A DNA stretch of 64,000 nt, taken from Methylobacter sp. (GTDB taxonomy: Bacteria; Pseudomonadota; Gammaproteobacteria; Methylococcales; Methylomonadaceae). The notes beneath the pieces are model-generated. The model searched no databases, was not told the origin of the DNA, and worked only from the letters and a program-made list of their open reading frames with translations. Below, piece after piece: positions 1 through 64,000 of this stretch. A program made the translations under genes and the position numbers. Every line of letters begins with the position of its first letter. Position 1 is the first letter of the stretch. Location of the stretch: assembly GCA_030653175.1 (NCBI GenBank), contig JAURZV010000018.1, forward strand, positions 1-64,000, in the 5' to 3' direction.

Positions 1-140
1 TCGGATTATGCCTCACTAAAAATACTAAGTCATTGAAATATATATAAACTATTTTTTATAACGAAAAGCAATAAAAAATTAATTTATTTTAAAATCAATA
101 TGTTATGTGGCTGTGATTTTTAAATCCGACAGCCTCCTAG
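1..140 (-). mobile_element. MITE copy 1 (5' end cut by window edge)
   Basis: This is a non-coding AT-rich element whose end at 124-140 reads ATCCGACAGCCTCCTAG. It matches, in reverse orientation, the element at 12222-12372 almost base for base; one substitution was noticed. The second copy is 143 bp between CTAG repeats. Here 136 bp are visible before the CTAG at 137-140, so only about 7 bp of the other end lie outside the window. The inverted ends and flanking CTAG suggest mobilisation in trans by an IS5-like transposase (inference); no transposase gene is present. Confidence 0.8.
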
Positions 141-146
141 ACTAAT

Positions 147-377
147 TTAATCAGTATTATTATATTTGAAACAGCATCGGCATGCGCTAATAAATGACGG
201 GAGCGAGAGGTGAACAGCCGTGGCAGAGCGGGTGTTGGAAATGCCGGGCGGGTTAGGTTTTTTTCGTTCTTTAAGTTGTTGAAAAACTTCAATGCCTTTT
301 TTACGCTGTACCCTGATAACTTCCAATTCAGTTTGATAATGTTTGCTTAAATCATCATCGTCGTCAATTTGTTGCAT
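147..377 (-). CDS. Small hypothetical protein (doubtful)
   Basis: This is a 76-residue reading frame beginning with an acidic run (QIDDDDDLSKH), followed by a charged stretch that could be helical, then a proline-containing, cysteine-rich tail. The N-terminal half looks like real protein. The tail does not, and it ends close to the MITE, so the gene may be truncated or artefactual. No clear ribosome binding site precedes the ATG and no family is recognised. Confidence 0.25.
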   Translation of the reverse strand: MQQIDDDDDLSKHYQTELEVIRVQRKKGIEVFQQLKERKKPNPPGISNTRSATAVHLSLPSFISACRCCFKYNNTD

Positions 378-444
378 GGCGTGGGTGATTTTTCTCTTGC
401 ATGTCGTTATTCCTAATAGTTGCCTTTAATCCTAAAAAAATCAG

Positions 445-535
445 TTGGAGCGTGTGGAAACCGGTCGTGCTGAGTCCTTCGACTGGGTTCAGGGCGAACG
501 GGATTTGGAACGCTCAACTGCGGTTTTTAGGGTAA
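445..535. repeat. Interspersed palindromic repeat
   Basis: The segment contains GTGCTGAGTCCTTCGAC and TTCAGGGCGAACGG flanked by GGAGCGT and AACGCTC. The outer and inner parts are partly complementary, so the unit can fold into an imperfect hairpin. Units of this wording (TCCTTCGAC...TTCAGGGCGAACGG) are a common dispersed repeat in proteobacterial genomes. It forms the 3' end of the truncated transporter fragment read on the minus strand. Confidence 0.5.
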
Positions 536-674
536 AGGCTTTAAATCCTTGCTCCAGAGGTAACATGCCGAACAGGAAAATCGAGACGCCCGCCGCAATG
601 CCTTTAAATGCATCACTTAGCCAAAAGCCGTAAGACAATAACGGGATGGCAATCAGCAAAAGTACTTTATGCAC
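489..674 (-). pseudogene. N-terminal remnant of a Na/Pi cotransporter
   Basis: Read leftward from about 674 (GTG), the frame encodes two hydrophobic segments: one starting VHKVLLLIAIPLL, and one reading AAGVSIFLFGMLPLEQGF followed by KAFT. The FLFGM...EGFKAF wording is typical of the first membrane helix of bacterial Na+/phosphate cotransporters (PF02690), which run to about 350-550 residues. After FT the frame enters the palindromic repeat at 445-535 and stops, so only about 50 family residues remain. The start codon is uncertain. This is probably a decay product of a transporter gene interrupted by the repeat. Confidence 0.45.
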
Positions 675-730
675 GGTTATTGGAAGATTTATTTTAAATG
701 AAAGGCGATGGGACTGTTCGCCTAAGCAGG

Positions 731-1555
731 CTAGATTGGCGGTTGTTTTGCGCCTGTCAATTTGATATATACAGTATCGCCGACAGTCAATTGGCCGCAT
801 TGGTTATGCAGCGCATTTTGTCCGAAATAGACTTTATTTTGCCATTTTCTGGTACGGTTGAGCGTAATGAGCGGCTCCTTGCCGGTTTGTGCGGTTTCAG
901 GGTCGATAGTTGGAACGGAACACCGGGAGCAGGGTTTGGGGAGTCTGAAGTCTATAGAATCAATGCTGATTTCGCGCCAGCTGTCTTCTGCATAGGCGGG
1001 GCAGCCGGAAATAACCAGATTGGGTCTGAAACGGGTCATTGGCAAATTCAGCTGCATTTCATGATTTAATACAGTCAGCGAGTTTTCTGAAATAATCAGG
1101 AAAGGAAAACCGTCGGAAAATGCGACCTTGTCGGTAGGCTTGGCATAATCGGGATCAACCGGTCGAATGACCTCATCGGGCAGGTAAACCAGTCGGCAAT
1201 CCAGTTTTAAAAAATCGCTGACCCATTGGTCGGCGTCCATTGAAACGCTACGGGCATCGCACTGGTCATGCCAGATGGTGCTGTTAATGATGTGCCCGTC
1301 AACAGGTGCTAGGGGTAAAGACAGGTTTTCCATGTCCGGTGCGGACAGGATCAGGTTTTTGTCAGTCAGTGCGGTTTTAATTAAAGCCATTTTCGGCAAC
1401 TTCCGCTGGCTGAGGAATTGCCGGTTGTTGTCGATAATCATCCATTTTCTGTCGTGCTGAAAACCTTTTTCAGTGACAGGCCAGCTGCTTGCGCTAATGC
1501 CTGCTAATGACTTTACGGGATAGACGAATATTCCGCTTAATATAAGGTGTGTCAT
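731..1555 (-). CDS. MOSC domain-containing protein (YcbX-like)
   Basis: The 274-residue protein starts with the MOSC N-terminal beta-barrel pattern (GIFVYPVKSLAGI, then GFQHDRKWMIID). It continues into a C-terminal MOSC domain with RFRPNLVISG near residue 180 and the hallmark cysteine region PKPCSRCSVPTIDPETA near residues 205-220. Family members bind molybdenum cofactor or shuttle sulfur; E. coli YcbX works with the N-hydroxylated-base detoxification system. Length and domain order are normal. It is followed closely by the transporter remnant downstream and preceded by the small gene at 1567-1917, so they may share a leftward transcript. The exact substrate is unknown. Confidence 0.85.
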   Translation of the reverse strand: MTHLILSGIFVYPVKSLAGISASSWPVTEKGFQHDRKWMIIDNNRQFLSQRKLPKMALIKTALTDKNLILSAPDMENLSLPLAPVDGHIINSTIWHDQCDARSVSMDADQWVSDFLKLDCRLVYLPDEVIRPVDPDYAKPTDKVAFSDGFPFLIISENSLTVLNHEMQLNLPMTRFRPNLVISGCPAYAEDSWREISIDSIDFRLPKPCSRCSVPTIDPETAQTGKEPLITLNRTRKWQNKVYFGQNALHNQCGQLTVGDTVYIKLTGAKQPPI

Positions 1556-1566
1556 TGGCGATAGTA

Positions 1567-1917
1567 TTAACCTAACAATGATTTTACAGCGCCGGCGAAT
1601 ATGTTGCTGTGAGCTCCTTGCGCCTGGGAAGGATTGCTTTGAAAGTCAGCGATAAGTTGGCTGAGCGCTTGTTGAGCTTGGTCTTTATTTTCTATTGGGG
1701 CAGCCTGGTCGCTGCTTTTTACGGGTGAAGATGTAGATAGCTTTAATGATGTATCGGAAAGTTTTACTGTTTCCTTGGAAACTTGCAGGCTGTCGTCCTG
1801 ATCGTTATCCGACCGGGTTTCGGTGGCCGGTTCATTATTTTCCAAGCTTTTCGGCCGCTGGGATGAGGCCGGAGTAATAAGTGTATCTTGTCGTAATTGT
1901 ATTGTGCCGGCGTCCAT
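1567..1917 (-). CDS. Hypothetical hydrophilic protein
   Basis: This 116-residue protein has no signal peptide or membrane segment. Residues 1-75 are low-complexity and rich in Ser, Thr, Asp and Gln, probably disordered. The C-terminal 40 residues (from NKDQAQQALSQLIADF to the end) could form helices and look more conserved. The start ATG follows AAAAGGACAT, which offers a Shine-Dalgarno. It lies 11 bp upstream of the MOSC gene on the same strand, probably as a two-gene unit. The family is not recognised. Confidence 0.55.
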   Translation of the reverse strand: MDAGTIQLRQDTLITPASSQRPKSLENNEPATETRSDNDQDDSLQVSKETVKLSDTSLKLSTSSPVKSSDQAAPIENKDQAQQALSQLIADFQSNPSQAQGAHSNIFAGAVKSLLG

Positions 1918-2240
1918 TTTTATGTCCTTTTGGCTTAGTTGAAGGCCGTAAAAAACGGCGGCGGTTTTGTGCTGATTTTAAATGGAATCAGGATTGCTTT
2001 TATTGATGCTGAGCTCTTTGTTGATCGAAGTCAATACCCTGTTTACAGTCGAGCCGGTTAGTCCAATAAAATTCATTTTGGTCAAAGCTAAACAGACTGT
2101 TGTTACAGAAGGATGTAGGAACTTTAGCGTAAATTATTTTATGATTTCAATCGCCGGTTTTAGCGAGCTTCATCGAAAAACAAAACAAAGTTAATGAATC
2201 CGTTAAAATTGGCGTCTGTGCGTTTTATTATTGTTAGGAA
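1918..2240. other. Intergenic region between divergent genes
   Basis: This 323-bp spacer lies between the leftward gene at 1567-1917 and the rightward transporter operon, so it must contain both promoters. A 70-codon frame exists here but has a random-looking composition and was not called. An AGGA at 2236-2239 serves the start of the next gene. No clear sigma70 boxes or operator could be assigned by eye. Confidence 0.5.
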
Positions 2241-3437
2241 ATGATGCGATCAATTAACTTGTCTCTCCGGATAACTATTGGATTTTTATTTATTATTCAT
2301 TTGCTTAGTGTGGGTGTTGTTTACGCCGAAGCTAAACAGACGATCAGTATTGCTTATTTAACGCAAGACCGGAAAGCCCCCCCGCCGTTGTCTAACCTGG
2401 ATGCTTTTATTAAAGATAAGGGCGTTCCGGGCGTACAGTTGGCGATTGATGACAACAATACGACCGGGCAGTTTACCGGGCAGCAGTTTGTGCTGAAAAA
2501 ATTCATCGTGCCGCTGGATGGCAATGTCGCCGATACCTTTAATAAAGGTATCGGCGATCAATATCCGTACATCATTGTTAACTTGCCTGCCGAACTTACA
2601 AACAAAATCGCCGACTTGCCCGCCGCAAAACAGAAGCTGCTGTTTGATGTGGCAACAATCGATGATGTGTTGCGCAATGAGCAATGCCGCAGTAACGTTT
2701 TGCATCTTTTGCCTAACAGGGCCATGCGTGCCGATGCGCTGGCGCAATACATGATGAAAAAGCGCTGGAATAAGTGGTTTTTAGTCATAGGCGCTACAGA
2801 GGAAGATCGCTTATTTGCCGATGCTCTCAGACGGGCGGCTAAACGTTTCGGCATGAAAATAGTTGAGGAAAAAACCTGGGAGCACACCTACGATGCGCGA
2901 CGTACGGCGCAATCGGATGTGGCGGTGTTTACCCAGGTGGATGATTATGATGTGCTGGTCGTTGCCGATGAGCAGGGTCAGTTTGGTGAATATCTGGAAT
3001 ACAGAACCTGGAATGCAAGGCCGGTAATCGGTACACAGGGACTGGTTGCTACGGCATGGCATCGAACCCATGAACAATGGGGCGCGGTGCAGATTCAAAA
3101 TCGCTTTAAAGAGCAGGCGGGACGCTGGATGGAAGAGCAGGATTATGCCGCTTATCTGGCGGTTAGGGTCATCGGCGAGGCGGCTAACCGCACCAAATCC
3201 AATGACATTAATTTGCTTAAGGATTATATGTTGAGTGATGCATTTGCCTTGCAGGGATATAAGGGCAATCCTTTGTCGTTCCGGCCCTGGGATGGTCAGT
3301 TGCGGCAGCCTGTTTTGCTGGCAGCGCCCAGATCATTGGTTGCTGTAGCACCGATTGAAGGTTTTTTGCATCCTAAAACCGAACTTGATACCTTGGGTTA
3401 TGATCAACCTGAATCAACCTGTAAATGGAGTAAATGA
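2241..3437 (+). CDS. PQQ-associated ABC transporter substrate-binding protein
   Basis: The 398-residue protein has an N-terminal hydrophobic signal (SLRITIGFLFIIHLLSVGVVYAEA, about residues 6-30) and a periplasmic binding-protein body of the branched-chain-amino-acid type I fold. Its wording (GVQLAIDDNNTTGQF early, DDYDVLVVADEQGQFGEYL near residue 240, a C-terminal LSFRPWDGQLRQP) fits the family found next to PQQ alcohol dehydrogenase systems (TIGR03863, recalled). The ligand is unknown; the family is linked to PQQ-dependent alcohol oxidation. ATG codons at 2241 and 2244 both follow AGGA; the second has slightly better spacing. The stop overlaps the next start (ATGA), so translation is probably coupled. 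Confidence 0.85.
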   Translation: MMRSINLSLRITIGFLFIIHLLSVGVVYAEAKQTISIAYLTQDRKAPPPLSNLDAFIKDKGVPGVQLAIDDNNTTGQFTGQQFVLKKFIVPLDGNVADTFNKGIGDQYPYIIVNLPAELTNKIADLPAAKQKLLFDVATIDDVLRNEQCRSNVLHLLPNRAMRADALAQYMMKKRWNKWFLVIGATEEDRLFADALRRAAKRFGMKIVEEKTWEHTYDARRTAQSDVAVFTQVDDYDVLVVADEQGQFGEYLEYRTWNARPVIGTQGLVATAWHRTHEQWGAVQIQNRFKEQAGRWMEEQDYAAYLAVRVIGEAANRTKSNDINLLKDYMLSDAFALQGYKGNPLSFRPWDGQLRQPVLLAAPRSLVAVAPIEGFLHPKTELDTLGYDQPESTCKWSK

Positions 3438-4399
3438 TGAAAAAAATTGTATTAGGGCTGTTTGCGGCGGTTGTGCTGACCGGAGCCGTGCAAGCCGAAA
3501 CTGTGTTCGTTACGCTTGAAAAAGATAATGCACTGGCGGTTGTCGATCCCATCGCCGGCAAGTTAATCAAAACAGTTGAAATCGGTCAGCGCCCCCGAGG
3601 CATCGCCATCAGCCCCGACAATAAGTTTTTGTATGTGGCAGTCAGCGATGACAATACCATTAAGATTATCGATGCCGAGACGCTCAAGGAAGCGGGAAAG
3701 TTGCCGTCCGGCGAAGATCCTGAGACCTTCGCGTTAAATCCTGCTGGCGACCGGCTTTATGTATCGAATGAAGATGACAGTCTGGTAACCGTCATCGACA
3801 TTAAGCATAAAAAAGCCGTCAAGCAGATTAAGGTGGGTGTGGAGCCTGAAGGTATCACTGTGAGTCCTGATAATCTCTGGGTGGCAAGTGCTTCTGAAAC
3901 GACCAACATGGTGCATTGGATCGATACCAAAACCAACGCTATTGTAGAAAACACTCTGGTTGATCCTCGTCCCCGCGCGCTTGGCTTTACTGCCGACAGC
4001 CAACAGTTGTGGGTTACATCCGAAATGGCCGGCACCTTGATGATTCTGGATGTTAAAACCAAGCAGATCATCAAAACCATCAAGTTTGATGTGCAAGGCG
4101 TGACGCGCGATAAAATTCAGCCGGTAGGCGTGGTTATCGACAAAGACAGAAAGCGCGGCTATGTGGCATTGGGGCCTGCAAACCGGGTCGCGGTGATTAA
4201 TGCCCAGACCTTTGAGGTGGAAAAATACCTGCTGGTCGGTCAGCGGGTTTGGAATCTGGCATTTTCACCGGATCAAAAACGGCTTTATACCACTAACGGC
4301 GCCAGTAACGATATTTCGCTGATCGATCTTGAAACGCAAACAGTGACCAAATCGGTCGGCGTTGGCACTTATCCGTGGGGAGTTGCAGTAAAACCATGA
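3434..4399 (+). CDS. PQQ-associated YVTN beta-propeller protein
   Basis: The protein has 321 residues with an N-terminal signal peptide (KKIVLGLFAAVVLTGAVQAE). It then has six or seven repeats of the form (V)DP-GKLIKTVEIG-RPRGIAISPDNKFLYVAVSDDNT, each about 42 residues, which is the YVTN beta-propeller pattern. It matches the PQQ-dependent-catabolism-associated propeller family (TIGR03866, recalled) and should be periplasmic. The role is unproven; association with periplasmic alcohol dehydrogenase or transporter function is inferred from context. It overlaps the upstream and downstream genes by 4 bp, so all four genes form a tight operon. Confidence 0.85.
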   Translation: MMKKIVLGLFAAVVLTGAVQAETVFVTLEKDNALAVVDPIAGKLIKTVEIGQRPRGIAISPDNKFLYVAVSDDNTIKIIDAETLKEAGKLPSGEDPETFALNPAGDRLYVSNEDDSLVTVIDIKHKKAVKQIKVGVEPEGITVSPDNLWVASASETTNMVHWIDTKTNAIVENTLVDPRPRALGFTADSQQLWVTSEMAGTLMILDVKTKQIIKTIKFDVQGVTRDKIQPVGVVIDKDRKRGYVALGPANRVAVINAQTFEVEKYLLVGQRVWNLAFSPDQKRLYTTNGASNDISLIDLETQTVTKSVGVGTYPWGVAVKP

Positions 4400-5136
4400 A
4401 CCCGTCCATAGCGTTATCCGTCGAAGATTTGAGTTTTTCCTATGGCGGCAAAAAAGCACTGGCCCAAGTTAACTTCAAGATTCGGCCGGGCGAATGCACG
4501 GTTTTGTTGGGCCCTAACGGTGCGGGCAAGAGCACTTTATTTTCCTTGATTACACGGTTGTATGACACTCGCGACGGGCGTATCGAACTGTGCGGTTTCG
4601 ATATTAAGCGGCAAACGCTGTTAGCGTTGGCAAAACTGGGCGTGGTTTTTCAGCAAACCACCCTGGATATGGATCTGACGGTGATGCAAAACCTGCGTTA
4701 TCACACTTCTTTGCATGGCATGGGTCGAAAACAGGCCGCGGAAAGAATTCAGCAGGAGTTGGAGCGTTTAAATATGTATGACCGGCGTTTTGAGAAAGTG
4801 CGCCAGCTCAATGGCGGGCACAGACGGCGCGTGGAGATTGCCAGGGCGTTATTGCATAAACCGTCGGTGCTGTTGCTGGATGAGCCTACCGTCGGTTTGG
4901 ATGTGCCCAGTCGGCTGTCTATAGTCGAATATGTGCATCGCCTGGCCGTCGAGGAGAAATTGGCGGTGTTATGGGCGAGCCATTTGATTGACGAAATTTA
5001 TCCGGACGATCATTTAATCGTGCTTCATAAAGGGCAGGTTAAAGCCAATGGAACGGTTGACGACGTTCTTGAAGCAACCAACAGCCCAACAATTAAAGAT
5101 GCTTTTTATACTTTGACGCAAGGAGAGCAAGGATGA
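4396..5136 (+). CDS. PQQ-associated ABC transporter ATP-binding protein
   Basis: The ATPase subunit has Walker A GPNGAGKST (about residue 40), a Q-loop (VFQQTTLDMDLTVMQN), Walker B VLLLDEPTVGLD and the H-loop ASHL. The signature motif reads LNGGHRRRVE rather than LSGGQ, as is usual for the PQQ-associated subfamily (TIGR03864, recalled). The start is placed at 4396, where ATG overlaps the propeller stop codon; the longer frame from 4375 would add seven residues inside the upstream gene. It pairs with the permease that begins at 5133 (4-bp overlap). Confidence 0.9.
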   Translation: MNPSIALSVEDLSFSYGGKKALAQVNFKIRPGECTVLLGPNGAGKSTLFSLITRLYDTRDGRIELCGFDIKRQTLLALAKLGVVFQQTTLDMDLTVMQNLRYHTSLHGMGRKQAAERIQQELERLNMYDRRFEKVRQLNGGHRRRVEIARALLHKPSVLLLDEPTVGLDVPSRLSIVEYVHRLAVEEKLAVLWASHLIDEIYPDDHLIVLHKGQVKANGTVDDVLEATNSPTIKDAFYTLTQGEQG

Positions 5137-5936
5137 AGTTGCTTCATTACTGGCGCGCCATGTGGGGCATCATCTGGCGCGAATTATGGCGTTTTGTTAC
5201 CCAGCGCGAGCGGTTTATTTCCGCCCTGGTCAGGCCTTTAGTCTGGTTATTTGTATTCGCGGCCGGATTTAGAGCTGCATTAGGACTTGCGATCACCCCG
5301 CCTTACGAAACCTATATTCTTTACGAGGTTTACATCACCCCCGGTCTGATCGGTATGATCCAGCTGTTTAACGGTATGCAGAGTTCATTGTCGATGGTTT
5401 ACGACCGGGAAATGGGCAGTATGCGCATACTGATGGTTTGCCCCTTGCCGCGCTGGTTTTTATTGCTCAGCAAATTATTGGCCGGTACCGGCGTATCGAT
5501 TTTGCAAGCCTATGTATTTTTGGCGATTGCGTGGTTTTATGACATCCAGGCACCGTGGCAGGGTTATTTGTGGGTGATGCCGGCATTGTTATTGTCTGGG
5601 TTAATGCTGGGCGCTCTGGGCTTATTGTTGTCGTCCTTTATCAAACAATTGGAAAATTTTGCCGGTGTGATGAACTTTGTGATTTTCCCGATGTTTTTTA
5701 TGTCAACCGCACTGTATCCTTTATGGAAAATCAAAGAGTCCAGTGCGCTGCTTTATAATCTGGCGCAATATAATCCATTTTCCCAAGCTGTCGAATTGAT
5801 CCGCTTTGCCCTGTACGGCCAGTTTAACAGCCATGCGTTTATTTATACGTTTGCCGCCTTTATCGTATTTATGGCGGCTGCAATTATTGGCTATAACCCA
5901 TCAAAAGGGATGATGATGAGAAAAGGCGGGGCTTGA
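5133..5936 (+). CDS. PQQ-associated ABC-2 type permease
   Basis: This 267-residue integral membrane protein of the ABC-2 family has about six hydrophobic segments, including FISALVRPLVWLFVFAAGF near residue 30, the ILQAYVFLAIAWFY region near 130, and a C-terminal AAFIVFMAAAIIGY. It has the typical periplasmic loop with TPPYETYILYEVYITPGLIGM and the MVYDREMGSMRILMVCPLPRWF coupling region. It corresponds to the permease of the alcohol/PQQ-linked ABC system (PedC-like). ABC-2 permeases usually export, yet the operon carries a binding-protein-like subunit, so the direction is unclear. It is the last gene of the operon; a repeat-rich spacer follows. Confidence 0.88.
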   Translation: MKLLHYWRAMWGIIWRELWRFVTQRERFISALVRPLVWLFVFAAGFRAALGLAITPPYETYILYEVYITPGLIGMIQLFNGMQSSLSMVYDREMGSMRILMVCPLPRWFLLLSKLLAGTGVSILQAYVFLAIAWFYDIQAPWQGYLWVMPALLLSGLMLGALGLLLSSFIKQLENFAGVMNFVIFPMFFMSTALYPLWKIKESSALLYNLAQYNPFSQAVELIRFALYGQFNSHAFIYTFAAFIVFMAAAIIGYNPSKGMMMRKGGA

Positions 5937-5969
5937 TTTTTCAAAAAATGGATCGTAATACTGTTGGCA

Positions 5970-6060
5970 ATTGTATGTGGGGGCGGCTTTAGCCGCCCTT
6001 TTAGTGCAACGGGCGACTACCAACAGTAGGCGCTTTAGGCGAAGTCGCCCCCACCCTAAA
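5970..6060. repeat. Palindromic intergenic repeat
   Basis: The segment contains GGGCGGCTTTAGCCGCCC and, further on, GGCGACTACC...GGCGAAGTCGCCCCCAC. Each half folds into a GC-rich hairpin, and the outer GTGGGGGCG/CGCCCCCAC ends are inverted repeats. It sits between the permease stop and the next gene and may also act as a transcription end, though no long T-run follows. REP-like repeats of this kind recur through the window. Confidence 0.6.
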
Positions 6061-6077
6061 ATAAATTCGGTGAGTAT

Positions 6078-7664
6078 GTGAAGAACTCTTTTTTTCTGGT
6101 TATTCCAACGCAACAAAATAATCCCCAGCGCCTTAAAGAATTTGAAGCAAAGGCGCTACAACATTGGGTGGCTGAATTACCTACGGCTAATCCCGGGTTA
6201 GCCACGCGTCTGCTTCACGATTTCCTTATAGATTTCAATGCCGTTGAAATGAGTATCCAGTTAAGGCTGGATGCGCTGGAGCTCTTAAGTCCAAGTGTTT
6301 ATGTCATTGAAGATTATCTTCGATCCAGACTGATTAAAGCGGGTTTCCCAAAAGAAGAGAATGACAAGAAAATTTTGACCGTATTGATCTCAATTGAAAA
6401 GGAAATCACTATCGGCTATTGGATGGTGCTTAAGGAGCTAACCAAGCGCGGTGTCGGCTGGTTTCAAGGGAAGAATGCGGCGTTGGCAATCCAGCGCTGC
6501 ATTAAAGGGTTGGGCAGTATTATCGTCAGTCATTTTATTATGGGGATGCCGATTCCTGATTGGGTCTGGATAGACTTGCATTCGCTTTACAACCTGAGTG
6601 TGACAATAAAAAACAGCACGACCAAAGTCGCCAACGATATAAGTCAGTCCAATAAGGCCAGCAGCCCTGAAGACTGCTATCGGCAGATCCTCTTACTCAG
6701 CCTTGCCGACCCGACCGGCTTGATGCAAAAAGAACTTTTGTTGGTTTATAACTTTATAGAAACGATAGGTTCTTTGGTCGGGCTAAAAAGAGAACCGGTG
6801 AATGGTCAGTCAATACAGTGCATTGTCTTAACAGACGAAGATAAGGCGCCGCATTACCAGTTTGAAACAAGCGCTAAAAACGATTCAGCGATGTTGTATC
6901 TGGACTTTACCAAATTGTTCAAGGCTCTTAAGCAGAAAGAAAAATTGATTAATGCTGCGGAGGCAAGGTTTAGTTCGATGCATGTATTGAAAAATGATAT
7001 CGGAAAACCCTCGGCGGAATTACTCGAATACCTTGAGCAAAGATGGTTAGGCGTTGATTTGCAGGGAGTGCCCTTTTTTAGCGACAGAACGGATCGATAT
7101 ATTGCCGTAGGCCTGGAATCAACCCATGAACTGCAAAGTGCGTTGGAATCCGTCGGCGAAAAAGATCTGGAGTTTCTCGTCCAATCGGCATCTGACAGAC
7201 TATTGTCCGGCGTATTTAAAAAAACGGGCGTCCTGTCGGTGGGGAGCCTGGTCAGTTTTAGAAAAACAGACAGTCCTGAGCACAAGCGCTCATTAGGCAT
7301 TGTCAACAAGGTCATTGTCGATAAGCAAAGTGGCAGAATAAACTTTGGTATGCAATTATTGGCTCATCAATCCATTGCCGTCACCTATGTTCAATTGGAT
7401 GAGTCGGGGAAAGATATTCCGCAAAAAGGCCTGTTTTATAGCGCGAAGGAACTGGAGTATGAAAAAAACTACATCATTACCGATAGTTTTATGCTGAAAG
7501 ATAGCGATATTATTCGAATGTTTATGAATAACGAAGACTTTCCTGTTGTATTGAGTAACAGGAAGAATGTCGGGTTGGGTTACTGGCAGTTTGAGTGTCG
7601 ACGGGTAGCGGAAAAGAGTAAGCCGATATCGGCACAGGCTAAAAAAGGTTACGATTTCATTTAA
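6078..7664 (+). CDS. Hypothetical protein, 528 aa
   Basis: This is a long, well-formed frame starting at GTG 6078; the overlapping ATG at 6076 is out of frame and stops at once. The first 250 residues look helical, with many leucines and heptad-like spacing and no membrane segment. The second half contains beta-rich stretches (RSLGIVNKVIVDKQSGRINFG near 400; YIITDSFMLKDSDIIRM near 475), possibly a small barrel domain. Such an architecture occurs in cytosolic signalling or PilZ-related proteins, but no defining motif was found, so no function is assigned. Composition is like its neighbours. Confidence 0.7.
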   Translation: MKNSFFLVIPTQQNNPQRLKEFEAKALQHWVAELPTANPGLATRLLHDFLIDFNAVEMSIQLRLDALELLSPSVYVIEDYLRSRLIKAGFPKEENDKKILTVLISIEKEITIGYWMVLKELTKRGVGWFQGKNAALAIQRCIKGLGSIIVSHFIMGMPIPDWVWIDLHSLYNLSVTIKNSTTKVANDISQSNKASSPEDCYRQILLLSLADPTGLMQKELLLVYNFIETIGSLVGLKREPVNGQSIQCIVLTDEDKAPHYQFETSAKNDSAMLYLDFTKLFKALKQKEKLINAAEARFSSMHVLKNDIGKPSAELLEYLEQRWLGVDLQGVPFFSDRTDRYIAVGLESTHELQSALESVGEKDLEFLVQSASDRLLSGVFKKTGVLSVGSLVSFRKTDSPEHKRSLGIVNKVIVDKQSGRINFGMQLLAHQSIAVTYVQLDESGKDIPQKGLFYSAKELEYEKNYIITDSFMLKDSDIIRMFMNNEDFPVVLSNRKNVGLGYWQFECRRVAEKSKPISAQAKKGYDFI

Positions 7665-7685
7665 TAAGGCATGTCGTTGAAATAT

Positions 7686-7707
7686 AGTGCTATATGCATA
7701 TAGCACT
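7686..7707. promoter_or_regulatory. Perfect 22-bp palindrome downstream of the 528-aa gene
   Basis: AGTGCTATATG followed by its exact complement CATATAGCACT, 21 bp past the stop at 7664. It is followed 8 bp later by TTTTTTT. It could be a weak terminator or a dimeric regulator site; there is almost no loop, which argues for a protein-binding palindrome. Confidence 0.4.
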
Positions 7708-7916
7708 TGAAAAGTTTTTTTATCGTGGTAAGTTGGCATGTCAAGTTGATTGTTGGTGATGAAGCGTCGGCTTTTTTAAAGTGGACAGTTAAATAAAGCT
7801 CAGGATACTAACTCGTAGTTAGATTGTTTATGTATATGAGTTATCGAGGCAATCAGGTAATATGCTTCGAGCAAAAACCTGAAAATAATAAAAAATTACA
7901 ATTGTGAGGATACGAA

Positions 7917-8402
7917 ATGAGTAATGAAGAAAACGCTAAAAAAACGGTAGATGCAGCAAAAGAAACGGCTGGAAAGCTGTTTTCATCAATGATGAGCTTA
8001 AAAGAAAAAAATCCAAAAGTATTTTTTGGTGTTATTGGAGGCGTAGTCTTACTGCTTATTGTCATGATGATGAGTGGCGGTGATTCAGGCGTTGTTTCCG
8101 GTCCTTCGGCCAAGAATCTTGTCGCCGGACAGCGTTATGTTTTAAAAAATCCCAATACTTACGAAATTGAATCGCCTATTCAATTGCTCGCAGTTCCTGG
8201 AGCTATAGCGGCATTTGATGATAGTGAAGATGTAGAAAAAGGCAAGGTTGAATCTTGTAGGCGTATAGCGCAGGGAACGCCAATAACTATCGTAGACTTC
8301 CAGGATTTTGCAGGAAAGAAAAATGCATTTGTTAAAGTTCAGGTTGAAGATGGTGATTGTAAAGGTAGTTCGGGTTGGGTTTTGGCAATTGACGTTCAAT
8401 AA
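7917..8402 (+). CDS. Hypothetical single-pass membrane protein
   Basis: This 161-residue protein has a charged Lys/Ala-rich N terminus (residues 1-37), one membrane helix (VFFGVIGGVVLLLIVMMM, about 40-58) and a soluble C-terminal domain of about 95 residues. That domain begins at AKNLVAGQRYVLKNP and ends with KGSSGWVLAIDV. The spacing of short beta stretches and the final G-W-V resemble an SH3-like fold, but this is only an impression. The start ATG follows GTGAGGATACGA, giving a Shine-Dalgarno. It stands alone, upstream of the tRNA genes. Confidence 0.65.
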   Translation: MSNEENAKKTVDAAKETAGKLFSSMMSLKEKNPKVFFGVIGGVVLLLIVMMMSGGDSGVVSGPSAKNLVAGQRYVLKNPNTYEIESPIQLLAVPGAIAAFDDSEDVEKGKVESCRRIAQGTPITIVDFQDFAGKKNAFVKVQVEDGDCKGSSGWVLAIDVQ

Positions 8403-8451
8403 AGATTGACAAGATTTAAAAATAGCTTATAATGGTCAAATAAATTGAAGC

Positions 8452-8526
8452 GCGGGAATAGCTCAGTGGTAGAGCACAACCTTGCCAAGGTTGGGGTCGC
8501 GAGTTCGAATCTCGTTTCCCGCTCCA
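8452..8526 (+). tRNA. tRNA-Gly (anticodon GCC)
   Basis: The 75-nt cloverleaf includes an encoded CCA. Acceptor stem GCGGGAA pairs with TTCCCGC. The D-arm reads AGCTCAGTGGTAGAGC, the anticodon arm CAACCTTGCCAAGGTTG places GCC in the loop, and the T-arm is CGAGTTCGAATCTCG. All stems are intact. A terminator hairpin follows. Confidence 0.95.
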
Positions 8527-8533
8527 ATTAATT

Positions 8534-8567
8534 TTAAAAAAAGCCGCGAACTATCGCGGCTTTTTTA
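8534..8567 (+). terminator. Terminator between the two tRNA genes
   Basis: AAAAAAGCCGCG, a short AACTAT loop, then CGCGGCTTTTTT: a strong GC stem followed by a T-run directly after tRNA-Gly. It ends 12 bp before tRNA-Cys, so the two tRNAs may be separately transcribed or only partly co-transcribed. Confidence 0.8.
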
Positions 8568-8579
8568 TTTCACTTTTAC

Positions 8580-8653
8580 GGCTGCGTAGCAAAATGGTTA
8601 TGCAGTGGCCTGCAAAGCCATCTACGGCGGTTCGATTCCGCCCGCAGCCTCCA
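8580..8653 (+). tRNA. tRNA-Cys (anticodon GCA)
   Basis: The 74-nt gene with encoded CCA has acceptor GGCTGCG pairing with CGCAGCC. The anticodon arm TGGCCTGCAAAGCCA carries GCA, and the T-arm GGCGGTTCGATTCCGCC is intact. The D-arm region AGCAAAATGGTTATGC is the usual tRNA-Cys form. Confidence 0.95.
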
Positions 8654-8683
8654 TTAGTGAATTCAGGCAGATTCAAAGAAGTC

Positions 8684-8720
8684 CATAAACCTGCAAGTCA
8701 TAAGGCTTAGCGGGTTTTTT
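8684..8720 (+). terminator. Probable terminator after tRNA-Cys
   Basis: AAACCTGC and GCGGGTTT can pair (one G-U) around a loop of about 15 bases, followed by TTTTT. It lies 30 bp after the tRNA. Confidence 0.5.
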
Positions 8721-8829
8721 ATTGTCTAAAATTTCCAGGAGTAAATTTTCCATTCGCTAAACTAGCGGCGATAGTATTCATTTAGTGATATTGTAAAATT
8801 CATCTTTTAATGTTGAGGGCTGAGAAAAA

Positions 8830-9078
8830 ATGACCATTTCATTTGCAAAAGTAGTTGCCTTTTTCGTTATATTTTCTACAGGGTTATTGTCGTCCTGTGC
8901 CGAGTTTAAAGAGGCCGGAAGAACGATAGGCCATACGACGCGCAATGTCACCAGGGAAATTGGGCATGGCACTAGGGATGCTGCCAAGGAAATCGGTCAT
9001 GGTACGAGACGCGTGGTCAACAGCATTGGGCAAGAAACGAACGATGCAGCAAAGCCATCACCCGATGATGAGCAATAA
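8830..9078 (+). CDS. Small repeat-containing lipoprotein
   Basis: This 82-residue protein has an N-terminal hydrophobic signal ending in the lipobox LLSSC (Cys about residue 23), so it should be a lipid-anchored envelope protein. The mature part contains four or five tandem 11-residue units of the type IGHTTRNVTRE / IGHGTRDAAKE / IGHGTRRVVNS. They are amphipathic and could form a rod-like helix with 11-residue periodicity, as in stress-related proteins. The last ten residues are Pro- and acid-rich. The length resembles entericidin or small stress lipoproteins, but no family is certain. Confidence 0.7.
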   Translation: MTISFAKVVAFFVIFSTGLLSSCAEFKEAGRTIGHTTRNVTREIGHGTRDAAKEIGHGTRRVVNSIGQETNDAAKPSPDDEQ

Positions 9079-9418
9079 TTTAATAGAGCTTTTTAAATAG
9101 GATGTTTTTTTAACCAACCCGAGACGTATCTCTTGACTCGCTCTGATTTTTGGCGCGTGTACGGCGTTGGCGGAAATCCGAAAGGTGAGTGTATCGTGAC
9201 TCATGTCGTTGTTGTTTAATCGTTTGTGTGTGCTGTCATCATTTGATCAAATAAAAATTGCGAACGGAGTTAACATAGTCTTTCGGTTTTCACCTTGTTC
9301 TCCCAAGCCCGAAAGGTAGATTTGCCGTTAGGCAATCCGCAATGTGGCAGTAGGTTATTCTAGTGAAAGAGATTTACAACCGCATCAAAGAAATTTCCAA
9401 GCAATCAAGAAGGCACAA
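9079..9418. other. Intergenic region upstream of the helicase pseudogene
   Basis: This spacer of about 340 bp contains no convincing gene. A GTG-started extension of the helicase frame begins at 9344, but the ATG at 9419 with AGAAGG upstream is the better start. No recognisable regulator site or repeat was seen. Confidence 0.4.
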
Positions 9419-11368
9419 ATGACGAGAAGTAGCGGAGAGACAGTATTGGGGCAGGAACATGAAAGATTATTATCATTAATTGAATTTGCTCAGGCCTCGG
9501 CTAAGCTCAAGGGAAATCCTGTCTGCGAAGCTTCAAGGCACGAGTTCTGTGAATATGAGCATAATCTGCAAGGATTGCCCGGTCTCTATTTCAATGCGGG
9601 CGGTGAAGAAGATGAGATTTGGTTGGTTGTTGATCGATTGAGGGAAACCAGTGCGCCAGCCCCTAATAATAGATTATTAGAATTGTGGTTGGAGGTTTCA
9701 AATAACCCAACAAAAGAACCAATACTGAAGGTTGCTGTTGAATTTTCCAAACTGTTAGATGCGGGTTTCGTTGAATTAAAAGAAGGGCATGATCCCGTTG
9801 ATATAAGGCGGTTGGTGCTGCTCCATGATTTTGAATACGCATCTGAAGTTGAATCGCAGCTCAAGGTTTATATAACCATCCAATGGACACCTTGGGCAGC
9901 AGAGGAAAAAAAGCGCCGCAGCAATATCCAGCTTTACGGAAAATTATTTACGCTGAAGCAGCAGTTGGAAGGCTCGATTAATGATGCTCAGGTGGAAGTT
10001 GCTTGGGGCATTGGCATGGCTGTGTGGAACATGGGCAAAACTAAAGTTTGCTATCCACTTATCAGTCGTCTAGTAGATATCAGTGTTAATGAAGAATCGA
10101 TGGCTATTGAAATTCGCCCATGCGATGTGGAGGCAAGGCTTGAGTTGGATATTTATACTGCCGCAGATAATTCCGGGACAGCTGCGCTTGAGAAAGCACA
10201 CAAGGATTTTGTAGCCAAAACAACCCAAACCTTTTCGCCATTTGATAGTGGTACATTTGATGGGATTTTACGTTCTGCTGTCGCTTGTCTGGATTCAAAG
10301 GGTATTTACTGGTCAGCCGAAACCACGGCGGATGATCGTAAACTGCCAGCCGTATCAGAAGAATTGAAAATAACTGATACATGGGTATTGCTGGCACGAC
10401 CTCGTAGTAAAAACCTTTTCGTTCAGGATTTAGAGCGCTTCAAAAATGATCTGGAAAATGAAACGGCCTTTATATTACCTAAGGCAATTATGGCCGTATT
10501 AACGGAACCAGCCAATACTAACGAAGATGTAACATTGCCTAGTTTCCGTGGCATTTCAATGGTACGTGGCTATGAAGGTGGATCGGGTGGATCAGGGGAA
10601 AAAGTAGCTGATCTGTATTTTCCGATGGCGTTTAATGATGAGCAGGTGCGTATCGTGCAAATGCTTGAGCGATATGATGGCGTGGTGGTGCAAGGCCCAC
10701 CTGGTACAGGAAAAACTCACACCATTGCCAATATCATTGCTCATTATTTTGCTTTGGGAAAACGTGTGCTGGTTACGTCAATGAAAGAACCTGCGCTGGC
10801 TGTTTTGCGTGATAAATTACCCGAAGAAATTCGGCCTCTTGCCATTAGCCTGCTATCTAACGAACAAGAAGGTATGAAGCAATTTGAGTGCACAATTTCC
10901 CGAATCGCCTCTGAAATTCAGGTTATTGATCGCAACGCCTATAAAAGAGAAATCGCACAACTTGAACAAAGCATTGATGTGCTGCATGGCACACTTGCCA
11001 GAATTGACAGGAACGTCATGGAATGGGCTAAAAAGAATCTGAATCCAATTATCATGGATACTGAATCAGTAACGCCAGTTGACGCAGCTAATGAGGTTGT
11101 TAAGGGGCAAGGTCAATATGAATGGCTGGAAGATAAGCTAACTTCAGAAAACAGCCCGCTTTTCACCAATGCGGACATTGCAAGGTTGCGTGAAGCACGT
11201 CGTGCAGTTGCTGCCGATATGAATTATTTAGGTGTGTTATTGCCTGAAATATCAACTTTCCATGATTCCCGCGAACTAATGCGTGTACATCAGGATTTAT
11301 CACGCCATGCCGAACTTGAAGCGGCGATTGATTCCGGCGATATACATACCGCCGCTGGCAGATTCTAA
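9419..11368 (+). pseudogene. SF1 helicase/nuclease, N-terminal segment (frameshifted)
   Basis: This segment holds an N-terminal region of about 400 residues without clear motifs, then the SF1 Walker A GPPGTGKTHTIANIIAHYF (about residue 430 of this frame), preceded by the Q-like FNDEQVRIVQMLE. The protein belongs to the large DNA2/NAM7-like AAA helicases that carry a C-terminal Vsr-like nuclease, usually found in defence islands. The natural frame leaves at 11342-11349, where the tetranucleotide ATAC is duplicated (GAT-ATAC-ATAC-CG). Removing one copy joins AIDSGDI to PPLADSKN in the frame starting near 11283. ATG 9419 (AGAAGG Shine-Dalgarno) is preferred over GTG 9344. Confidence 0.85.
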
Positions 11369-12242
11369 GAATGAAACCATTGAAGATGCCTGTGCGCTGC
11401 TGGATAAAATTAAAAATCTTTTTTCTCTTACGCAGCAAATGCAACGCGGTGGGGAATGGCAAAGTAATGCACGCAAATTATTGAAGCAGTCTTCTGCGGC
11501 CTTACCGCCGATTATAGAAATTTTTGATGCTTTGGGTATAGAACTTAAAGCATCTGTGGGGGAGCGCAACAGCTTCCTTGCAAAGCCTGTGGCCATTCCT
11601 AAAGATATAGAACTGGATGAAGAAATAGTCCGTGCTATTCAAAATAAAGCTGCTGGCAAATCGCCATTCGGCTTGGGTGGATTGATTGGTAAAGGTGCGG
11701 CTAAGAAAAAGCTGGAAGAAATACGCATTCTCACTAATGCACCAGATACTTTGGAAGATTGGGAGCACGTTAAAGCTTATGTTGCGCTTCAGAGGCGTTT
11801 TCGTGAACTGGTTACACGCTGGAACAGTATAGCGTCAGAATTAGCGGTGGAATGTTTTGAAGCGGTAGAACCTGTTCATGCAATTAAAGCGGCTGAATAT
11901 CACTCGCAGCACATTACTCTTCGGGAGCATATAGCACTTGAACAACAGGTTATCGATCAATCACATGCGCTTATGCCAACATGGAAAAGGCATTTTGAGG
12001 TTGAAGAAAATACAGAGTGCTTACAGGAATTGCAGCATTTGCTTGATAGCCATACGTTACTCTACCGTTTAGCCAACACATGGGCTAGTAAAGACCAGTT
12101 CCAGCGGATCCTTTCAGATTACAACGGTAAAATTATTGATGATTTGAAAGAATTCATAGCATCTGTTCTTGGCAATCCATCTATTTCTGATGCTGAAATG
12201 CAGGCCAAATGGTCAAGTCTGCTAGGAGGCTGTCGGATTTAA
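11350..12242 (+). pseudogene. SF1 helicase/nuclease, middle segment
   Basis: This segment continues the helicase protein from PPLADSKNETIED. It is the long insertion between helicase motifs I and II, mostly alpha-helical with coiled-coil character. It has no ATG of its own that fits; frame and sense make it part of the same gene as 9419-11368. It ends in WSSLL, where the MITE enters; the stop at 12240-12242 lies inside the MITE. Confidence 0.8.
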
Positions 12243-12372
12243 AAATCACAGCCACATAACATATTGATTTTAAAATAAATTAATTTTTTATTGCTTTTCG
12301 TTATAAAAAATAGTTTATATATATTCCAATGACTTAGTATTTTTAGTGAGGCATAATCCGACAGCCTCCTAG
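12222..12372 (+). mobile_element. MITE copy 2, inserted in the helicase gene
   Basis: The element body is 143 bp (12226-12368), flanked on both sides by CTAG (12222-12225 and 12369-12372). Its ends are inverted repeats of about 18 bp (CTAGGAGGCTGTCGGATT). Removing the body and one CTAG restores an open helicase frame: CTG-CTA-GAT-GAA reads LLDE and runs on into LKRIHGLKSAF. This demonstrates an insertion with a CTAG duplication, the target preference of some IS5-family elements (inference). It contains no gene. The other copy, in opposite orientation, is at the left window edge. Confidence 0.9.
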
Positions 12373-14192
12373 ATGAACTCAAGCGTATTCATGGTTTGAA
12401 AAGTGCCTTTGCAGATATCCAAGAAATTTGCAGTCGTATAGAAAAATCTGGTGCAGAAAAATACGCAGAAAAGCTTCGCACACAACCAGCCAATACTACG
12501 GTAGATTCACTCTTGCCTGATAATTGGCAGGTCGCATGGCGCTTGCGGCGCTTGGCTACTTGCCTTGAAAAGGCGGATGCTAGAGAAGAACTTAAGAAAC
12601 TTGCCCGTGAACGAAACATTGCTGAAACGCTGCTAGCAAAAACATATCGGGATATCGTTGTAAAACGTACTTGGCTGAAGTTGGCCGAAAATGCCACACC
12701 TGATATACGCGCAGCACTTGAGGCATTCCGTACTGCAGTGTCAAAAATAGGCAAAGGTACGGGGAAACGAGCGACAATTTACCGCCAGAATGCACGCAAT
12801 GCATCAGAACGAGCCAATCAAGCAATTCCTTGCTGGATTATGCCACATTGGAGAGTATCGGAAGCCCTCCCGGCACAATTTGGCTGCTTTGATTTGGTAA
12901 TTATTGATGAAGCCTCACAGTCCGATTTTTCTGCATTGCCTGCATTGCTTCGGGCAAAAAAGGTGCTGATTGTTGGTGATGATAAGCAGGTTTCTCCTGA
13001 TGGCGGATTTATCGAAGTCGATAAAATTAAAAATCTGATGACTCGTTATTTAACTAATCAGATTGATATTTTCCGTGCTCAAATGGATCCAGGACAATCG
13101 ATATATGATCTGTTTAAAGTCGTTTTTGCACAGTCCGGCACTATGCTTAAAGAGCATTTTGGTTGTGTCGGGCCAATTATCGAGTATTCAAAACGTGAAG
13201 TTTATAATCACGAATTAAAGCCTGTGCGTTTGCCTAAAGCTTCTGAAAGGCTTGATCCACCACTTGTGGATGTACTTGTTGAAGATGGATTCCGCAAAGG
13301 TGATGTGAATCTACCAGAAGTGCGGTTCATCGTAGATGAAATTAAAAAAATCTGCGCAGATGAGAATATGCATCGCAGAACGATAGGGGTTGTTTCTCTT
13401 CTGGGGGATAAACAAGCATTGAAAATATGGGAAATGCTTGAGACAGAACTTGGACATGAAGAAATAAAATGCCATGAAATTGCTTGCGGCGATGCACGTA
13501 CATTCCAAGGCAAAGAGCGTGATATCATGTTTCTTTCAATGTTAGTCTCACCTGGCGATGCCCACGCTCAAACCAGAGATTCAACCGCCCAACGTTTCAA
13601 TGTGGCGGCTTCCCGTGCGCGGGATCGTATGTATTTGGTACGCAGTATTGAACTTGATCAGTTAAGCGCCAATGACAAACTCCGCCGGAACTTGATTTCA
13701 CACTTCACCACACCTTACTCACAGGATGAGCAGCGGGTTGAAAATTTACGTTTCCTCTGTGAATCGGATTTTGAAAAAGAAGTTTACGATATTCTTACAG
13801 AAAGAGGCTATCGTGTTATCCCGCAGGTTAAGGTTGGGGAATACCGTATTGATATGGTGGTTGAAGGTCACAATGATACACGACTTGCAATTGAGTGTGA
13901 TGGTGATCGTTATCACGGTGCTGATCGTTGGGAAGACGATATGAACCGCCAGCGCATTTTAGAGCGTGTTGGCTGGCAATTCTGGCGTTCATTTGCATCC
14001 GCCTTTGTCAGAAACCGTACAGAAGTTATTGATGACCTAATAGCCAGCCTTACTGAGCGTGGTATTGATCCGATTGGTAATAATGAAGCGCCTCGTAGCA
14101 TACATACTGAGCGGCGACGTGTTGTAGCATTTCCAGTAGTAGAAGAGGCAGCAGATATTGATGTTCTTCAGTCGATTGATATCACGTTATAA
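12373..14192 (+). pseudogene. SF1 helicase/nuclease, C-terminal segment
   Basis: This is the C-terminal part of the broken helicase. It holds motif II (DLVIIDEASQSDF), motif III (VLIVGDDKQVSP), motif V (DARTFQGKERDIMFLS) and motif VI (RFNVAASRARDRMYLVRS). It ends in a Vsr/MTES_1575-type endonuclease domain (EKEVYDILTERGYRV, then LAIECDGDRYHGADRW, then QRILERVGWQFWRSF). An ATG-started frame begins at 12396, so a C-terminal fragment might still be translated, but it lacks Walker A. The intact ancestor would be about 1,540 residues. Helicase-nuclease proteins of this layout occur in phage-defence contexts; that role is inferred. Confidence 0.85.
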
Positions 14193-14236
14193 AGGTCATT
14201 TATGGCATTTTTGTGTCAAAAAACAGAGGCAGCGTT

Positions 14237-14424
14237 GATCAATCCGTGCTTATCCGGTTGTCACACACACCAAGCTGGAAACCCCACTTCCGTGCCAAAT
14301 TCTCGGCAAAACCGGCGCAGCGTCGGTCTGTTGATGCCGGAAACCGGGCCGGTGCCCCACTTTTTGCCTGAAAAAAGACATGTGTTTTTGTCGTGTGTGT
14401 TAACCGGATAAGCACGGATCAATC
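14237..14424. repeat. Inverted-repeat element (188 bp)
   Basis: The ends are inverted repeats: ATCCGTGCTTATCCGGTT at the left and its exact complement at the right. Inward of these, CACACACA and TGTGTGT also pair loosely. It lies directly after the helicase pseudogene. A 69-codon frame inside is an artefact. The structure resembles a second MITE family; no target duplication is obvious. Confidence 0.7.
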
Positions 14425-14517
14425 GGGGGTAGCTTTTAAATTTTGAATTTCATATGCATTTCAACAATGCGGCCTTCATAGTGTTTTATGGTAGAGACCG
14501 TGACGGATTGATGCGAA

Positions 14518-15357
14518 TCAAGCTCTCGCACAAACCCACACATCAACCCGGTTGGCGCCTGCTTTTTTCAATACGCAGGCAAGTTCATGGGCTGTTGAGC
14601 CGGTGGTCATGACGTCGTCAAGTATCGCGATGTGCCGGGCGTGGATGGGTTTGATAATGGAAAAAGCGTTTTTCAGGTTTTTATGACGTTTTTTTGCGGG
14701 TAATTGGGTTTGATGAGGCGTGTCGCGGTGCCGCCTGCAACTGGTCAGGTCCAGCGGAATCTGCATCTCCTTGGCGACGGTCCTGGCGATTTCTATGGCC
14801 TGATTGAAGCCGCGTTCGCGGTAGCGGGCTTTATGCAGTGGAACCGGTAATATCAAGTCAGGCCGTTCTGCGGTTTGTTTCATGTCGGGCTTTCCTGCCC
14901 GACACCCTTCGGGTAAATGCAAATCTGTTCCAGACAGATTTGTCAGGTGTTCGGCCAATAGCATGCCGAGTAAGCGGGCATTCTTGTAATTGGCGCCGAA
15001 TTTTAAGGTGCTGATCAAATGCCGGATGGCTCCTTGATGAATGAACGGCGCGTAAGTTTCGTCAAAGGCCGGATGCCGACTCAGGCAGCGGCCGCACAAA
15101 ACCGCCGGGAGCGGTTTTGCACGCGAAGCGCCCGAAGGGTGTCGGGCAGGGATTGCCCGGCATGAAAGCACGGGGGCGGTAGTGGGCGTTTCCAGTATTT
15201 CGGCGCATCGATAACAGCACAGATTATTTCGAGGCAGGTGCGTATAGCACGAATGGCAAATGTCGCGGGAATTGTGTCCTGGGTTTCCGCACAAGATGCA
15301 GGTAGGCGGCAGCAGGTAATCCTGTATAATATTGATCCAGTTGTATACCATTTTCAT
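14518..15357 (-). CDS. comF: ComF family phosphoribosyltransferase-like protein
   Basis: ComF-family proteins act in natural DNA uptake. The N terminus has a zinc-ribbon-like set of cysteines (PPTCILCGNPG, ICHSCYTHLPR, CCYRCAEIL, LCGRCLSR). The C-terminal half is a type I phosphoribosyltransferase fold with the PRPP motif HIAILDDVMTTGSTAHE. It is 279 residues, about 40 longer than usual. The excess matches two in-frame repeat insertions, one coding VLSCRAIPARHPSGASRAK (15131-15164 region) and one coding NLSGTDLHLPEGCRAGKPDM (14881-14945). It is divergent from bioB, as commonly seen in gammaproteobacteria. Confidence 0.9.
   Translation of the reverse strand: MKMVYNWINIIQDYLLPPTCILCGNPGHNSRDICHSCYTHLPRNNLCCYRCAEILETPTTAPVLSCRAIPARHPSGASRAKPLPAVLCGRCLSRHPAFDETYAPFIHQGAIRHLISTLKFGANYKNARLLGMLLAEHLTNLSGTDLHLPEGCRAGKPDMKQTAERPDLILPVPLHKARYRERGFNQAIEIARTVAKEMQIPLDLTSCRRHRDTPHQTQLPAKKRHKNLKNAFSIIKPIHARHIAILDDVMTTGSTAHELACVLKKAGANRVDVWVCARA
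14881..14945 (-). repeat. 65-bp palindromic repeat inside comF
   Basis: Its reverse complement matches 61782-61846 at 61 of 65 positions. The stem at one end reads TGTCGGGC...GCCCGACA here and TGTCAGGC...GCCTGACA there, a compensatory pair change that keeps the hairpin. AAATCTGTC/AACAGATTT at the other end forms a second hairpin. Here it is translated in frame as part of ComF. Confidence 0.8.
15098..15164 (+). repeat. Second palindromic repeat inside comF
   Basis: 15131-15164 (CCCGAAGGGTGTCGGGCAGG and GATTGCCCGGCATG) is a partial copy of the same repeat family, in the opposite orientation to the copy at 14881-14945. It is preceded by a small palindrome, AAAACCGCCGGGAGCGGTTTT split around 15108. 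It is also read through in frame by ComF. Confidence 0.65.
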
Positions 15358-15423
15358 TTGAACAGGTTGACAAGATTATCGATTGTCTTTGTTTAAGTAT
15401 TACAGTAACTGGAGCTTAACAGA

Positions 15424-16392
15424 ATGTCTGCAAACCCTGCAATTCGCCATGACTGGCAGTTGGACGAAGTGCAAGCGCTTTATGCCTTGCCTTTTAATGA
15501 CCTGATTTTTAAGGCACAAACCGTACATCGAGAGAGTTTCGATCCCAATGAAGTTCAAATTAGCAGCCTGTTGAGTATCAAAACCGGCTCCTGTTCTGAA
15601 GATTGCGGTTATTGTCCGCAAAGCGCTCGCTATGATTCCGATTTGACGCCCGAGGCGTTAATGCCGGTTGATGCGGTGTTGAAGGCGGCGCAGCTTGCCA
15701 AAGATCAAGGCGCATCGCGTTTTTGCATGGGCGCGGCCTGGCGGCAGCCTAAAGACAGGGATGTGGAGCGGGTGGTGGAAATGGTTCAGGGCGTTAAGGC
15801 GCTGGGCATGGAAACCTGTGTAACATTGGGCATGCTGACCGATGCCCAAACGTCCCGGTTAAAAGAGGGCGGTCTGGATTATTACAATCACAACCTGGAC
15901 ACCTCTGAAGACTATTATTCCGAAGTCATCACCACGCGGACGTATCAGGATCGTCTGGATACGCTGGCGCGGGTCAGGGATGCCGGTATTAACGTGTGTT
16001 GCGGCGGCATCGTCGGCATGGGCGAGAGCGATGTCGATCGCGCCAAGCTGTTGATCGAACTGGCGAATCTGCCCAAGCATCCTGAAAGCGTGCCGGTCAA
16101 TATGCTGGTGCAGGTTGAGGGTACGCCGCTGATGGGCACCGAATCGCTGGATCCGATCATCTTTATCAGAACCATAGCGGTTGCCAGAATCATGATGCCC
16201 AAGTCGCGGGTGCGTTTGTCCGCAGGGCGCAATAATATGAGCGATGAAATGCAGGCGTTGTGCTTTTTGGCCGGAGCCAACTCGATTTTTTACGGCGATA
16301 AGTTATTGACCACCGATAATCCGATGACTAACCATGATTTGGCTTTGTTTGATCGTTTGGGCGTCTATTCCGGTGGTTCAAGTTACGCTTGA
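15424..16392 (+). CDS. bioB: Biotin synthase BioB
   Basis: This radical-SAM enzyme inserts sulfur into dethiobiotin, the last step of biotin synthesis. The CxxxCxxC cluster motif is in [13 protein letters not shown] (about residues 56-68). The [2Fe-2S] ligands lie in [18 protein letters not shown] and [13 protein letters not shown], with the arginine in [13 protein letters not shown]. The length of 322 residues is normal. It follows a divergent promoter region shared with comF; TTGACA occurs at about 15367, but the matching -10 box is poor. It is first gene of the bio cluster, separated from bioF by a repeat element. Confidence 0.97.
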
Positions 16393-16421
16393 CGAGTGAT
16401 AACTACTCAGCCATCAAATAC

Positions 16422-16517
16422 AATGGAACGCGGATGACGCAGATTAATATGATGAACACAGATAATCCAAGAAAAATCTTATTTGATCATAATTATCAGC
16501 GTCATCCGCGTTCCATT
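16422..16517. repeat. Palindromic repeat between bioB and bioF
   Basis: The ends AATGGAACGCGGATGACGC and GCGTCATCCGCGTTCCATT are perfect inverted repeats. The core holds AATATGATGAACACAGAT and ATCATAATTATCA. A related copy with a longer core lies at 38867-38987. It may attenuate or separate bioB and bioF transcription. Confidence 0.8.
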
Positions 16518-16548
16518 TTTCTAACTGCTAAGTAATTACGGGCTATTT

Positions 16549-17709
16549 ATGCCTTCCTCATTCTCAGCATTAGCAGCCAGCCTCGACGATATAGCCCAAC
16601 AGGGCTTGTATCGCTCCCGGCGGATCATAGAATCTCCTCAAGGCATTAATCTGGAAATTGACGGCAGGAATATCGTCAATTTTTGCAGCAATGATTATTT
16701 GGGGCTGGCCAATCACCCTGAGGTGGTCAAAGCATTTAAATCAGGTGCCGATCACTACGGCGTCGGCAGCGGTTCGGCGCATTTGATTTGCGGTCATAGT
16801 GCGGCTCATCATGCTTTGGAAGAAGAGCTGGCGGCGTTTACCGGTCGCGACCGGGCGTTATTGTTTTCTACCGGATACATGGCAAACATCGGTGTGATCT
16901 CGGCTTTATTGGGGCGCGGCGATGCGGTGTTTGAAGACCGGCTAAATCATGCTTCCTTGCTGGACGGCGGCCTGTTGTCCGGCGCAAGGTTTAAGCGCTA
17001 TGCCCATGCCGATGCGGCTGATCTCAGCGTAAACCTGGAAAAATCCGCGGGTAACAAACTGATCGTTACCGATGGCGTATTCAGTATGGATGGCGATTTT
17101 GCGCCGCTGGAAGAATTGGCAGTTGCGGCAAAAAACCATGGTGCCTGGCTGATGGTTGACGATGCGCATGGCTTAGGCGTAATCGGCGAACAGGGCGGCG
17201 GGATTTTGGAGCATTACGGTCTTGGTCAGGGCGAGGTGCCGGTGTTGATGGGGACTTTGGGTAAGAGTTTGGGTACGTTTGGCGCGTTCGTCGCGGGTCC
17301 GGACGTGTTGATTGAAACCCTGATCCAGAAAGCCCGCACTTATATTTATACCACCGCGTTACCGGCGGCGGTTGCCGAAGCGACGCGGACAAGCTTGAAA
17401 ATTGTCATCGCAGAAAGCTGGCGCAGGGACAAGCTTAAAAAACTGTCGGAGCGTTTCAGGCTGGGAGCTGAGCAGCTCGGATTGCAGATGATGACATCGT
17501 CGTCGGCTATTCAGCCCATCCTGATCGGCGACAGTCAAAGGGCTGTAGACATCAGCAACGCTTTATTGGGTGCCGGTTTCCTGGTCAGCGCGATACGGCC
17601 GCCGACAGTGCCTCAAGGCAGTGCAAGGTTGCGGGTGACCTTTTCAGCTTTGCATGAGGAGCAACATGTCGACCGGTTGTTGGATGCGCTAGCCAAAACA
17701 ATCGCATAA
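16549..17709 (+). CDS. bioF: 8-amino-7-oxononanoate synthase BioF
   Basis: This PLP enzyme condenses pimeloyl thioester with L-alanine in biotin synthesis. It is 386 residues, as usual. The fold-type I motifs are [36 protein letters not shown] and [15 protein letters not shown]. The PLP lysine is in [14 protein letters not shown] (about residue 240). It is followed 14 bp later by bioH (GTG start), so bioF-H-C-D form one transcription unit. Confidence 0.96.
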
Positions 17710-17723
17710 CCTGAAGGCTGCAA

Positions 17724-18554
17724 GTGACAAGAATTCATCAAGAAACCTTCGGCGAAGGCAAGCCCATTGTGCTTGTTCATGGCTGGGCGATGCATATCGG
17801 CATCTGGCGCGAGTTTGCCAAGCAGTTGGCGCAACATTACCGGGTTACCTGTGTCGATTTGCCGGGACACGGGCATAGCGGAAAAATCGATCCGCTTACG
17901 CTGGAACGGATTAGCGCTGAGTTGGTTAATATAATCCCCCCCGCCCCCCCTTTTTCAAAAGGGGGGGCGGGGGGGATTTGCTGGCTGGGTTGGTCTTTGG
18001 GCGCTACGGTGGTGCTTGATATAGCCGATCGTTACCCGGAGCGGGTGTCTTCACTGGTTTTGCTGGCGGGGAATCCCTCGTTTACTGTAGGGGCGACCGG
18101 CAGGTCGCTCGAAACGCAAGCACAATGGTCGGGCATGGATGTCCGGTTGCTGGATTATTTTGCCGAGTATTTGAATAAAGATTGTCAGGCGACCTTGCTG
18201 CGATTTTTGTCCTTGCAGGTGAACGGCATGCCCGACCGGAAAGCCCTTTTAAAAGACCTTAAAACAGCCGTGTTCGAATACGCTACGCCGGATAAAGCCA
18301 CCCTGCAAGGCGGCTTGGATATACTAAAACAGGCCGATTTGAGGCCGGTTTTATCAGGATTAAATATTCCTGTCTCGGTCATATTAGGCGGCTTGGACAC
18401 CTTGGTTCCGGTAGCCGTAGGTCAAAAAATGCAGCAATTATTGCCAAGTCTGGAATTAAACATAATCGACAGGGCTGGGCATGTGCCGTTTTTGTCGCAC
18501 AGTCGGGAAACGGTGGCGATTATTTCCCGATTTATGGATGAGCAATGTATTTAG
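17724..18554 (+). CDS. bioH: Pimeloyl-ACP methyl ester esterase BioH, with repeat insertion
   Basis: This alpha/beta hydrolase removes the methyl group from pimeloyl-ACP methyl ester after BioC/FabI/FabB chain building. The oxyanion HGWAMHIGIWREFA, nucleophile GWSLGA, acid ILGGLDTLVP and His RAGHVPF are all present. It starts at GTG 17724. Between ELVN and CWLGWSLGA the frame contains about 16 extra residues, IIPPAPPFSKGGAGGI, coded by a perfect palindrome at 17933-17978. The insert lies just before the nucleophile strand, where the family normally has a short loop. The stop overlaps the bioC start. Confidence 0.93.
   Translation: MTRIHQETFGEGKPIVLVHGWAMHIGIWREFAKQLAQHYRVTCVDLPGHGHSGKIDPLTLERISAELVNIIPPAPPFSKGGAGGICWLGWSLGATVVLDIADRYPERVSSLVLLAGNPSFTVGATGRSLETQAQWSGMDVRLLDYFAEYLNKDCQATLLRFLSLQVNGMPDRKALLKDLKTAVFEYATPDKATLQGGLDILKQADLRPVLSGLNIPVSVILGGLDTLVPVAVGQKMQQLLPSLELNIIDRAGHVPFLSHSRETVAIISRFMDEQCI
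17933..17978. repeat. 46-bp palindrome inside bioH
   Basis: The order is AAT, C7, G, C7, TTTT, then the mirror AAAA, G7, C, G7, ATT: arms of 22 bp are exactly complementary. It is translated as PPAPPFSKGGAGG, wording that recurs as dispersed palindromic repeats in many genomes. The reading frame is kept through it. Confidence 0.9.
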
Positions 18555-19318
18555 ATAAAGCCAAAATCAAGCAGTCATTTGCGGCAGCTTCGGTTACTTA
18601 TGACGGTGTTGCCGAACTACAGCGCACTGTCGGTAAGGCGCTGCTGGGTACTATCGATACTGAAGTCCTGACTGGACCTCTGTTGGACTTGGGTTGCGGC
18701 ACCGGTTTTTTATCCGCAAAGTTATTGGAGTTTGCTCAGCCGGTTATCGCGCTGGATATTGCGTTGCCGATGTTGCAGGTAACGCGCAGAAAACTGGCAG
18801 ACACCCCGAATGTCACGTATTTATGTGCCGATGCAGAACAGTTGCCGCTTGCAGGGCAGATCGTTGATGGCGTATTTTCCAATCTCGCGTTGCAATGGTG
18901 CATAAATCTTGATGTCGTTTTTACCGATATTAAACGGGTATTGAAACCGGGCGGTCGGCTGGTTTTTTCGACATTCGGTCCGCAAACACTACAGGAATTA
19001 AAAGTCGCGTGGGCGGAAGTCGACGACTACAACCACGTTAATGACTTTTACAGCGAGCAGCAGCTGGCCCACTTTCTTCAGCTGGCGGGTTACACCGAGA
19101 TAAAAATCGAAACCAAGCTTTATAGATCGAGCTATGGTTCGGTTTTAGCGTTGATGAAGGAGTTGAAGCATATCGGCGCGCATAACATGATTGCCGGCCG
19201 TAATAAAAACATCACTACCAAGACGCAGATGCAGCGCATGATTGCGGCTTATGAGCGGCATCGAGCCGGCGACCAGATTCCCGCGACTTTCGAGGCCATT
19301 ATGGTCACGGCAAGCTAA
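18545..19318 (+). CDS. bioC: Malonyl-ACP O-methyltransferase BioC
   Basis: This SAM-dependent methyltransferase masks the free carboxyl of malonyl-ACP to start pimelate synthesis. The typical N terminus (KAKIKQSFAAASVTYDGVAELQ) is followed by motif I LLDLGCGTGFLS, ALDIALPML, and VFSNLALQWC near residue 115. The length of 257 is normal. It overlaps bioH by 10 bp and bioD by one base, indicating coupled translation. Confidence 0.95.
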   Translation: MYLDKAKIKQSFAAASVTYDGVAELQRTVGKALLGTIDTEVLTGPLLDLGCGTGFLSAKLLEFAQPVIALDIALPMLQVTRRKLADTPNVTYLCADAEQLPLAGQIVDGVFSNLALQWCINLDVVFTDIKRVLKPGGRLVFSTFGPQTLQELKVAWAEVDDYNHVNDFYSEQQLAHFLQLAGYTEIKIETKLYRSSYGSVLALMKELKHIGAHNMIAGRNKNITTKTQMQRMIAAYERHRAGDQIPATFEAIMVTAS

Positions 19319-19978
19319 TGGAAAAGGGTTGCTTTATAACAGGCACCGACACCAACGTCGGCAAAACCTGGGTGACGATTGCGCTGATGCGTTACTTTAA
19401 AAGTCAGGGGAAATCAGTTGTAGGCATGAAGCCCGTTGCCGCCGGTTGTTTAATGCTGGACGGGCGGCTGAAAAATGAGGATGCGTTACTGATACAGGAA
19501 AATGCTTCATTGCAGATTGATTACGACTTGATCAATCCTTACGCCTACGAACTGCCTGTTTCTCCCCATATTGCGGGCGTAAAAAATCCGGTCAGACTGG
19601 ATCATTTGGCCGTCAAATTCGAGCTGTTGAAAACCCTGGCCGACATTGTTGTCGTTGAAGGCGCCGGAGGTTGGTACACGCCTTTAAATGAGCGGGAAGC
19701 TATCAGCGATTTGGCAAAATTGCTGGCGCTGCCGGTCATTACGGTAGTCGCAATCAAGTTGGGGTGTATTAATCATGCAAGATTGACTTATCAGGCGATA
19801 AAACAGTCGGGCGTAAACTGTGCAGGCTGGATTGCAGTTCGTACAGACCCGGATTTGTTAAGCAGGGGACGAGAATATCCTGGCCATAAAAGCCGCTGTG
19901 GATGCGCCTTTGCTGGGTGTGCTTCCTTATAGTGAATTCGCTGATTTCAATTTTTTCTCGGAACAAGTGAAGATATAG
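19318..19978 (+). pseudogene. bioD: Dethiobiotin synthetase BioD, frameshifted near the 3' end
   Basis: BioD closes the ureido ring of dethiobiotin with ATP and CO2. The P-loop GTDTNVGKTWVT and VVEGAGGWYTPL are intact. The ATG frame stops at 19932 with an aberrant tail after LLSRG. A shift at the GGGG of about 19864-19867 (one G too many) gives LSRDENILAIKAAVDAPLLGVLP, the expected family ending, and a stop at 19976-19978. So the last 40 or so residues are out of frame. This is either a recent inactivating indel or a sequencing error. A complete biotin pathway would need this gene, which makes an error or a second copy plausible. Confidence 0.88.
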
Positions 19979-20175
19979 GTAACCGAGGTTATAAAGATTC
20001 ATTTGCTCTTTTCAATCAAACTCTCTTCGAGAGGAAAGAAGGCCGGAATGTTGTTTAATTAGCTTGGTTACCTATAAGTTAAGCCGAAAATAGTTATGGT
20101 TGAATGTCATGGGCGCGAATTTATTCGCGCCCACAATATATATAAGTAACCGGGGTTATAAAGATTCATTTGCTC
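19975..20175 (+). repeat. 34-bp direct repeat flanking the bioD 3' region
   Basis: GGTAACCGAGGTTATAAAGA plus TTCATTTGCTC at 19975-20008 recurs at 20142-20175 with two substitutions. The first copy contains the bioD stop. Between them, 20110-20133 is a perfect palindrome (TGGGCGCGAAT/ATTCGCGCCCA). The arrangement suggests duplication of the bioD end when the palindromic element at 20176-20320 arrived. Confidence 0.65.
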
Positions 20176-20320
20176 CTCGGCAACTGCTCCTGCGTTGCTC
20201 TACTACAGGCCATCCATGGCCTTATGCAATATCTGCATTCCCTACGTCCATGTGGGTTATGCAGGAGATAGAATCGCGTCTGGAACAGCGATCGAGAGCA
20301 ATGCAGGAGCAGTTGCCGAG
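20176..20320. repeat. Inverted-repeat element downstream of bioD
   Basis: The left end CTCGGCAACTGCTCCTGC, followed by GTTGCTCT, and the right end AGAGCAATGCAGGAGC, followed by AGTTGCCGAG, are inverted with one mismatch over 26 bp. The inner part is also partly self-complementary (CCATCCATGG). A 100-codon frame across it is not credible. It is a MITE-like or REP-type unit of 145 bp. Confidence 0.7.
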
Positions 20321-20439
20321 TGCCTTTACGGATAGCCTGGTAAAAATAAAACATGACAAAGTCTCCGGGAAAGCCCTATTATTTTCATTTTTTCGCAGTT
20401 AGATTCACCGTTTAACTTATTACGGCACAAGGTTAATGC

Positions 20440-22299
20440 ATGTCGATTCGCACTATCTCATCAGTAAAATTAATTTTAGTTGCCGGTACGCTGTTGTCCG
20501 GATGTACAACGACCCGGCAAATTGTGGTTGATCATCCTTCAACTCAGGCGAGCCAGTTTCAACCTTTACAAGGTTTTCAATCCATTGATGGCGATGATTA
20601 TTATGTGCGGTTGATTTCGGAGTTTGATTTTAAAGGTGACAATGTCTTAAAAAGCGGCTGTACCAATATGGCGCCGTCTTATGAAAAAGGCGATTTATCT
20701 GCGGCTCTTATTTACAGCGTGCGTAACGAGGCGCTTAAGTTCAGCCGTGAAGCCACTGGTTTTTTGTATCAGGCGACAACGGGCAAGTGTAACTTTACCT
20801 TCGATGCTAAAAAGCTTTACCTGACGCCGTGGATACGTCTGGATTCGGGCAAGGAAACTATGGTCGATTATAACTTTTACACTAACGCAAATAGCGATGT
20901 GGATGTATCAGGTTTGGTTGGCGATGTGAATACGGCCGGTAATTTGCTGGCGTTAACGGGCGTCGGTATGGGTGTTGCGATCATGGGACAGGTTGCCGGG
21001 CAATGGGTAAAGGGTAATCAGCAGGCGGCTGTAACAACGCCTGCGCCTCATCAATCAGCCAAGCATAGCTCGGAGTCGCATTCGCTACCGGCGGCCACGA
21101 CTTTTTCCGGTAAGACGGGAACGCTTAATCAGACGATGTTTAGGGTTTATGATGTGGCGGAAGGCGGATTTAATTTGTTTAGTTCAGACACCAAACAGCT
21201 GGGTGAACTAAAGATTTATCCGGAAATTCTGCCTTCTTTGTTATTAAAGACGACTGCTGAAGGCGTCCCTGATGCGCGCGATTTGTCGTTCGAAGAAATT
21301 GGCTATTCGCCAATAAAATCAGCGGCTGGGGAGATCAATCTTCAGCAATTGATTGAGCAATCGAAACATCCGGCAAAACCGAATTTAAAGCCTGACTGGA
21401 ATAATTACCAAGACGTGGAAGGTAATTGCCGGAAATTGAAGCTGGTGATGAAGGATTTGGGTTTCAACAAGTTTGACCGTAATGCGGTGATTTACTATTT
21501 CCTGGCTAAAAATGGTGATTGGAATAACTACAATATCACTCGGCAAAAGACGCAGAGTGAAGAAATGCGCCCCAAAGTCATAGAAAGTTATCGCAGTAAA
21601 AACTTTGCTAATTGTCTGGCAGCCGATGATTATGTGGTTATGAAATCAATGGGTTTGCCGGTTAATACGCAGTCCGACTGGGATCAGATGGGTGAGGCGA
21701 GCTACAAAAAAGAGCAATTGTTTACGCCGCTTAAATCGATTGAAAGGCAGTTGGTTGCAGTGCTGAAAAATCCAAACAAGGCGGAAATGGAGCAACAGCT
21801 GTTTCCCTTGCTAAACACGGCAAAAAATGGCGACGGCAGCGTGTTGCTGCAAAATCATTTAGGTGACTTTGGCTTGGAATTGTTGTTGAACCCTTCCGTA
21901 ACGCCAGTAGTCCCGGCGGACGCTTCAATTGCCCAAGCTGCTTCCGTTGTGACGGCAGCGCCTGCATCGACGGCTATTCCGGGCGAGGGCGTTATTGTCA
22001 GCGCCCGTCAATTAGCGCAAGTTTTTTCAGGGTTGTCGATCAACGAGCTGAGTTGTGCGCGCCCGGTTCCTGATGGATTGGGAAAGTCTGTGGGTAATGC
22101 GGGGCTTTTATTGTTCACCACTAAAGAAGGCGGTCCGCGTGTTAAAGGCGGCGCTATGGAGTTTGAATTTTCCGGTGGCAAGATTACGCGCATTGCTTTT
22201 CAGCTGTCCACCTACCGGGATTTCGAGCAGGATCTGTTGGATCGGCCGGAAATTGGCGGATGTCGAATTGACCCTTCTTTTCCGGCAAAGCTGCACTAA
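20440..22299 (+). CDS. Large hypothetical lipoprotein
   Basis: The protein has 619 residues. The signal peptide ends in the lipobox LLSGC (Cys about residue 22), so it should be a membrane-anchored envelope protein. Residues 150-210 contain a hydrophobic glycine-rich stretch (LLALTGVGMGVAIMGQVAG) that may form a further membrane or amphipathic segment. The rest is soluble, with a Pro/Ala/Thr-rich linker around 200-220 and again near 495-515. No conserved catalytic motif was recognised. It is monocistronic, with no obvious partner; function unknown. Confidence 0.75.
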   Translation: MSIRTISSVKLILVAGTLLSGCTTTRQIVVDHPSTQASQFQPLQGFQSIDGDDYYVRLISEFDFKGDNVLKSGCTNMAPSYEKGDLSAALIYSVRNEALKFSREATGFLYQATTGKCNFTFDAKKLYLTPWIRLDSGKETMVDYNFYTNANSDVDVSGLVGDVNTAGNLLALTGVGMGVAIMGQVAGQWVKGNQQAAVTTPAPHQSAKHSSESHSLPAATTFSGKTGTLNQTMFRVYDVAEGGFNLFSSDTKQLGELKIYPEILPSLLLKTTAEGVPDARDLSFEEIGYSPIKSAAGEINLQQLIEQSKHPAKPNLKPDWNNYQDVEGNCRKLKLVMKDLGFNKFDRNAVIYYFLAKNGDWNNYNITRQKTQSEEMRPKVIESYRSKNFANCLAADDYVVMKSMGLPVNTQSDWDQMGEASYKKEQLFTPLKSIERQLVAVLKNPNKAEMEQQLFPLLNTAKNGDGSVLLQNHLGDFGLELLLNPSVTPVVPADASIAQAASVVTAAPASTAIPGEGVIVSARQLAQVFSGLSINELSCARPVPDGLGKSVGNAGLLLFTTKEGGPRVKGGAMEFEFSGGKITRIAFQLSTYRDFEQDLLDRPEIGGCRIDPSFPAKLH

Positions 22300-22478
22300 C
22301 GTAAATGCTATTCTGATATAGTTCCCCCGTCTTGGAAATTAACAAGAAATCAGGTTTTTGGTGGGCAGGGAGCAGGTTGGTTTATAACATAAATTAAATA
22401 TGGATTTGGAGTTGGATATAATCCATAATGTTTGTGCGGTAAATAATCAATAATATAAAAAATATCAGGAGAGACGTT

Positions 22479-22877
22479 ATGGCTTTAATTACTTGGACAG
22501 CCGGTCAATACGGCACAAATGTTGGCTTTGCAGATCAGGAACATCAAATTTTGTTTGATAAGCTTAATAAACTGTATGATTTAGCAACAGGTGGAGCGGA
22601 GCGTTCTGCAATAGGCGCGCAATTAGATGATTTGATCTCGTATGTTGTCGATCATTTTGCTCATGAAGAAAGAGAAATGCTGGCAAAAGGTTATGCAGGT
22701 TACGATCGCCACAAGGAAGAGCATGAAGCTCTGATAGGCATTTGCGGTGGTCTGCAAGCAAAGTTTCATGCAGGCGAGGCAGAAGTTGACGAAGGCGTTG
22801 GTCAACTGGTTAAGGGCTGGTTAGATAGTCACATCCCTAACTTTGATATGGCTTATGCGGATGCGTTAAACAGCTAA
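22479..22877 (+). CDS. Bacteriohemerythrin
   Basis: This 132-residue non-heme di-iron O2-binding protein has ligands in ADQEHQILFDKLN (His/Glu), VVDHFAHEEREML, DRHKEEHEAL and WLDSHIPNFDMAYAD. All the canonical His residues and the carboxylates are present. Hemerythrins are abundant in gammaproteobacterial methanotrophs, where O2 delivery to membrane methane monooxygenase has been proposed. The gene has a good AGGAGA Shine-Dalgarno and its own terminator, so it is transcribed alone, just before the oxidase operon. Confidence 0.93.
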   Translation: MALITWTAGQYGTNVGFADQEHQILFDKLNKLYDLATGGAERSAIGAQLDDLISYVVDHFAHEEREMLAKGYAGYDRHKEEHEALIGICGGLQAKFHAGEAEVDEGVGQLVKGWLDSHIPNFDMAYADALNS

Positions 22878-22899
22878 TCCGGTTTCAAAATTAAAAACA

Positions 22900-22936
22900 A
22901 AAGGCTTGTGAGTTACATTGATTCACAAGCCTTTTT
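22900..22936 (+). terminator. Terminator after bacteriohemerythrin
   Basis: AAAAGGCTTGTGA and TCACAAGCCTTTTT pair around a loop of about ten bases, ending in a T-run. It lies just past the hemerythrin stop. Confidence 0.85.
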
Positions 22937-23119
22937 ATTGCGCCAAATAATATCAAGGAAAGGACAGCTGGTATAGATTGTCTTCATAGGTTAAAATCAA
23001 AAAGATTATTTGTGATAATTATTACGTAAATGGAATAGGGCCGACCTTGGCATGTCCTGAAATTACGGAACGATATAACGCATACAAGAGTTTATAACTA
23101 CTAACGAGGAGGCTGCTCC

Positions 23120-24274
23120 GTGAAGAAAACAAAGCAACTGTTCGCAGGTCTGATCTTAATGGCTTTGGGCCTAGGGACAGCGCAGGCGGAATATACGCTC
23201 AATTTAATGAAAGGGGTTACAAAGGTCAGTAATGACATTTATGACCTGCACATGCTGGTTCTATGGATTTGTGTATTCATAGGTGTCGGTGTGTTCGGAA
23301 CTATGTTCTACTCGATTTACCATCATCGTAAATCAAGAGGACATAAAGCGGAGCAGTTTCATGAAAATACGACGGTTGAAATTATTTGGACTATTATCCC
23401 GACCTTGATTTTGATTGGCATGGCCATTCCAGCCACGAAAGCCATGATAGAGTTGGATGATGTGCAAGAATCCGAAATGTCTATTAAGGTAACCGGGCAT
23501 CAATGGAAGTGGGAATATGAATATCTTGATAATGGGATTCATTTTTTCAGCAGCCTGGATGAGGCCAGTAATAAAGTACGCCAGGTAGGATCAGGTATGG
23601 ATCCTCGATCGGTTCCTCATTACTTGTTGAATGTCGATAAGCCGTTAGTTATTCCAACTAAAAAGAAAATTCGTTTTGTATTTACTTCTGCGGACGTAAT
23701 CCATTCATGGTGGGTGCCGGATCTGGGCTGGAAAAAAGATACTAATCCCGGGTTTATCAACGAATCATGGACTTCTGTTGATGAGCCGGGTACTTATCGC
23801 GGTCAATGTACCGAGCTTTGCGGTAAGGACCATGGGTTTATGCCGATCGTTGTGATTGCAATGAACGAACCTGATTACAATGCCTGGGTAGACCAACAAA
23901 AAGCGGCTGTGGCTGCTGAAACGGGCTCGGCTAGCAAACAGTGGACTAACGAAGAGCTGATTGCTAAAGGTAAAACTGTCTATGAGACTAGTTGTGCATC
24001 CTGTCATATGCCGGACGGTACCGGGTTGGCAGGTACTTTCCCAGCTCTAAAGGCAAGCCCGGTGGTAACCGGCGATATTAACGCTCAAGTTAAGCTAGTC
24101 TTTGAAGGAAAAGGCATGATGCCGGCTTTCGGAAAAATGTTAAGCGCAGTTGATTTCGCGGCAGTCGTAACATATACCCGTAATAGTTTGGGTAATTCAG
24201 TGGGTGATTCTATTCAACCTTCAGCTATCCAAGCTCTGCAATCGGGAACACCGGCGGCAGATAAAAATGAATAA
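23120..24274 (+). CDS. coxB: Cytochrome c oxidase subunit II with fused cytochrome c domain
   Basis: This subunit takes electrons for the aa3-type oxidase. Start is GTG 23120 behind GAGGAGG. It has a signal peptide (residues 1-24), two membrane helices (about 45-70 and 88-110) and the CuA domain with VIHSWWVPDLGWKKD and CTELCGKDHGFMPI. After residue 270 follows a cytochrome c domain with CASCH and the distal ligand Met in KGMMPAFG. The fusion makes it a caa3-like subunit II, which can bypass a soluble cytochrome. It heads the cox operon. Confidence 0.96.
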   Translation: MKKTKQLFAGLILMALGLGTAQAEYTLNLMKGVTKVSNDIYDLHMLVLWICVFIGVGVFGTMFYSIYHHRKSRGHKAEQFHENTTVEIIWTIIPTLILIGMAIPATKAMIELDDVQESEMSIKVTGHQWKWEYEYLDNGIHFFSSLDEASNKVRQVGSGMDPRSVPHYLLNVDKPLVIPTKKKIRFVFTSADVIHSWWVPDLGWKKDTNPGFINESWTSVDEPGTYRGQCTELCGKDHGFMPIVVIAMNEPDYNAWVDQQKAAVAAETGSASKQWTNEELIAKGKTVYETSCASCHMPDGTGLAGTFPALKASPVVTGDINAQVKLVFEGKGMMPAFGKMLSAVDFAAVVTYTRNSLGNSVGDSIQPSAIQALQSGTPAADKNE

Positions 24275-24328
24275 GTCATTGCGTTCTTATCGATCTAATC
24301 TTTTTTATATATTCAAGAGGTATAAAAT

Positions 24329-25936
24329 ATGTCTGCTGTAGTCGCTGAACATGATGATCATCACGATCATAGTCCTGCCAAGGGGCTCTTAAGATGGGTT
24401 ATTACCACCAATCATAAAGATATCGGCACGTTATATTTGCTGTTTGCTCTGACCATGTTTTTTGTCGGCGGCGCAATGGCAATGGTTATTCGCGCCGAAT
24501 TGTTTGAGCCGGGTATGCAGTTTGTTAATCCCCAGTTCTTTAATTCAATGACCACCATGCACGCCTTGGTTATGGTATTCGGTGCAGTTATGCCGGCATT
24601 CGTCGGCTTGGCCAACTGGATGATTCCAATGATGATTGGCGCTCCGGATATGGCATTGCCGCGCATGAATAACATGAGCTTCTGGATGCTGGTTGCCGGT
24701 GTTTTATTGCTGGCCAGCACCTTGTTTATGGAAGGTGGCGCACCTGCCAGTGGCTGGACTTTGTATCCGCCATTGGTGTTGCAAACCGGTAAGGCATTGC
24801 CTTTTGCGATTTTCTCGGTGCATTTGCTGGGTATTTCGTCAATTATGGGCGCTATTAATATCATTGCCACCATTTTCAATATGCGCGCTCCCGGCATGAC
24901 CCTTATGAAAATGCCGATGTTTGTTTGGACTTGGTTGATTACTGCTTTCCTGTTGATCGCGATCATGCCTGTTTTCGCAGGCGCAGTGACCATGTTGTTA
25001 ACAGACAAGTTTTTTCACACCAGCTTTTTTGACGCTGCCGGTGGCGGTGACCCGGTTCTTTATCAGCACATATTCTGGTTCTTTGGGCACCCCGAAGTTT
25101 ATGTGATGATTCTGCCTACTTTCGGCGTGGCTTCTACAATTATCCCGGTATTTGCTCGTAAGCCGCTGTTTGGCTATAGTTCAATGGTTTATGCGACTGC
25201 TGCCATTGCATTTTTGTCATTCATCGTATGGGCTCACCACATGTTTACAGTGGGCATGCCGATAGCAGGCGAGTTGTACTTCATGTACGCAACCATGTTA
25301 ATTGCAATCCCAACCGGGGTTAAAGTGTTTAACTGGACTGCAACCATGTGGAAAGGCTCGATGACTTTTGAAACGCCGATGCTGTTTAGTATTGCTTTCG
25401 TCGTTTTGTTTACGATGGGCGGATTCACCGGTTTGATGATGGCTGTTGCGCCTGTTGATTTCCAGTACCACGATACTTATTTTATTGTCGCGCATTTCCA
25501 TTATACATTGGTTCCCGCTTCCGTATTTATATTGATGGCTGCCGGTTATTTTTGGCTGCCTAAATGGACCGGTCATATGTATGATGAAAGAATCGGCAGG
25601 TTGCATTTCTGGTTATCTGTAATATCGGTCAATATCCTGTTTTTCCCGCAACATTTCTTGGGGCTTGCCGGCATGCCGCGCAGAATTCCAGATTATGCCG
25701 TGCAATTTGCGGATTGGAATATGATTTCCAGCATCGGCGGATTTATATTCGGCGCCAGCCAGTTGTTGTTCCTGTATATCGTTATCAATACAATCAAAGG
25801 CGGAACGGGCGAGAAAGTGACTGCTGAAGTATGGGAAGATGCAGCCAAGCATAGCTTGGAATGGACTTTACCGTCACCACCGCCGTATCATACTTTCACT
25901 ACACCACCTACAGTTATACCTACTGAGCATATCTAG
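24329..25936 (+). CDS. coxA: Cytochrome c oxidase subunit I
   Basis: This is the catalytic heme-copper subunit. It has 535 residues and twelve membrane helices. Visible ligands and channels are heme a His in TTMHALVMVFG, CuB and cross-linked His-Tyr in FWFFGHPEVYVMILP, HH in VWAHHMFTVGMP, and the heme a/a3 His pair in YFIVAHFHYTLV. The N-terminal HDDHHDHSPAK is His-rich. It is a type A heme-copper oxidase subunit next to coxB. Confidence 0.97.
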   Translation: MSAVVAEHDDHHDHSPAKGLLRWVITTNHKDIGTLYLLFALTMFFVGGAMAMVIRAELFEPGMQFVNPQFFNSMTTMHALVMVFGAVMPAFVGLANWMIPMMIGAPDMALPRMNNMSFWMLVAGVLLLASTLFMEGGAPASGWTLYPPLVLQTGKALPFAIFSVHLLGISSIMGAINIIATIFNMRAPGMTLMKMPMFVWTWLITAFLLIAIMPVFAGAVTMLLTDKFFHTSFFDAAGGGDPVLYQHIFWFFGHPEVYVMILPTFGVASTIIPVFARKPLFGYSSMVYATAAIAFLSFIVWAHHMFTVGMPIAGELYFMYATMLIAIPTGVKVFNWTATMWKGSMTFETPMLFSIAFVVLFTMGGFTGLMMAVAPVDFQYHDTYFIVAHFHYTLVPASVFILMAAGYFWLPKWTGHMYDERIGRLHFWLSVISVNILFFPQHFLGLAGMPRRIPDYAVQFADWNMISSIGGFIFGASQLLFLYIVINTIKGGTGEKVTAEVWEDAAKHSLEWTLPSPPPYHTFTTPPTVIPTEHI

Positions 25937-25999
25937 GATGTAGCATTTCAGGTTGCTTTGTTAAAAGCAACCTGCTTAGATAACGTATCAGGTGAAATA

Positions 26000-26098
26000 A
26001 TGAATACCAAACAGAAAAATATTTTGACAGCGGTGGTTTTGGTTACGGTTGCGGTCATCATTTATGTTTTTGCAGTGATAAGAGCAGTTTCTCAATGA
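26000..26098 (+). CDS. Small membrane protein between coxA and ctaG
   Basis: This 32-residue frame ([17 protein letters not shown]... ending RAVSQ) has one hydrophobic helix with positively charged residues before it. It ends within the ATG of ctaG (ATGA overlap). Short single-helix proteins at this place in proteobacterial cox operons are thought to be oxidase assembly factors. GGTGA before the ATG may be the ribosome site. It is too short for most gene finders. Confidence 0.7.
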
Positions 26099-26637
26099 AG
26101 GAAGGCGTTACTCAAAAAAACGCTAAGTTAGTTCGTATATTGGTGTTTGTTGTACTGGGAATGTTTGGTTTTGGTTATGCTCTGGTTCCGCTTTATGATG
26201 TTTTGTGTGAAGTAACGGGACTCAATGGCAAGGTCGAACCGTCGGCTGTTAAGGAAGTCAGCTACGAAGTTGATAAAAGCCGAGAGATTACCGTAGAATT
26301 CATGACTGCGCTGAATGAGGCTACACCGATGGTGTTCCGTTCAGAAATAAAAAAAATAAAGGTTCACCCAGGTGAATATGTCACGGTGAATTTTTATGCG
26401 GAAAATAAGACCGATAAAGTAATGGTTGCGCGGGCAATTCCAAGTATTTCGCCCGGAGCGGTTGCTGAATTTTTTAAAAAAACAGAGTGTTTTTGTTTTT
26501 CAGAACAGACATTTAAGGCGCGAGAAGGCAGAACCATGCCGGTGCGTTTTGTTGTTAACCCTGAAATTCCAAAGGAATATAAAACAATCACACTTGCGTA
26601 CACATTTTTTGATAATACTGAAACATCAGTGAAATGA
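26095..26637 (+). CDS. ctaG: Cytochrome c oxidase assembly protein CtaG (Cox11)
   Basis: Cox11 delivers copper to the CuB site of subunit I. It has an N-terminal membrane anchor ([35 protein letters not shown]) and then a periplasmic immunoglobulin-like domain. The copper-binding CFCF motif lies in [13 protein letters not shown] (about residue 140). At 180 residues it is the normal length. It is followed 12 bp later by coxC. Confidence 0.95.
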
Positions 26638-26649
26638 GAGAGGAAGGTC

Positions 26650-27513
26650 ATGTCTACAAGTAACGAGTATTACATTCCGCATAAAGCTACCTGGCCGGTC
26701 ATTGGAACTGCCGGTTTGGTGATGATGCTGGCTGGATTTGCAAATTATTTAAATGGTTCGGCAGCCGGTTCGGCTTGGATGTTGTTGGGGCTAACGGTAT
26801 TTATTGTTATGCTTGCCGGGTGGTTTACATTGCAGTCCGGGGAAAGTGAATCAGGCATGTATAGTACGCAGGTAGGTATTTCCTATCGTATGGGCATGAT
26901 GTGGTTTATCTTTTCGGAAATCATGTTTTTTGCCGTTTTCTTTGGTACGCTTTGGTATACGCGTAATCTATCGGTGCCTTGGTTGGGTGGAGAAGGCACA
27001 GGGGCTGCAACTAAAGAGTTATTGTGGCCTTCTTTTGACGCAGTTTGGCCTACAAACGGTCCCGGTAAAGTCGGCGGTGAATTTGAGCCTATGGGAGCGT
27101 GGGGATTGCCTTTCCTGAATACCTTGATTTTGTTAACCAGCGGCGTATCTTGTACCTGGGCTCATCACGGCTTGCTTGCAAAAAACCGTGATCAGTTAAT
27201 TAAAGGGTTGATAGCTACTGTGGGTTTGGGGCTGTTGTTCGTGTCATTCCAGGCATTCGAATATCACGAAGCTTATACCGAAATGGGTTTAACTTTGGGT
27301 TCAGGTATTTATGGGTCTACCTTTTTCATGTTGACCGGTTTTCATGGTTTTCATGTTTGTGTAGGCGCTATTATCCTGAGCGTTGTATTGTTTCGTAGCT
27401 GGAAAGGTCACTTCAAACCGGAAAATCATTTCGCTTTTGAGGCCGCAGCCTGGTATTGGCATTTTGTTGACGTGGTATGGTTAGGATTATTTATATTTGT
27501 TTATGTAATTTAA
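26650..27513 (+). CDS. coxC: Cytochrome c oxidase subunit III
   Basis: The protein has 287 residues with seven membrane helices. Family signatures are YRMGMMWFIFSEIMFFAVFFG, GVSCTWAHHGLL, FQAFEYHEAY, LTGFHGFHVCVGA and the C-terminal AAAWYWHFVDVVWLGLF. It completes the core oxidase. A bidirectional terminator follows at 27529-27566. Confidence 0.96.
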   Translation: MSTSNEYYIPHKATWPVIGTAGLVMMLAGFANYLNGSAAGSAWMLLGLTVFIVMLAGWFTLQSGESESGMYSTQVGISYRMGMMWFIFSEIMFFAVFFGTLWYTRNLSVPWLGGEGTGAATKELLWPSFDAVWPTNGPGKVGGEFEPMGAWGLPFLNTLILLTSGVSCTWAHHGLLAKNRDQLIKGLIATVGLGLLFVSFQAFEYHEAYTEMGLTLGSGIYGSTFFMLTGFHGFHVCVGAIILSVVLFRSWKGHFKPENHFAFEAAAWYWHFVDVVWLGLFIFVYVI

Positions 27514-27528
27514 TTTAAACAGCCAACC

Positions 27529-27566
27529 AAAAAAAGCGCTGCCTAACAGACAGCGCTTTTTTTTTG
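27529..27566. terminator. Bidirectional terminator after coxC
   Basis: AAAAAAAGCGCTG and CAGCGCTTTTTTTTT pair around a 9-base loop. It lies between convergent coxC and the DUF2909 gene and can end both transcripts. Confidence 0.9.
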
Positions 27567-27586
27567 TCGGAATGGTTGAGTCGTTT

Positions 27587-27838
27587 TTATTTAACAGGGG
27601 CGACTGGCGTTTGGTGCATTCGAGCACCCAGACCGTGAGGCGTGAACATGCCGGTTGCAAAAGCTATGAAAATGAAAATAAATAATACGATTGAAAGTGT
27701 AATGCGAAAAGTCAGTGCTTTGACTGTTTTTTCGGATTGTTCCTGAGTCTTGTGTGTAACCAGATGGAATAGTGCTGAGCCCAGGCTGATAATTATCAGA
27801 ATAAAGGCGATAATAACGATGCTTTTTATAATCATGAG
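27587..27838 (-). CDS. Twin-helix membrane protein (DUF2909-like)
   Basis: With the ATG at 27838 the protein has 83 residues: helix 1 (IVIIAFILIIISLGSALFHLVT), a Lys/Gln-rich loop (HKTQEQSEKTVKALTFR) and helix 2 (ITLSIVLFIFIFIAFATGMF). Small two-helix proteins opposite SURF1 in gammaproteobacterial cox clusters belong to DUF2909. A longer frame from 27940 would overlap the surf1 start and looks non-coding at its N terminus. Function unknown; oxidase-assembly context. Confidence 0.8.
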   Translation of the reverse strand, partial: LMIIKSIVIIAFILIIISLGSALFHLVTHKTQEQSEKTVKALTFRITLSIVLFIFIFIAFATGMFTPHGLGARMHQTPVAPVK

Positions 27839-27939
27839 TATAGTTGTTCGTTGATGGATAAGGTTTTTGTATTCTCGGTTATTTAGCTGTCTGTGCCAAT
27901 AGGATAAAGAAAAAAGCATGATTTCTCGGATACTGGTCA

Positions 27940-28662
27940 ATGAAGTTTAAAATCATTCCAACGTTAGTTTATTTGTGCCTGTTACCAGCGTTGATTGCGT
28001 TGGGAATGTGGCAATTGGATCGCTCAGAACAGAAGCGGGCATTTCTTAAAGTGCAGGAACGAGCGGTCGCAACTGAAACGCTGCATTTGTCGACGGCTAT
28101 TGAAAACAATACAGAGGCACTGAGATATAGAAATGTCGAGGTTACAGGGCGTTACGATGTGGCTCACCAGTTTTTGATAGATAATCAAATCAGCGACGGG
28201 AAGGCAGGCTATTTTGTCTTGACGCCATTCATATTGACGGGGGAAACCAAGGCGGTTTTGGTGAACAGGGGCTGGATTCCTTTAAATCAGGATCGATCCG
28301 TTCTTCCTGATTTGCAGGTTAATAAGGCGGAAGCGATTATTACCGGACGGATTAATAATTTTCCAAGCGTTGGTATAAAATTAGCAGGGGCGGAAATTCC
28401 AACAGCAGGTTGGCCATCGGTAGTGCAGGTGGTTGATAGTCATGTATTGGCTGAAAAATTAGGCTATTCATTATTTCAATTCCAGATTGAGTTGGCTAAA
28501 GAGTTACCTGATGGATTTAAACGGGAATGGCATACATCAACCATTATGCAGCCAGAACAACATACGGCCTATGCAATTCAATGGTTTGCATTGGCATTGA
28601 CACTAACGATACTATTTATTTGGTACAGCTTTAAAAAGAACAATGCACAATCAAAAGAATAA
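27940..28662 (+). CDS. SURF1 family oxidase assembly protein
   Basis: SURF1 assists heme a insertion into subunit I. It has two membrane helices, at residues 3-22 (IIPTLVYLCLLPALIALGMWQL, with the family GMWQLDRSEQKR) and near the C terminus (AYAIQWFALALTLTILFIWY). The loop between carries VEVTGRYD and VLVNRGWIPL. At 240 residues it is normal. It overlaps the next gene by 20 bp. Confidence 0.93.
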   Translation: MKFKIIPTLVYLCLLPALIALGMWQLDRSEQKRAFLKVQERAVATETLHLSTAIENNTEALRYRNVEVTGRYDVAHQFLIDNQISDGKAGYFVLTPFILTGETKAVLVNRGWIPLNQDRSVLPDLQVNKAEAIITGRINNFPSVGIKLAGAEIPTAGWPSVVQVVDSHVLAEKLGYSLFQFQIELAKELPDGFKREWHTSTIMQPEQHTAYAIQWFALALTLTILFIWYSFKKNNAQSKE

Positions 28663-29239
28663 AAATCATATATTAATTCTGGTTATTTTTGGGATGTCTG
28701 TTATCCCCTTTTTGATCGCTTGGGGATTAAAAGAGAATCCGCAGCTCTTAAAGGGACAAACCAATCATGGACAGTTAATAACGCCGCCATTGACAACCGA
28801 GCGTAGTGATCTAACCGGTTTTGACCGGTTTTCAACTGATAATATGTCCGAGCTTACCGGGCACTGGCTGCTGGTAAACGTCATTCCAAATGGCGATTGT
28901 AATGAATCGTGTATTGAAGCTATTCATAAAACCAAGCAGTTACGGCTCATGTTGAATAAAGAATTGACTCGTACCCGTCGAATCGTCATGGTTTTAAAAG
29001 ACGTTGCGCCGGAAACCGCGGGCAAATGGTGGGAAGATGACAAGACCTTATTAAGAGTTAAGCCCAATGATGCGGTTATCAAGAAAATTGCCGCAATCAG
29101 GCAAGGTAATATTCCTGACGGGATGCTTTTGTTAATGGACCCGTTGGGTAATTTAATGATGCAGTATGAGCCGGGTTTCGATCCTTACAACGTAAAAAGC
29201 GATCTTATGCATCTTTTGCGAATCTCACAAATCGGATAG
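28643..29239 (+). CDS. Membrane-anchored oxidase-cluster protein, SCO-like
   Basis: The protein has 198 residues with one N-terminal membrane helix (ILILVIFGMSVIPFLIAWGL) and a periplasmic domain with a possible thioredoxin-like fold (GHWLLVNVIPNGDCNESCIEAIHKTKQ). The CNESC pair corresponds in position to the CxxxC copper site of SCO proteins, but the downstream His of SCO is not obvious. This type is common between surf1 and ctaA in gammaproteobacteria. It probably helps oxidase biogenesis (inference). It abuts the next start (29239). Confidence 0.75.
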   Translation: MHNQKNKNHILILVIFGMSVIPFLIAWGLKENPQLLKGQTNHGQLITPPLTTERSDLTGFDRFSTDNMSELTGHWLLVNVIPNGDCNESCIEAIHKTKQLRLMLNKELTRTRRIVMVLKDVAPETAGKWWEDDKTLLRVKPNDAVIKKIAAIRQGNIPDGMLLLMDPLGNLMMQYEPGFDPYNVKSDLMHLLRISQIG

Positions 29240-31245
29240 TGGAAAATAAAATGTTTAGAAAAATAACTCTCTTTAGCGTTGTTTTAGCTTTAATAGTTAT
29301 CGTAGCAGGTTCGTACGTTCGGTTATCCGGAGCAGGTCTGGGCTGTCCTGATTGGCCTGGATGCTATGGGCAGGCCATTGTTAGCGAGCAAGCCGATTTT
29401 AAAGCGCATGCGGCGGAGGCATTTCCCGGTCAGACTCCCGATATTGAAAAAGCCTTGAAGGAAATGAGTCACCGTTATTTGGCGGCAACCTTGGGCGTGA
29501 CTGTCTTGTTGCTGGCGTTGCTTTCGTGGCGCGAACAACAAAGCCGCCTGGCGGTCGTTACAGCCGCATCAGGCTTGGTGCTTTTGGTTGGATTGCAGGC
29601 GGCTTTAGGCATGTGGGCCGTAAAATTGCACGTTATGCCGATTGTCGTAACCGGCCATTTGTTGCTGGGCATGATGACTTTCTGGCTGCTGTTCTGGTTG
29701 TATTTACGGGTTAATCCGAAGGCCCCGTTATTAACTGTGCGTCGGAACGGGTTGGCCGTATTTGCCCGAGTTGCAATGTTGGTCTTGTTTTTAGAGATTG
29801 TTTTAGGCGGCTGGGTTAGCGCGAACTATGCAGCCCTAGCCTGTTCGGGCTTTCCCCAGTGCAATGGCTCATGGTGGCCCAAAGCCGATTATCAAACAGC
29901 ACTGGACTTATTTAGCGGATTAAGAACAGGTTATACCGGTGTCATCGCATTCGATGCGCAAGTTGCGGCAAACTGGTTGCACAGGGTCGGTGTGCTGGTT
30001 AGTTTTATTGTGCTCACTCTGTTGATATTGAGCGCAACATCGGCGCATCATCCAAAACCGGTAAGAAAAGCCGGCTTATGGCTGAGTGTGCTGCTGTTGA
30101 TGCAGATCGGATCGGGCATTATCGGCGTCAAATTCGGGCAACCTTTATGGGCGGCGGTGGCTCATAATGCTTTTGCAGCATTGTTAATGCTGCCGTTGAT
30201 TGCTATCGGTTTTTACAGTCGGCATGTTTATGTTGAAGAGCTAAAGCCTGCCGTAGAGGTTGAGCCGCAACGGGAAGGCGCAGCCGTCCCTGCAGCGGAA
30301 GAAGCTTATCCGGTAGCGGAACCCGAGTCGTTATACTTACGCCTTAAAACACAGCTAAAGCGAACCCGTTCAGGACTTAGCGGAGTTTTGGCACATATAC
30401 CTATCGGTCGACAAGAAATTGACGAGGACTTGCTCGAAGAAATTGAAGCCAGTTTGTTAATGGCTGATATAGGCGTTGACGCGACCACAGAAATAATCAA
30501 GCGTTTGACTGAACGTGTTGAGCGGCACCAGCTCAATGACGGCGAGGCGTTATCAGCCGCTTTAAAGCAGGAATTGCTGAGTATGCTCCAGCCCTGCAGC
30601 AAGAATTTGCACATCCCAAAGCAGGATAAACCTTTTGTTATCCTGGTTGTCGGCGTCAATGGCGCGGGTAAAACCACAACTATCGGCAAGCTGGCCAAGC
30701 GTCTGCAGGCACAAGGTCATAGCGTCATGTTAGCCGCCGGGGATACGTTTAGAGCCGCGGCTGTCGAGCAATTGCAAACCTGGGGGGAGCGTAATAATAT
30801 TCATGTGGTCGCTCAGCATACCGGGGCCGATTCGGCATCCGTTATCTATGACGGCGTTCAATCCGCGCAGGCGAAAGGTATAGATGTTTTAATTGCCGAT
30901 ACGGCCGGGCGCCTGCATACAAAATCCAACCTGATGGACGAATTGAAAAAAGTAAAACGGATTATCAGCAAGCTGGATGAAACAGCGCCTCATGAAGTGC
31001 TGCTGGTGCTGGATGCCGGTACCGGGCAAAATGCCTTGTCGCAAACAAAACTGTTTAACGAAACTGTGGCATTGACAGGCTTGGTCCTGACCAAACTTGA
31101 TGGCACTGCAAAAGGCGGTATTATTTTCGCGCTGGCCAAACAGTTCGGAATCCCGATTCGTTTTATAGGAATAGGCGAAGGTATTGATGATCTGCAGGAT
31201 TTCGATGCAGATGCTTTTGTAAATGCATTGTTTGTCAAAGACTAA
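29239..31245 (+). CDS. ctaA-ftsY: CtaA-FtsY fusion: heme A synthase joined to SRP receptor
   Basis: One open frame of 668 residues. Residues 1-335 are a complete-looking CtaA/COX15 heme A synthase: eight hydrophobic helices and all four heme histidines (EMSHRYLA, VTGHLLLG, NWLHRVG, AVAHNAFA). Residues 335-365 are a Pro/Glu/Ala-rich acidic linker. Residues 365-668 are the FtsY N and G domains: DLLEEIEASLLMADIGVD, P-loop GVNGAGKTTTIGKLAK, AAGDTFRAAAVEQL, IADTAGRLHTKSNL, LTKLDGTAKGG. No stop or good internal start separates them. Both parts would sit correctly if the CtaA C terminus is cytoplasmic. ftsE and ftsX follow. ctaB, usual after ctaA, is absent here. Confidence 0.9.
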   Translation: MENKMFRKITLFSVVLALIVIVAGSYVRLSGAGLGCPDWPGCYGQAIVSEQADFKAHAAEAFPGQTPDIEKALKEMSHRYLAATLGVTVLLLALLSWREQQSRLAVVTAASGLVLLVGLQAALGMWAVKLHVMPIVVTGHLLLGMMTFWLLFWLYLRVNPKAPLLTVRRNGLAVFARVAMLVLFLEIVLGGWVSANYAALACSGFPQCNGSWWPKADYQTALDLFSGLRTGYTGVIAFDAQVAANWLHRVGVLVSFIVLTLLILSATSAHHPKPVRKAGLWLSVLLLMQIGSGIIGVKFGQPLWAAVAHNAFAALLMLPLIAIGFYSRHVYVEELKPAVEVEPQREGAAVPAAEEAYPVAEPESLYLRLKTQLKRTRSGLSGVLAHIPIGRQEIDEDLLEEIEASLLMADIGVDATTEIIKRLTERVERHQLNDGEALSAALKQELLSMLQPCSKNLHIPKQDKPFVILVVGVNGAGKTTTIGKLAKRLQAQGHSVMLAAGDTFRAAAVEQLQTWGERNNIHVVAQHTGADSASVIYDGVQSAQAKGIDVLIADTAGRLHTKSNLMDELKKVKRIISKLDETAPHEVLLVLDAGTGQNALSQTKLFNETVALTGLVLTKLDGTAKGGIIFALAKQFGIPIRFIGIGEGIDDLQDFDADAFVNALFVKD

Positions 31246-31253
31246 AGAAGCTT

Positions 31254-31910
31254 ATGTTAAAGTTTGATAATGTCAGTATGAGGTACCCTGAAGCAGGCGA
31301 TGTATTGCGTAATGTCAGTTTTCATCTACAACGTGGTGAAATGGCTTTTCTGACGGGGCATTCAGGAGCAGGAAAAAGCACATTATTGAAATTGATTGCG
31401 GTCATTGAGCGTTGCAGCCGGGGGCAGGTTTTATTGGACGGCGAAAATCTCAATCTGGCTAAGGATAGGCAGGTTCCTTTCATACGCCGGAAAGTGGGGT
31501 TGATCTTTCAGGATTACAAACTGCTACAGGATAGAACGGTTTTCGATAATGTCGCATTGCCGTTAGTGATAGCAGGCTACGGACACCATGAAGTTTCCCG
31601 AAGGGTGAGAGCATCATTGGATAAAGTCGGCCTATTAGGCAAAGAAAAGAAATATCCCGCTGTCTTGTCCGGTGGGGAGCAGCAGCGGGTCGGGATTGCC
31701 AGGGCTGTAGTTAATAAGCCGCCGATGATTTTGGCCGATGAGCCGACCGGAAATCTCGATCCGGAGCTGTCCGCCGAAATCATGCATTTGTTTGAACAGT
31801 TTCAACAGGTTGGAGTCACTATATTGATCGCCTCGCATGATATTTCATTGATTGCTCAAATGAATCATCGGATCTTAAAGCTGGATCACGGGCAACTGGT
31901 TGCAAGTTAA
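31254..31910 (+). CDS. ftsE: Cell division ATP-binding protein FtsE
   Basis: This ABC ATPase works with FtsX and activates septal peptidoglycan hydrolases through EnvC or similar. Walker A is GHSGAGKST, the Q-loop LIFQDYKLLQDRTVFDNVALPL, the signature LSGGEQQRVGIARAV, Walker B MILADEPTGNLD and the H-loop ASHD. At 218 residues it is standard. It starts 8 bp after the CtaA-FtsY stop and 3 bp separate it from ftsX. Confidence 0.96.
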   Translation: MLKFDNVSMRYPEAGDVLRNVSFHLQRGEMAFLTGHSGAGKSTLLKLIAVIERCSRGQVLLDGENLNLAKDRQVPFIRRKVGLIFQDYKLLQDRTVFDNVALPLVIAGYGHHEVSRRVRASLDKVGLLGKEKKYPAVLSGGEQQRVGIARAVVNKPPMILADEPTGNLDPELSAEIMHLFEQFQQVGVTILIASHDISLIAQMNHRILKLDHGQLVAS

Positions 31911-31913
31911 ATT

Positions 31914-32909
31914 ATGAAACACGTTAATAAAAAGCCGGTTAAACAGGAACCGCGCTGGCAAACCAAAATTTCCGGCGGCAATTTTGTCGATAAATTTCAT
32001 GCTTATCGGAATCTTCATGCGCATGCGTTGTTTTCAAGTCTTGGACGATTAGTCGCGTCACGATTTTCTTCTGCAATGACGATTGTTGTTTTGGCGATTG
32101 CCATTTCGCTAGCCAGTGGATTTTATATTCTGGTGGCGAACCTCCAGCAGTTGGCGGGCAATTTGGAAGCCAGCAATCAAATCTCTTTATTTCTTAAAGA
32201 CGAAATTTCAGAAGCAAAGGCAAACAAGTTTGCAGCCAGTATCAGGCAAAACCCCGACATTCAGGAAGTTAAATTAATTACCAAGGAGCAGGCGCTGGCA
32301 GAGTTTCAGTCGCACAGCGGATTCGGTGAAGCAGTAAAGGCCCTGGAAAAAAATCCGCTACCGATTGTCATTCAGGTGTTGCCCAAAAATGCATTGGAAA
32401 ACGAGCAGGCGCTTGAGGTTTTGCTTGATGATTTTAAGCGCTCGGCGGAAGTTGATTTTGCCCAGATGGATATGCAATGGGTCAAACGCCTGCAGTCTAT
32501 TATGGAAGTGGCACGGCGCGGCGTTATTTTATTGAGTTTGTTGCTGGGGGCGGGAGTGCTGTTTATTACTGCCAATACCATACGCCTGGAATTGCATAAT
32601 CGCCGCGATGAAGTCGTGATCGCAAAACTGGTGGGTGCGACCAACGGCTTCATTCATAGGCCGTTTTTGTACAGCGGTTTCTGGATTGGCTTTTTTTCCG
32701 GCGTGACAGCATGGTTTATTGTTACAACGATCATGCTGATTTTAAAACAACCTGTCGAAAAGCTTTCCAGACTTTATGATGACGCTTTCCATGTGCTGTT
32801 TTTTGGCTTTACTGAAACCTTGGCATTGTTGTTCATCTCGTCTGTGTTGGGTGTGGTGGGTTCATGGATAGTACTTCATTTTCAACTGCGGCAATTAAAA
32901 CCTGAGTAG
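31914..32909 (+). CDS. ftsX: Cell division protein FtsX
   Basis: This membrane partner of FtsE has 331 residues: a cytoplasmic N-terminal extension of about 55 residues, helix 1 (MTIVVLAIAISLASGFYILV), and a periplasmic domain (NLEASNQISLFLKDEIS through IVIQVLPKNALEN). Three further helices follow, ending at ETLALLFISSVLGVVGSWIVL. The conserved HNRRDEVVIAKLVGATNGFI precedes helix 3. It is followed by the CIRCE-like operator of rpoH. Confidence 0.95.
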   Translation: MKHVNKKPVKQEPRWQTKISGGNFVDKFHAYRNLHAHALFSSLGRLVASRFSSAMTIVVLAIAISLASGFYILVANLQQLAGNLEASNQISLFLKDEISEAKANKFAASIRQNPDIQEVKLITKEQALAEFQSHSGFGEAVKALEKNPLPIVIQVLPKNALENEQALEVLLDDFKRSAEVDFAQMDMQWVKRLQSIMEVARRGVILLSLLLGAGVLFITANTIRLELHNRRDEVVIAKLVGATNGFIHRPFLYSGFWIGFFSGVTAWFIVTTIMLILKQPVEKLSRLYDDAFHVLFFGFTETLALLFISSVLGVVGSWIVLHFQLRQLKPE

Positions 32910-32916
32910 AAAATTA

Positions 32917-32943
32917 TTAGCACTCTTTCTTGCAGAGTGCTAG
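32917..32943 (+). promoter_or_regulatory. CIRCE operator (HrcA site) upstream of rpoH
   Basis: TTAGCACTC, nine bases, then GAGTGCTAG. This matches the CIRCE consensus TTAGCACTC-N9-GAGTGCTAA in 17 of 18 arm positions with exact spacing. It lies 33 bp before the rpoH ATG at 32977. HrcA is the known repressor of CIRCE; no hrcA gene is in the window. It would place sigma32 synthesis under HrcA control. Confidence 0.88.
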
Positions 32944-32976
32944 AATTCAAAAAAAGTTTTTTACATGGGAGTCTCA

Positions 32977-33834
32977 ATGAGTAACGCATTAGCTTTGCCT
33001 ATTAATTTATCGGTCGGAACATTCGACGCCTATTTAAATGTCGTCAGGCAAATGCCTAAATTGACAGTTGAACAGGAACGCGAGTTAGCCTTAAAATTCA
33101 GAGATGACGGCGATTTGGAAGCCGCACGCGAATTGGTGATGACCAATCTGCGCTTTGTGATTCACGTTGCCAGAGGCTACAGCGGCTATGGCTTGTCTAT
33201 GCCGGATATTATTCAGGAAGGCAATATCGGTTTGATGAAAGCCGTTAAACGTTTTGATCCTGATGTCGGTGTGCGTTTGGTTTCTTTCGCCGTACACTGG
33301 ATTAAGGCTGAAATTCACGAGTATGTGATTAAGAACTGGGGTATCGTAAAAGTTGCCACAACCAAGGCGCAGCGCAAACTGTTTTTTAACTTGCGTAAAT
33401 CCAAACAGGATTTAGGCTGGCTATCCAATGACGAGGCGGTGGCGATTGCCAAAGATCTTGATGTCGATGTGAGTGCCGTTTACGAAATGGAAAAACGCTT
33501 GGGCAGCAAGGATATGTCGTTTGATATGCCGGTCGATGAATCAACGGAAGAAAGCTATGTTGCTCCAGCCAGCTATCTTCATCAGCACGGCGCTGATCCT
33601 GCGGTACTGCTTGAGAATTCGGATTGGGAAGGCCATGAGCAGGATTTATTGGCAGATGCGATGGCGGAGCTGGATGAACGCAGCCTGGATATTCTTTCAA
33701 GCCGCTGGCTGATGGACAAAAAAGCTACATTGCATGAGCTTGCCGAACGCTACAATGTCTCTGCTGAGAGAATCAGGCAACTGGAACAAAATGCGATGAA
33801 AAAATTGAGAGCGGCGGTTGAACTTGCTGCTTGA
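32977..33834 (+). CDS. rpoH: RNA polymerase heat-shock sigma factor RpoH (sigma32)
   Basis: It has 285 residues from ATG 32977, which follows GGGAG with good spacing; an in-frame ATG at 32965 lies before that site. Region 2.1-2.4 holds NLRFVIHVARGYSGYGLSMPDIIQEGNIGLMKAVKRFDPDVGVRLVSFAVHWIKAEIHEYVIKNW. The RpoH-specific box QRKLFFNLRKSK follows it. Region 4 with the helix-turn-helix LHELAERYNVSAERIRQLEQNAMKKLR is complete. It directs transcription of chaperones and proteases and is preceded by a CIRCE element and followed by a terminator. Confidence 0.97.
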   Translation: MSNALALPINLSVGTFDAYLNVVRQMPKLTVEQERELALKFRDDGDLEAARELVMTNLRFVIHVARGYSGYGLSMPDIIQEGNIGLMKAVKRFDPDVGVRLVSFAVHWIKAEIHEYVIKNWGIVKVATTKAQRKLFFNLRKSKQDLGWLSNDEAVAIAKDLDVDVSAVYEMEKRLGSKDMSFDMPVDESTEESYVAPASYLHQHGADPAVLLENSDWEGHEQDLLADAMAELDERSLDILSSRWLMDKKATLHELAERYNVSAERIRQLEQNAMKKLRAAVELAA

Positions 33835-33854
33835 TTGATAATTGGATAATAGCA

Positions 33855-33891
33855 AAAAAGGCTTAGCGATGTAATCGCTAAGCCTTTTTTA
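33855..33891 (+). terminator. Terminator after rpoH
   Basis: AAAAAAGGCTTAGCGAT and ATCGCTAAGCCTTTTTT are fully complementary around a 3-base loop. Because both flanks are A/T runs it can also end the convergent leftward gene. Confidence 0.9.
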
Positions 33892-33937
33892 TTGCTCACG
33901 GTTTGATATATAACCGTAACGGATTTTTAAAACGATT

Positions 33938-34174
33938 TTAAGCCGGCGTGAGTATATCCAGAACCGTTTGAGCCTGTTTTGCAGTTTCAATGCCGAGATT
34001 GGTTAGATAGCCTCCGTCATCCTGCGATACCAAGCCTTTTTCGAATAGTCGGTGGGTGGCGGCAATGGTTTCCGGCGTAGCTGTTTTATGGACCTTGATT
34101 CCTTCTTGAGTGGTGGACAGGTTGTAGCGAACAAGAATGTTCAGTTCTTCTACAATATCTTTGGTGTAGGGCAT
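33938..34174 (-). CDS. TIGR02647 family protein
   Basis: This 78-residue protein has the family wording ELNILVRYNLSTTQEGIKVHKTATPETIAATHRLFEKGLVSQDDGGYLTNLGIETA. The pattern looks like a small winged-helix DNA-binding domain and ends in QAQTVLDILTP. Function is unknown; members occur singly in gammaproteobacteria. ATG follows GAGGATTTAC on the minus strand. Confidence 0.85.
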   Translation of the reverse strand: MPYTKDIVEELNILVRYNLSTTQEGIKVHKTATPETIAATHRLFEKGLVSQDDGGYLTNLGIETAKQAQTVLDILTPA

Positions 34175-34244
34175 AGTAAATCCTCATGACTCATTGATTT
34201 AAAGCAGTAGCATAATGCTATTTATAAAGAAGGAGTATCTTTTT

Positions 34245-34934
34245 TTACGCTGTCTTTTTTCTCGCGACGATCACGCCATCACGGCTCGGATTGATGAAGG
34301 CGTCAAATTCAGGATCATTAAAAATGAGTTCATTGTGTTCAATAATCGCCTCAGTCCAGCCGGGGAAAATATCGGTAGGATTTTCGACAGCCACCCGGCC
34401 GCGCCAAAGCACATTATCGGCAATATAAAGCCCGCCGGGGCGAATCCTGTCTTTAGCCATAAGCCAAATTGCAGGATAATCGCCCTTATCGACATCGTTA
34501 TAGCAGATGTCGAATAGTCCTTCAGTCCGAGCAAAAACATCTTGAGCCATGCCGACCCGAAAATCTATTCTATCCCACAAGCCGGCAGCATTGAGATATT
34601 GCCCGGCTTTTTCCTGATTGAGAAAGTCGGCATCGGTGCAAATCACCCGGCCTTTTGGGCCTACCGCTCTGGCAAACCAATAGGCTGAATATCCATAGCC
34701 GCTGCCGAATTCGAACACCCGTTCAGCATTGATCATTTTGGCCTGCGCTTCAATGAATACCCCTACCAAACGGCCAATGATAGGGAAGTTATTTTTCTGT
34801 GCGAGTGCTTCCATCTCTGCCAGCACAGGATGATCTGTATTATGCAGCAAACTGCGCATGTAATTTTCAATAGCCGGGTTGACCGGGATCAACATGCCTG
34901 GATTTAAAACGGTTGGGGATTTTATATCGGCCAT
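34245..34934 (-). CDS. Class I SAM-dependent O-methyltransferase
   Basis: This 229-residue protein of the caffeoyl-CoA/catechol O-methyltransferase type has motif I RVFEFGSGYGYSAYWFARAVGP, then GRVICTDAD, and the metal-site-like region DICYNDVDKGDYPAIWLMAKDRIRPGGLYIADNVLWRGRV. The Asp in YNDVDKG and Asp-Asn in ADNVLW correspond to divalent-metal ligands of this family. The substrate is unknown. It stands alone upstream of a repeat-rich spacer. Confidence 0.85.
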   Translation of the reverse strand: MADIKSPTVLNPGMLIPVNPAIENYMRSLLHNTDHPVLAEMEALAQKNNFPIIGRLVGVFIEAQAKMINAERVFEFGSGYGYSAYWFARAVGPKGRVICTDADFLNQEKAGQYLNAAGLWDRIDFRVGMAQDVFARTEGLFDICYNDVDKGDYPAIWLMAKDRIRPGGLYIADNVLWRGRVAVENPTDIFPGWTEAIIEHNELIFNDPEFDAFINPSRDGVIVARKKTA

Positions 34935-35054
34935 TAGCGGTTCCTCATGGATATCTGCTTGTTGGAGTTGAATGCCGTTGCCTGTCTATCGGGTATGGGC
35001 TGATTTACTGGATGTTAGCTTGATGCGGACGATTATAGGGTCCGAAGTTGGTAA

Positions 35055-35295
35055 AGCAACAAAGTCCCCTCTCCCCTCGGGCTTAGGTATCTACACAAGT
35101 ACCTGCCCCTTCTCCCTTGAGGGAGAAGGTTGGGATGAGGGGGGATATAGGTGGTTGTTTTTATTCTCCTCTCCCCAACCCTCTCCAACAGGAGAGGGAG
35201 CCAGGTCGTCTTGCAACTCATTGTATTTATAATGCAAAAAAGTTGTGTAGATAGCTATGCCCCTCGGGAGAGGGCTAGGGTGAGGGCATTTCAAA
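35055..35295. repeat. Dispersed CCCTCTCC/GGAGAGGG palindromic repeats
   Basis: The 400-bp spacer between the methyltransferase and the diguanylate cyclase holds three palindromic units rich in CCCTCTCC and GGAGAGGG (about 35063-35140, 35165-35205 and 35258-35290). One pair is CTCTCCCCAACCCTCTCC with AGGAGAGGG. Such repeats are widespread in proteobacteria. No gene was found; the short frames over it are artefacts. Confidence 0.75.
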
Positions 35296-35335
35296 TGTCA
35301 CTTTACCCGCTTCGGCTACTATACAGTGCGGGCTT

Positions 35336-36346
35336 TTAAAACAACTCAATTTCACTGTGGTCGTTATCCTGAACAAGAACGGAGATGTCTTCATATAAAA
35401 TTACCCTGTTTCTGCCATTGTCTTTGGCGTAATAAAGCGCTTTATCGGCATGATCCAATTGTGTAGTGGGCATGGATATGCCGTCGACATGGGTTAAGCC
35501 AATGCTGACAGTGACGCGGCCGACAGTAGGGAAATTGTAATTGGCAACCGTTTCCCGGAAACGGTTAAAGGTAGCTACAGCTGTCTCTTGAGTGGCCAAA
35601 TTCAGGATAACAACAAATTCTTCGCCACCAAAGCGGAATAGAAAATCATTGTAACGGAAGCATTTCTCCATCAGTTGACTAAATATCAGCAACACCTCGT
35701 CCCCATACAAATGACCGAAATTATCATTAACCCGTTTGAAATGGTCAATATCCAGTATGGCAATCCACGAGCTTTTCTCCTGAACCGTATCAATAACTTG
35801 ATAGTCGCTGTAATGCTCGCAAACTTGTAATAAACGAGCATCTAAAGACTGCCGATTTGGCAGTTTGGTTAACACGTCCCGTTCCTTGGTATCATGTAAT
35901 ATCACCAGGTTTCGATAGACTCCTCGCAGATTGCCCAGTAATTCAAGCATCTCCCGGTCAAATGCACCTTTCAGATGAATAGCGCGTTCAGGGCCGCTGC
36001 CTCCTCTGATGGAAAAAATAGCCCACGTATATAAACCGGATTCATCCGGAGCGCTGATATTCAAATCAGTCGTATGATCAATTCCGTTAAGCAAACTACC
36101 ATAATCTACTTCATCATTTCTGGTGAAATCCAAAGGAAATCGCCTGACCAATAGTTCACGAACAGTACCCGTTTCGCCCGATTTTTTCCTTTCGTGGTTA
36201 TAAAATTCATAAGCGGCGGCGCTATCAATCCACGGAATCTCAGCAAGGAGACCTAAAAATTTATGCGTTAATGCCTGGTAATCCTGCTGGGCAGATAACT
36301 GTGTCGTCCAGGAAAAAATTTGCTGTACTGTTAGATTGAGGCTCAT
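35336..36346 (-). CDS. GGDEF diguanylate cyclase with N-terminal sensor region
   Basis: The protein has 336 residues. Residues 1-165 look like a GAF-type sensor (QDYQALTHKFLGLLAEIPWIDSAAAYEFY...). Residues 170-325 are a GGDEF domain: DVLTKLPNRQSLDARL, ILDIDHFKRVNDNFGHLYGDEVL, the active site RFGGEEFVVIL, and VTVSIGLTHV. An inhibitory I-site RYND lies exactly five residues before GGEEF, so feedback control by c-di-GMP is likely. No membrane segment is seen. Confidence 0.93.
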   Translation of the reverse strand: MSLNLTVQQIFSWTTQLSAQQDYQALTHKFLGLLAEIPWIDSAAAYEFYNHERKKSGETGTVRELLVRRFPLDFTRNDEVDYGSLLNGIDHTTDLNISAPDESGLYTWAIFSIRGGSGPERAIHLKGAFDREMLELLGNLRGVYRNLVILHDTKERDVLTKLPNRQSLDARLLQVCEHYSDYQVIDTVQEKSSWIAILDIDHFKRVNDNFGHLYGDEVLLIFSQLMEKCFRYNDFLFRFGGEEFVVILNLATQETAVATFNRFRETVANYNFPTVGRVTVSIGLTHVDGISMPTTQLDHADKALYYAKDNGRNRVILYEDISVLVQDNDHSEIELF

Positions 36347-36496
36347 CGGTAATCAATCGCAATATAAAAGGTTTGATTATGCAACTTTTACACGAAAAAT
36401 GGGATTTTTTTTCGAGAAGCTGTACCGATTAAAAAACGCGGAGAAGTGAAAGAGTTATGCTGAGGAGTTTTGACTATTTTACGATATAAGTTTCTT

Positions 36497-37375
36497 TTAT
36501 AGATCCGCTAATAACTTATCGATCATATTTTCTGCCTGGTGCAGATAGCTTCGCCCGAACAGGTTCAGGTGATTGAGTATATGGTATAAGTTGTACAGCG
36601 TTTTTCTGCGTGTATAACCCGGATCTAGCGGATAAACGGCTTGATAAGCCTGATAAAATGTTGGGCTGAAGCCGCCGAATAATTCGGTCATCGCCAGATC
36701 CGTTTCCCGGTCGCCAAAGTAGCAGGCCGGGTCATAAATGACCGGATTGCCCTGTTCGTCTGCAGCAACATTGCCGCCCCATAAATCGCCATGCACCAAA
36801 GCCGGTTGCGGTTGGTAGCCGGAAAACAATGGCTTTAAATCGCTACAGAGTTTTTCGCCCAGCGTTTGTAAGCGGCCGCCATAGCCCTTGACCGCAGCCA
36901 GTGTTAATTGATGCCCCAAGCGTTGCTGTTGCCAGAATGTAATCCAGTCGTGATATTGGCCGTTGACTTGTGTAGTGCTGCCTAGGGTATTGTCGCGGTG
37001 CCAACCGAAATAGGGCTGTTTGTGCAGATGCAGCTGCGCAAGTTGTTGCCCCAGCAACTGTTCGGAGCGGGTATTCAGGTTATTTAGGGCAATATACTCA
37101 AGCACCAAAAAGGCATGCTCAGATGTTTGTCCACAAGCAATAAGCTTGGGTACACGAATGGTTTGAGCTTGCTCCAGGGCTTGCAAGCCTGCGGCTTCGG
37201 CCTCAAACATCGAAAGTCGATCAGGACTATTCAGTTTGACAAAAAAACTTAGGTTTTCCGCATGTAACCGGTAAGCCGCATTAATGTCGCCGCCCGATAG
37301 CGGCTGGGCTTTGAGCAACCTGAAAGGCTGCCGGGTTGCCGATTCAATGTGTTGAACAATAGCTTGCCAATTCAT
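36497..37375 (-). CDS. Fructosamine kinase family protein
   Basis: This 292-residue phosphotransferase with an APH/choline kinase fold has SFFVKLNSPDRLSMFEAEAAGL (ATP lysine and glutamate) and the catalytic loop LVHGDLWGGNVAAD. It also has the metal motif VIYDPACYFGDRETDLAMTELFGG and a C-terminal LYNLYHILNHLNLFG. The family removes sugars from glycated amines by phosphorylating ketosamines. Its stop overlaps the start region of nothing upstream; the M48-like gene ends at the base where this one begins (37375). Confidence 0.92.
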   Translation of the reverse strand: MNWQAIVQHIESATRQPFRLLKAQPLSGGDINAAYRLHAENLSFFVKLNSPDRLSMFEAEAAGLQALEQAQTIRVPKLIACGQTSEHAFLVLEYIALNNLNTRSEQLLGQQLAQLHLHKQPYFGWHRDNTLGSTTQVNGQYHDWITFWQQQRLGHQLTLAAVKGYGGRLQTLGEKLCSDLKPLFSGYQPQPALVHGDLWGGNVAADEQGNPVIYDPACYFGDRETDLAMTELFGGFSPTFYQAYQAVYPLDPGYTRRKTLYNLYHILNHLNLFGRSYLHQAENMIDKLLADL

Positions 37376-37878
37376 CAGTAGAGCTTGCCGAATAAATCCA
37401 TATGAGTCAGATACAGCCTCATATCCAGCTCGAACCGATGATAAGCCGGTTCCATATGCTCACACAGCTGGTAAAACGCCTTGTTATGATCCTTCTCCTT
37501 TAAATGCGCCAGCTCATGCACGACGATCATCCTTAAAAATTCCAGCGGCACATTTTTAAACAGCGAGGCCACCCGGATTTCATTTTTTGCCTTGTGATTG
37601 CCACCCTGTACTCTGGAAATAAAGGTATGAAGGCCCAGGGCATGATGAAGATCTTTAATCTTATCGTCGTAAATCACCTTGCTAAGCGGCTGGGATTGCT
37701 TGAGCGAAGCATTCTTCATATCAACGGCATAAGCATAAAGCGCCTTATCCGTCCTGATCGTATGGATGACCGGGTATTTTTTCAACAGCGTTTCGCCCAG
37801 TTTATTGTTATCGATTAGCAGGCGTACTTGGCTGGTTACATTGTCAGGATAGCCGATTAAATATTTTAATTCATGCAT
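37375..37878 (-). CDS. YgjP-like zinc metallopeptidase domain protein
   Basis: The 167-residue protein has the gluzincin motif MIVVHELAHLKEKDHNKAFYQLCEHMEPAYH (HExxH plus a downstream H/E), typical of the YgjP/WLM M48-related family (DUF45). The N-terminal half has a beta-rich stretch. It is probably soluble. It overlaps the fructosamine kinase by one base and lies 6 bp after the 37885-38817 gene, so the three are likely co-transcribed leftward. Confidence 0.85.
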   Translation of the reverse strand: MHELKYLIGYPDNVTSQVRLLIDNNKLGETLLKKYPVIHTIRTDKALYAYAVDMKNASLKQSQPLSKVIYDDKIKDLHHALGLHTFISRVQGGNHKAKNEIRVASLFKNVPLEFLRMIVVHELAHLKEKDHNKAFYQLCEHMEPAYHRFELDMRLYLTHMDLFGKLY

Positions 37879-37884
37879 GGCTTA

Positions 37885-38817
37885 TTACTTGAGCGAGTTC
37901 AGTATTTGCTCCAGAGGAGCGAGAGAGATCAGCGCCCGGTAAAGAATCGTTTTGTCTTCCATCAGACCGTAACATTCATAGTGATAGGGCGAATCTATGG
38001 CGTGGCCTATGCCTTCTTTCCTGGCTTCCGGGGGGATTTGCCTGATCAGTATATACAGTGCATCGCCGGATTTCAGTTGAGCAAGGTAGGTGCGATCAAT
38101 GCTGATTTTATGGGACATATACACCAGCGGATTGCGTTCGAAATCATGCTTTTCTATAACCGCCTTTTCCAGCAATGCACTGGATATAAGGCTGCACGGG
38201 AATATTTCAGGGAAAACAGCTTTATTTTTAAAGGGGTCGAAAAAAGCATCCTGATCTACCAGAGAGCCGCACAAAAAGTTTTTTGCATTGCTGGTAGTGA
38301 TAAATTTTCGTTTCAGAAAAAAACTACTACCGGATATAAAAGACCGGTCGGGGTGCTGATTGAGAGCGCCAAACTGCGGAACATCCGGGTTGGTCAGAAA
38401 TAAAGCAAATTTGGATTCTTTTTTGTAGCCCAGCAAGGCCAATGCGCCGCCCGATTTAACCGTAATTCTGTTGCTGAGAATCGTCTCCGGGTCTTCTTTA
38501 AGTTGCGATTTTTTTATATCGACTGATACAACCTGTCCGGGTTTGACCGCATTAACAAAAGAAAACTGGTAGTTGCTAAAACGCAGGTTTTTATCGCTAA
38601 TAAGCGGATTTTCATTATGTGACTGACGGTAAAGAAAAATTTTGTGTTCGATCAATGATTCCAGTTGAAATCCGAGTGCAATAGGGCCTTTGAACGGATT
38701 GTGATTGATGCGCAGCCACCTGTTTCTATCGTGAAACAAGTTGAAATCATCCGTTGCATTACGTGCAACATCAATGTGTATTTGATTAAAAACATCCGAA
38801 CTGTCTGATGTATGCAT
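37885..38817 (-). CDS. Hypothetical protein, possibly double-hotdog (MaoC-like)
   Basis: The protein has 310 residues without membrane segments. The N-terminal ARNATDDFNLFHDRNRWLRI followed by NPFKGPIALGFQLESLI resembles the hydratase-2/MaoC pattern (D..N..H...FKGPIA.G). Further on, VSVDIKKSQLK could be the hotdog return strand. The C-terminal half (HKISIDRTYLAQLKSGDALYILIRQ) looks like a second such unit. Catalytic Asp/His spacing is imperfect, so enzyme activity is not asserted. Located first in the leftward unit with the metallopeptidase and the fructosamine kinase. Confidence 0.65.
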   Translation of the reverse strand: MHTSDSSDVFNQIHIDVARNATDDFNLFHDRNRWLRINHNPFKGPIALGFQLESLIEHKIFLYRQSHNENPLISDKNLRFSNYQFSFVNAVKPGQVVSVDIKKSQLKEDPETILSNRITVKSGGALALLGYKKESKFALFLTNPDVPQFGALNQHPDRSFISGSSFFLKRKFITTSNAKNFLCGSLVDQDAFFDPFKNKAVFPEIFPCSLISSALLEKAVIEKHDFERNPLVYMSHKISIDRTYLAQLKSGDALYILIRQIPPEARKEGIGHAIDSPYHYECYGLMEDKTILYRALISLAPLEQILNSLK

Positions 38818-38866
38818 AGCGCCTCAACGATTAAATTTCCGGTAACTATTTAGCGCCATCAAATCC

Positions 38867-38987
38867 AATGGAACGCGGATGACGCAGATGAATATGATGA
38901 ACACAGATTGAAAGGCGAAAGTTGAATCGCGCAATGATTGTATTAGCCTTATTTAATCATAATTATCAGCGTCATCAGCGTTCTATT
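38867..38987. repeat. Palindromic repeat, second copy
   Basis: AATGGAACGCGGATGACGC at the left and GCGTCATCAGCGTTCTATT at the right are inverted with two mismatches. The body repeats the copy at 16422-16517 (GCAGATGAATATGATGAACA; AATCATAATTATCAGCG) with about 25 extra central bases. It lies between convergently placed leftward genes. Confidence 0.75.
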
Positions 38988-39020
38988 TTTTATTTTTGGC
39001 TGTTGAATAACGACAGTGCT

Positions 39021-39905
39021 TTAATCGATAAAACGTCGGGTCAAGTCGCCATATTCATCAATCCGGCGGTCGCGCAGAAACGGCCATATTTGCCTGACTC
39101 GTTCGGCTTTTGCTCTATCAATCGTGCAGCTTAGGAGTTTTGTTTCCGAATCATTGGCGCTGGTGATGATGTTCCCTTGCGGCCCGGCTATAAAACTATT
39201 GCCCCAGAAGTTAATACCCGTAATCGAGTTCGGCGCCAGCTCAAAGCCGATACGGTTACAGGAAATGACCGGAATGCCGTTGGCGACCGCGTGCGAGCGC
39301 TGAATGGTAATCCAGGCATCCAGTTGGCGTTGCTGTTCTTCGGGGGAATCTTCAGGATCCCAGCCTATCGCAGTCGGGTAAATCAACAGTTCAGCACCGG
39401 CCAAAGCCATCAATCTGGCGGCTTCCGGGTACCATTGATCCCAGCAAACCAATACGCCTAATTTGCCGATAGAGGTTTCGATAGGCCTGAAACCCAAATC
39501 GCCGGGCGTGAAATAATATTTTTCATAAAAACCCGGATCATCGGGGATATGCATCTTCCGGTACTTACCGGCAATACTGCCATCCTTGTCGAAAACAACC
39601 GCAGTATTGTGATAAAGCCCCGGCGCTCTTTTTTCAAAGATGGTCGAGACGATGACGATGCCGAGTTTTTTGGCCACTACGGACAGGATTTCAGTGGTCG
39701 GCCCCGGAATAGGCTGGGCAAGATCAAAGTTATTATAATCCTCGCTCTGGCAAAAATACGGCCCCAGATGCAGCTCAGGCAATACTACCAAGTCGGCATT
39801 TGCAGCTGCGGCTTCATGGATTTTTGCTATGGAAAAATCAAGGTTGGTTTGTCTGTCTTCATCGCAGGGCTGTTGCACAGCGCTAACGGTTAATGTCGAT
39901 TTCAT
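39021..39905 (-). CDS. aguB: N-carbamoylputrescine amidase AguB
   Basis: This nitrilase-superfamily enzyme hydrolyses N-carbamoylputrescine to putrescine in the agmatine route. The catalytic triad is visible: Glu in VVLPELHLGPYF, Lys in GKYRKMHIPDD, Cys in VLVCWDQWYPEAARL. At 294 residues it is the usual length. The partner, agmatine deiminase, lies 22 kb away at 61884-62909 on the same strand. Confidence 0.94.
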   Translation of the reverse strand: MKSTLTVSAVQQPCDEDRQTNLDFSIAKIHEAAAANADLVVLPELHLGPYFCQSEDYNNFDLAQPIPGPTTEILSVVAKKLGIVIVSTIFEKRAPGLYHNTAVVFDKDGSIAGKYRKMHIPDDPGFYEKYYFTPGDLGFRPIETSIGKLGVLVCWDQWYPEAARLMALAGAELLIYPTAIGWDPEDSPEEQQRQLDAWITIQRSHAVANGIPVISCNRIGFELAPNSITGINFWGNSFIAGPQGNIITSANDSETKLLSCTIDRAKAERVRQIWPFLRDRRIDEYGDLTRRFID

Positions 39906-40005
39906 GATGATCGTGTAGGGTGATTTTTAATGGATGTTATTTTATAACGATTTAGCGATAGGAAATAACAAAACTGCGCCCGCTTCCGCGAAAACAAGAA
40001 TGTAG

Positions 40006-40058
40006 CACCCAAGGACATAAAGGGCGACCGGTCGGTGGCCCTTTATGTCCTTGAGTGC
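40006..40058. terminator. Long hairpin at the 3' end of the DUF2238 gene
   Basis: AAGGACATAAAGGGC (40011-40025) and GCCCTTTATGTCCTT (40038-40052) are perfect inverted repeats around a 12-base loop. The outer GCAC/GTGC pair extends the stem beyond a small bulge. It overlaps the last codons of the leftward DUF2238 gene (stop at 40043). It has no T-run, so it may be a repeat rather than a classical terminator. Confidence 0.45.
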
Positions 40059-40675
40059 CAAGACGGGGACTGAACCGGCTCCAGCATCAACTTGCCAATG
40101 TGCCGGTCATGAATGCGACTTAACAGTGCCAGTGCCATCATCGCGCCCAGTAGCGCATAAGCCATGTCCGACTGCGTATCCCAGATGTAGCCTTGAGTGC
40201 CTAAAAAAGCTTCAGCGGCTTCCTTGCTTAATAGCGCAACCCACCATTCAATAAGCTCATAAACGGCGCTGATTGCGAGACAGATGCAGATGATCAAAAA
40301 ATTAAGCCATTTGATGCTTTCCACCACATGATTCCTGATCAGGATTTCTCTGGCGATGATGGCAGGGATAAAGCCTTGGGCAAAATGGCCGACTTTATCG
40401 TAATTATTGCGACCTAAATTAAATGTGTCCTTTAGCCAGTCGAACAGCGGGACTTCCGCGTAAGTGTAATGTCCGCCGACCATTAAAATAAGGCTGTGGA
40501 TCAGGATCAAGCTATAAGCCAAACCCGTTAATCGGAATTTCCGGCGCGTCGCTATAAGAATAACAAAGGCAATCATTGCAGGCGCTGTTTCAAGTACCCA
40601 GGTCAGGTAATCCTTAGGATATGTACCCGACCAAAGCAATGCCGAAAAAAATATCCCGAACCACGTTTTATTCAT
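40043..40675 (-). CDS. DUF2238 (YjdF-like) membrane protein
   Basis: This 210-residue protein has five or six membrane helices. The family core is YDKVGHFAQGFIPAIIAREILIRNHVV and IAISAVYELIEWWVALL, followed by FLGTQGYIWDTQSDMAYALLGAMMALALLSRIHD. The H, E and D residues in these helices are conserved in the family. Function unknown. It lies 17 bp after the glutaredoxin-like gene, on the same strand. Confidence 0.9.
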   Translation of the reverse strand: MNKTWFGIFFSALLWSGTYPKDYLTWVLETAPAMIAFVILIATRRKFRLTGLAYSLILIHSLILMVGGHYTYAEVPLFDWLKDTFNLGRNNYDKVGHFAQGFIPAIIAREILIRNHVVESIKWLNFLIICICLAISAVYELIEWWVALLSKEAAEAFLGTQGYIWDTQSDMAYALLGAMMALALLSRIHDRHIGKLMLEPVQSPSWHSRT

Positions 40676-40692
40676 TGATAAGCCTTTGCCGA

Positions 40693-41145
40693 TTAGTTTA
40701 ATTTTTTCGCTAACGCTTCTTGATACTTAGCTTCGCTAAAGCCACGGATGGCGGCGCCATTAATGACTGCCAGCGGGATACCGCTATAACCCGGATCTAG
40801 TGTTTTTTTACGAGCGGCGGCATCAATATCTTGCTCAATATCGTATGTATTAAAAGCAATGTCGTTCTCGCGCAGAAAGGCCATGGCTTTTCTGCAATAA
40901 GGACACCAGTTGGTGACGTAAAGATCGACTTTCGGCGCTGCTGCTTGAGCCTTGTTATCGGCTGGAATCGGTTGCTGCGATTTTGCTTTAAGATCGTTAC
41001 GATTTTCTATGGATGCCGGATTAGCGGGTTTTGACCCGGAGAAATGCGATTTCCCACCGGCATCGGTCCATTTGTAGATTTCGGCCTGGACGGGTAATGT
41101 GCATGTTAGTGCAAACAGGAGAATAAGTGATGGATTAATGATCAT
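40693..41145 (-). CDS. DUF4124/glutaredoxin domain protein
   Basis: The 150-residue protein has a signal peptide (LILLFALTCTLPVQAE), then the DUF4124 motif IYKWTDAGGKSHFSGSKP. A glutaredoxin domain follows: VDLYVTNWCPYCRKAMAFLREND with redox CPYC, YDIEQDIDAAARK, GYSGIPLAVINGAAIRGF. The cis-Pro is in GIPLAV. A periplasmic thiol oxidoreductase role is likely. Confidence 0.9.
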   Translation of the reverse strand: MIINPSLILLFALTCTLPVQAEIYKWTDAGGKSHFSGSKPANPASIENRNDLKAKSQQPIPADNKAQAAAPKVDLYVTNWCPYCRKAMAFLRENDIAFNTYDIEQDIDAAARKKTLDPGYSGIPLAVINGAAIRGFSEAKYQEALAKKLN

Positions 41146-41199
41146 GGTCTGGATTCCGGTTAAAAATACGATGCGGGGCGTTTGTTTGGATGACTCAAT

Positions 41200-41903
41200 T
41201 TATTCGGGCTCTAGGCAATCACTATGTCCCTGTTTTGTACAAAGCTGGTAGTTTAATTGACTTGCCCAGTATTGGTACGCTTGCTCAACATCATCCCAGT
41301 CGTCGAAAGAGCCCATTAACGTTTTACCACCTGCCCGGCAGTCTGCTGAAGCCATCAGTAATTCACCTGTTTGTGAATCGGTGATTTTTCCCTCGACACT
41401 GGCTTGGCCCACATAAGATTCAGTGCCTGTCGCCAATCTTTTAAGCAGTGACAAGGCGCGAGCCGAAGGGTAGACGGCAGTATCGAGGATTCCGCATCGG
41501 TGATCGCAAATTGAAGGCGTAATGTATCGGGGCCGGGATGCGCTACCAGTTTAAAATTCTTCTTTAGGGCTTCCCGCATCCTGTATTCAAAAAGCTCTTT
41601 AAGCCTGTGGTTCTCGGCATGAGTCATGTCGTTAAGATCGGAATCAGGCAGTTTGCTGGCAATGACGGGTTCTAAAATAATTTTTTTATAACCGGCCCAG
41701 TTAATACCTTCTTTCCAGAAGCTTAATAAAGCGTCGCCATCTTCGCCGTCTTTAAGCAGAGAGTAATCGTCCAGAAAATGCGAAGTTTCGACATATCTGA
41801 CCTGATAAGTTCTTGCGTAACCGGCGCTGAGCAGGACAAGGATAATGACTGTAATACGATTAATGGCCGGCATGTATAGGCGGGACTGACTTTCGAGATT
41901 CAT
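41200..41903 (-). pseudogene. DUF3313 family lipoprotein-like gene, frameshifted
   Basis: The first frame (from 41903) has an N-terminal hydrophobic stretch (ITVIILVLLSAGYA) and YVETSHFLDDYSLLKDG, LRLQFAITDAESS, the DUF3313 pattern. It then loses sense. The expected continuation, DTAVYPSARALSLLKRLATGTESYVGQASVEGKITD, lies in another frame that ends at 41200 (DUF3313 C-terminal half). The break is near 41485-41500. Together they would give a protein of about 230 residues. It is either a decayed gene or a sequencing indel. Confidence 0.75.
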
Positions 41904-42229
41904 AAAAACTTCAATGACTTCGTGTGGTGGATAACCCCAAAACAGGGAAAAAATCGACTTTATATACTTGGAGTAAATTTTGAAAAATAATTTAATTCTG
42001 TTTTTAGTATCTAAAATATTAAAAATATCATAAGCCTAATAAATTAATTTGAGAATTATTTATCCGGAATTCTGGAGATATATGGAGGTGTAAGCTTTGG
42101 CTTGCATACATTGGGCATTTTTTGCTTCATAGTTACGTATATACACGTAATTTTTAAGTGACTATATGTACCAATATTAGAGTTTTAATTCCAAAATTCT
42201 TTACCACCTACTTAATCTACATTCAAAAC
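41904..42229. other. AT-rich intergenic boundary of the defence island
   Basis: This 326-bp spacer between the DUF3313 remnant and the first DUF4007 gene is markedly A/T-rich compared with its left neighbours. A GTG-started extension of the DUF4007 frame (from 42158) is possible but the ATG at 42230 fits the family start. TTGG-rich stretches and short palindromes (AAGCTTTGGCTT at about 42093) occur, but no attachment site or promoter could be fixed. It probably holds the island promoter. Confidence 0.45.
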
Positions 42230-43159
42230 ATGGAAAGTTCTCTCAATTTTTTTAATAAACAGAAAGCATCATTCGGCCGTCACGAGACTTTTGCCCTTCG
42301 CTACTCTTGGTTAACCAAGGGATTTCAAGCATTCGATTCCAATAAGGCCATCTTTTCATCACCAGATAAATCCATCATTGAACTAGGCGTCGGAAAAAAC
42401 ATGGTCAACGCCATCAAATATTGGTTGCGCGCTACAACAGTACTCAAAGATGATACCGCCGAAGGTTTGATAGCAACTCCAATAGGCAAAGCTATTTTTT
42501 CCAAGGACGGCTGGGATCCCTATCTGGAAGATGAAGCAACCATTTGGCTGATTCACTGGCTCCTGACTACCAATTGTGAACTAGCCAGCGCTTGGTATTG
42601 GTTTTTTAACTGTTTTCATAAATCAGAATTTACCAGCGAGGAGGCATCCGAGGCATTGGCTGATTTTGTCAGAAATAACTTATCCGGCAAACACTCCGAA
42701 AAAACCGTCAAACATGAAATTGCCATGATTTTGAGGATGTACAGTCCGCCCAGGATAAATGCAAACACTCAGCTTGAAGACAGTTTGGATACGCCTTTAA
42801 GCTCATTAAAATTAGTCACTGCGGCTGAAGGTTCGCGCCTTTATCACTCCTATGCAAGTGGGCAGCTTAATCTGCCGACTAGCGTGATCGGCTATGCAAC
42901 CAACGAAGTTTTTAACCTGCGACGTACCGACATACTATCGATAAACGACCTGATGTATGGTCAAACAAATGGAATCGCTATCGGCAGCGTGTTTAGGCTG
43001 ACGGAAAGTGCTTTGCTGGCAAAGCTGGAAAATCTAGTGCGAGCATACCCCGCAAGTTTTCAGATCAATGAAACAGCCGGTATCAATCAGCTATCCAGAA
43101 TAGATAACAGCGTTTCATCGTTAGATTTTCTTAGCCACTACTATCAAACTCAGGCATAA
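42230..43159 (+). CDS. DUF4007 family protein, copy A
   Basis: This 309-residue protein has the family start FGRHETFALRYSWLTKGFQAF, then ELGVGKNMVNAIKYWLRAT, WDPYLEDEATIWLIHWLL and, further on, a helix-rich C-terminal region. DUF4007 proteins occur next to PAPS-reductase-like and PglZ/BrxC genes; the role is unknown, possibly DNA or partner recognition. The start at 42230 is chosen on family resemblance; the Shine-Dalgarno is weak. It is followed 11 bp later by BrxC-like copy A, forming a DUF4007-ATPase pair that recurs at 47993-52977. Confidence 0.85.
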   Translation: MESSLNFFNKQKASFGRHETFALRYSWLTKGFQAFDSNKAIFSSPDKSIIELGVGKNMVNAIKYWLRATTVLKDDTAEGLIATPIGKAIFSKDGWDPYLEDEATIWLIHWLLTTNCELASAWYWFFNCFHKSEFTSEEASEALADFVRNNLSGKHSEKTVKHEIAMILRMYSPPRINANTQLEDSLDTPLSSLKLVTAAEGSRLYHSYASGQLNLPTSVIGYATNEVFNLRRTDILSINDLMYGQTNGIAIGSVFRLTESALLAKLENLVRAYPASFQINETAGINQLSRIDNSVSSLDFLSHYYQTQA

Positions 43160-43170
43160 AAGATAACGAC

Positions 43171-46100
43171 ATGAACCCCATTGTTCAACTGGACACGCAT
43201 TACACACGCTCCATTAATCTTGAAAGAGATGCGGATTCCTGCGACATCCTCGGCGCGTACATTCCGACTTCACGCGCGCTGCAAACCCTGGACAAAATTG
43301 CCGAAACATTCAACCAAAAATCCATTCCAAGGGCATGGTCTCTGGTCGGCCCTTACGGCTCGGGAAAATCATCATTTGCAGCTTTTCTGGCACATTTATT
43401 GGAAGACCAGAAACGCACAACAAATGTAATGGCCGAACAGATGTTGCAACAATACAGTCCTGAGCTAGTCAATAAATTCATCGCACATACCGGCGGCACT
43501 AATGCGTATTGCATTGTACTGCTAACGGGCAGTCCCGAATCATTAAGCAAGCGCATTGTCGAAGCACTGTATCAAGCGGCTGTCCGCTACTGGGACAAAG
43601 GCCGCCCACCGGCAATCGTTCATGAGATAGCGGACGCAAGACAACAAACGCTAACGACAACTGAAATCATTGAATTGCTAAAACAATTACAGCTGGCTGT
43701 TAGTAAAAAATCAGGCAAAGGCATACTCATCGTCATTGATGAATTGGGCAAGTTTTTGGAATACGAAGCCCGTCATCTGGGTACAAACGATATTTTTTTA
43801 CTGCAAGCGCTTGCAGAAGCCGCCTATCAAGGCGGCGAAGCCAACATCCTGTTAGTGGTGCTAATGCACCAAGCTTTTGAGCAATATTCAAAAGGCATCG
43901 GCGAAGAGCTGAAAAACGAATGGTTAAAAGTGCAAGGCCGGTTTGAGAGCATCCCGTTTCTTGATTCCGCCGAACAAACCTTACGCGTCATTGCGGCGGC
44001 ATTGCATAACCGGCTGACACCGGAACAGCAGCAAAAAGTAAACCGTCAAACCGCCGATATTGTTGAAGTTTTAGCCCGGCAAAACGCACTGTTTCCCGGA
44101 CTCAATATCGAGTCCGCCTGTGCGATACTCGCTCAGTGTTACCCATTGCATCCAATGGCGGCCTTGATATTGCCGACGCTCTGTCAAAAAGTTGCCCAAA
44201 ACGAAAGGACCTTATTCAGCTACCTCGGCAGCCAAGAGTATTTCGGCTTTAAAGACAGCGTTGAGCGCTTACAACAAGCAGGTGAATGGGTATTGCCCTG
44301 GGGGATTTTTGAATACTTCATCGAAAACCAATCTACGGCAAGTACCGACCCTATTACCCAAAGACGATGGGCGGAGGTCATTACCGCGATAGAACGTTTA
44401 GGCGATACAAGCGAATTGGAAAGCCAATTAGTAAAAACCATTGGCTTGTTCAACATCATAGGCAGCCAAGCCGGATTCAAAGCGAGTAACGAATGCTTAA
44501 AGCTGTGCTTTCCGTCGTCGGTCGATGTCGCTCAAGCGCTGACCAACCTACAAAAAAAATCTATTATCAATTACCGCCTTTTCAGTTCGGAATATCGCAT
44601 TTGGGAAGGCAGCGACTTCGATTTGGAGCAGGCCGTAAAAGAAACAATGCAGCAACAAGGGCGCTTTAATCTCGCGGAAACACTGACCCGCCGAAACAAA
44701 TTGCCGCCCATAGTGGCCAGAAAATACTCCATTCAAAACGGGACGCTACGCTATTTTCAGCCGTTTTATGCAGATGCCGCAACGCGAAAGGATTTTTATC
44801 AAAACACCTCTCATCCGAAAATTATTTTTTTCTTGTCGGAGGGGCAAGACGACACGGCGGCGTTTAACAGCATAGTCAAAACCTATCCTGAGCCGTTAAA
44901 CATTTACGTGTTATGCGGAAGAGCATCGCAACACAAGCATATAGTTGCAGAGGCTATCGCTTTAGAGTGCATTCAATCCGAACGCGCCGAAATAAAATCC
45001 GATCCGGTCGCACAACGGCAATTAAAAGATCGTCTAATGACAATCAAGCAAACCGAAGCGGATTTTTTAACGCGATATTTGGAGCAGCCCGAATCGAACC
45101 AATGGATTTGGCGAGGCGAACAGCTGGAATTACCCACACGGCGCGAACTACAAAACCAACTGTCCAAAGTGTTGGAAACAGTCTACGACCAAGCGCCGTT
45201 AGTTAAAAACGAGTTGATAAACCGCAATAAAGTCTCAGGGCAAGCCAATGGCGCTAAAAACAAACTGATTGCAGCATTACTAACAAAAACGCATTTAGAA
45301 GACCTCGGCTTTGACAGCGCAAAATACCCGCCCGAGAAAACCATATACCGCGCCGTATTTAAAGAGACAGGCATCCATGAGCAAAGGAACGGTATCTGGC
45401 AACTGGTTAATCCCCCAGCTGACAACAAATACCGATTTGCAAAAGTATGGCAGGGTATCAGCGACTTCCTGGCGGCCAGCGCGTCCCCCCGAGAACTGAA
45501 CGATATTTATGCGCTGATAGAAAAGCCGCCCTATGGTGTACAAAAAGGCGTGTGTTCCTTGCTTTTTACGGCTTACTACCTGGCTAATCAAAGAACACTG
45601 GCGCTCTACGAAAGCGGAGTGTTTTGCCCCGTAGTCACTCAGGAAATTTTCGAGATTTTAGCTAAACGCCCTGAGCTGTTTAGCGTTGAAGCCATCGACT
45701 TTACCGGAATAAGGGCCGAGCTGTTCAACAGCTACCTGGAAAAACTGATAGGCAAAGTCCCGGAAGAAAGCACACTGCTCGACATCGTAAAGCCTTTGGC
45801 GAAATTTATTGCCCAATTGCCTGAATATACGCAGTCAACAAAAAGCTTAGATCCTCAAACAATTGCCGTCCGCGATGCTTTTCAGAATACCCAAAGTCCG
45901 ATGAAGTTACTGTTTGAAATACTGCCTCAGGCTTGCGGCTATCCCTCGTATCTCGGAACAGACTTAAATGACAACAGCCCTAACGATTTTTTAAATGAAT
46001 TGGTGAGGCATTTAAATGCCCTAAACAAAGCCTATGAAAATCTGCTTAATGACTTTAAAAACCAGTTAGCCCTAGCGCTTAAAGAATCTGCCGATTTAAG

Positions 46101-46575
46101 CCTTGCCGATCTTAGAGCCTCCATAGCCAAAAAATATGCAGGCTTAGAACAATACACCGTCGATTTGCAAGGTCTTAAAGCCTTTATCTTAAGGCTGCAA
46201 AACAACAAAGAAACGGATGAGGCCTGGCTCGAATCTGTAGCCGCGTTTCTCGGCAAAGCGCCGCCTAATAAGTGGCTGAAAAATAACTGCTTGGATGCGG
46301 AATATCGCCTTGTTGATTTAAGCGAGCGCCTTTTGCAACTGGCGTTAGTTCATTCGCATCAATTACAAGCGAAAGCGGGCGACGAGGTAACACTATTCCG
46401 TGTCGTTAACAAGCAAGAGGCAAAAGACCAAGTAGTCTATTTAAATGCACAACTAATAAATCAGGCGAAAGCGGTTGTTGAGAATATGCCGCACAATTTT
46501 AAAAATGCTGACAAACAATTGAAGTTAGCCATCATTGCCGAATTAATTAATGGTGTGGATAACGAATATACTTAA
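43171..46575 (+). CDS. BrxC-like P-loop ATPase, copy A
   Basis: This intact 1134-residue protein has Walker A GPYGSGKSSFAAFLAHLLE at about residue 60, Walker B ILIVIDELGKFLEYE at about 190, and sensor-like ILLVVLMHQAFEQY. The remainder is long and helical with no nuclease or methylase motif. Size and motifs match the BREX BrxC/PglY ATPases, which are ATP-dependent factors needed for modification and exclusion. Similarity to copy B is limited to the ATPase core. A 116-bp spacer separates it from the sulfurtransferase gene. Confidence 0.82.
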   Translation: MNPIVQLDTHYTRSINLERDADSCDILGAYIPTSRALQTLDKIAETFNQKSIPRAWSLVGPYGSGKSSFAAFLAHLLEDQKRTTNVMAEQMLQQYSPELVNKFIAHTGGTNAYCIVLLTGSPESLSKRIVEALYQAAVRYWDKGRPPAIVHEIADARQQTLTTTEIIELLKQLQLAVSKKSGKGILIVIDELGKFLEYEARHLGTNDIFLLQALAEAAYQGGEANILLVVLMHQAFEQYSKGIGEELKNEWLKVQGRFESIPFLDSAEQTLRVIAAALHNRLTPEQQQKVNRQTADIVEVLARQNALFPGLNIESACAILAQCYPLHPMAALILPTLCQKVAQNERTLFSYLGSQEYFGFKDSVERLQQAGEWVLPWGIFEYFIENQSTASTDPITQRRWAEVITAIERLGDTSELESQLVKTIGLFNIIGSQAGFKASNECLKLCFPSSVDVAQALTNLQKKSIINYRLFSSEYRIWEGSDFDLEQAVKETMQQQGRFNLAETLTRRNKLPPIVARKYSIQNGTLRYFQPFYADAATRKDFYQNTSHPKIIFFLSEGQDDTAAFNSIVKTYPEPLNIYVLCGRASQHKHIVAEAIALECIQSERAEIKSDPVAQRQLKDRLMTIKQTEADFLTRYLEQPESNQWIWRGEQLELPTRRELQNQLSKVLETVYDQAPLVKNELINRNKVSGQANGAKNKLIAALLTKTHLEDLGFDSAKYPPEKTIYRAVFKETGIHEQRNGIWQLVNPPADNKYRFAKVWQGISDFLAASASPRELNDIYALIEKPPYGVQKGVCSLLFTAYYLANQRTLALYESGVFCPVVTQEIFEILAKRPELFSVEAIDFTGIRAELFNSYLEKLIGKVPEESTLLDIVKPLAKFIAQLPEYTQSTKSLDPQTIAVRDAFQNTQSPMKLLFEILPQACGYPSYLGTDLNDNSPNDFLNELVRHLNALNKAYENLLNDFKNQLALALKESADLSLADLRASIAKKYAGLEQYTVDLQGLKAFILRLQNNKETDEAWLESVAAFLGKAPPNKWLKNNCLDAEYRLVDLSERLLQLALVHSHQLQAKAGDEVTLFRVVNKQEAKDQVVYLNAQLINQAKAVVENMPHNFKNADKQLKLAIIAELINGVDNEYT

Positions 46576-46691
46576 AAAAGCTATTGTAATAAATCGCATG
46601 AATTGGAAGTTATTGTAAGTCTTGGATATTAAAGCCTATATCAAGCGATATTTAAAAACCCAAGATACCCGAATAAGGCAAAAATAAATTT

Positions 46692-47485
46692 ATGAGTAAT
46701 AACAAACCGATCAGACATTTATTAGGTATATCCGGCGGCAAAGACAGCGCGGCTTTAGCGATTTATATGCGCGATAAAGTGCCGGAAATGGAATATTTTT
46801 TTGCCGATACCGGTGCTGAGTTACCGGAGACATTAGCATTTGTCGACTTGATGGAAGATTATTTAGGCAAAGAAATTATTCGTATTAATGCCGGGCGGGA
46901 TTTTGATTATTACTTAAAGCTACATAAAAACTATTTGCCCTCAGCACAACAACGCTGGTGTACGATTAATTTAAAACTTAAACCATTTGAAGATTTTGCG
47001 GGTAACGATCAGGTTATTAGTTATGTTGGCATTCGTGCAGACGAGCCGCAAAGAGAAGGTTATTTATCCACTAAACCCACCATAAAAGCCTGTTTTCCAT
47101 TTAAAGAAGATGGATTAGTTAGAGAAGATATTATCAATATTCTTAATGAATCGGGTCTTGGATTGCCTAAGTATTATGAATGGCGTAGTCGTTCAGGGTG
47201 TTACTTTTGTTTTTACCAACGAAAAATAGAATGGATTGGATTGCAAGAAAATCATCCTGACTTATTTGAAGCGGCCAAAAAGTATGAAAAACATGATGAA
47301 ACAACAGGAAAGTGTTACACATGGTCACAAGGCGAGTCTTTAGACGAAGTTTTTGCACGTAAAGATGAGATTAAAAAAAATTCGCACTAACTAACAGTAA
47401 AACAAATAAATCTAAAAATTTAATGGATTCTGTTTTAGATGACGACGACGAAAACGACGATGGTTGTTTAATTTGTATGTTATAG
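46692..47485 (+). CDS. PAPS reductase/DndC-like PP-loop sulfurtransferase (3' frameshift)
   Basis: The protein has the PP-loop ISGGKDSAALAIYM (residues 13-26), AQQRWCTINLKLKPFE and SGCYFCFYQRKIEW, a cysteine layout like that of DndC and type 4 BREX BrxP, able to hold an iron-sulfur cluster. It should activate DNA backbone sites for sulfur transfer. The annotated frame stops at 47388-47390 after EIKKNSH. Shifting at the A8 run (47373-47380) continues as ALTNSKTNKSKNLMDSVL and then an acidic run ending GCLICML, stop 47483-47485, a plausible native tail with CxxC. Whether this indel is real is open. Confidence 0.85.
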
Positions 47486-47488
47486 AAA

Positions 47489-47992
47489 ATGGATATTTTA
47501 AAGAAATTTAAAAATGTAAGGGTTTTCAATGAGAATAACAAACCAAGCCTTCATAAACCCGTTTTATTGCTTTTTGCTCTTAGTCAATGCTATCAAAATA
47601 AAAAAGACTTATTTCATTTAAAAGCATAGACAAAGCTTTTAATGATATTTTCTTAGCATTTTCTTTACCGGGCAAGATAATTAACTCACATTAACCATTT
47701 GGTAAATTAGAAAATGATGGTATTTGGGAAGTTACGGAAAGTAAATATTTAAAACGCACAAGTGTTGGTCATTTATCAAAAAAAGAGTTATTAGATGAAA
47801 ATATTTATGGCGGCTTTATTCCAGATATATACGAAAATATTGCATTAAATAAATCTCTGATTGAAAAAAATTATTAACGATATTTTATGTGATTATATTA
47901 ATCCTGCTTTACATGTTGAAATGTTGAGTTTTCTAGGTGTATATAGCAATGTCGTCAATGAATTAATCTTAATTAATGAAAGGAATAAATCA
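47489..47992 (+). pseudogene. Decayed DNA sulfur-binding domain (SBD) gene
   Basis: Reassembled over three frames, this reads DILKKFKNVRVFNENNKP, SLHKPVLLLFALSQCYQNKK, then IDKAFNDIFLAFSLPGK, then PFGKLENDGIWEVTESKYLK, RTSVGHLSKKELLDENIYGG, FIPDIYENIALNKSLIEK, then IINDILCDYINPALHVEML. This closely follows the sulfur-binding domain of ScoMcrA-type phosphorothioate readers (HKP-LLLLWALG, YPFWRL-NDG-WEV, S-REL, GFPPEVY, PPSLHEDIL). Lesions: a frameshift near 47626, a TAA at 47692-47694 and an A-run shift at 47864-47870. No HNH nuclease follows. The frame is open into the next gene, so an SBD-DUF4007 fusion is possible. Confidence 0.75.
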
Positions 47993-48841
47993 ATGGCATT
48001 AATTGGAAACCAAACTTTTGCGTTGTCAAAATGGTGGGCAAGCAAAACAATACAGCTTGTAAAAACAGATAGAAATATCTTTTCTAAGTCAAAGATGCGC
48101 GAAATCCGAAAAGCACTTATTGCTGGCGATAATGTGATTAAAGGTATACACGGATGGATGCAAGCAGCTCAATTGTTAGGAAGGGTAAAAACAGGTGAAT
48201 ATGAATTAACAAATTTTGGGCGCGTTCTTTCGGATAATGATCCTAAGCTTGAGAAATCTGCTTCATGGTGGGCGATACATTTAGCAGTTTGTTTTTCAGA
48301 ACGAGGGGAACCTTATCATCAATTTTTTATTGCTTTAGATGTTTTGACGAAGGATTGGATTCAATGGAAAATTTTAATGGTACGAGTTGATTCATCCATT
48401 GAAGATGCTGCAAAAGGGAGTCTTACACCTAATTTAGAAGGGGTAAGAAAAATGTTTGAAAAAGATAATCCCCTCGCCGAACTCGGCCTCATTGAGACGC
48501 GTAAAATTCGTGATGAAGGCCTCTTGATCCGTTTAGGTTCACCTAAGATCACCGATGAAATCATTGTCCACGCCCTTGCGATGATACGTTTTCATCATTA
48601 CAAAAGCCGTAGTACCGTTGATTTTTCAGAATTAAGTAAAGACGGTTTAGGTCATTTCTTATGCTGCTCATCCGAGCAGTTACGTCAGCATTTACGCCGC
48701 ATGAATCAGAGCCACAATTGGAAGCGTTATTTCAGTTTTAACGAGGCCGTTAACATCGACTCAATCGCCTTTGAGGAAGACTGCGCCCCTGGAAAAACCC
48801 TGCTGTTACTGCTTCAGCAAGGGGAAGACACTTGGCTATGA
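47993..48841 (+). CDS. DUF4007 family protein, copy B
   Basis: This 282-residue protein is read from ATG 47993, preceded by AGGAATAAATCA. Family wording is LIGNQTFALSKWWASKTIQLVK, ELTNFGRVLSDNDPKLEKSASWWAIHLAV, and FHHYKSRSTVDFSELSKDGLGHFL. It is diverged from copy A, which has HETFALRYSWLTKGFQ at the matching start. The frame extends upstream through the decayed SBD gene without a stop. It lies 22 bp before the 158-residue gene and is the first intact member of the second module. Confidence 0.82.
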   Translation: MALIGNQTFALSKWWASKTIQLVKTDRNIFSKSKMREIRKALIAGDNVIKGIHGWMQAAQLLGRVKTGEYELTNFGRVLSDNDPKLEKSASWWAIHLAVCFSERGEPYHQFFIALDVLTKDWIQWKILMVRVDSSIEDAAKGSLTPNLEGVRKMFEKDNPLAELGLIETRKIRDEGLLIRLGSPKITDEIIVHALAMIRFHHYKSRSTVDFSELSKDGLGHFLCCSSEQLRQHLRRMNQSHNWKRYFSFNEAVNIDSIAFEEDCAPGKTLLLLLQQGEDTWL

Positions 48842-48863
48842 ATATTATTAGAGGGGACAAGGC

Positions 48864-49340
48864 ATGATGGATGCAATACAAACCGTCCTGACGCGTTACT
48901 GTGCTGAGAATGCGCGCTATAAGCATTTAGGGTTTTCCAGCAAAGATACGGCTATTGTTAGTCAGCTTGGTGACGTGCTTAGACAGCTATTGCCGGGGTA
49001 TATCTTCTGGGATGGCAATCAGCCCCTTCTTAATAATCCGCCTGCGGCGGGTTGTAGCCGAAAAATCTTGATGGATGCGACATTTAAAACCGACTATCCC
49101 GGTTTAATTATCAGCCGCCCCGGATATTGGCTACATACTTTCAGCGATGCCGATAAATCAGTGTTCTGGACAGCCTTAGGCGCTAAAGATGGCGGTCACC
49201 AAGTGATTGTCGTTTTTCCTGAGAGCCATGAATTTAAACGTCTTAATCGTCATTTTCTCCATCCCGAACCCTTAGATGGATTATCAGTCACGCTTTGGAC
49301 ATCCGGCAAGAAACAACACTATAAGCCTAGATTATCATGA
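48864..49340 (+). CDS. Hypothetical island protein, 158 aa
   Basis: This is a soluble protein with an amphipathic N-terminal helix (MDAIQTVLTRYCAENARYKHL), a conserved-looking centre (LLPGYIFWDGNQPLLNN; DYPGLIISRPGYWLHTF) and a final beta-rich part (GGHQVIVVFPESHEFKRLNRHFLHPEPLDG). No family was recognised. Its stop overlaps the start of BrxC-like copy B by 4 bp, so it is translationally coupled to it and is probably a partner. Comparable small genes (BrxA/B/F) accompany BrxC in other BREX types, but no similarity to them is seen. Confidence 0.7.
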   Translation: MMDAIQTVLTRYCAENARYKHLGFSSKDTAIVSQLGDVLRQLLPGYIFWDGNQPLLNNPPAAGCSRKILMDATFKTDYPGLIISRPGYWLHTFSDADKSVFWTALGAKDGGHQVIVVFPESHEFKRLNRHFLHPEPLDGLSVTLWTSGKKQHYKPRLS

Positions 49341-52300
49341 CCATTTTAAGCGATATTATCGAAATTAATGCAGTTGCCAACGATGCCGCCATTGTCGTTG
49401 AACGAAGTTTATGCAATCAAAATCTAGTGGCCAGTTATGCCCCGACTAAGGCCTCGATAGCAGTGTTAGCGCATATTCAAAAAGCGGTGCTTCCGGAAGC
49501 CACTCAAGAAATGCGGGCGATTAATTTATTCGGAAATTACGGCTCGGGGAAAAGCCATTTGGCGGTGCTGATTGCGCAATTATGCCGCGACGGTTCAGGC
49601 AGCACGGAATTTAGTGATTTTTTTCAACGTTTGGTTAATTTTGACGAGGCGAAATTAGCGCAAGATTTGAAGCATACTTTTATCGCGGCTGATGACCATG
49701 ATGCCAGACCTTATTTGCTAGTGTCCTTATATGGCGCAGAAGCGCCCACTTTGGGCGGTCAACTGATGGAAGGATTATATGATGCCTTAAATCGTCATCC
49801 TGATTTAGACCCGAAAGCGATTTTGCCTACGACGGAATATGAAGTCGCCGTACAATCTTTTGAACAAATGGTAGAAAACTCGCCTCAGTATGCGGACACT
49901 GACTTATCAGAGTGGCAATTGGCTCAGGATTATGTCACGACGGCAGAAATGCTAAGTGGCTTAAAAAACCATCAATCTTTAGTGCTAGATGTATTTAGGC
50001 AATGGTATAAAGCGGTTTGTCATGGCGTGGCTACTTTCAATCCTGCTGATAACGGCGGCAAAAATTTTATTACAGCTTATCTTGAAGCCGGAAAAAATCT
50101 GGCGGAACAACACCAATTTGGCGGCATCGTCGTAATCTGGGATGAATTCGGCGATGCGCTGGAAAATTTAATTGGTCATTCCAACCGCAATGCAGGGGAC
50201 GAAATTATGCTGTTGCAGCGTTTTGTCGAAACAGTGTGCAAACCGAGCAAAGCTCATACTCTGTTTATCGGGTTAACGCATGTGTCTTTTCCCGAATATG
50301 CGGTTAGAACCGGCGCTAATGACACGGTGAAAAATCGGTTGGAAGCGATTTCCGGTCGTTTTAATAAGCCTTTTAAAATGGAACTTAGCGCCGTCGAATG
50401 TGAGGGTTATCATTTATTAGGCATGCAAAAATCCTGGACTGGGCTGGGTAAGCGTTATTTACAAGACGCCGAAGATGCCCGGCAACGGTTGCTTGAAAAT
50501 TGTGGTCATCTGGCGTTATTTAAAGAAGTGGGGCAACATTTTTCCCAAGTATTAAGCGAATGCTATCCGCTGCATCCGATTATGGCGGTGGGATTATTTG
50601 CGCTGTCTGATTACGCGCAGTCGAATCGTACTGCTCTAACTTTTTTTAGGGATAATGCGGACAAGGTATTGCATCGTGAATTGAGCGATCAGGGTTTATT
50701 CACCGACGAACTGATTCGCTTGCCGGAATTGGTTGATTATTATGCGGATCGGCTAAAAGAAAAAAACCAGCCGATTGGGAGCGTTATCAACGTACAACGG
50801 CAAAAATACCCGCCGATTTACCGAACGATAAAGTTCAGGCCAGACAAGCGATTTTAAAGCTGTTATTTCTTGCCCCATTATTAGGTGAAAACTTTCAAAC
50901 TACGGAAAGCTTTCTTGCAGGTAGCTTATGCGACGCAAAACCGAATTCAGGCGCGGCGCAAACCTTAAGTTCTGATTTGGCTTGGTTAAAAACAGCGGAA
51001 TTATGCTGGAAACATGATGTGACCGAGCAATGGCTGTTATTTAGCGACTCAGGTGTTGATGTAGAAGCGTTAATCACTCCTAAATTAAGCTATTTTGCAG
51101 GGCGTAGCCCTGAAACGTTGTTTAACGATCATCCTGACATGCAAGAGGATTTATTGCCACCTATCGGTAAGCATGATTTAGATCCTTCGGCCTGCGGTAT
51201 CGTGCGTTCCTATCAAATTAGCCTGCTAACGCCGCCGTTTAGCAATCAAGTCAAAATCAGCGATCCGCTACTTAGTGGACAGGTTTTTTTAGTATTGGCT
51301 AAGGATAGAGAAGAGGTTGATATTGTTAAGGCTAGAATCAGGGAAACAACGCCGACGAACCTTTATTTTTGGTTGCCGTTAGCGGGTATTAGAGCGGAAG
51401 CGGTTGAACTGGATGGTAAGGAATTCAGGCTAAGCGGTTTGTTGTGCCGCTATTTGGCTTTGGAATTGTTATTAAAAGAAAAAACCGCCAGTGAAGATTT
51501 ACGCAGACAACTCATGGCGAAATGGGAAAAATGCCGCCAACAGTTATTGTCTGTTTTGCAGATATTGTTTGGTCGGGAAGGTTTGGACAGCGGAAAAAGT
51601 CAGATTTTCAAGGCCGGTTCCGCCGATCCTATCCCGTGTCATAGTTGGCATGATTTTAAGGGTATTTTAGCTGCCGATATTCAAAACACGTATCCGCAGG
51701 AAATTCCTGTTCGCGCGATGAATTTAAATAAACTGAACGCTGAAAAATATACCGGCAGCGATAAGGTGCTGAAAGTTGTCGAGCGTATTTTGGATTTTGC
51801 CGAAAACCCGGCGTATCAAACCGATTTATTAGGCGAGCCGAAAGAAAGTAGTGAGCGTTCAGCCCTAATTGATGGGGTGTTAGGCGCGAATCAGTTATTC
51901 ATTGAACGAGCTGATGGCCTTGATATTAAAAAAATCGATGAAACCGAAGGTGCCCTCAAGGATGTATTGACGCTAATCCATAAAACATTGGTGCATAAAC
52001 GCGAAAAGCCTTATTTGGTGTCCGAATTGCGCGATAAACTTATCGCACCGCCCTATGGTTTGCCTTCCTGCACCTTAGCGATGTTCGCGGCGGTTGCAGT
52101 CCGAAATGATACTAAGCGTTTACGTTTCGGCAGTACAAAAGAAGAGGACTTTGCGAAAAATTTAACGGACGCCTTTGTTCAAGACAGCAAAATAACCCTG
52201 CGCTTGTTTGAGTTTACAACTAAGCAATTTGCTATGTTGTTTGGACTTGGTAAATACTTCAATCTGGAAAAAACCAGTATGCAAACCCAAGAAGAATATG

Positions 52301-52977
52301 CTGGGCAATGCGTACAAACATTACGCCAATTTGTGCTTAAACAATCGGAATCAATTAAGCAATCAGCGCTGTTACAGGACAAAACTAAAAACTTGGTAAA
52401 GTTTTTGTCATTGCCGGGTAAAAACCAACAGGATGTTGCTGAGTTTTTACTGGAGTTATTAGCCCTTGATCGTGAAATAGCGTCAGAAATCGGCATTAAA
52501 AGTCAATCGTTGCTCAAGAACTTGCTGGATGACTTTGCAAAAGTCGATAATGCCAAACAGTATGAAATCAAGCAAACCTTGCAAACCGTTGTTCCTAAAG
52601 ACGAGGGCGGTAAGCAACAATTGCTTGAACGTTTGAATCATCCATCTGCGCTACCACAAGCTAAAGCAATCGCTAAATTATTAGAGCAGCATACCCATGT
52701 CGATGACATTGCCATTACTCATGTGACGCAAGCTATTTTAAATAAGCCGTTTGAGGAATGCAGCGATTTGGAAATAGGGCGCTGTCAAGGCAAGTTAGAG
52801 TCACTTGTTAATCATCACCAGCAGCCCTTAACCTATAACACTATTCAAGACCCCGCGGTTATTCTGGCTGCGGATGAGTTGATTAATGCATTACAGTGTT
52901 GGCTTAAGTCAAAGTCGTTAGCACCGGAAACTATCAAGTCAGCACTTACTGTCGTATTAAGCGAATACGGCGGTTAA
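49337..52977 (+). pseudogene. BrxC-like P-loop ATPase, copy B, split by a frameshift
   Basis: N-terminal frame 49337-50857 holds Walker A NLFGNYGSGKSHLAVLIAQL, Walker B GIVVIWDEFGDALENL and QRFVETVCKPSKAHTLFIGLTHV. After DRLKEKNQP it goes out of frame. Shifting at the A7 run 50760-50766 gives PADWERYQRTTAKIPADLPN, DKVQARQAILKLLFLAPLL and joins the frame ending at 52977. The full protein would be about 1,213 residues, BrxC-sized. The C-terminal half is long and helical and includes PYLVSELRDKLIAPPYGLPS, a phrase with a close counterpart in copy A (near KPPYGVQKGVC). Either a homopolymer sequencing error or a recent loss. Confidence 0.8.
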
Positions 52978-52979
52978 TA

Positions 52980-55250
52980 ATGGCCGTGCAATTGATTCTT
53001 GATGGTTTTGGCATCGATACCGAGGCGGCCGTTATTGTTAAAACGCAGCCAAACGATATTATTGCGGTTAGACAGCAGATTGACCGGCATTTACAACTAA
53101 AGTCCGATGCGCTACTTCGAATACGCGTAAACAGTTATGCATTGTTTAAGCGTTTTAGCGATTATGAGGGGCAAAATGGCGTTTTACCCACGCAACATTT
53201 AATTCCGCGTGTGTTATTGGCTCAATCGCTAAACACCGGGTTGCCTATCTGGTTGAGCGATGAATTGATTATTACGCTGGACTTGTTGCAAAAAGGCGAT
53301 TTTTTAACTCCGCACCAAAGTTTTGAAACGAGTTTATTAATTGCCTGTGATGCCGATTTATTAAGTTCAGATATTCACGAATTTATTGCGGCTTTAACAC
53401 GGCAAAATACGCAATTTATACAATTGTTGGCGGTTGCAGCGGTTAAAGAAACCTTTTGCCGGTACATTGTTTTAGGATTGTCATTGACTGAAGAAATTGC
53501 CCGGTTCTTGTTGGAAGAATTAGTTAAAGCCGATGACATCAGGTGTTTTTTACACACGTTAGCCTATCAACAACACTTAGACTGCTTGCGTCGCTTTGTT
53601 AGCACTCATCAGCTTAATCAAGCATTGCCACCCAAAATTTATCCTGTCTCACTACTCCAAGCCCTACCACTATTGGCTTTGCCGGAAAAAGAGGCCAACG
53701 ATTTGCCCGATAAATTTATCAAGGCGTTACACGCCGCTGAAAGATCAATACCAGCGCAAGGCATAAAGCCGGAAGCGATAAACGATTTACTGGTGGATTG
53801 GCCGCTGCTACTAAGCGAACTAGCTGTTTTAGTATCTGAAAACGCTACCTTGCTTACCCAAGCGTTGCTCGATAAATTGCACACATTTACCAGTCAGGAA
53901 AGTCAGAATTTATTAACTGCATTACAACAAAGACTCGATAGCTATCCCTTGTTGGATGCGTCTGCCATTGTTGATGAGGTACTAAACTGGAGTTCTGCTT
54001 ATTTTGACTATTGCCGAAAGGCTTTTTTAGCTAAACAGCCTCTTGATGAATCGGTTAACTTGAGTTTCAGTGATTGGTTACTAGCCCAACAGGCTCGTAT
54101 TTCCCGCTCCGTACATGATTGGCGGTCTGTTTCCGCCCAAGCCCGTTCCTATCTGGATCAGGCTTATACCGTTGTTATTATTATGGTCGACGCGTTATCC
54201 GCATTAAATCAGGATATACTTTTAGACGAGCTTAATAGCTTGGATCATTTGACCTTGCGTCAACAGATGCTATTTTCGCCCTTACCGACTTTAACCGAGG
54301 TATGCAAAATGGCCGTTTTAACCGGACAACCGGTTAGCGATCAACAATCCGGTAACCAGGAAGCCATTTTAAGACATGCCTATCAAAACTATTTAGCTGA
54401 AGAAAAGTCGTTAAAAGTTATACAAAGTTGGGCCGAAAGCTCCGAAAGGACTGAGCGTATTGAAGAGCAAACGCAGTTAGTAGTTTTATTTGAAAATCGC
54501 CTTGATGAGCGCTTGCATGAGTGCCCAAGTTTTAGCAAACATCGGGAAGATATTCGGCCCATCATTCGACAAATTAAGCGTTCTATTATGGGCTGGTATA
54601 AAGATGCTGCCCGGTTAAATAAAGAAGTGGTTTTTTTTATCACCGCAGATCATGGGATGACGGTTACACAAGAACTGTATGCTGGGCAAGCGTTAGGTGA
54701 GGTCAAGGAAAGAGTCTATAAATTGAAATCATCCATGCAAATGCCTGATGAGTTTACTTTAATCGGTGATTATGCCGTCCCTAAAAAACGCTGCCGATTA
54801 ACACCTCATGCCTGGTTAACCCATGGCGGTTTAACTCCAGAAGAGGTGTTAATTCCTTTTATCACCTTATCATCAAAACCGCCACGCCCCAGTGCTACAC
54901 CGCTAGACCTTAAATTAACTGACGTGCCTTGTCTCGTAATCGCCAATAAATTTTGGCAAATAGAAGTGCTATTAACAGCCAATACAACAATTAACAACAT
55001 TCAAATTTACTTTACCAAACCTTTTGATGGTAAAGAAAGCATTGACAGCATTCGCGCTAATAGACAACAAACTATTAAAATAAATTTTAATTCCATGCAA
55101 GACCAGGAAGGATTAACTGAAGTCGAATTATTACTTACCTATGACTGCGCGGATCGTCATGAGAAAAACACCAAGCGACTATCGGTTAAATTTCCTGTAG
55201 CCTTGCTGGAAAAAGATGCGGGCACCCAAAGTTTTGAGGATATGTTTTAA
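52980..55250 (+). CDS. pglZ: BREX PglZ domain protein
   Basis: The protein has 756 residues. An N-terminal region of about 400 residues precedes an alkaline-phosphatase-fold PglZ domain with the metal/nucleophile site VVIIMVDALSALNQDI, then QMLFSPLPTLTEVCKMAVLTG. The domain continues with VFFITADHGMTVTQE (Asp-His ligands) and HAWLTHGGLTPEEVLIPFI. PglZ is the defining BREX protein, needed for both modification and phage exclusion. It begins two bases after the copy B ATPase stop and is followed five bases later by BrxL, so all are one operon. Confidence 0.92.
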   Translation: MAVQLILDGFGIDTEAAVIVKTQPNDIIAVRQQIDRHLQLKSDALLRIRVNSYALFKRFSDYEGQNGVLPTQHLIPRVLLAQSLNTGLPIWLSDELIITLDLLQKGDFLTPHQSFETSLLIACDADLLSSDIHEFIAALTRQNTQFIQLLAVAAVKETFCRYIVLGLSLTEEIARFLLEELVKADDIRCFLHTLAYQQHLDCLRRFVSTHQLNQALPPKIYPVSLLQALPLLALPEKEANDLPDKFIKALHAAERSIPAQGIKPEAINDLLVDWPLLLSELAVLVSENATLLTQALLDKLHTFTSQESQNLLTALQQRLDSYPLLDASAIVDEVLNWSSAYFDYCRKAFLAKQPLDESVNLSFSDWLLAQQARISRSVHDWRSVSAQARSYLDQAYTVVIIMVDALSALNQDILLDELNSLDHLTLRQQMLFSPLPTLTEVCKMAVLTGQPVSDQQSGNQEAILRHAYQNYLAEEKSLKVIQSWAESSERTERIEEQTQLVVLFENRLDERLHECPSFSKHREDIRPIIRQIKRSIMGWYKDAARLNKEVVFFITADHGMTVTQELYAGQALGEVKERVYKLKSSMQMPDEFTLIGDYAVPKKRCRLTPHAWLTHGGLTPEEVLIPFITLSSKPPRPSATPLDLKLTDVPCLVIANKFWQIEVLLTANTTINNIQIYFTKPFDGKESIDSIRANRQQTIKINFNSMQDQEGLTEVELLLTYDCADRHEKNTKRLSVKFPVALLEKDAGTQSFEDMF

Positions 55251-55255
55251 AGCGT

Positions 55256-56653
55256 ATGAATGCACAAATATTAGATGAAAAAATCGCTTCCGCTTTTGGT
55301 GAGTTGATTATTGATAAGGCCTTGGTCAGAACATTAAAAATTCGCGAAAAAAGGACTATTCCGAGTTTTGTTGAAGAATGGCTGATTTCACGTTTTCAGA
55401 AGCCTAATGCGAGCAAACCTGAAGTTTACCAAGCGATTACTGGTTTTATGAGTCAGCATTTACCGGCTAAAACCGAAAAAGAAACTATTAAATACCGGCT
55501 GCAATCCGGTGAGTCGGTTGTGTTGTTAGATCGCTTTGATGTGCGCATTGACATTGCCAAAGACAGAAAGCTATTAACCATCCCCTGCTTAGATGAGCGA
55601 AACGCCTACGTTACAAATGAAGTGCTCGAAAAAAACCAGTCGCTTTTGGAAGGCGGGCAATGGGGAGCCGGACGACTATTTGTACGTGCCGAAGGTAAAA
55701 TCAACGTTATTGAGTTAGTTGAGTTTAATCCCATGCAGTCAGGTAAAGTGCGCTTGGAGCAGTTAATCAAAGCCCGGGAACAATTTACCACGCGCGAATG
55801 GATTTGTTTGCTATTGCGTACTATGGGCTATGAACCGTCGGCTTATACCGAGGAGCAGCAAGCCAATGTCATTTTGCGCTTATTACCCTTGATAGAAAAT
55901 AAACTCAACTTAATGGAGCTTGCACCTAAAGGCACCGGGAAGTCCTTTATTTATGCCAATTTAAGCCGTCATGTCTGGTTAAATAGCGGCGGTGCATTAT
56001 CGCAGGCACAATTGTTTATGAATTTGAATACTAATGAGGTCGGCTTGCTCGGTGGAAAATATGACTTATTAGTGTTGGATGAAGGGCAATCGATTAACTT
56101 TAAAGGCGCTGATGATATTCACGCTAAATTCAAAGATTATTTAGAGTCAGGACAATTTAGCATTGGTAGCAAAAAAATCACCAGCGAATGCGGTTTGATT
56201 ATTTTAGCCAACATTGACTTATACGCAGGTCAACCTCGTCAATCAGATTACATTCGCCACTTGCCGGAAATGTTCCATGACTCTGCTTTAATGGACAGAT
56301 TTCACGGCATTATTCCAGGCTGGAAGATACCTCGTTTTACCACCGAGAGTGCCGCGCAGGGTTTCGGTATTAAGGCTGATGTCTTTGGCGAATATTTACA
56401 TCAATTACGCACCGTTAGTCATCATGAATTCCCGTTCGGCGAATGTCCGCCATTAAAGGGCGATAGCAGGGATGTGACGGCTGTCACTCGTTTAGCCTCG
56501 GCCTTGTCAAAATTGCTGTTAATCAATCCTGACCATGTCGATTATGAAAACTATGTGCTTAATCCTGCAAAAGAGTTGCGGCAAAGAGTCAGGTCGCAAT
56601 TAGCTGAGTTGAATCCCCATGAGTTTCCTGCCGGTATTAATGTGAGTTATTAG
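55256..56653 (+). CDS. brxL: BrxL-type AAA+ protein, short form
   Basis: This 465-residue protein has wording of the BrxL family: NLMELAPKGTGKSFIYANLSRHV (Walker A, about residue 225) and LLGGKYDLLVLDEGQSINFKG (Walker B). It continues with FKDYLESGQFSIGSKKITSECGLIILANI and MDRFHGIIPGWKIPRF. BrxL of type 1 BREX is about 680-700 residues with a C-terminal Lon-protease-like domain; that domain is missing here and the next gene starts after an ordinary stop. Type 4 systems are known to carry shorter BrxL proteins as far as I recall. It is the last gene of the rightward unit. Confidence 0.88.
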   Translation: MNAQILDEKIASAFGELIIDKALVRTLKIREKRTIPSFVEEWLISRFQKPNASKPEVYQAITGFMSQHLPAKTEKETIKYRLQSGESVVLLDRFDVRIDIAKDRKLLTIPCLDERNAYVTNEVLEKNQSLLEGGQWGAGRLFVRAEGKINVIELVEFNPMQSGKVRLEQLIKAREQFTTREWICLLLRTMGYEPSAYTEEQQANVILRLLPLIENKLNLMELAPKGTGKSFIYANLSRHVWLNSGGALSQAQLFMNLNTNEVGLLGGKYDLLVLDEGQSINFKGADDIHAKFKDYLESGQFSIGSKKITSECGLIILANIDLYAGQPRQSDYIRHLPEMFHDSALMDRFHGIIPGWKIPRFTTESAAQGFGIKADVFGEYLHQLRTVSHHEFPFGECPPLKGDSRDVTAVTRLASALSKLLLINPDHVDYENYVLNPAKELRQRVRSQLAELNPHEFPAGINVSY

Positions 56654-56767
56654 AGCTTAAAACAAAGATGCAATCCGTACTATATCGGGAAATTTGCATA
56701 CACATCCGGCCTGATAAGCCCGATAATACATTTTGTGTCTATAAATTTATTTGCGAGAAAAACCTAC

Positions 56768-57016
56768 ATGCCCACTTTATCCATTCACGGCGATGTCCAT
56801 ATACCTGACAATCTCATTCATGCCTTGGGCTTAAAACCCGGTGCCGAACTGGCTTTTGAACGCCAAGGTGACGCGATTGTCATGCGCCCGGTTAAAAACA
56901 CAAACAAAATCTCACGGGTTGAAGAAGGCCCCAAAATACTGGGTTATACCGGACCGACAGTCACCCTGGAAGAAATGGACGACGCCATTGCCAAAGGTGC
57001 GGCGCAATCGCTGTGA
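56768..57016 (+). CDS. AbrB/MazE-type antitoxin
   Basis: Read from ATG 56768, the protein has 82 residues with an N-terminal swapped-hairpin DNA-binding domain: SIHGDVHIPDNLIHALGLKPGAELAFERQGDAIVMRPV. The C-terminal tail (GPKILGYTGPTVTLEEMDDAIAKGA) would wrap the toxin. The frame from 56735 would add 11 residues without a ribosome site. It overlaps the PIN gene by 4 bp, as usual for such pairs, and sits between the BREX genes and the methyltransferase gene. Confidence 0.85.
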   Translation: MPTLSIHGDVHIPDNLIHALGLKPGAELAFERQGDAIVMRPVKNTNKISRVEEGPKILGYTGPTVTLEEMDDAIAKGAAQSL

Positions 57017-57420
57017 AGTCGGTCGATACCAATATCCTGGTGCGCTACTATGCGCAAGACGATTCTCTGCAATCATCCCTTGCCTTGCGCATCTTCAGGG
57101 ATGAACCCGAACTACTTGTGACGAAAACGGTTTTGCTTGAGTTTTTCTGGGTTTTGACTCAAGCCGACAAATTCCGCTTTCCGCCTGAACAAGTCATGTC
57201 CGTTTTCGAACATCTGCAAGGCTTGCCGAATATTGTTATCGAAGATGAGCTTTCGCTCCGTACAGCCATCGCATGGTGCCGTGCCGGCCTTGAGTTTCCA
57301 GATGCCCTGCACTTGGCCGCTTCTGGGGCTTGCAGTGCATTTTTGACGTTCGATGATCGTAAATTCGCGCGTCGCGCCCAACGCCTTAACTTGGCTCCTG
57401 TTTGTGAAATCCCTGCGTAA
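57013..57420 (+). CDS. PIN domain toxin (VapC-type)
   Basis: This 135-residue ribonuclease toxin has the Asp in SVDTNILVRYYAQDD, Glu in VLLEFFWVL, Asp in LEFPDALHLAASGACSAFLTFDDRKFARRA. The four acidic residues needed for metal binding are visible. It pairs with the upstream AbrB-type antitoxin (4-bp overlap). It can stabilise the island. Confidence 0.9.
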   Translation: MKSVDTNILVRYYAQDDSLQSSLALRIFRDEPELLVTKTVLLEFFWVLTQADKFRFPPEQVMSVFEHLQGLPNIVIEDELSLRTAIAWCRAGLEFPDALHLAASGACSAFLTFDDRKFARRAQRLNLAPVCEIPA

Positions 57421-57489
57421 TCTTGCTATTCAACAATCAGTGATGATTTTTATGAGCAAACAGACCTGCCGACTAGCAGGCAAAGCGCC

Positions 57490-60012
57490 TTATTTTCGTT
57501 TTTTCGGCACTTGCCGCCCGCTATCCGTCAGTACCAAATCAATATACTCGCCTTTCTGTTCCGGTCTATAACTGATATGAATCGGCCGGTCTTCGCCGTA
57601 AAAGTACAGCCGGTCAATCGGGGTGTTTTCTACAACCCAGTCGGCGACTTCGCGCATGTTTTCATCTTCGACGATAAAATCAACCGCCGCACCTAAACGC
57701 GGGCAAATCAGGTTGTTTTTGCTATTCAGTTCATGTGCGGCATGTTGATCGAGTTTAGGTGCAACCCGTTTTTTAATGTGCTTGCCTAATTCATGCGAGC
57801 AAAATCCGTAGGTCAATCGGATCATGCCGAAATAGTCAATCACCGGATCAAGAATGTGCGTGGCTAAGTCATATAGAGCGGTATAGCTGTCCGGCTGCTG
57901 GGGATGATTGGCTAAACCGGTGGCTTGCCTGGTTTCACCGCATTCAATCAGTTGCCGGTAAGTCAGATAGCGACCGCAATGATTATCGAGTTCAGGAATA
58001 CTTCGACTGCGTACCAACTCGAAACCGTCAATCTCCCAACGCGCATTAGCGAGCGTTTGCCGTAAGTTTTCAGGTCTAGGGCCATATCCGCTCAAATCGA
58101 ACAAATTTAAGGCTTGCAGGTGTTCGTCAAAACTTTGTTGCTCCGCATATTTGGGGAATTCTTCATTGATGTAGCGTGATTTTAAATATAAATAGGTGGG
58201 TTCGTATTCTTCGCCATATTGATAAAGATCGAAGATTTGTTCGCGCAGGTTGATTTTGACGCGTTCGAGTAAACGCGGTAACGCGTTGTTTTGAAAATCG
58301 TCATAACGCATTAAACTGAGCTTGCCGGATTGACTGTGGATTTTGATTAAATCGGTTTGTTCTATGTCGCCATAAAGCACGGTTGCGCAACCGATGTAAA
58401 TCCTCAGCAGTGTCGGCAGTTGTTCCACAACGCTGGTATGTAAATGCAAGGCTTCATCTTCGTCGAGATAGCCTAAGCCTTGTTCGGTGGCTTGTTGGCA
58501 GGCTGATGCGATGTTTTCGGCTTTGCCGATTTGAAATAAAACCGATTGAGCTGTTGCCATGGCGTTTTTGTAGTCGCCGAAAAATGCTTTGATGTCTTTT
58601 TGCAGCGCTGATTCCAGGTTTTTGTAAGCACTGCGTTTAGAAAAAGTCTGCAAGGCGAAATAGGTCAGCAAGTCGTCAATGCGGTTTTGTCTGGCTTGTT
58701 CTAAAATCGCTTCATCAAACTGATCAAGCATAAAGTGCAAGGCTTGACTGACGGTGCCAAAGTTTTGCGTCAGTTCTATCAGCTTATCGATCTCGGTTTT
58801 TTCCGGTAACCGTCCCAACTCCAAGGTCTGTTGCCACAGCGGGTCAATCAGATGTTTAAAGTTAAGATATTTTTTCTCGTTACGCGACAGCTTGGGTAAT
58901 GCGGGATTTGATGAGCGCTGCGACAGGCGTAAAACATTCCGATGACTGCGTTGTCGGTTGAGCAAGAAGCGCTGTTCGGCATTTTGGTCTTTAAACATAA
59001 AAAAGATGCCGGGCGCGACTGGAATAGCATCCGTTTCTAAAGTGTCGCTTAAAAATTCTTTTAGCTCTGTTTGCGTGAAGTATTTTTGAAAGGTATTGCG
59101 CTGTGTGATCACGCCATCATTAAATGCTTGGCCTCCCAGAGCGTTTTGGTTAACCAGCATAGCCGATACGACTAAGATCTGTCGGGTTAAATCATAAGCG
59201 CCCAGTAATGCCTCAAGACGCTCTTGATAACTTTCGATGACATTGATAACAAAGCCCAGGTTAACAATATCTGCCGGTTGTTTGGGTTGATCGGCTGCAT
59301 AGTGAGGATCCCAGCCTGACACGGGAATAGCGTTGGCGGTTAAGTTGCGTATATCGTCACCTTTGCCGCAACCGTAATCGAATACGGAAAATGCCACATC
59401 TAAAAAGCCATGTCGAGCCAGGCATTGCATCGGTGCAGACAAGTTGCTGCGAGTAAGGGCGGTTAAGTGCCTGGCAATGGCTATGTTGGGTGTTGGTTCG
59501 AAGGCTTGCTGCTCATCATTAGTTTCTAAATTACCAATGGGTGCAAATTGATGCTCAACCAGTTGAAAGCCTTTTTCGGCAATCAGGTTTTCCCAGGCTT
59601 GTTTAAAGCCGATATGAATGGGACTTTCGAATAGACCGAGCTGTTCGGCGGTTGCTGTCAGTTCTTGAAATTGAGCTATGTGCGGGTCATCCTGGCTAAG
59701 AAATAATTCTTTACGGTGCAGGATGGGCGGATTCAATGAGGTTTGATAGCTGCGTTTGTCGACACGTTTGGATTTTAGGTTTATACGATAGCTTTTTTTT
59801 AATGTTGGAAAAGGATCATTAAAAAAGTTTGGATACCACAATAAAGACAGAGCCTCGCCTTTAATGTCATATTTCACAATATTGTAATCAGTACCCGTTT
59901 GCAAACCGGCCAACTTTTCCGCTTCGGCGACAAGCTGCTGCACTTCAGCATTCTGCAAAGCGGTTAAACTACAGTGCCAATAAACAGTGTTGAGGACTTT
60001 TTTGCCGAGCAT
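57490..60012 (-). CDS. DNA phosphorothioation-associated methyltransferase
   Basis: The protein has 840 residues from ATG 60012 (GGAG about 11 bases upstream); a frame to 60063 overlaps the desulfurase gene. A SAM-methyltransferase core holds motif I FSVFDYGCGKGDDIRNL and ADIVNLGFVINVIESYQERLEALLGAYDL. This wording matches the phosphorothioation-associated putative methyltransferase family (TIGR04096, recalled). The N-terminal 190 residues hold a conserved LHRKELFLSQDDPHIAQF, and the C-terminal part HKLGKHIKKRV-type residues. Role unproven. It reads leftward, opposite to the BREX operon, next to the desulfurase. Confidence 0.85.
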   Translation of the reverse strand: MLGKKVLNTVYWHCSLTALQNAEVQQLVAEAEKLAGLQTGTDYNIVKYDIKGEALSLLWYPNFFNDPFPTLKKSYRINLKSKRVDKRSYQTSLNPPILHRKELFLSQDDPHIAQFQELTATAEQLGLFESPIHIGFKQAWENLIAEKGFQLVEHQFAPIGNLETNDEQQAFEPTPNIAIARHLTALTRSNLSAPMQCLARHGFLDVAFSVFDYGCGKGDDIRNLTANAIPVSGWDPHYAADQPKQPADIVNLGFVINVIESYQERLEALLGAYDLTRQILVVSAMLVNQNALGGQAFNDGVITQRNTFQKYFTQTELKEFLSDTLETDAIPVAPGIFFMFKDQNAEQRFLLNRQRSHRNVLRLSQRSSNPALPKLSRNEKKYLNFKHLIDPLWQQTLELGRLPEKTEIDKLIELTQNFGTVSQALHFMLDQFDEAILEQARQNRIDDLLTYFALQTFSKRSAYKNLESALQKDIKAFFGDYKNAMATAQSVLFQIGKAENIASACQQATEQGLGYLDEDEALHLHTSVVEQLPTLLRIYIGCATVLYGDIEQTDLIKIHSQSGKLSLMRYDDFQNNALPRLLERVKINLREQIFDLYQYGEEYEPTYLYLKSRYINEEFPKYAEQQSFDEHLQALNLFDLSGYGPRPENLRQTLANARWEIDGFELVRSRSIPELDNHCGRYLTYRQLIECGETRQATGLANHPQQPDSYTALYDLATHILDPVIDYFGMIRLTYGFCSHELGKHIKKRVAPKLDQHAAHELNSKNNLICPRLGAAVDFIVEDENMREVADWVVENTPIDRLYFYGEDRPIHISYRPEQKGEYIDLVLTDSGRQVPKKRK

Positions 60013-60020
60013 GTTGTCTT

Positions 60021-61184
60021 TTACTCCAATGTAAGCCGCCTTAAACGGGTGACTTCTTCGCAAATACGTTGCCCTGCCTGTTGGATGTCCGTTTCAGTCG
60101 TGTAACGGCCAAAACTGATTCTCACCGCACCATAGAGTCTGTCGCTTTCAATTCCCATGGCTCTCAGCACATGCGATGCTTCAATAGCGCCGCTGTTACA
60201 GGCTGATCCTGTGGCAATAGCTAAATCATCTCTTAACGCAATCATTAAAGAATCAGAACCAACGTGATCAAAACTGACATTGACTATATGGGGGAGCTTA
60301 TGTTTTTGATCACCATTGAAATGGATGCCTTCAAGTTGATTGAGTTGGGTAACTAAAATCTGCTCCAGCCGTGTGCTGTGTTGATAGTCGCTCAGCATTA
60401 ACTCATGTGCAATTCTAAAAGCGGTTGCCATGCCTACTATCTGATGGGTAGGTAATGTGCCGGGGCGAAGACCGTATTCTTGTCCGCCGCCATGCAACAA
60501 TGGCGTTAAATTTGTTTGTTTTCTGTTGCGAACATACAGACAGCCAATACCTTTGGGCCCATAAAGCTTATGTGCTGAAATGGATAGCAAATCTATTGGG
60601 GATTTAGTCAGGTCAATCTTCAGCTTACCTGCGCTTTGTGCTGCATCAACATGAAAGAATAGGTCTTTATCTTTCAGCGCTTGGGCGATTAGATCAATAT
60701 CTTGAGTAACGCCGGTCTCATTGTTGACGTGCATTAGGGAAACAAGGATGGTCTCGTCAGTCACGGCGTTTAAAATGCAATCAAGGCTCACCTGTCCATT
60801 AAGATCGGGCCTTAGGAAAGTGATCTTAAAACCGGTGCTCTCAAGGTATTTACAGGTATCTAACACGGCTTTGTGTTCGCTAGCTGATGTAATGATGTGG
60901 TTGCCTCTTTTTTGATAGCTAAGGGCAATTCCTTTGATAGCAAGGTTGTTCGATTCGGTTGCACCTGATGTGAAAATCAGATCGTTCGGGTTGCAGTTCA
61001 ACAAGGATGCGATTTCGGCTCGCGACCTCTCGATCAAGTCATTCGCCCGTTCGCCAAATTCATGCTGCAAGGATGCGGGGTTGGCGAATATGCCATTCAT
61101 TGTTAAACATTGCGCCATAGCCGCCGCAGCTTCCGGTGCCATAGGTGTTGTCGCGGCATAATCGAGATAAATTTGGTTTTTCAA
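60021..61184 (-). CDS. Cysteine desulfurase, IscS/DndA-like
   Basis: This 387-residue PLP enzyme releases sulfur from L-cysteine. The signatures are IYLDYAATTPMAPE at the start, FTSGATESNNLAIKG, FFHVDAAQSAGKLKIDL, the PLP lysine LSISAHKLYGPKGIGCLY and the catalytic Cys loop AIATGSACNSGAIEASHVLRAMG. DndA and IscS supply sulfur to DndC-type proteins in phosphorothioation. The gene lies 8 bp upstream of the methyltransferase and not in an isc operon, which supports dedication to the DNA-sulfur system. DndA-like versus housekeeping IscS cannot be separated by eye. Confidence 0.93.
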   Translation of the reverse strand: MKNQIYLDYAATTPMAPEAAAAMAQCLTMNGIFANPASLQHEFGERANDLIERSRAEIASLLNCNPNDLIFTSGATESNNLAIKGIALSYQKRGNHIITSASEHKAVLDTCKYLESTGFKITFLRPDLNGQVSLDCILNAVTDETILVSLMHVNNETGVTQDIDLIAQALKDKDLFFHVDAAQSAGKLKIDLTKSPIDLLSISAHKLYGPKGIGCLYVRNRKQTNLTPLLHGGGQEYGLRPGTLPTHQIVGMATAFRIAHELMLSDYQHSTRLEQILVTQLNQLEGIHFNGDQKHKLPHIVNVSFDHVGSDSLMIALRDDLAIATGSACNSGAIEASHVLRAMGIESDRLYGAVRISFGRYTTETDIQQAGQRICEEVTRLRRLTLE

Positions 61185-61285
61185 AACAGGTTTTAATGGT
61201 TATAGACTTTATGTTAGGAAGCTAAAAAATCAGAAGCATTTATGAGTCTTCGCGCAACCGACGCATAGCAACACAAATAATACGC

Positions 61286-61621
61286 TTAATGGTCGACATG
61301 AATACGGTGGACTGATTTTTGAGGCTCATAAAAAACAATTCCAACCCGGTTGATATGATCAACGAGGTCTGCATTGCTTATCTGACTGAAAATTGAAATA
61401 TCAAAACTGTAGGGCAAGAGCAGATCATCAATATCATTACTTATCTTATTGATCATCGCCAAATCCAAGTTGTTACCCTTTAGTGTCAGGTCAATATCCG
61501 AGCCGTTTTTATAAGTGCCTTTTGCGCGTGAGCCGTAAAGTATGACTTGTTCTACTTCAGGATAAGGGGAAAAAACAGAATTAATTTGCGCGATGGTGTG
61601 TTCTTTTAGACCGTATTTCAT
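61286..61621 (-). CDS. MNT-domain nucleotidyltransferase (antitoxin-like)
   Basis: The 111-residue minimal nucleotidyltransferase has VILYGSRAKGTYKNGSDIDLTLKG, with the GSxAxG and DxD (SDID) site. Such proteins pair with HEPN proteins; MntA antitoxins AMPylate their HEPN toxin. Here the partner gene upstream is reduced to a fragment (61631-61741). ATG 61621. Confidence 0.88.
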   Translation of the reverse strand: MKYGLKEHTIAQINSVFSPYPEVEQVILYGSRAKGTYKNGSDIDLTLKGNNLDLAMINKISNDIDDLLLPYSFDISIFSQISNADLVDHINRVGIVFYEPQKSVHRIHVDH

Positions 61622-61630
61622 GGTTTACGG

Positions 61631-61741
61631 CTACTCTTTTTTGACTAATGTGCTGAGCTTTTTCTGTAGTTTTACAAACTCTTGATAATAGTTGTTTAGA
61701 TTGTTAAACCGTTGAATCCATCTAATATCGTTGTTTTGCAT
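61631..61741 (-). pseudogene. Truncated HEPN (HI0074-like) partner
   Basis: A 36-residue frame, NNDIRWIQRFNNLNNYYQEF followed by VKLQKKLSTLVKKE then a stop. The start matches the HI0074 family (nucleotidyltransferase substrate-binding, DIRWxQRFxNY), which is normally about 130-140 residues. The rest is missing; the MNT gene follows 9 bp later. So the toxin half of the pair is lost, or the truncation is due to a nonsense event. Confidence 0.65.
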
Positions 61742-61781
61742 GTTCTACCTTTATAACGGTTTCTCTATGCAGGACGCGGCT

Positions 61782-61846
61782 TGACAAATCTGTCTGGAAC
61801 AGATTTGCATTAACCCGAAGGGTGTCAGGCAGGATAGCCTGACATG
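61782..61846 (+). repeat. 65-bp palindromic repeat, intergenic copy
   Basis: TGACAAATCTGTCTGGAACA leads into AACCCGAAGGGTGTCAGGCA and GGATAGCCTGACATG. It matches the reverse complement of 14881-14945 (inside comF) at 61 of 65 positions, with a compensatory change in the GTCAGGC/GCCTGAC stem. It marks the right boundary of the defence island, beside aguA. Confidence 0.85.
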
Positions 61847-61883
61847 ACACCACATCCTGCACACGGCGAAATATTATCGAATA

Positions 61884-62909
61884 TTAACCGACAGCTCTCA
61901 ACGCCCCCTCGGGAAACTGCATGGTCATGCAATGCAGGCTGCCGTACTGATGCACCAAGGGCTGGCACGGAACGCCAATAATCTTGCGATCAGGAAAACA
62001 ACCGGCCAAGCGTTCCAGCGCAATCGCATCCATCGGGTCGCCGTAAACCGGCACCATGACGGCGCGATTGATGATTAAAAAGTTGGAATAATTGGCCGGT
62101 AGTTGTTGCCCGTCCTCATCGTGAATCGGTTTCGGCAGCGGCAACGGCACCAGATGATAGACATCGCCATCCTGAGTTCTAAGCGCCTGTAGTTGCGTTT
62201 CCATGAATTTCAGGCTGTTGTAGTGCGGGTCTTCGGGGTCGTCGCAGCTGGTGTAAGCGATGGTATCGGCGGAGCAAAAGCGCGCGAGGGTATCGATGTG
62301 GGCATCGGTATCGTCGCCGGTCAGATTCTCCTGATCCAGCCAGAACACCCGTTTTGCGCCCAGATACTGGAGCAATTGTTGCTCTATTTCCTGTTGGCTC
62401 AGGCCTTTGTTCCGGTTCGGGTTTAACAGGCATTGTTTGGTGGTCAGGATGGTGTCTATGCCGTCGCTTTCGACGCTGCCGCCTTCCAATATAAAGTCAA
62501 TGTCGGTGTGACTGGCGCCTTTAAAGGGTTTGACGTTTAGCAGTTTATGGTTAAGCGCGTTATCGCTTTGGTGCGAGTATTTTCCGCCCCAGCCATTAAA
62601 ATGAAAGTTCATGTGCATATTTGCGCCGTCTTTTTCGACGCTAAGAAAAACGGTGTCCCTGACCCAGATGTCATTCACAGTTGCGTGGATGAAGTCGATA
62701 TTGTCGGTCTTGCTTATTAGAGTCTGGATATGTTGCTGATGGCTGTCATCACGGCATACGATCAGCAGTTTTTGATATTGGCTGATGGTATCGCTAATAA
62801 CGCTGTAGGATTGCTCCACGGCGTCAAGGTTGCGAAAGTCGCCGGTTTTATGCGGCCATGCGATTAATACTGCGGATTGTTTTTCCCATTCTGCTGGAAA
62901 TCTGTTCAT
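61884..62909 (-). CDS. aguA: Agmatine deiminase AguA
   Basis: This is a guanidino-modifying hydrolase converting agmatine to N-carbamoylputrescine. It has 341 residues. Family motifs are RFPAEWEKQSAVLIAWPH at the N terminus, NDIWVRDTVFL, FILEGGSVESDG, TGDDTDAHIDTLARF, and the catalytic cysteine in HQYGSLHCMTMQFPEG near the C terminus. It starts five bases after the recN stop, so the two are co-transcribed. aguB is 22 kb to the left on the same strand. Confidence 0.95.
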   Translation of the reverse strand: MNRFPAEWEKQSAVLIAWPHKTGDFRNLDAVEQSYSVISDTISQYQKLLIVCRDDSHQQHIQTLISKTDNIDFIHATVNDIWVRDTVFLSVEKDGANMHMNFHFNGWGGKYSHQSDNALNHKLLNVKPFKGASHTDIDFILEGGSVESDGIDTILTTKQCLLNPNRNKGLSQQEIEQQLLQYLGAKRVFWLDQENLTGDDTDAHIDTLARFCSADTIAYTSCDDPEDPHYNSLKFMETQLQALRTQDGDVYHLVPLPLPKPIHDEDGQQLPANYSNFLIINRAVMVPVYGDPMDAIALERLAGCFPDRKIIGVPCQPLVHQYGSLHCMTMQFPEGALRAVG

Positions 62910-62914
62910 AGTTT

Positions 62915-64000
62915 TTAGTTTCCTGTAGTTGAATTTTCCGGCTGTGTGCCGGAAGCTGATTGAAACAACATTTCTTTGGCGTGCGCCAGCGTGTTGGCGG
63001 TGATGTTTACGCCGCCCAGCATTCTGGCAATTTCTTCAACGCGCTCTTCCGTTTCCAGTAACCGGACATTGGAAGAAGTAATATCGCTTCGGTTGTTTTT
63101 TTCAACGTAGAGATGGTGATGCGCTTGTGCAGCGACTTGTGGTAGGTGAGTGACGCACATGACTTGCCGGTTACGGCTTAAGCTGCGCAGTTTTTGTCCG
63201 ACGATTTCGGCAATGCCTCCGCCTATGCCTGAATCTACTTCATCAAAAATCATCGTCGGGGTGGTTTTATCACTGGATGTGGTGACTTGAATCGCCAGGC
63301 TGATACGCGACAATTCGCCGCCTGAAGCCACTTTAGCCAGTGGTTTTGCCGGCAGGCCGGGATTGGCGCTGACCAGGAATTCGATTTTATCTTTGCCGTT
63401 CAGTTTGGGCGTATCGCTATCCAGTGCGCCTATATCGACCAGAAACTCGCCTTGCGGCATGCCCAGTTCCTTGATCATCGCTGAAATCAGCTGTTGCAGT
63501 TTTTTGCCGCTGAGACTGCGTTGCGCGGACAATTGCGCGGCCAGCTGGTGGTATTCTTTCAGCAGTTTTGCGGTATCGGCGGTCAGGGCTTCGATGCGTT
63601 CGCTACTGTGGGTTAGGCTGTCGAGTTCCTGCTCCAGCTTACCGACCAATTCCGGCAGTTCATCCGGGGTAATGTGGTGTTTGCGGCTCAGGCTTTGGAT
63701 GATGCCGATCCGGTTTTCGACTTCTTCCAGACGCTGCGGATCGGCCTCTTGCGCTTCAAGAAACCGGCGCAGTTGCAGGGATGCCTCTTCAACTTGGATC
63801 TGCGCTTCGGAGAGCATCGTGCAGATTTCGTTTAATTCGGGCGCAAACTGGGCAATGTGGCTTAATTCACCGAGACAGTGGTTCAGCATTTGATTGACCG
63901 ATTGCCGGTCGTTCTCATACAGCATATCGACCTGAGCTTGACCGGTGCTTAAAATCTGTCCCAGATTGGCCAGCTTGCCGTGTTCTTCCGAAAGATCGGC
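62915..64000 (-). CDS. recN: DNA repair protein RecN, C-terminal part (cut by window edge)
   Basis: This is an SMC-like ATPase of double-strand break repair. The visible 361 residues cover the second half: the coiled coil, RSLSGKKLQQLISAMIKELGMPQGEF, FLVSANPGLPAKPLAKVASGGELSRISLAIQV (signature), TPTMIFDEVDSGIGGGIAEIVGQKL (Walker B) and VMCVTHLPQVAAQAHHHLYVEK. The reading frame is open to base 64000, so the Met at 63925 is internal and the N-terminal ATPase half (about 190 residues with Walker A) lies outside the window. Confidence 0.96.
   Translation of the reverse strand, partial: ADLSEEHGKLANLGQILSTGQAQVDMLYENDRQSVNQMLNHCLGELSHIAQFAPELNEICTMLSEAQIQVEEASLQLRRFLEAQEADPQRLEEVENRIGIIQSLSRKHHITPDELPELVGKLEQELDSLTHSSERIEALTADTAKLLKEYHQLAAQLSAQRSLSGKKLQQLISAMIKELGMPQGEFLVDIGALDSDTPKLNGKDKIEFLVSANPGLPAKPLAKVASGGELSRISLAIQVTTSSDKTTPTMIFDEVDSGIGGGIAEIVGQKLRSLSRNRQVMCVTHLPQVAAQAHHHLYVEKNNRSDITSSNVRLLETEERVEEIARMLGGVNITANTLAHAKEMLFQSASGTQPENSTTGN

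Follow-up and report, generated by a model that had tools for sequence, protein, structure and literature searches.

A single-frame CtaA–FtsY fusion, candidate integral SRP receptor of Methylococcales

FtsY is the bacterial form of the SRP receptor, an essential protein. According to the accessible part of PMC2780400, E. coli FtsY is peripheral and its soluble phase has been debated, the FtsY of some Gram-positive bacteria has one transmembrane helix, and an artificial FtsY with a permanent transmembrane tether is functional in E. coli. Regarding heme A synthase, CtaA/Cox15 of type 1B (B. subtilis, PDB 6a2j) has eight helices, four His, a Glu, and two Cys pairs. In the portion of PMC12808453 available to us, activity is affected by H1, H2, and the Cys pair of the N-terminal half but not by the C-terminal pair, and the available portion of PMC8239418 tabulates natural CtaA types that are changed at E57, H60, or H123, or that are devoid of Cys pairs. 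The same portions of both papers describe fusions of CtaA with CtaB, which precedes it in the pathway.

The gene considered here, found in the window (i.e., the whole stretch of 64,000 nucleotides of Methylobacter sp. that was analysed), resembles each of these systems in part. Its NG GTPase domain shares about 60% identity with FtsY chains of E. coli (TIGR00064; PDB 2yhs, 6cqp), it has the amphipathic first helix of FtsY, and its neighbors ftsE-ftsX-rpoH are those of the sister families, but its A domain is replaced by an eight-helix CtaA domain. The window copy of this domain has the type 1B features listed above; unlike the known enzyme, it is fused to FtsY, and in many relatives its catalytic half is broken whereas the heme b half is kept. 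As in the CtaA–CtaB fusions another gene is joined to CtaA, yet the partner is the unrelated SRP receptor, and as in the anchored E. coli FtsY a permanent transmembrane anchor would replace the A domain, although that protein is man-made, whereas the natural fusion is fixed in a whole group and has a heme protein as the anchor.

Architecture of the fused gene

The ORF list places CtaA and FtsY in a single open reading frame of 668 residues (29239–31245, +). Pfam assigns residues 9–318 to COX15-CtaA (PF02628; 224.5 bits against a cut-off of 29.9), residues 390–446 to SRP54_N (PF02881), and residues 465–665 to the SRP54 GTPase (PF00448), while the NCBIfam model TIGR00064 scores 374.9 bits, above its cut-off of 260.7, which places the protein in FtsY. 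Approximately residues 331–361 form a linker of 31 residues, acidic, rich in Ala and Pro, and disordered in the AF2 model, whose confidence is moderate (pLDDT 75, pTM 0.50) and which gives eight helices for the CtaA part. The ORF, the domain matches, and the linker composition bear out the first-pass annotation, which had described one frame joining CtaA to the FtsY NG domain via an acidic proline-rich linker; likewise, the four heme histidines that it had reported (H78, H140, H248, and H309) are all present, as are E75 and both cysteine pairs. The usual soluble acidic A domain is absent from the FtsY N-terminus, and the eight-helix CtaA and the linker that precede NG support the earlier view of CtaA as an integral membrane anchor in its place. 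The best 50 Foldseek matches listed for the fusion model are FtsY- and Ffh-type chains only; the CtaA part is tied by sequence to 8aw5 and 6a2j, the latter being a weak match (E 0.00036).

ATG 29251 (residue 5) is the likelier start: GTG 29239 shares bases with the stop codon of the preceding gene, and in 24 of 153 distinct relatives the frame is open only from residue 2–5 onward (668-residue numbering).

Table. Features of the fusion gene and its neighborhood in the window
Feature	Position	Strand	Basis or remark
coxB (COX2 + C-terminal cytochrome c domain)	23120..24274	+	upstream oxidase cluster; Pfam
coxA	24329..25936	+	name from sequence and context; homologue adjoins ctaA in sister families
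ctaG/cox11	26095..26637	+	PF04442
coxC	26650..27513	+	name from sequence and context
surf1	27940..28662	+	PF02104
orf198	28643..29239	+	no Pfam match at E 1e-4; adjoins ctaA also in unfused sister families
ctaA::ftsY fusion gene	29251..31245	+	664 aa from ATG 29251 (likelier start); 668 aa from GTG 29239
CtaA N-bundle (TM1-4, substrate heme O half)	29251..29718	+	intact in window; decayed in many relatives
N-bundle marker positions	C36 29344, C42 29362, E75 29461, H78 29470, H140 29656	+	alignment
CtaA C-bundle (TM5-8, heme b half)	29731..30228	+	alignment and helices in model
C-bundle marker positions	C202 29842, C208 29860, H248 29980, H309 30163	+	alignment
Linker, acidic, Ala/Pro-rich	30229..30321	+	disordered in model
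FtsY amphipathic first helix (SLYLRLKTQLKRTRSGL) and N domain	30322..30576	+	Pfam and sequence
FtsY G (GTPase) domain	30631..31233	+	Pfam, NCBIfam, structure search
ftsE	31254..31910	+	starts 8 bases past fusion stop; ABC_tran; name from context
ftsX	31914..32909	+	Pfam
rpoH	32965..33834	+	sigma-70 regions 2 and 4; name from context

The fusion is the sole SRP receptor gene found in its genome. A profile search of the contigs gave no other ftsY match; the remaining SRP-GTPase matches are Ffh (TIGR00959, 564.5 bits, cut-off 473.2) and FlhF (TIGR03499, 270.9 bits, cut-off 174.15), both below the FtsY cut-off. Stand-alone copies of the other two genes do occur, namely a second ctaA on contig C25, termed CtaA2 in the following, and ctaB on C98.

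Distribution and origin of the fusion

CtaA and FtsY share one frame in 99 of the 101 genomes sampled from six families of the order Methylococcales (f1–f6) and in 144 of 151 genomes of the window's own family, but in 0 of 20 from two sister families (f7–f8). Among the named strains that carry it are Methylotuvimicrobium buryatense 5G and Methylobacter tundripaludum SV96. Outside the order, none of the matches listed from 365 genomes of the class and 298 of the phylum (overlapping samples) joins the two. A chimeric assembly was rejected because the fusion turns up again and again in other genomes, among them a complete genome record and assemblies with long single scaffolds. For residue counts, 132 fused loci were reduced to 103 by merging 29 with identical last 600 residues, and 50 more gave 153 rows; three of these, one with a frameshift on a low-coverage contig (L097) and two cut by contig ends (L103, L046), are left out of counts based on 150 rows. 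One f4 genome (G214), an assembly of 89% completeness, has CtaA with no ftsY nearby and gave no ftsY match at all; it is possibly a re-split of the fusion.

Other long frames were considered and rejected as further fusions. In five genomes outside the order (G303, G462, G520, G508, G348) what precedes FtsY is an A domain or has a non-coding look, and the proteins start where FtsY usually does; for the remaining long frames there, the listed matches start after CtaA or at its very end. Those inside the order (L176–L178, L185, L186, L189) are upstream reads, not additional domains. No published report of a CtaA–FtsY fusion was found in the literature searched, a coverage that takes in few subscription papers. 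PMC12808453 states that fusions joining the synthase domain to other genes were excluded, and its authors may therefore have come across the present one.

The first-pass annotation had taken the neighboring ctaB to be missing and a deletion to have made the fusion. The gene is indeed displaced from ctaA, its neighbor in the sister families, but it is not lost, and deletion was set aside: judging from gene order in the sister families as well as in part of the fused genomes, and from the survival of ctaB, one inversion appears to account for the arrangement better. In the sister families ctaA-ctaB converges on rpoH-ftsX-ftsE-ftsY (L168–L170), and in 11 of the 99 fused genomes of the order sample ctaB lies antisense, 1.0–6.9 kb downstream of the fusion, with rpoH in between in the three loci read (L175, L241, L242). 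These 11 comprise nine of the ten f6 genomes, the tenth (G187) giving no ctaB match, together with G195 (f4) and G083 (the window's genus). It counts against the inversion that ctaB is not just downstream in the other 88 genomes, and that in four fused genomes (genus g41) it is antisense about 15 kb upstream. From the gene orders, the breakpoints would lie in ctaA at its 3′ end and in ftsY within the 5′ stretch that encodes the A domain; such an inversion would have swapped the short A domain for CtaA and placed ftsE-ftsX-rpoH behind the cox genes, in an ancient fusion that is most simply of single origin.

Divergent fates of the two CtaA halves

Among the 150 full-length fusions, C36 is kept in 115, C42 in 114, E75 in 58, H78 (as His or Asn) in 103, and H140 in 95, counts that misalignment of the N-half in the most diverged rows may affect. 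In the C-half, C202, H248, and H309 are kept in 149 each (H248, H309, C202, and C208 each in 152 of 153). The N-half site (both Cys, H1 as His or Asn, and H2) is intact in 72 and broken in 78, and on the FtsY tree its state changes at least 16 times, so the type 1B residue set is not conserved across the fusions; the fused copy of M. buryatense, for example, has Arg at H1 and Gln at H2. All nine markers are intact in 46 of 153, including the window's. One group is devoid of TM2–TM3, its helix number staying even. In one fusion (L091) H2, the second Cys pair, and the two heme b histidines are all gone, yet its frame is still open, hence heme b is not absolutely required.

As controls, every N-half residue is kept in the unfused CtaA of the sister families (15 examined from 20 genomes) and, with Asn at H1, in the best-scoring 30 of 98 CtaA2 matches, all from the window's family, 25 of which allow a comparison with the fusion of the same genome. 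CtaA2 itself occurs in 98 of the 101 genomes of fused families and in none of the 20 unfused ones. In the window's genus the N-half residues are intact, except for Ala at E75 in 1 of 11, and the N-half is under purifying selection (median dN/dS 0.122). Over hand-chosen groups covering 47 of 153 rows, the N-half has a higher median dN/dS than the C-half in the three groups with a broken site, and the two halves have about the same median in the two intact groups. Given the natural variants in the accessible part of PMC8239418, a substitution alone is no proof of an inactive enzyme.

Possible roles of the fused receptor

Our preferred reading, to which we assign a probability of about 0.7, is that a fusion arising from a single inversion made the SRP receptor of Methylococcales integral, with the heme b C-bundle kept as an anchor or platform and CtaA2 as the main source of heme A. 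The CtaA helices, with their C-terminus in the cytoplasm, would hold the NG domain permanently at the membrane on a flexible acidic linker, there it would dock Ffh–ribosome complexes as usual, and selection would keep the heme b-containing C-bundle as an anchor or assembly platform. Heme A synthesis by the fusion would be dispensable in many lineages, most heme A being supplied by the stand-alone CtaA2; in the window's lineage the catalytic site of the fused CtaA still looks complete, and the protein may be an active enzyme as well. The kept heme b ligands may, however, simply reflect folding of the C-bundle, which counts against this reading.

That last point leads to a plainer possibility, namely that any membrane segment suffices as an anchor and the C-bundle heme serves folding only. 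The tethered E. coli FtsY, the even helix count of the group devoid of TM2–TM3, and the loss of both heme b histidines in L091 all speak for it, but the heme b ligands are near-invariant across the families sampled, while an N-half that lacks its own ligands persists, and we place it somewhat below even odds. The same near-invariance, which extends to fusions with no substrate site, together with a C202/C208 pair of the kind that the accessible part of PMC12808453 finds not required for activity, would suit a sensor, i.e., a heme b membrane module through which the SRP receptor, and with it membrane protein insertion, is tuned to heme, oxygen, or the redox and respiratory state. This proposal is rather doubtful, as no signal path across the disordered linker is known, the heme may be structural, and L091 lost the site. 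If true, it would be a direct link from heme to protein targeting in methanotrophs, having arisen by decay of the enzyme's active half once CtaA2 took over catalysis.

The first-pass annotation had favored a coupling of heme A synthesis to insertion of CoxA, in which the fused CtaA is an active synthase delivering heme A where SRP inserts CoxA. The position behind the cox genes, the 46 fusions with all nine markers, the purifying selection noted above, and two genomes (G154, G223) with the fusion, an intact N-half, and no CtaA2 match agree with it; nevertheless, the substrate site broken in 78 of 150 fusions with its repeated changes of state, the group devoid of TM2–TM3, and CtaA2 in 98 of 101 genomes do not support it as a general function, and it is unlikely. 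In the window's genus, where the N-half residues are intact and under purifying selection, the fusion may be bifunctional. Less probable still is that FtsY is made independently, from an internal start or by proteolytic release from the fusion. E. coli FtsY also occurs cut at the A/N border, some in-frame ATG, GTG, or TTG lies in the linker of 107 of 153 fusions, and in 22 a linker start accompanies a 4-base Shine–Dalgarno-like match; on the other hand, 46 linkers, including the window's (0 of 37 codons), have no such codon, ATG occurs in only 13 of 153, and promoter-like sites are at chance level (4 found, 4.1 expected).

Under the preferred reading of a permanent heme b-bearing anchor, environmentally important methanotrophs, cultured strains included, appear to have an integral receptor only, so nature offers a test of whether FtsY needs a soluble phase. 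Moreover, the fusions offer a natural dissection of heme A synthase, in which the substrate half repeatedly changes state and the heme b half stays, and the retained half bears on the purpose of heme b and of the second cysteine pair.

Terminator-like sites, scored as consensus matches only, are above chance in 28500–31400 (8 against 3.4 expected), and one of them, at 30145–30167 (+), lies inside the end of CtaA.

The fused gene, its product and its genome

The fused ctaA::ftsY gene is an open frame of 668 aa, or of 664 aa if it begins at ATG 29251, which reads as the likelier start than GTG 29239; 24 of the 153 distinct relatives have an open frame only from residue 2-5 on. GC content takes no step at the junction (0.49-0.52 in the surrounding sequence), and the window's linker contains no in-frame start codon. 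Across the 153 fusions, the linker holds no start in 46, an ATG in 13, and some start with a 4-base Shine-Dalgarno-like match in 22, while promoter-like sites are at chance level and terminator-like sites exceed it (8 vs 3.4). A search of the same genome (109 contigs, 99.97% complete) for a further ftsY gave no match besides the fusion, the remaining matches being Ffh, FlhF and another CtaA, which is encoded on its own (CtaA2, 344 aa); a stand-alone ctaB is on another contig.

Coordinates of the fusion and of related features (window, L and contig designations name the sequences to which positions refer)
Feature	Sequence	Position	Strand	Match or remark
ctaA::ftsY frame	window	29239-31245	+	
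CtaA part	fusion protein	residues 9-318		PF02628
FtsY part	fusion protein	residues 394-665		TIGR00064, over curated cut-off
orf198	window	28643-29239		no Pfam match at E 1e-4
DUF2909 gene	window	27587-27940	-	between coxC and surf1
CtaA2, same genome	L003, contig C25	1462-2496		Asn at first heme position, second Cys pair absent
rpoH, family f3 genome	L174	2381-3208	opposite to surf1	upstream of surf1, not behind ftsX
Fusion, one Methylovulum MAG	L091	6001-7971		H2, second Cys pair and both heme b histidines gone; frame open
CtaA, genome G214 (family f4)	L187	6372-7482		no ftsY after it

The model of the window protein (mean pLDDT 75.1, pTM 0.50) shows eight membrane helices followed by a disordered linker (326-358, counted from ATG 29251) and the FtsY NG domain, with the amphipathic first helix of FtsY retained. 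Foldseek matched this model to FtsY crystal structures, and sequence similarity ties the CtaA part to 6a2j, a heme A synthase, and to 8aw5. No description of the fusion was found in literature searched, mostly as listings, for CtaA, heme A synthase or COX15 with FtsY, FtsY fusions, methanotroph FtsY and Methylococcales heme A synthase. In the accessible parts of papers on CtaA types and oxidase assembly (including PMC8239418 and PMC12808453), CtaB is the only CtaA fusion partner named, and fusions with other genes were excluded from the alignments of PMC12808453.

Distribution and gene order

Both parts share a single frame in 144 of 151 genomes of the window's GTDB family, a count that takes in two loci broken at contig ends (G041, G064) and a 567-aa frame matching the CtaA end and FtsY (G057); the other seven had weaker best matches (E 1e-17 to 1e-43), with neither a fusion nor an FtsY row. 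In a sample of 121 genomes of the order, the fusion occurs in 99 of 101 genomes from six families (f1-f6, the window's genus being in f1), including G222, where a contig end cuts the locus yet the match runs from CtaA into FtsY. The exceptions are G207 and G214; no ftsY was found in the latter assembly, which is 89% complete. The fusion is in none of the 20 genomes of two sister families (f7, perhaps Cycloclasticus-like in GTDB terms, and f8), whose ftsY, wherever found, is a frame of its own. Outside the order, none of the matches listed by E-value starts before query residue 314, the very end of CtaA; they come from a class sample of 370 genomes (365 from beyond the order; four of the 370 had no match) and a partly overlapping phylum sample of 299 genomes, 298 of them other genomes. 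The best 80 loci in named-species genomes include Methylobacter tundripaludum SV96, M. marinus A45, M. luteus, Methylotuvimicrobium buryatense 5G, Methylovulum miyakonense HT12, Crenothrix sp. D3 and the complete genome of Methylomicrobium sp. wino1; the two carriers checked in the NCBI taxonomy are Methylococcales.

In the three unfused loci read (L168-L170), cox genes, surf1, orf198, ctaA and ctaB converge on opposite-strand rpoH-ftsX-ftsE-ftsY, and in L168 ftsY diverges from two genes read as peptidase-like. The fused order is cox, surf1, orf198, ctaA::ftsY, ftsE, ftsX and rpoH, followed in some genomes by opposite-strand ctaB; this complete layout is present in two f6 loci (L175, L242) and one of the window's genus (L241). 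By position, 11 of the 99 fused genomes have an antisense ctaB downstream of the fusion, at a distance of 1.0-6.9 kb, namely nine of the ten from f6, G195 (f4) and G083 (f1); the remaining f6 genome, G187, gave no ctaB match. Loci L113 and L108 carry ctaB antisense after ftsE, four genomes of genus g41 (f4) carry it antisense about 15 kb upstream, and in all others it is far off, on a different contig or not found. From this gene order we infer a single inversion that broke the DNA at the end of ctaA and within the A-domain portion of ftsY; it would have created the fusion and displaced ctaB together, and the other ctaB positions would reflect later moves. The gene orf198, which lies between surf1 and ctaA in the unfused sister families too, is perhaps an oxidase assembly factor.

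Unequal conservation of the two CtaA halves

The 153 aligned fusions comprise 103 from own-genome, family, named-species and order loci and 50 added later. In the 150 that are full length, the N-terminal half (TM1-4) keeps C36 in 115, C42 in 114, E75 in 58, H78 (as H or N) in 103 and H140 in 95, and the C-terminal half (TM5-8) keeps C202, H248 and H309 in 149 each; all four C-half residues (with C208) are retained in 152 of 153. On a FastTree phylogeny of the FtsY domain, the minimum is at least 16 changes for the combined N-site, at least 23 for H78, at least 20 for H140 and 1 for each C-half residue counted, though such counts by themselves do not separate loss from gain. All nine residues are present in each of the 15 unfused CtaA examined from f7-f8. 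The 30 CtaA2 examined all have C36, C42, E75, H140, H248 and H309, with Asn at the first heme position (H1, H78) and no second Cys pair.

According to the available portions of PMC12808453, mutants in H1 or H2 (H140) lose activity, H1 is naturally Asn in some CtaA, and the N-terminal Cys pair matters while the C-terminal one does not. Many fusions thus lack residues required for catalysis, and almost all retain the Cys pair that it can do without. Since PMC8239418, as far as available, tabulates natural CtaA types with different residues at these sites, lone substitutions are weaker evidence than a lost Cys pair, a His-to-Arg/Gln change or a helix deletion.

Mean pairwise identity of the N- and C-halves is 0.347 vs 0.445 in fusions (the N-half being the lower in 2471 of 3000 sampled pairs), 0.764 vs 0.669 in unfused CtaA (0 of 105) and 0.881 vs 0.731 in CtaA2 (2 of 435), the three sets being of unequal breadth. 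Over the 300 pairs from 25 matched genomes, the fused N-half averages 0.534 identity, compared with 0.897 for the N-half of CtaA2 and 0.819 for fused FtsY. It is just under the fused C-half (0.557), being the lower of the two in 161 pairs, and the fused C-half is itself below the CtaA2 C-half (0.744) in all 300.

CtaA2 (E 1e-55 or better) is present in 98 of 101 f1-f6 genomes and in none of the 20 from f7-f8. Of the three without a match, G154 and G223 have an intact fused N-half; that of G164, an 85% complete genome, is not intact. This distribution fits an order of events in which the fusion would have come first, CtaA2 would have been gained next, and the enzyme half of the fusion would have been released last.

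Possible roles of the fused protein

We take the role common to the fusions to be that of a heme b-bearing membrane anchor, enzyme activity being optional. A permanently tethered FtsY works in E. coli, according to the part of PMC2780400 available, so a permanent anchor is workable. According to accessible passages of PMC7327177, the C bundle carries heme b, at the trimer core, and the N bundle carries the substrate, heme O. A short fusion of 565-571 aa (L107-L113, probably genus g14) lacks the TM2-TM3 stretch and retains the heme b half and FtsY; its model (pLDDT 66.7, pTM 0.44) has six helices ahead of FtsY, and loss of an even number would keep FtsY cytoplasmic.

The near-invariance of the heme b ligands argues for something beyond a bare anchor, although these ligands could be kept for folding of the C bundle alone, and the Methylovulum fusion without them shows that their loss can occur. 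The boldest reading, the fused CtaA as a sensor, we consider unlikely. Under the anchor reading, the fused CtaA of the window's lineage is possibly still an active enzyme. The window's own CtaA part shows no visible decay. Median dN/dS for the N- and C-halves is 0.122 and 0.109 in the window's genus (intact, with Ala at E75 in one of 11 rows), 0.086 and 0.095 in g12 (intact), and 0.184 vs 0.110, 0.197 vs 0.127 and 0.243 vs 0.150 in three groups with broken N-halves, some of the medians coming from few pairs because of frequent saturation of dS; for the FtsY part it is 0.03-0.05 in every group.
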